In this document: positions 1-8,075 of the stretch, one piece after another
How positions within the stretch are numbered: the first letter of the stretch is position 1
Layout: each line of letters starts with the position of its first letter
Assembly (NCBI GenBank): GCA_027064485.1
Contig: JAMOPR010000256.1
Coordinates: 1 to 8,075 of the forward strand
DNA from: Desulfurobacteriaceae bacterium
GTDB taxonomy: Bacteria > Aquificota > Aquificia > Desulfurobacteriales > Desulfurobacteriaceae
DNA length: 8,075 nucleotides
Direction of reading: 5' to 3'
Notes under the pieces: model-generated
Databases searched by the model: none
What the model saw: the letters and a program-made list of their open reading frames with translations, nothing else
Told to the model about the DNA's origin: nothing
Translations under genes and position numbers: made by a program

Positions 1-397
1 CTATGAAACCTCCTGATAAAACCAGCGTTGCGGTTAAAAGTTTAAGTAGAACGGTTTTTATTGGAATGTAGTATTTGGTTTTTAAGTGTATTATTGCGTA
101 ACCTATTCCCGGTCCTCCTATTACCGGGTCAACTTTTAATGCGTAACCGACGATTATGGAAACCAACAGAGGATAAAGTAACAATAAAGGAACGTTTTGA
201 ACCAGAAAGGCGTTTAGTTTTAAAATCACCACATCCATAAAGGATGCTATTCCACCTGTAACGATACCTACAGCAAAAGCAAAAGGAATCCACCTTCCGA
301 AGAAGGTGGATATTGTTGATAGGTCAAATCTATGAACGAGATTGGTTATTGCGCATCCTTTGACGTATTCCCAGAGTATCTTTCCCCTTTCTTTCAA
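1..397 (-). CDS. Second ClC-family anion channel/transporter, N-terminal part (runs off left edge)
   Basis: This is an open frame of 132 codons from a TTG at 397 to the window edge, with the C-terminal two thirds missing. The translation has a hydrophobic helix at about residues 35-60, another at about 70-87, then GGPGIGYAIIHLK at 94-106 and IKTVLLKLLTATLVLSGG at 113-130. This lines up with the same region of the 581-residue ClC gene in this window (AGVGTDAAIKAFH ... IRTAVLKLITSAITISSGG), so I read it as a ClC paralog cut just before the expected GREGP gate motif. ClC proteins are homodimeric membrane chloride or nitrate channels or H+ exchangers. The frame has no ATG near its beginning. TTG 397 is preceded by GGAG (409-412) at 11 bases and follows the htpX stop by four bases, suggesting the same mRNA. 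The selectivity position carries proline (P96). The family is fairly sure from the pattern; the exact start is not. Confidence 0.8.
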   Translation of the reverse strand, partial: MKERGKILWEYVKGCAITNLVHRFDLSTISTFFGRWIPFAFAVGIVTGGIASFMDVVILKLNAFLVQNVPLLLLYPLLVSIIVGYALKVDPVIGGPGIGYAIIHLKTKYYIPIKTVLLKLLTATLVLSGGFI

Positions 398-401
398 GCT
401 T

Positions 402-1310
402 TTACCATCTCCATAGAGTTTCCCTGATTCTACCAAAGAGTTTTTTTGCAAGTTCTAAAAGTTTTCTGATTCTATCTTCTGTTGGCGGGTGAGTTGAGAA
501 TAAAGCAGCTATTGCATCTCCTTTCAGCGGGTTAACTATAAACAGATGGCTTGTGGCAGGATTTACTTCCTGTTTGGCTATTTCTGCTGGTATTCTGTGG
601 GCGTATTCTTCAAGTTTCTTAAGGGCGCTTGCTAAAGCTTCCGGCTTGCCGGAGATAATTCCTCCTGTTTCGTCAGCCTTATACTCTCTTGCCCTTGAAA
701 TAGCCATCTGGATTAAAGCTGCGGCTATTGGTGCTAAGATAACCATGAGAATTAGTCCTATCATTTCTGCCCATCCGCCGTTATCCTCTTCGTCTCTTGT
801 TCCACCGAACATCAAGAACCACTGTGCCATGTTAGCAAGGGTGGTTATTGCGCCGGCTATTGTTGCCGCTACAGCTTGAATAAGGGTATCTCTGTTTTTA
901 ATGTGGGCAATTTCGTGTGCTAAAACTCCTTCAAGTTCATCTTCGTTCAGCAGTTCTACGATTTTAGGTGTTACTACTACAACACCGTGTTCTGGGTTTC
1001 TACCTGTTGCAAAGGCGTTTGGAATGTCCATTGGAGCTATACCAACTTTTGGTTTGGGAATACCTGCGTTCTTTGCTAATCTTTCTACAATTGAGTGAAG
1101 CAGCGGTGCTTCTTCCTCTGAAAGCAACTTAACTCCATACATGGAAAGAACTATCTTGTCGGAGAAATACCAGCTTCCAAAGTTCATTATGGCAGCCATG
1201 AATAGAGCGATTACCATACCGGCGTTGCCGCCTAAAACCTTTCCAAATGCAATGAGAATTCCCGTTAAAAGTCCCAAAAGTAAAGTGGTTTTGATTGTGT
1301 TCCAGTTCAT
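402..1310 (-). CDS. htpX: HtpX, membrane-bound zinc metalloprotease (M48B)
   Basis: HtpX is an inner-membrane protease with its active site on the cytoplasmic side. It cuts damaged or misfolded membrane proteins and in other bacteria belongs to the envelope/heat stress response. The 302-residue length is normal for the family. Hydrophobic segments lie at about 8-27, 31-50, 142-168 and 183-204. The zinc site is complete: HEIAH at 132-136 (two His ligands and the catalytic Glu) and the third ligand E209 in SRAREYKAD. The conserved NAFATG (98-103) and the C-terminal FSTHPPTEDRI (271-281) are also present. The ATG at 1310 has a strong Shine-Dalgarno, GGAGGAG (1316-1322), six bases upstream. It lies 66 bases downstream of mutL and just before the second ClC gene, so it is probably cotranscribed, though a promoter of its own may lie in the gap. 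Nothing looks damaged. Confidence 0.95.
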   Translation of the reverse strand: MNWNTIKTTLLLGLLTGILIAFGKVLGGNAGMVIALFMAAIMNFGSWYFSDKIVLSMYGVKLLSEEEAPLLHSIVERLAKNAGIPKPKVGIAPMDIPNAFATGRNPEHGVVVVTPKIVELLNEDELEGVLAHEIAHIKNRDTLIQAVAATIAGAITTLANMAQWFLMFGGTRDEEDNGGWAEMIGLILMVILAPIAAALIQMAISRAREYKADETGGIISGKPEALASALKKLEEYAHRIPAEIAKQEVNPATSHLFIVNPLKGDAIAALFSTHPPTEDRIRKLLELAKKLFGRIRETLWRW

Positions 1311-1315
1311 TACTG

Positions 1316-1332
1316 CTCCTCCGTTTTAGGAG
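1316..1332 (-). promoter_or_regulatory. Hairpin covering the htpX ribosome binding site
   Basis: In the htpX mRNA sense the sequence reads CTCCT-AAAACGG-AGGAG, a five-base-pair stem whose right arm lies in the GGAGGAG Shine-Dalgarno. A shifted CTCC/GGAG pairing is also possible. The stem would hide the ribosome binding site when folded. It is short, so it may be no more than chance; an RNA-thermometer role is only inferred from the gene being a stress protease. Confidence 0.3.
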
Positions 1333-1346
1333 TTTTTGTTAAAGAT

Positions 1347-1375
1347 AAAATAGCCTTCTAAAAGGAAAACTACAA
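1347..1375 (-). promoter_or_regulatory. Possible promoter for htpX
   Basis: On the minus strand TTGTAG (1370-1375) is followed after 17 bases by TATTTT (1347-1352), a weak sigma-70-like pair placed just after the mutL stop. Transcription would begin near 1340 and give a leader of about 30 bases that consists almost entirely of the hairpin over the htpX ribosome binding site. htpX could therefore be read both from the operon and from this site. The hexamers are imperfect, so this is tentative. Confidence 0.3.
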
Positions 1376-1376
1376 C

Positions 1377-2819
1377 TTATCTACCTAAGTTTTTAAGGAT
1401 TTTTTTCCGTTTTATTTTGGTGTATATGGGTCTTCCGTGGGGACAAACTTCCCTTTCTTCGCACTGTAAGTATTTTTCAAATAGTTCTTCCACTTGAGAT
1501 GTGTCTACAGGAAAATAACCGCTTTTTATGGCTTTTTTACAGGCTATAGAGGCGATGCTTTCTGGGGTTTTCCCTTTGACAATTTCTATGATATCGTTCA
1601 CAGTCAATATTTCTGGTATGGCTGTTACTGTTATTTCTTTTCCTTCTGTAAAGAACTCTATTCCTGCGCTTTTTAGCTTGTTTTCCAGTTCTTTGCTGTA
1701 GGGAAATTTTAGGATTTGCGATAGCTTTAAGGTAGGAATTTTGCCGGCTTTCAGCCTTTTAATTAGTTCTTCGTAGTTTACCCTTTCATGTATGAGGTGT
1801 TGGTCGAAAAAGTAATAATATTCACTATCGTAGCCGATAATTATTGTTCCGTCCGTTCCTAATATTTTGATTTTTTCAGTTTTGTATTCGGCACGTTCTT
1901 CTTTAACGAACATTACGGAAGGTAGCGTTACTTCGGGCTTTAATTTAGTTTTTATCTTATTAAGGATTTCTCCGTTTTTTATTAGAACTCTGTCTTTTAA
2001 AGGTGTTACGTTTACGTCTATTTCTTCTGGTGGTAGATTTAGAAACAGTATGTAACTTCCAATATTCAACTCTTCCATGAGCCTTTTTATTTCGGGAATT
2101 TCTACCGGTCTTCTGTTGACGAAAATTAAGTTAATTTTTTTTCTCTCATCTTCCTCTCTTTTTTTGAAAAAGATGTGAAATTTATCTTCCTTTATTTCAC
2201 ACATGTGGGAGAGTCCGGTTATTTGTTTGATTCTTTCGTGGATGGAGGTGGCGGGGAGGATTTTTTCATTTATTTGAAAAGTTACGTCAGGATTTGCCAG
2301 TGCTAATGTTTTAATTGAACTAAGCATGTTACTTTTTTCTCTTTTGGAGATGCTTTTCCTTCTTACAGGAGTGTTAAAAAACAAATCCTCTACTAAAACT
2401 TTTGTTCCTTGAGAAAAAGGTATGGGTTTATATTCTATGATAGTGTTTTCACATACTTTGAGCTGTCCTCCTATTTTTTCTTTTTCATATCTACTCTTTA
2501 TAGTTAATTTTGACATTGAAGCGATTGCATATAGGGCTTCGCCTCTGAAACCGTAAGTTTTAAGTTTTGAAATATCGTTCAAATTTTCTATTTTACTCGT
2601 AGTGAACCGTTCAACCGTTAAAGGTAGTTCTTTAAAAGGAATACCCGTTCCGTCATCGGAAACGGAGAAGTTCGTTGCGTTTTTAATAACTATTTTTATC
2701 TTTTTTGCCTTTGCATCAAGGCTGTTTTCTATTAATTCCTTCAGAACAGCAGTAGGGGAAGATGCTATCTGTCCGGAAGAAATTATCCTTATTACGTTTT
2801 CTGGTAATTTTTTTATCAT
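1377..2819 (-). CDS. mutL: DNA mismatch repair protein MutL with C-terminal endonuclease site
   Basis: MutL is recruited by mismatch-bound MutS and, in bacteria without MutH, nicks the strand to be repaired. The N-terminal GHKL ATPase shows KELIENSLDA (27-36; E28 as catalytic base, N32 for Mg2+), DDGTGI (56-61), TSK (75-77) and GFRGEAL (91-97). FVNRRPVE and the VNVTPLK lysine loop follow. The C-terminal nuclease domain has DQHLIHERVNYE (339-350, fitting DQHxxxE-4-E), ACKKAIKSG from 426 and CPHGRP (459-464), which are the metal-site motifs. QILKFP at 368-373 fits the sliding-clamp binding motif seen in this domain. At 480 residues with a short linker it is compact, resembling Aquifex MutL. The usual AAGEV near the N terminus is replaced by SSGQI (14-18). 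Its ATG overlaps the upstream ClC stop (ATGA), which explains the lack of a separate leader and suggests translational coupling. I see no MutS gene in this window. Confidence 0.95.
   Translation of the reverse strand: MIKKLPENVIRIISSGQIASSPTAVLKELIENSLDAKAKKIKIVIKNATNFSVSDDGTGIPFKELPLTVERFTTSKIENLNDISKLKTYGFRGEALYAIASMSKLTIKSRYEKEKIGGQLKVCENTIIEYKPIPFSQGTKVLVEDLFFNTPVRRKSISKREKSNMLSSIKTLALANPDVTFQINEKILPATSIHERIKQITGLSHMCEIKEDKFHIFFKKREEDERKKINLIFVNRRPVEIPEIKRLMEELNIGSYILFLNLPPEEIDVNVTPLKDRVLIKNGEILNKIKTKLKPEVTLPSVMFVKEERAEYKTEKIKILGTDGTIIIGYDSEYYYFFDQHLIHERVNYEELIKRLKAGKIPTLKLSQILKFPYSKELENKLKSAGIEFFTEGKEITVTAIPEILTVNDIIEIVKGKTPESIASIACKKAIKSGYFPVDTSQVEELFEKYLQCEEREVCPHGRPIYTKIKRKKILKNLGR
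2816..2819 (-). other. ATGA stop/start overlap between ClC gene and mutL
   Basis: The minus-strand bases ATGA contain the mutL ATG (2819-2817) and the ClC TGA (2818-2816). Such overlaps usually mean that ribosomes finishing the first gene restart on the second, so mutL translation is expected to depend on translation of the ClC gene. Confidence 0.95.
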
Positions 2820-4561
2820 TCTAAAATTGACCTTCTTACCATGTATCTGCCTATATCTGACCTTGAAATAATACCCACAAGTTTCATCGATTCAAAGTCT
2901 TTAACCACGGGAGCTCTTCCAAATCCTTCTGATACAAAGAGTTTTAGGGTTTCTAATAAACTCCACTCAGGTAAAACGCACTTAGGTTTTGGAGTCATTA
3001 TTTCTTTGATTTTTATTTTTTCCATATCTTTTGCGCTAAGCTTCAGTATGTCTGATGTAGTTACGATTCCAACTACAATGTTGTTTACAACTACCGGAAC
3101 TCCCGAAATGAACTTCTCAGCCATTATTTTTCTTGCCTTTATAACGAAATCTTCGGGAGATACAGTAATAACGTTGGTAGTCATAATATCTTTTACTTTA
3201 GTTCTCTCCAACAGATAAATTTTGAATTCATCTTGGTGGAATGGAGATTCAAGGCGATTTTTAACTTGAGATTTGAATATCGTTCTCTTATTGCCTGTCA
3301 AAAGGTGAGCTACAACTATGGATATTATTGCGTAAGGTAGTAAATCGTATCCGTGAGTCATTTCTGCTACCAATACTATTGTAGACAGCGGAGCACTTGC
3401 AGCAGCTGTAAAAACTGAAATCATTCCCACTACCGTCATTGATGGAACGTTGAATATGTGTTCGTTTAAAATGTTATTGAAAAACATAGAAAGCCACGCT
3501 CCCGTTATACCTCCAACTACTAATGAAGGACCGAACACACCTCCCGAACCTCCGGAACCCAGAGTTAGAGAAAGAGCTAAGATTACTATGAATATGCTTA
3601 TAAAGAGCTTAAATTGCGATATATATAGCAGGTCTCCATCCATTAACATCTGTATCCAGCCGTATCCGTTACCTATGGCTAACGGTGTTATGATACCGCA
3701 TATTCCAACTAAAAATCCCCCCAACGCAGGCTTAAGATATGGATAAATAGGAATTTTCCTAAAAATCTCTTCAGTCCTGTAAAAAGTTGCTATAAGCAGT
3801 TTTGCTATTACTGCAGACAATATCCCCAAAACCACGTAACCGGCAATGATTTCCTGTGAGAAGTTCGGCTTTGAAGAGTTAATCCTAAATAAAGAATGAA
3901 AACCGATAAAACTACCGGCTACGAGGTAAGCAACGATAGAAGCTAAAAATCCGGGAATTAAAGCTTCCACTTCAAAATCTTCCTTGTAAAAAACTTCTGC
4001 GCTTAGGATTCCTCCTGCAAGAGGTGCCCTGAATACAGCTCCTATACCGGCACCCAATCCTGCAGCCAGCAGAATATTTTGCTCTTTGGGAGTTGTTTTA
4101 AAAAATTTGCCTATGGCTTTACCTATGCTTGCTCCGATTAATGCCATAGGACCTTCTCTTCCGGACGTTCCTCCAGAACTTATGGTTATTGCAGAGGTTA
4201 TAAGTTTTAAAACGGCTGTTCTTATTCCTAATGGTAAACTTTTGTGAAACGCTTTTATGGCTGCGTCGGTTCCAACTCCAGCAGATTCGGGGGATAAAAA
4301 GTATGTCAATAATCCGGTAATCAATCCTCCAAGGGCTGTTACAAATGGTAAAATTAGAAAGTCTATTGGAGAATAGATGTATACGTTTTTTCCTCCTTCC
4401 CCGAAAGGTTTAGGGGGGTGGTAGTCAACCAAATTTTCTAAAAAGAGGTGGGTAGAGTAATCTAAAGCTTTTAAAAAAAGTATAGTAAATACCCCTGCAA
4501 TTATCCCTACAGGAATAGAAAGAAGAGCTATTCTTTTTATGTTTAGCCTTTCTTTTATCAT
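2816..4561 (-). CDS. ClC-family anion channel/transporter with C-terminal CBS pair
   Basis: This is a 581-residue membrane protein with the ClC core at about 10-425 and two CBS domains at about 455-508 and 517-575. ClC proteins are dimers that pass chloride or similar anions, either as channels or coupled to H+; CBS pairs often bind adenine nucleotides and regulate. The gating glutamate is present in GREGP (134-138, E136), and the second filter motif is GSGGSGGVFGP (335-345). Several pore positions differ from the E. coli exchanger. GSGIP is replaced by GVGTD (95-99), the inner proton glutamate aligns with V190 (in APLAGGILSAEV), and the pore tyrosine aligns with F429 (in TIFKSQV). GREGP argues against the fluoride-specific branch. 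The start at 4561 is the only one after an in-frame TAA and has no Shine-Dalgarno. It is the first gene of the leftward operon and overlaps mutL by four bases. Whether it is a channel or an exchanger cannot be settled from sequence. Confidence 0.93.
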   Translation of the reverse strand: MIKERLNIKRIALLSIPVGIIAGVFTILFLKALDYSTHLFLENLVDYHPPKPFGEGGKNVYIYSPIDFLILPFVTALGGLITGLLTYFLSPESAGVGTDAAIKAFHKSLPLGIRTAVLKLITSAITISSGGTSGREGPMALIGASIGKAIGKFFKTTPKEQNILLAAGLGAGIGAVFRAPLAGGILSAEVFYKEDFEVEALIPGFLASIVAYLVAGSFIGFHSLFRINSSKPNFSQEIIAGYVVLGILSAVIAKLLIATFYRTEEIFRKIPIYPYLKPALGGFLVGICGIITPLAIGNGYGWIQMLMDGDLLYISQFKLFISIFIVILALSLTLGSGGSGGVFGPSLVVGGITGAWLSMFFNNILNEHIFNVPSMTVVGMISVFTAAASAPLSTIVLVAEMTHGYDLLPYAIISIVVAHLLTGNKRTIFKSQVKNRLESPFHQDEFKIYLLERTKVKDIMTTNVITVSPEDFVIKARKIMAEKFISGVPVVVNNIVVGIVTTSDILKLSAKDMEKIKIKEIMTPKPKCVLPEWSLLETLKLFVSEGFGRAPVVKDFESMKLVGIISRSDIGRYMVRRSILE

Positions 4562-4568
4562 GGCTACT

Positions 4569-4597
4569 ATTTTACAACTTGGAAGTTAAATTTTCAC
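4569..4597 (-). promoter_or_regulatory. Probable promoter of the leftward ClC-mutL-htpX operon, nearly leaderless
   Basis: On the minus strand GTGAAA (4592-4597, four of six matches to TTGACA) is followed after 17 bases by TAAAAT (4569-4574, five of six matches to TATAAT). Only seven bases, AGTAGCC, separate the -10 box from the ATG at 4561. A start site at the usual distance would fall at about 4562-4561, giving an mRNA that begins at or next to the start codon. The absence of any Shine-Dalgarno before this ATG agrees with that. Confidence 0.45.
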
Positions 4598-4603
4598 CAA
4601 GTT
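4576..4603. repeat. Inverted repeat, possible operator in the divergent promoter region
   Basis: AACTTGG (4576-4582) and CCAAGTT (4597-4603) form a perfect seven-base inverted repeat with a 14-base spacer. The arm centres are 21 bases apart, which is two helical turns. The left arm also belongs to a smaller palindrome, AACTTGGAAGTT (4576-4587). The dyad spans the spacer and -35 box of the leftward promoter and lies just upstream of the rightward one, as expected for a repressor or activator site. No regulator gene is visible nearby, and an AT-rich sequence can give such repeats by chance. Confidence 0.35.
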
Positions 4604-4618
4604 CAAATTTTTTTTGAG

Positions 4619-4647
4619 TTGACCTAAAAGGATTTTTGATTTAATTT
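4619..4647 (+). promoter_or_regulatory. Possible promoter for the rightward DUF505-like gene
   Basis: TTGACC (4619-4624, five of six matches to TTGACA) is followed after 17 bases by TAATTT (4642-4647), a poor -10 box. An offset pair TTGAGT/TGATTT (4614-4619, 4637-4642) is equally spaced but weaker. A start near 4654 would leave a leader of about 27 bases carrying the ribosome binding site. The -35 match is good and the -10 match is weak. Confidence 0.4.
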
Positions 4648-4666
4648 GATAAAAGAAATTAAAAAG

Positions 4667-4673
4667 AGGAGGT
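4667..4673 (+). promoter_or_regulatory. Strong ribosome binding site of the DUF505-like gene
   Basis: AGGAGGT is a full match to the anti-Shine-Dalgarno sequence and ends seven bases before the ATG at 4681. It fixes this start and predicts efficient translation, in contrast with the poorer GGGGG site of the next gene. Confidence 0.85.
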
Positions 4674-4680
4674 AGAAAGC

Positions 4681-6624
4681 ATGGTAATAAGAAAAGAGCA
4701 CGCAATTGCTCTGCTGAGAGTAAGGGAGGAGGAATTAAACAGCGCTCCTACTTGCCAGTTATTTACAAAAAGTGAGGATGCTCCTTATCTTGAGCTTGAA
4801 AGAATGGGACTTTTGAGAATGGTTAGACCTCTTGAGTATTCCCTTACTTACTGGGGAAGGGCTTTGGCTAACATCATAGATGAAATGGTTCAAAAAGGTC
4901 TTATTGAGCATCCTTCAAAGTGGGATGATGATTTTAGATGGCTTGGTTCCGAAGTTATCATGATGATTGAAACAGCAATAGAAAACGATGACTTGCCAGG
5001 TTACCTTACCGAAGAGGAGCTTGAGAAGAGAGGTTTTATTGAAGAAAGAAAGCTGGAAAAGAAAGGAACGTTTAAAGCTATCAATCAGTATGCTAAAGAC
5101 ATCTATTCTATATTCCAGAACGCTCATCCAAGATTAATAATTGATAGAGAACTTTGCGAGTATATTAAGAAAATGCCTTCTGGTCCTGCTGATTCCTCTG
5201 AACTTCCTGTAGGTGGTAGATTCCCCATTATGCTTGGAGCTATGAGATTGTTAGCATTTTCTGTTCCGAAGTCTGATGTTTACTCTTTAACTGCTTTAGG
5301 GCAAGAAATTAAAAAAGCCTGTGAAACTATAGCTCCTTCGTTAGAAACTGTTATTTCCGAAGATATAATGGATAGCCTTGAGAGAGCTGTTTTTGAGGGT
5401 TTTGAATCTGTTACTGAAGAAGAAAAGGAAGTTCTTTTCAAGCTTGCTTTGATAGATGACGAAGGAAATCCACTACCTGCCGGTGAACATTTGATTAACG
5501 CTTACCGCGTTTGGAAGGAAAGGAGCTTCAAGCCTGTTAAGTCTATTAACGTTGAGATTCTTGATGCGGAAATACTTAAAGGTATTGAAGAAGTGTGGAA
5601 ACATCATGAATCTGACCCATCTGTAATGCCAACGGTTGATGAAATAGTTCATTATCTCTTCTATAAACCGTTAAAAGAATACAAGCATCTGATTCAGCAT
5701 TATGGTAGAAGACTTTATCAAGATTTAGGTTATCAGAAGAAAGAAGAAATTATGAAGAAGTTTTCAGAAGTTAAAACTGTAGAAGAGTTGTTCAAAAGTT
5801 TCTATGAAAAAGGCAATCGCTGGTATGAAAAGATGTATGATATCGTTCAAGAATCTCTCTATACCCTTGAATCTTTCAACTTAGTTAGAGCTGAAGAGAA
5901 AGAAGGTAAGAAAGTTCACTACCTTACAGAGTTCGGAAAGAAAGTTCTTGAAGATATGAAAACCCGTGGCTTTAGGGAAATACCTGCTACTGCCGTTAAA
6001 TCTATTACGATAACCAACAAGGAGTTTGCTGCCCCTAATGTTGATTGGTATAAAAAAGGAGTAGAAGCTCAATTAATTGGTGGCGGTGAGCCAACCGTTG
6101 CAGGTAGGATGTATGCTCAGATGGCTTACGAGATTAAGAGATTACCCCACGTTACAAGGTTTGAACTTCAAGTTCTTCACAAAATTCCCGAAAAAGGATT
6201 TTTCGTTAAAGATGTTTACGAACAGTTTGATGAAACGTGGCAGGAAGAGATTGAATACGCTCTCAACAAATTGGAAGCTCGTGGCTACATAGATATCCTT
6301 CAAAATGAAGCAATTGTTCTCACCGAGCCTGGAAAACTTATAAAGAAAGCTCTTTCTGGAACACCTGAGGGATTTGCTAATCCAATTACTCCGCTTGCAG
6401 TAAGAGTATTGGCAGCTTTAAGAGAAGTGGGAACCCTCTACGAGAAAGAAAAGAAAGTGAGAATATTACCTAAGAACTTTGAAAAAGCTGTTAAACTTTC
6501 CGGACTTGACCCGAAGACCTTTGAGGAAGAACTCGTTATCCTCAGAGCTTCTAACCTTATAGGTAAGAACTCAATTAACGAGGCAGGTCTTTTAATTCTT
6601 GAAGCTTTAGATAAGTTAAATTAA
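4681..6624 (+). CDS. DUF505-like protein built of repeated winged-helix-like modules, function unknown
   Basis: This is a 647-residue soluble protein with no signal peptide or membrane segment. From memory it belongs to the DUF505 family, whose function I do not know. What the sequence shows is a repeated pattern: a helix, a turn with a leucine-rich 'LxxxGLI'-type end, a short wing, then LTxxGxxI and another helix. The LT..G marks are LTYWGRALANI (55-65), LTALGQEIKKA (203-213), a weaker LPAGEHLINAY (265-275), LTEFGKKVLED (415-425), LTEPGKLIKKA (548-558) and a diverged INEAGLLILEA (632-642). The unit at about 492-560 has the full helix-helix-helix-wing-helix order typical of MarR-like winged helices. 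About six such units would make it a DNA- or RNA-binding scaffold, which is inference. It has only three cysteines (C25, C159, C214), so no metal site is evident. It is followed after 62 bases by another unknown gene on the same strand. Confidence 0.88.
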   Translation: MVIRKEHAIALLRVREEELNSAPTCQLFTKSEDAPYLELERMGLLRMVRPLEYSLTYWGRALANIIDEMVQKGLIEHPSKWDDDFRWLGSEVIMMIETAIENDDLPGYLTEEELEKRGFIEERKLEKKGTFKAINQYAKDIYSIFQNAHPRLIIDRELCEYIKKMPSGPADSSELPVGGRFPIMLGAMRLLAFSVPKSDVYSLTALGQEIKKACETIAPSLETVISEDIMDSLERAVFEGFESVTEEEKEVLFKLALIDDEGNPLPAGEHLINAYRVWKERSFKPVKSINVEILDAEILKGIEEVWKHHESDPSVMPTVDEIVHYLFYKPLKEYKHLIQHYGRRLYQDLGYQKKEEIMKKFSEVKTVEELFKSFYEKGNRWYEKMYDIVQESLYTLESFNLVRAEEKEGKKVHYLTEFGKKVLEDMKTRGFREIPATAVKSITITNKEFAAPNVDWYKKGVEAQLIGGGEPTVAGRMYAQMAYEIKRLPHVTRFELQVLHKIPEKGFFVKDVYEQFDETWQEEIEYALNKLEARGYIDILQNEAIVLTEPGKLIKKALSGTPEGFANPITPLAVRVLAALREVGTLYEKEKKVRILPKNFEKAVKLSGLDPKTFEEELVILRASNLIGKNSINEAGLLILEALDKLN

Positions 6625-6635
6625 GTTTAAAGTAG

Positions 6636-6666
6636 GGGGGAGTTGCTTTTATTCTCCCCCTTTGTT
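6636..6666 (+). terminator. GC-rich hairpin between the two unknown genes, weak terminator or attenuator
   Basis: GGGGGAG (6636-6642) pairs with CTCCCCC (6654-6660) around an 11-base loop and is followed by TTTGTT, a poor U-tract. It could stop part of the transcripts after the DUF505-like gene and so lower expression of the next one. The CCCCC arm could instead pair with the GGGGG ribosome binding site at 6676-6680, so the two structures would exclude each other. Confidence 0.5.
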
Positions 6667-6675
6667 AACCTATTT

Positions 6676-6680
6676 GGGGG
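6676..6680 (+). promoter_or_regulatory. Unusual G-only ribosome binding site of the 357-residue gene
   Basis: GGGGG ends six bases before the ATG at 6687. It is the only Shine-Dalgarno-like sequence there and is weaker than the AGGAGGT of the upstream gene. It is complementary to the CCCCC at 6656-6660, so it may be hidden by RNA folding. Confidence 0.5.
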
Positions 6681-6686
6681 AATGTT

Positions 6687-7760
6687 ATGGCTCACATCTA
6701 TGGAAAAGTTGAAACACCAGAAGATATTAGTCGGATTAACTGCACCATTAGAGACGAAATGCTTGAAGTAGAAACTCCTGAACAACTTACAGACTTAAAA
6801 AAGCGTTCCGATTATTTGTGCACATTAACCTTTTCTCCTTTCTGGAAAAAGAAGTTCGGTTCTACAATTGAGGATTTGAGAGAAGTTGCGTTAGCAGAAA
6901 ATAGAATAACAGTTAAGCTTGCTAATTATGTTGCTCGATATAAAAACTGGGATAAAGTCTATTCGCCTTGGGGTAAAGATAAAAAGACAATAGATGAGCG
7001 TTTAAAAGAAATACCTGAAAGCGTTATTAAAGAGATAACCGAAAGTGTTGTTGATTTGAGGCTCTCTCCAGAAATTTTGGAAGAGTTACGCAGAACTTTC
7101 TGTGAGATAAGGAAAGCTATGATTCTTGCAGAAGACCAAGAGTTACTTGAAAGGTTGAAAAGGCAAAGTGACCTTATTGTTGCCGTGGTGCATCTTAGAG
7201 ATTTTAAAGAGCGTTTTGCCGATGTTTTGGACAAAATAGAGAAGTTAGTAGAGGCTGAAGAGAAAAGAACTGTGAAACTTGCAAATATTATGGCTGCTGT
7301 TAAAGGGTGGCAGGTGGAGTTTGAGCTTTGGGATGAAAGCGATATTAGAGAAGATGAAACTCTTGAACAATACGTTGAAAGGCTTATGGAAGAAGAGGAA
7401 AAAGCTTCCAGATACGTTCCGACAGAAACTAAATATAAAGAGGGAAAAGTCCTTTGGCTTGTTTATTATCATTCAAAAAGAGATAGACATTTTGCCAAAA
7501 GAATCTATTTCCCGGGCAGTGCTAAAGATATAAAGATAGAAGGTCCTGGAAAGTTTGAAAACAGATTTGGAAGAAAAGTTTGGGGTGTAAAAATTGTTTA
7601 TAAGGCAAAGGTTGCTCCTGCCGTTATTAGAATAGGTAAAAAGATAATTCACTTACCAGAAAGATGGGTAGAAAGAGTAAAAGTTGTTCCTCTGCCGAAA
7701 GAAGCTACTGAGGTTAAACTTTACGAGGAAAGACCTGAATTTGCTTATCCTGTTGCTTAA
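6687..7760 (+). CDS. Unknown protein with internal duplication and beta-rich C-terminal domain
   Basis: I do not recognise this 357-residue protein. It has no signal peptide or membrane segment. Residues about 10-110 and 130-233 are two copies of one charged helical unit. LKKRSDYL (37-44) matches LKRQSDLI (157-164), TVKLAN occurs at 75-80 and again at 195-200, W88 and W95 match W208 and W215, and C19 matches C139, all exactly 120 residues apart. The extra four residues in the second copy fall only after W215. Residues about 250-340 alternate hydrophobic and basic residues (KVLWLVYYHSKR, KRIYFPG, VWGVKIVYKAKV, VIRIGKKIIHLP), suggesting a basic beta domain, perhaps a nucleic-acid or protein binding barrel; this is inference. 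The gene follows the DUF505-like gene by 62 bases on the same strand and is closed by a strong terminator, so the two probably form one unit. The start at 6687 is supported by GGGGG at six bases. Confidence 0.85.
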   Translation: MAHIYGKVETPEDISRINCTIRDEMLEVETPEQLTDLKKRSDYLCTLTFSPFWKKKFGSTIEDLREVALAENRITVKLANYVARYKNWDKVYSPWGKDKKTIDERLKEIPESVIKEITESVVDLRLSPEILEELRRTFCEIRKAMILAEDQELLERLKRQSDLIVAVVHLRDFKERFADVLDKIEKLVEAEEKRTVKLANIMAAVKGWQVEFELWDESDIREDETLEQYVERLMEEEEKASRYVPTETKYKEGKVLWLVYYHSKRDRHFAKRIYFPGSAKDIKIEGPGKFENRFGRKVWGVKIVYKAKVAPAVIRIGKKIIHLPERWVERVKVVPLPKEATEVKLYEERPEFAYPVA

Positions 7761-8075
7761 ACTGTTTATGAGTGGGAGGTTCTCTACCTTTCACTCTTTT
7801 ATCTATCAAGATGTTTTTGTAAAGAATTTCTCTTGTGTAGGGAAATACGTAGTTAGAAATTATCTTGCAGTTGTCGTATTTTTGTCCTTCGGTAGATAAA
7901 AAGAAAAATGAATTTAATTTCCACCCTGGAATTTCTAACGTTTTTCCTGTTATGGGGTGTGGGGTGATTATTGTAAAAATTAGAAGTAGTGTTGCTGGAA
8001 TTAGCTGAAATTTTTGCTTTTCAAAGATTATTAATAGTAGAGTAATTAGTAGGGTGGTGGCAGATGCTATTAGCG
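7714..8075 (-). CDS. 3' end of an unrecognised membrane protein gene (runs off right edge)
   Basis: The minus strand is open from the window edge to a TAA at 7714-7716, giving the last 119 residues of a protein whose start is outside; the other two minus-strand frames have stops near the edge. The visible part begins with two hydrophobic stretches (about 2-17 and 24-38), then a soluble tail containing LEIPGWKLN, STEGQKYDNCK and VFPYTREILYKNILID, and ends in a basic, glutamine-rich stretch up to FPRKV. I cannot name the family; a polytopic inner-membrane enzyme or a glycosyltransferase tail are possibilities only. The last 47 bases overlap the 3' end of the convergent 357-residue gene. The unbroken length and the ordered membrane-then-soluble pattern support a real gene, but AT-rich DNA can leave such frames open by chance. 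Confidence 0.6.
   Translation of the reverse strand, partial: LIASATTLLITLLLIIFEKQKFQLIPATLLLIFTIITPHPITGKTLEIPGWKLNSFFFLSTEGQKYDNCKIISNYVFPYTREILYKNILIDKRVKGREPPTHKQFKQQDKQIQVFPRKV
7770..7800 (+). terminator. Rho-independent terminator after the two unknown genes
   Basis: GAGTGGGAGGT (7770-7780) pairs over 11 positions, two of them G-U, with ACCTTTCACTC (7786-7796) around a five-base loop, and is followed by TTTT (7797-7800). It lies nine bases after the stop of the 357-residue gene. On the minus strand the hairpin is followed by ATAAACAG, so it should not stop the converging gene, whose coding frame passes through it. Confidence 0.8.

Follow-up and report, generated by a model that had tools for sequence, protein, structure and literature searches.

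Most winged helices are binders of nucleic acid, whether DNA or RNA; MarR, HcaR and HrcA are DNA-binding proteins with one winged helix per chain, and RPC62 has four. In TFIIH, the component p52 is reported to contain winged helices and to bring in the ATPase XPB; its contact with the RecA-fold part of XPB is reportedly made through its C-terminal clutch and a p8-binding module, not through the winged helices (PMC6422496). The abstract of a paper on human TFIIIC uses the phrase "multiple winged-helix domains" (PMC11811891). A further relevant protein is aRDF of Pyrococcus furiosus, whose N-terminus is reported to resemble LmrR, eS10 and CodY; according to the same paper, predicted structures like that of aRDF exist in three bacteria and two further archaea, while by sequence its authors found aRDF in Pyrococcus only (PMC11724365). 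The protein analysed here, a member of Pfam family DUF505, is predicted to string eight such units together in a single acidic chain.

The window, by which we mean the whole 8,075-nucleotide stretch analysed (contig JAMOPR010000256.1 of a Desulfurobacteriaceae bacterium), carries at 4681..6624 on the plus strand an ORF of 647 aa. Its product is a full-length DUF505 (PF04458) protein of equal length and order: the profile matches over positions 1-621 of 622 with E 5.9e-240 and 798.3 bits, the curated cut-off being 28.7. Direct sequence reading places a Shine-Dalgarno-like GAGGAGGT (4666..4673, +) 5' of the start, and a pattern scan places a terminator-like GC-rich hairpin (6635..6659, +) 3' of the gene, one of 5 terminator-like hairpins that the scan found in the region, where shuffled sequence gives 2.7 on average. 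By Pfam, the genes at 402-4561 on the minus strand are ordinary neighbours encoding an M48-family peptidase, a MutL-like protein (480 aa) and a chloride-channel protein with CBS domains; Rfam gave no match within the window. The closest relative among the matches listed has 95% identity and is named Desulfurobacterium pacificum. DUF505 is spread over distant lineages, with records labelled Aquificota, Campylobacterota and WOR-3, and Thermotoga maritima and Methanocaldococcus jannaschii, which served as controls, were also positive in the control search. As side observations, DUF505 is split into two frames in one Sulfurihydrogenibium MAG (L053 6001-7938) and likewise in a genome belonging to the Campylobacterota sample (G141:C1:1315848-1317678).

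DUF505 is an established family, yet uncharacterised. In the literature searched, the whole word DUF505 had no match, and neither the architecture nor the KaiC link described below was found; the matches to DUF505 as the start of a word that were checked proved to be DUF5059, and PF04458 returned an unrelated drug-repurposing title only. The papers listed on multiple winged helices within a single chain, on the SDH protease and on KaiC-like ATPases as hubs likewise showed nothing about DUF505. No relative was found on viral contigs, nor on plasmids, for which the distant member P0160 served as the query. The 647-aa protein has no match in a PDB sequence search, in PADLOC, or at E < 0.001 in a viral structure library; PDB profile matches such as PrgI (E 0.012-0.037) were set aside as chance, as they cover a single helical stretch.

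The modular nature of the chain is first apparent from its wing-helix junctions. The original prediction had placed the motif LTxxGxxI at residues 55, 203, 415 and 548, and its recurrence is real: LT..G..[ILVM] occurs at 55, 203, 415 and 547, against a shuffle mean of 0.043, and four copies were reached in 0/5000 shuffles. Both weaker copies expected near 265 and 632 are present (LPAGEHLI, read from the sequence, and INEAGLLI), as are the LxxxGLI-like turns said to precede the motifs, found at 39, 114 and 531 with the pattern L-x-x-x-G-L/F/Y-L/I and by reading at 396 (LESFNLV). A looser pattern, [LIVFP][TSN]..[GA]..[ILVMY], gives 8 matches against a shuffle mean of 0.90 (8 reached in 0/5000 shuffles) and brings two further junctions, at 134 (INQYAKDI) and 471 (PTVAGRMY); its match at 569 is not a junction, and the junction at 265 escapes it. 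All eight junctions fall at the passage from wing to next helix in the AlphaFold model. Seven of the eight junctions have a glycine (G59, G207, G268, G419, G475, G551 and G636) that is either invariant across 35 diverse members or conserved to 90% or more, unit 2 having Ala138 instead. The expectation of many modules thus holds, while the figure of about six was an undercount that missed the junctions at 134 and 471.

Two AlphaFold models of the whole protein agree, the second with a pLDDT of 90.4 and a pTM of 0.88, and pLDDT exceeds 80 in every ten-residue block except 321-380, where it is 61-78. On these models the protein can be described, with good confidence, as a chain of eight predicted winged-helix units, not six, and the pTM points to a rigid arrangement of the chain; no continuous non-winged-helix fold is predicted, in agreement with the earlier proposal of one polypeptide built from many winged-helix modules. 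The assignment is firmest for units 1 (4681..4893, residues 1-71), 5, 7 (6148..6351, residues 490-557) and 8 (6385..6618, residues 569-646), all units lying on the plus strand. Model units 7, 8 and 1 superpose on the solved winged-helix domains of MarR, HcaR and 1stz, the last of which we take to be HrcA, at 1.6-2.4 A over 67-74 residues; DUF505 differs from these proteins in having eight predicted units in one acidic chain. Unit 5 (5551..5967, residues 291-327 and 381-429) is split by an inserted arm. It has no clean single-unit superposition among the matches listed, and its fold is putatively that of a winged helix, from profiles and predicted structure: DUF4364 matches in 21/35 members and HTH_45 in 19/35, at E up to 0.5, the winged-helix match mapping to residues 385-429 of the window protein, and its profile matches that of unit 7 with E 8.3e-5.

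The other four units have a predicted strand-helix order that fits a winged helix. Units 2 (4936..5121, residues 86-147) and 6 (5977..6132, residues 433-484) are placed by predicted secondary structure only, with no convincing winged-helix profile match in Pfam scans of 16 members each. Unit 3 (5137..5328, residues 153-216) has no Pfam winged-helix match in a scan of 16 members; its profile aligns with that of unit 1 over 63 columns, with an E of 0.0044 that applies to that one comparison. Unit 4 (5347..5520, residues 223-280) shows weak HTH or winged-helix matches in single members only (E 0.033 and 0.077; Pfam scan of 16 members). Taken together, the unit profiles are more alike among themselves than to reversed controls (28 vs 56 pairs, p 0.008). 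A winged-helix match for the individual segment was obtained for units 1, 7 and 8 by structure and for unit 5 by profile. For units 2, 3, 4 and 6 no convincing profile match came up, an outcome that the original prediction had named as refuting it; the model does not refute it there. Separately, small ORFs of 146-202 aa match the unit-5 region of DUF505 alone with E of about 5e-4 to 6.5e-4 (G345:C12:3443-3631, G373:C20:34141-34326 and G134:C1:449994-450206); judged from these matches, they are perhaps free-standing single winged-helix proteins.

The genes around DUF505 vary with lineage among the loci fetched. Short-form DUF505 genes mostly share an operon with genes for a KaiC-like ATPase (PF06745) and a ClpP-like protease of the SDH type (PF01972). 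In six of the ten short-form loci (L081-L085 and L087) the KaiC-like ATPase, an HTH protein, DUF505 and the SDH protease follow one another in this order, several of these rows having few-base gaps or an overlap; the HTH protein has 207 aa and weak ParB-like matches. The other four loci hold partial sets: KaiC, DUF505 and SDH in L086, HTH, DUF505 and SDH in L088, on a 4.3-kb contig, and DUF505 with SDH in L079 and L080, the DUF505 frame being split in L080. One long-form locus from Aquificota (L029) has SDH, DUF505 and KaiC within 4.6 kb, a riboflavin-synthase-like gene (identified by eye) separating the first two, and in two genomes (G062 and G392) KaiC adjoins SDH, with DUF505 on a different contig. 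In the window, as in most of the long-form loci fetched, KaiC is not adjacent to DUF505.

Co-occurrence across genomes also points to KaiC. In a sample of 120 genomes from the phylum of G066, which includes the genome of locus L050, labelled WOR-3, DUF505 is over the cut-off in 22 genomes (2 more below it) and KaiC, at E up to 1e-30, is present in 29; KaiC occurs in 20/22 DUF505-positive vs 9/98 other genomes (Fisher p 6.6e-14, kinship ignored). SDH occurs in 30/120 of these genomes, 19 of them with DUF505 (p 1.0e-11, kinship ignored). Among 249 Campylobacterota genomes, 16 have DUF505 (1 more below the cut-off) and 9 have KaiC at E up to 1e-20, with KaiC in 8/16 DUF505-positive vs 1/233 others (p 3.4e-10, kinship ignored). 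The third sample consisted of 61 genomes no more distant than the class of the window, the window's genome among them, and 32 of these have DUF505; here KaiC is found in 30/32 genomes with DUF505 vs 27/29 without, and co-occurrence is uninformative because KaiC is near-universal in this class. The idea that DUF505, KaiC and SDH form a strict module was rejected, since in the window's class KaiC (57/61) and SDH (58/61 over the cut-off) are present regardless of DUF505, and it is also contradicted by the Campylobacterota sample, where a search run without a positive control found SDH in 0/249. KaiC at 1e-30 is missing, as is SDH, from two DUF505-bearing relatives (G022 and G023). As far as gene order and genome content can tell, DUF505 likely works with a KaiC-like ATPase, which for its part does not require DUF505.

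The next gene in the window (6687..7760, +) encodes a family-specific protein of 357 aa that is internally duplicated, with two copies of a helical segment (30/96 identical, E 2e-16), and has no Pfam match below E 0.1. Its relatives occur in 18 of 72 sources (71 loci and the window), and these give 14 distinct sequences because some loci represent the same place or genome twice. Among the loci fetched, all of them neighbour a DUF505 gene that shares 65% or more identity with that of the window; the gene is absent from two near relatives, L012 and L015, with at least 1.29 kb downstream available. The hairpin at 6635-6659 lies between the two genes and makes joint transcription uncertain, and the 357-aa protein is not clearly part of a DUF505 system. 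On the 5' side, a different set of genes is seen in L057 and L060 (4301-6004), from Aquifex-titled or related MAGs, in which three genes with few-base mutual overlaps directly precede DUF505. Their products have 227-229, 240-241 and 98-99 aa; in L004, a relative of the second has no Pfam match and a relative of the third is prefoldin-like.

The charge of the protein is informative about what its units might hold. Across 83 relatives the net charge of DUF505 has a median of -18 (range -39 to +6) and is positive in one, the remaining 82 being acidic or neutral. The median charge of each of the eight recognition helices is 0 to -3, none positive, which, on the DUF505 members' own charges alone, is not the basic recognition helix of the MarR type; individual helices are positive in 0 to 24 of the 83 depending on the unit (24 for unit 8, 15 for unit 2), and that of unit 3 in the window protein is +1. 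Since the recognition helices have so little positive charge, DUF505 likely holds proteins rather than DNA. Codon adaptation, an indirect measure of abundance, was scored against 24 genes of the ribosomal-protein region of G003, a closed genome of the same family, in which DUF505 ranks 144/303 sampled frames; on the same weights the DUF505 gene of the window would rank 184/304. High expression was rejected on this average rank, and a nucleoid-coating protein, which would be basic and very abundant, fits neither the median charge nor the codon rank.

The exception to the acidic chain is a helical arm of residues 329-380 (5665..5820, +), which sits within unit 5 and separates its helices 2 and 3. 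It is basic in 83/83 relatives (net charge median +4, range +2 to +8) and is among the best-conserved residues of DUF505, and no other part of the model has a lower confidence. The 111 tree sequences (109 distinct) include 9 without the arm, which form a single clade with support 0.999; in these armless short forms the profile match jumps from model position 306-333 to 378-392, and 10 further tree sequences retain 35-39 of 51 counted arm positions. Loss of the arm from a chain that still aligns on both flanks fits the unit boundaries. We infer that the arm is a contact with a partner.

Our preferred, though tentative, reading is that DUF505 is a rigid, acidic scaffold of eight units that holds proteins, probably a KaiC-like ATPase, and is not a DNA-binding regulator. 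Its winged-helix units would grip protein rather than DNA, the partner would be the KaiC-like ATPase encoded elsewhere in the genome, as the short-form operon and the co-occurrence suggest, and the basic arm of unit 5 would supply the contact. Confidence in the function of DUF505 overall is moderate at best. The role of a chromatin or RNA scaffold or a multi-site regulator, put forward in the original prediction, is not supported: the protein is acidic, none of the recognition helices has a positive median charge, and codon usage is average. In its more general form, a multi-site nucleic-acid binder (chromatin protein, RNA scaffold or transcription regulator) gripping through the basic arm and some of the units, we consider it unlikely, yet the strongest competitor. 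The net charge leaves room for such binding in the arm, in unit 3 of the window protein and in the members with a positive unit 8; moreover, nucleic acid is the usual ligand of winged helices, the arm is basic in every relative, the short-form operon includes the HTH protein with its ParB-like matches, and in Campylobacterota a Crp-type regulator and DUF1931 are found close to DUF505. Besides the charge and codon data, what tells against it is the clade that lacks the arm and yet aligns over the rest of the chain.

The neighbours themselves could be read as placing DUF505 in a proteostasis or redox module, with a role in the stress response. In L058, L092 and L093 the gene row consists of a Crp-type regulator, YfdX, DUF1931, DUF308, DUF505 and a peroxiredoxin-type gene (families scanned on one member per cluster), and it resembles a cluster for stress tolerance; in L081-L083 there is a ClpB-type ATPase upstream on the opposite strand, and the ClpP-like protease is also among the neighbours. 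However, such neighbours are lineage-specific and absent around most DUF505 genes fetched, and we hold this explanation to be improbable. The same Campylobacterota row is also seen, in truncated form, in L070.

Comparison of the models with known structures bears on two further possibilities. With both models Foldseek puts TFIIH, pre-initiation and RNA polymerase III complexes first, followed by IdeR/DtxR/MntR repressors and aRDF with methyltransferase rows interspersed; none of these matches is significant. The rows mostly name the complex only, and we take the matching chains to be p52 and RPC62 (2xub is named RPC62); their best E values are 0.022 and 0.11 with a TM of about 0.1, and there is no sequence relation. 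The likeness of p52 to DUF505 is one of kind, p52 having several winged helices and recruiting an ATPase with RecA-like domains. DUF505 might be a prokaryotic counterpart in kind of p52: it would hold and regulate a RecA-fold (KaiC-like) ATPase, its basic arm acting as a mobile clutch and, in some lineages, the ClpP-like protease serving as output. This is rather less probable still; the reported contact of p52 with XPB outside its winged helices lowered its probability somewhat. Least probable of all is a ribosome-subunit-binding factor like archaeal aRDF, a winged-helix chain clamping rRNA, for although aRDF chains appear among the Foldseek rows with both models and similar structures are predicted in the archaea and bacteria mentioned above, these rows are not significant (E 0.56-1.2 with the first model and 0.49-0.97 with the second; TM-score by target 0.14-0.20), PDB sequence and profile searches gave no sequence match of aRDF to DUF505, and aRDF, of about 295 residues, is reported to have a positively charged rRNA-facing surface (PMC11724365), whereas DUF505 is acidic.

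A chain of eight winged-helix units in one prokaryotic protein would broaden a design familiar mainly from transcription complexes of eukaryotes, and through the KaiC link the DUF505 family would gain its first testable partner.
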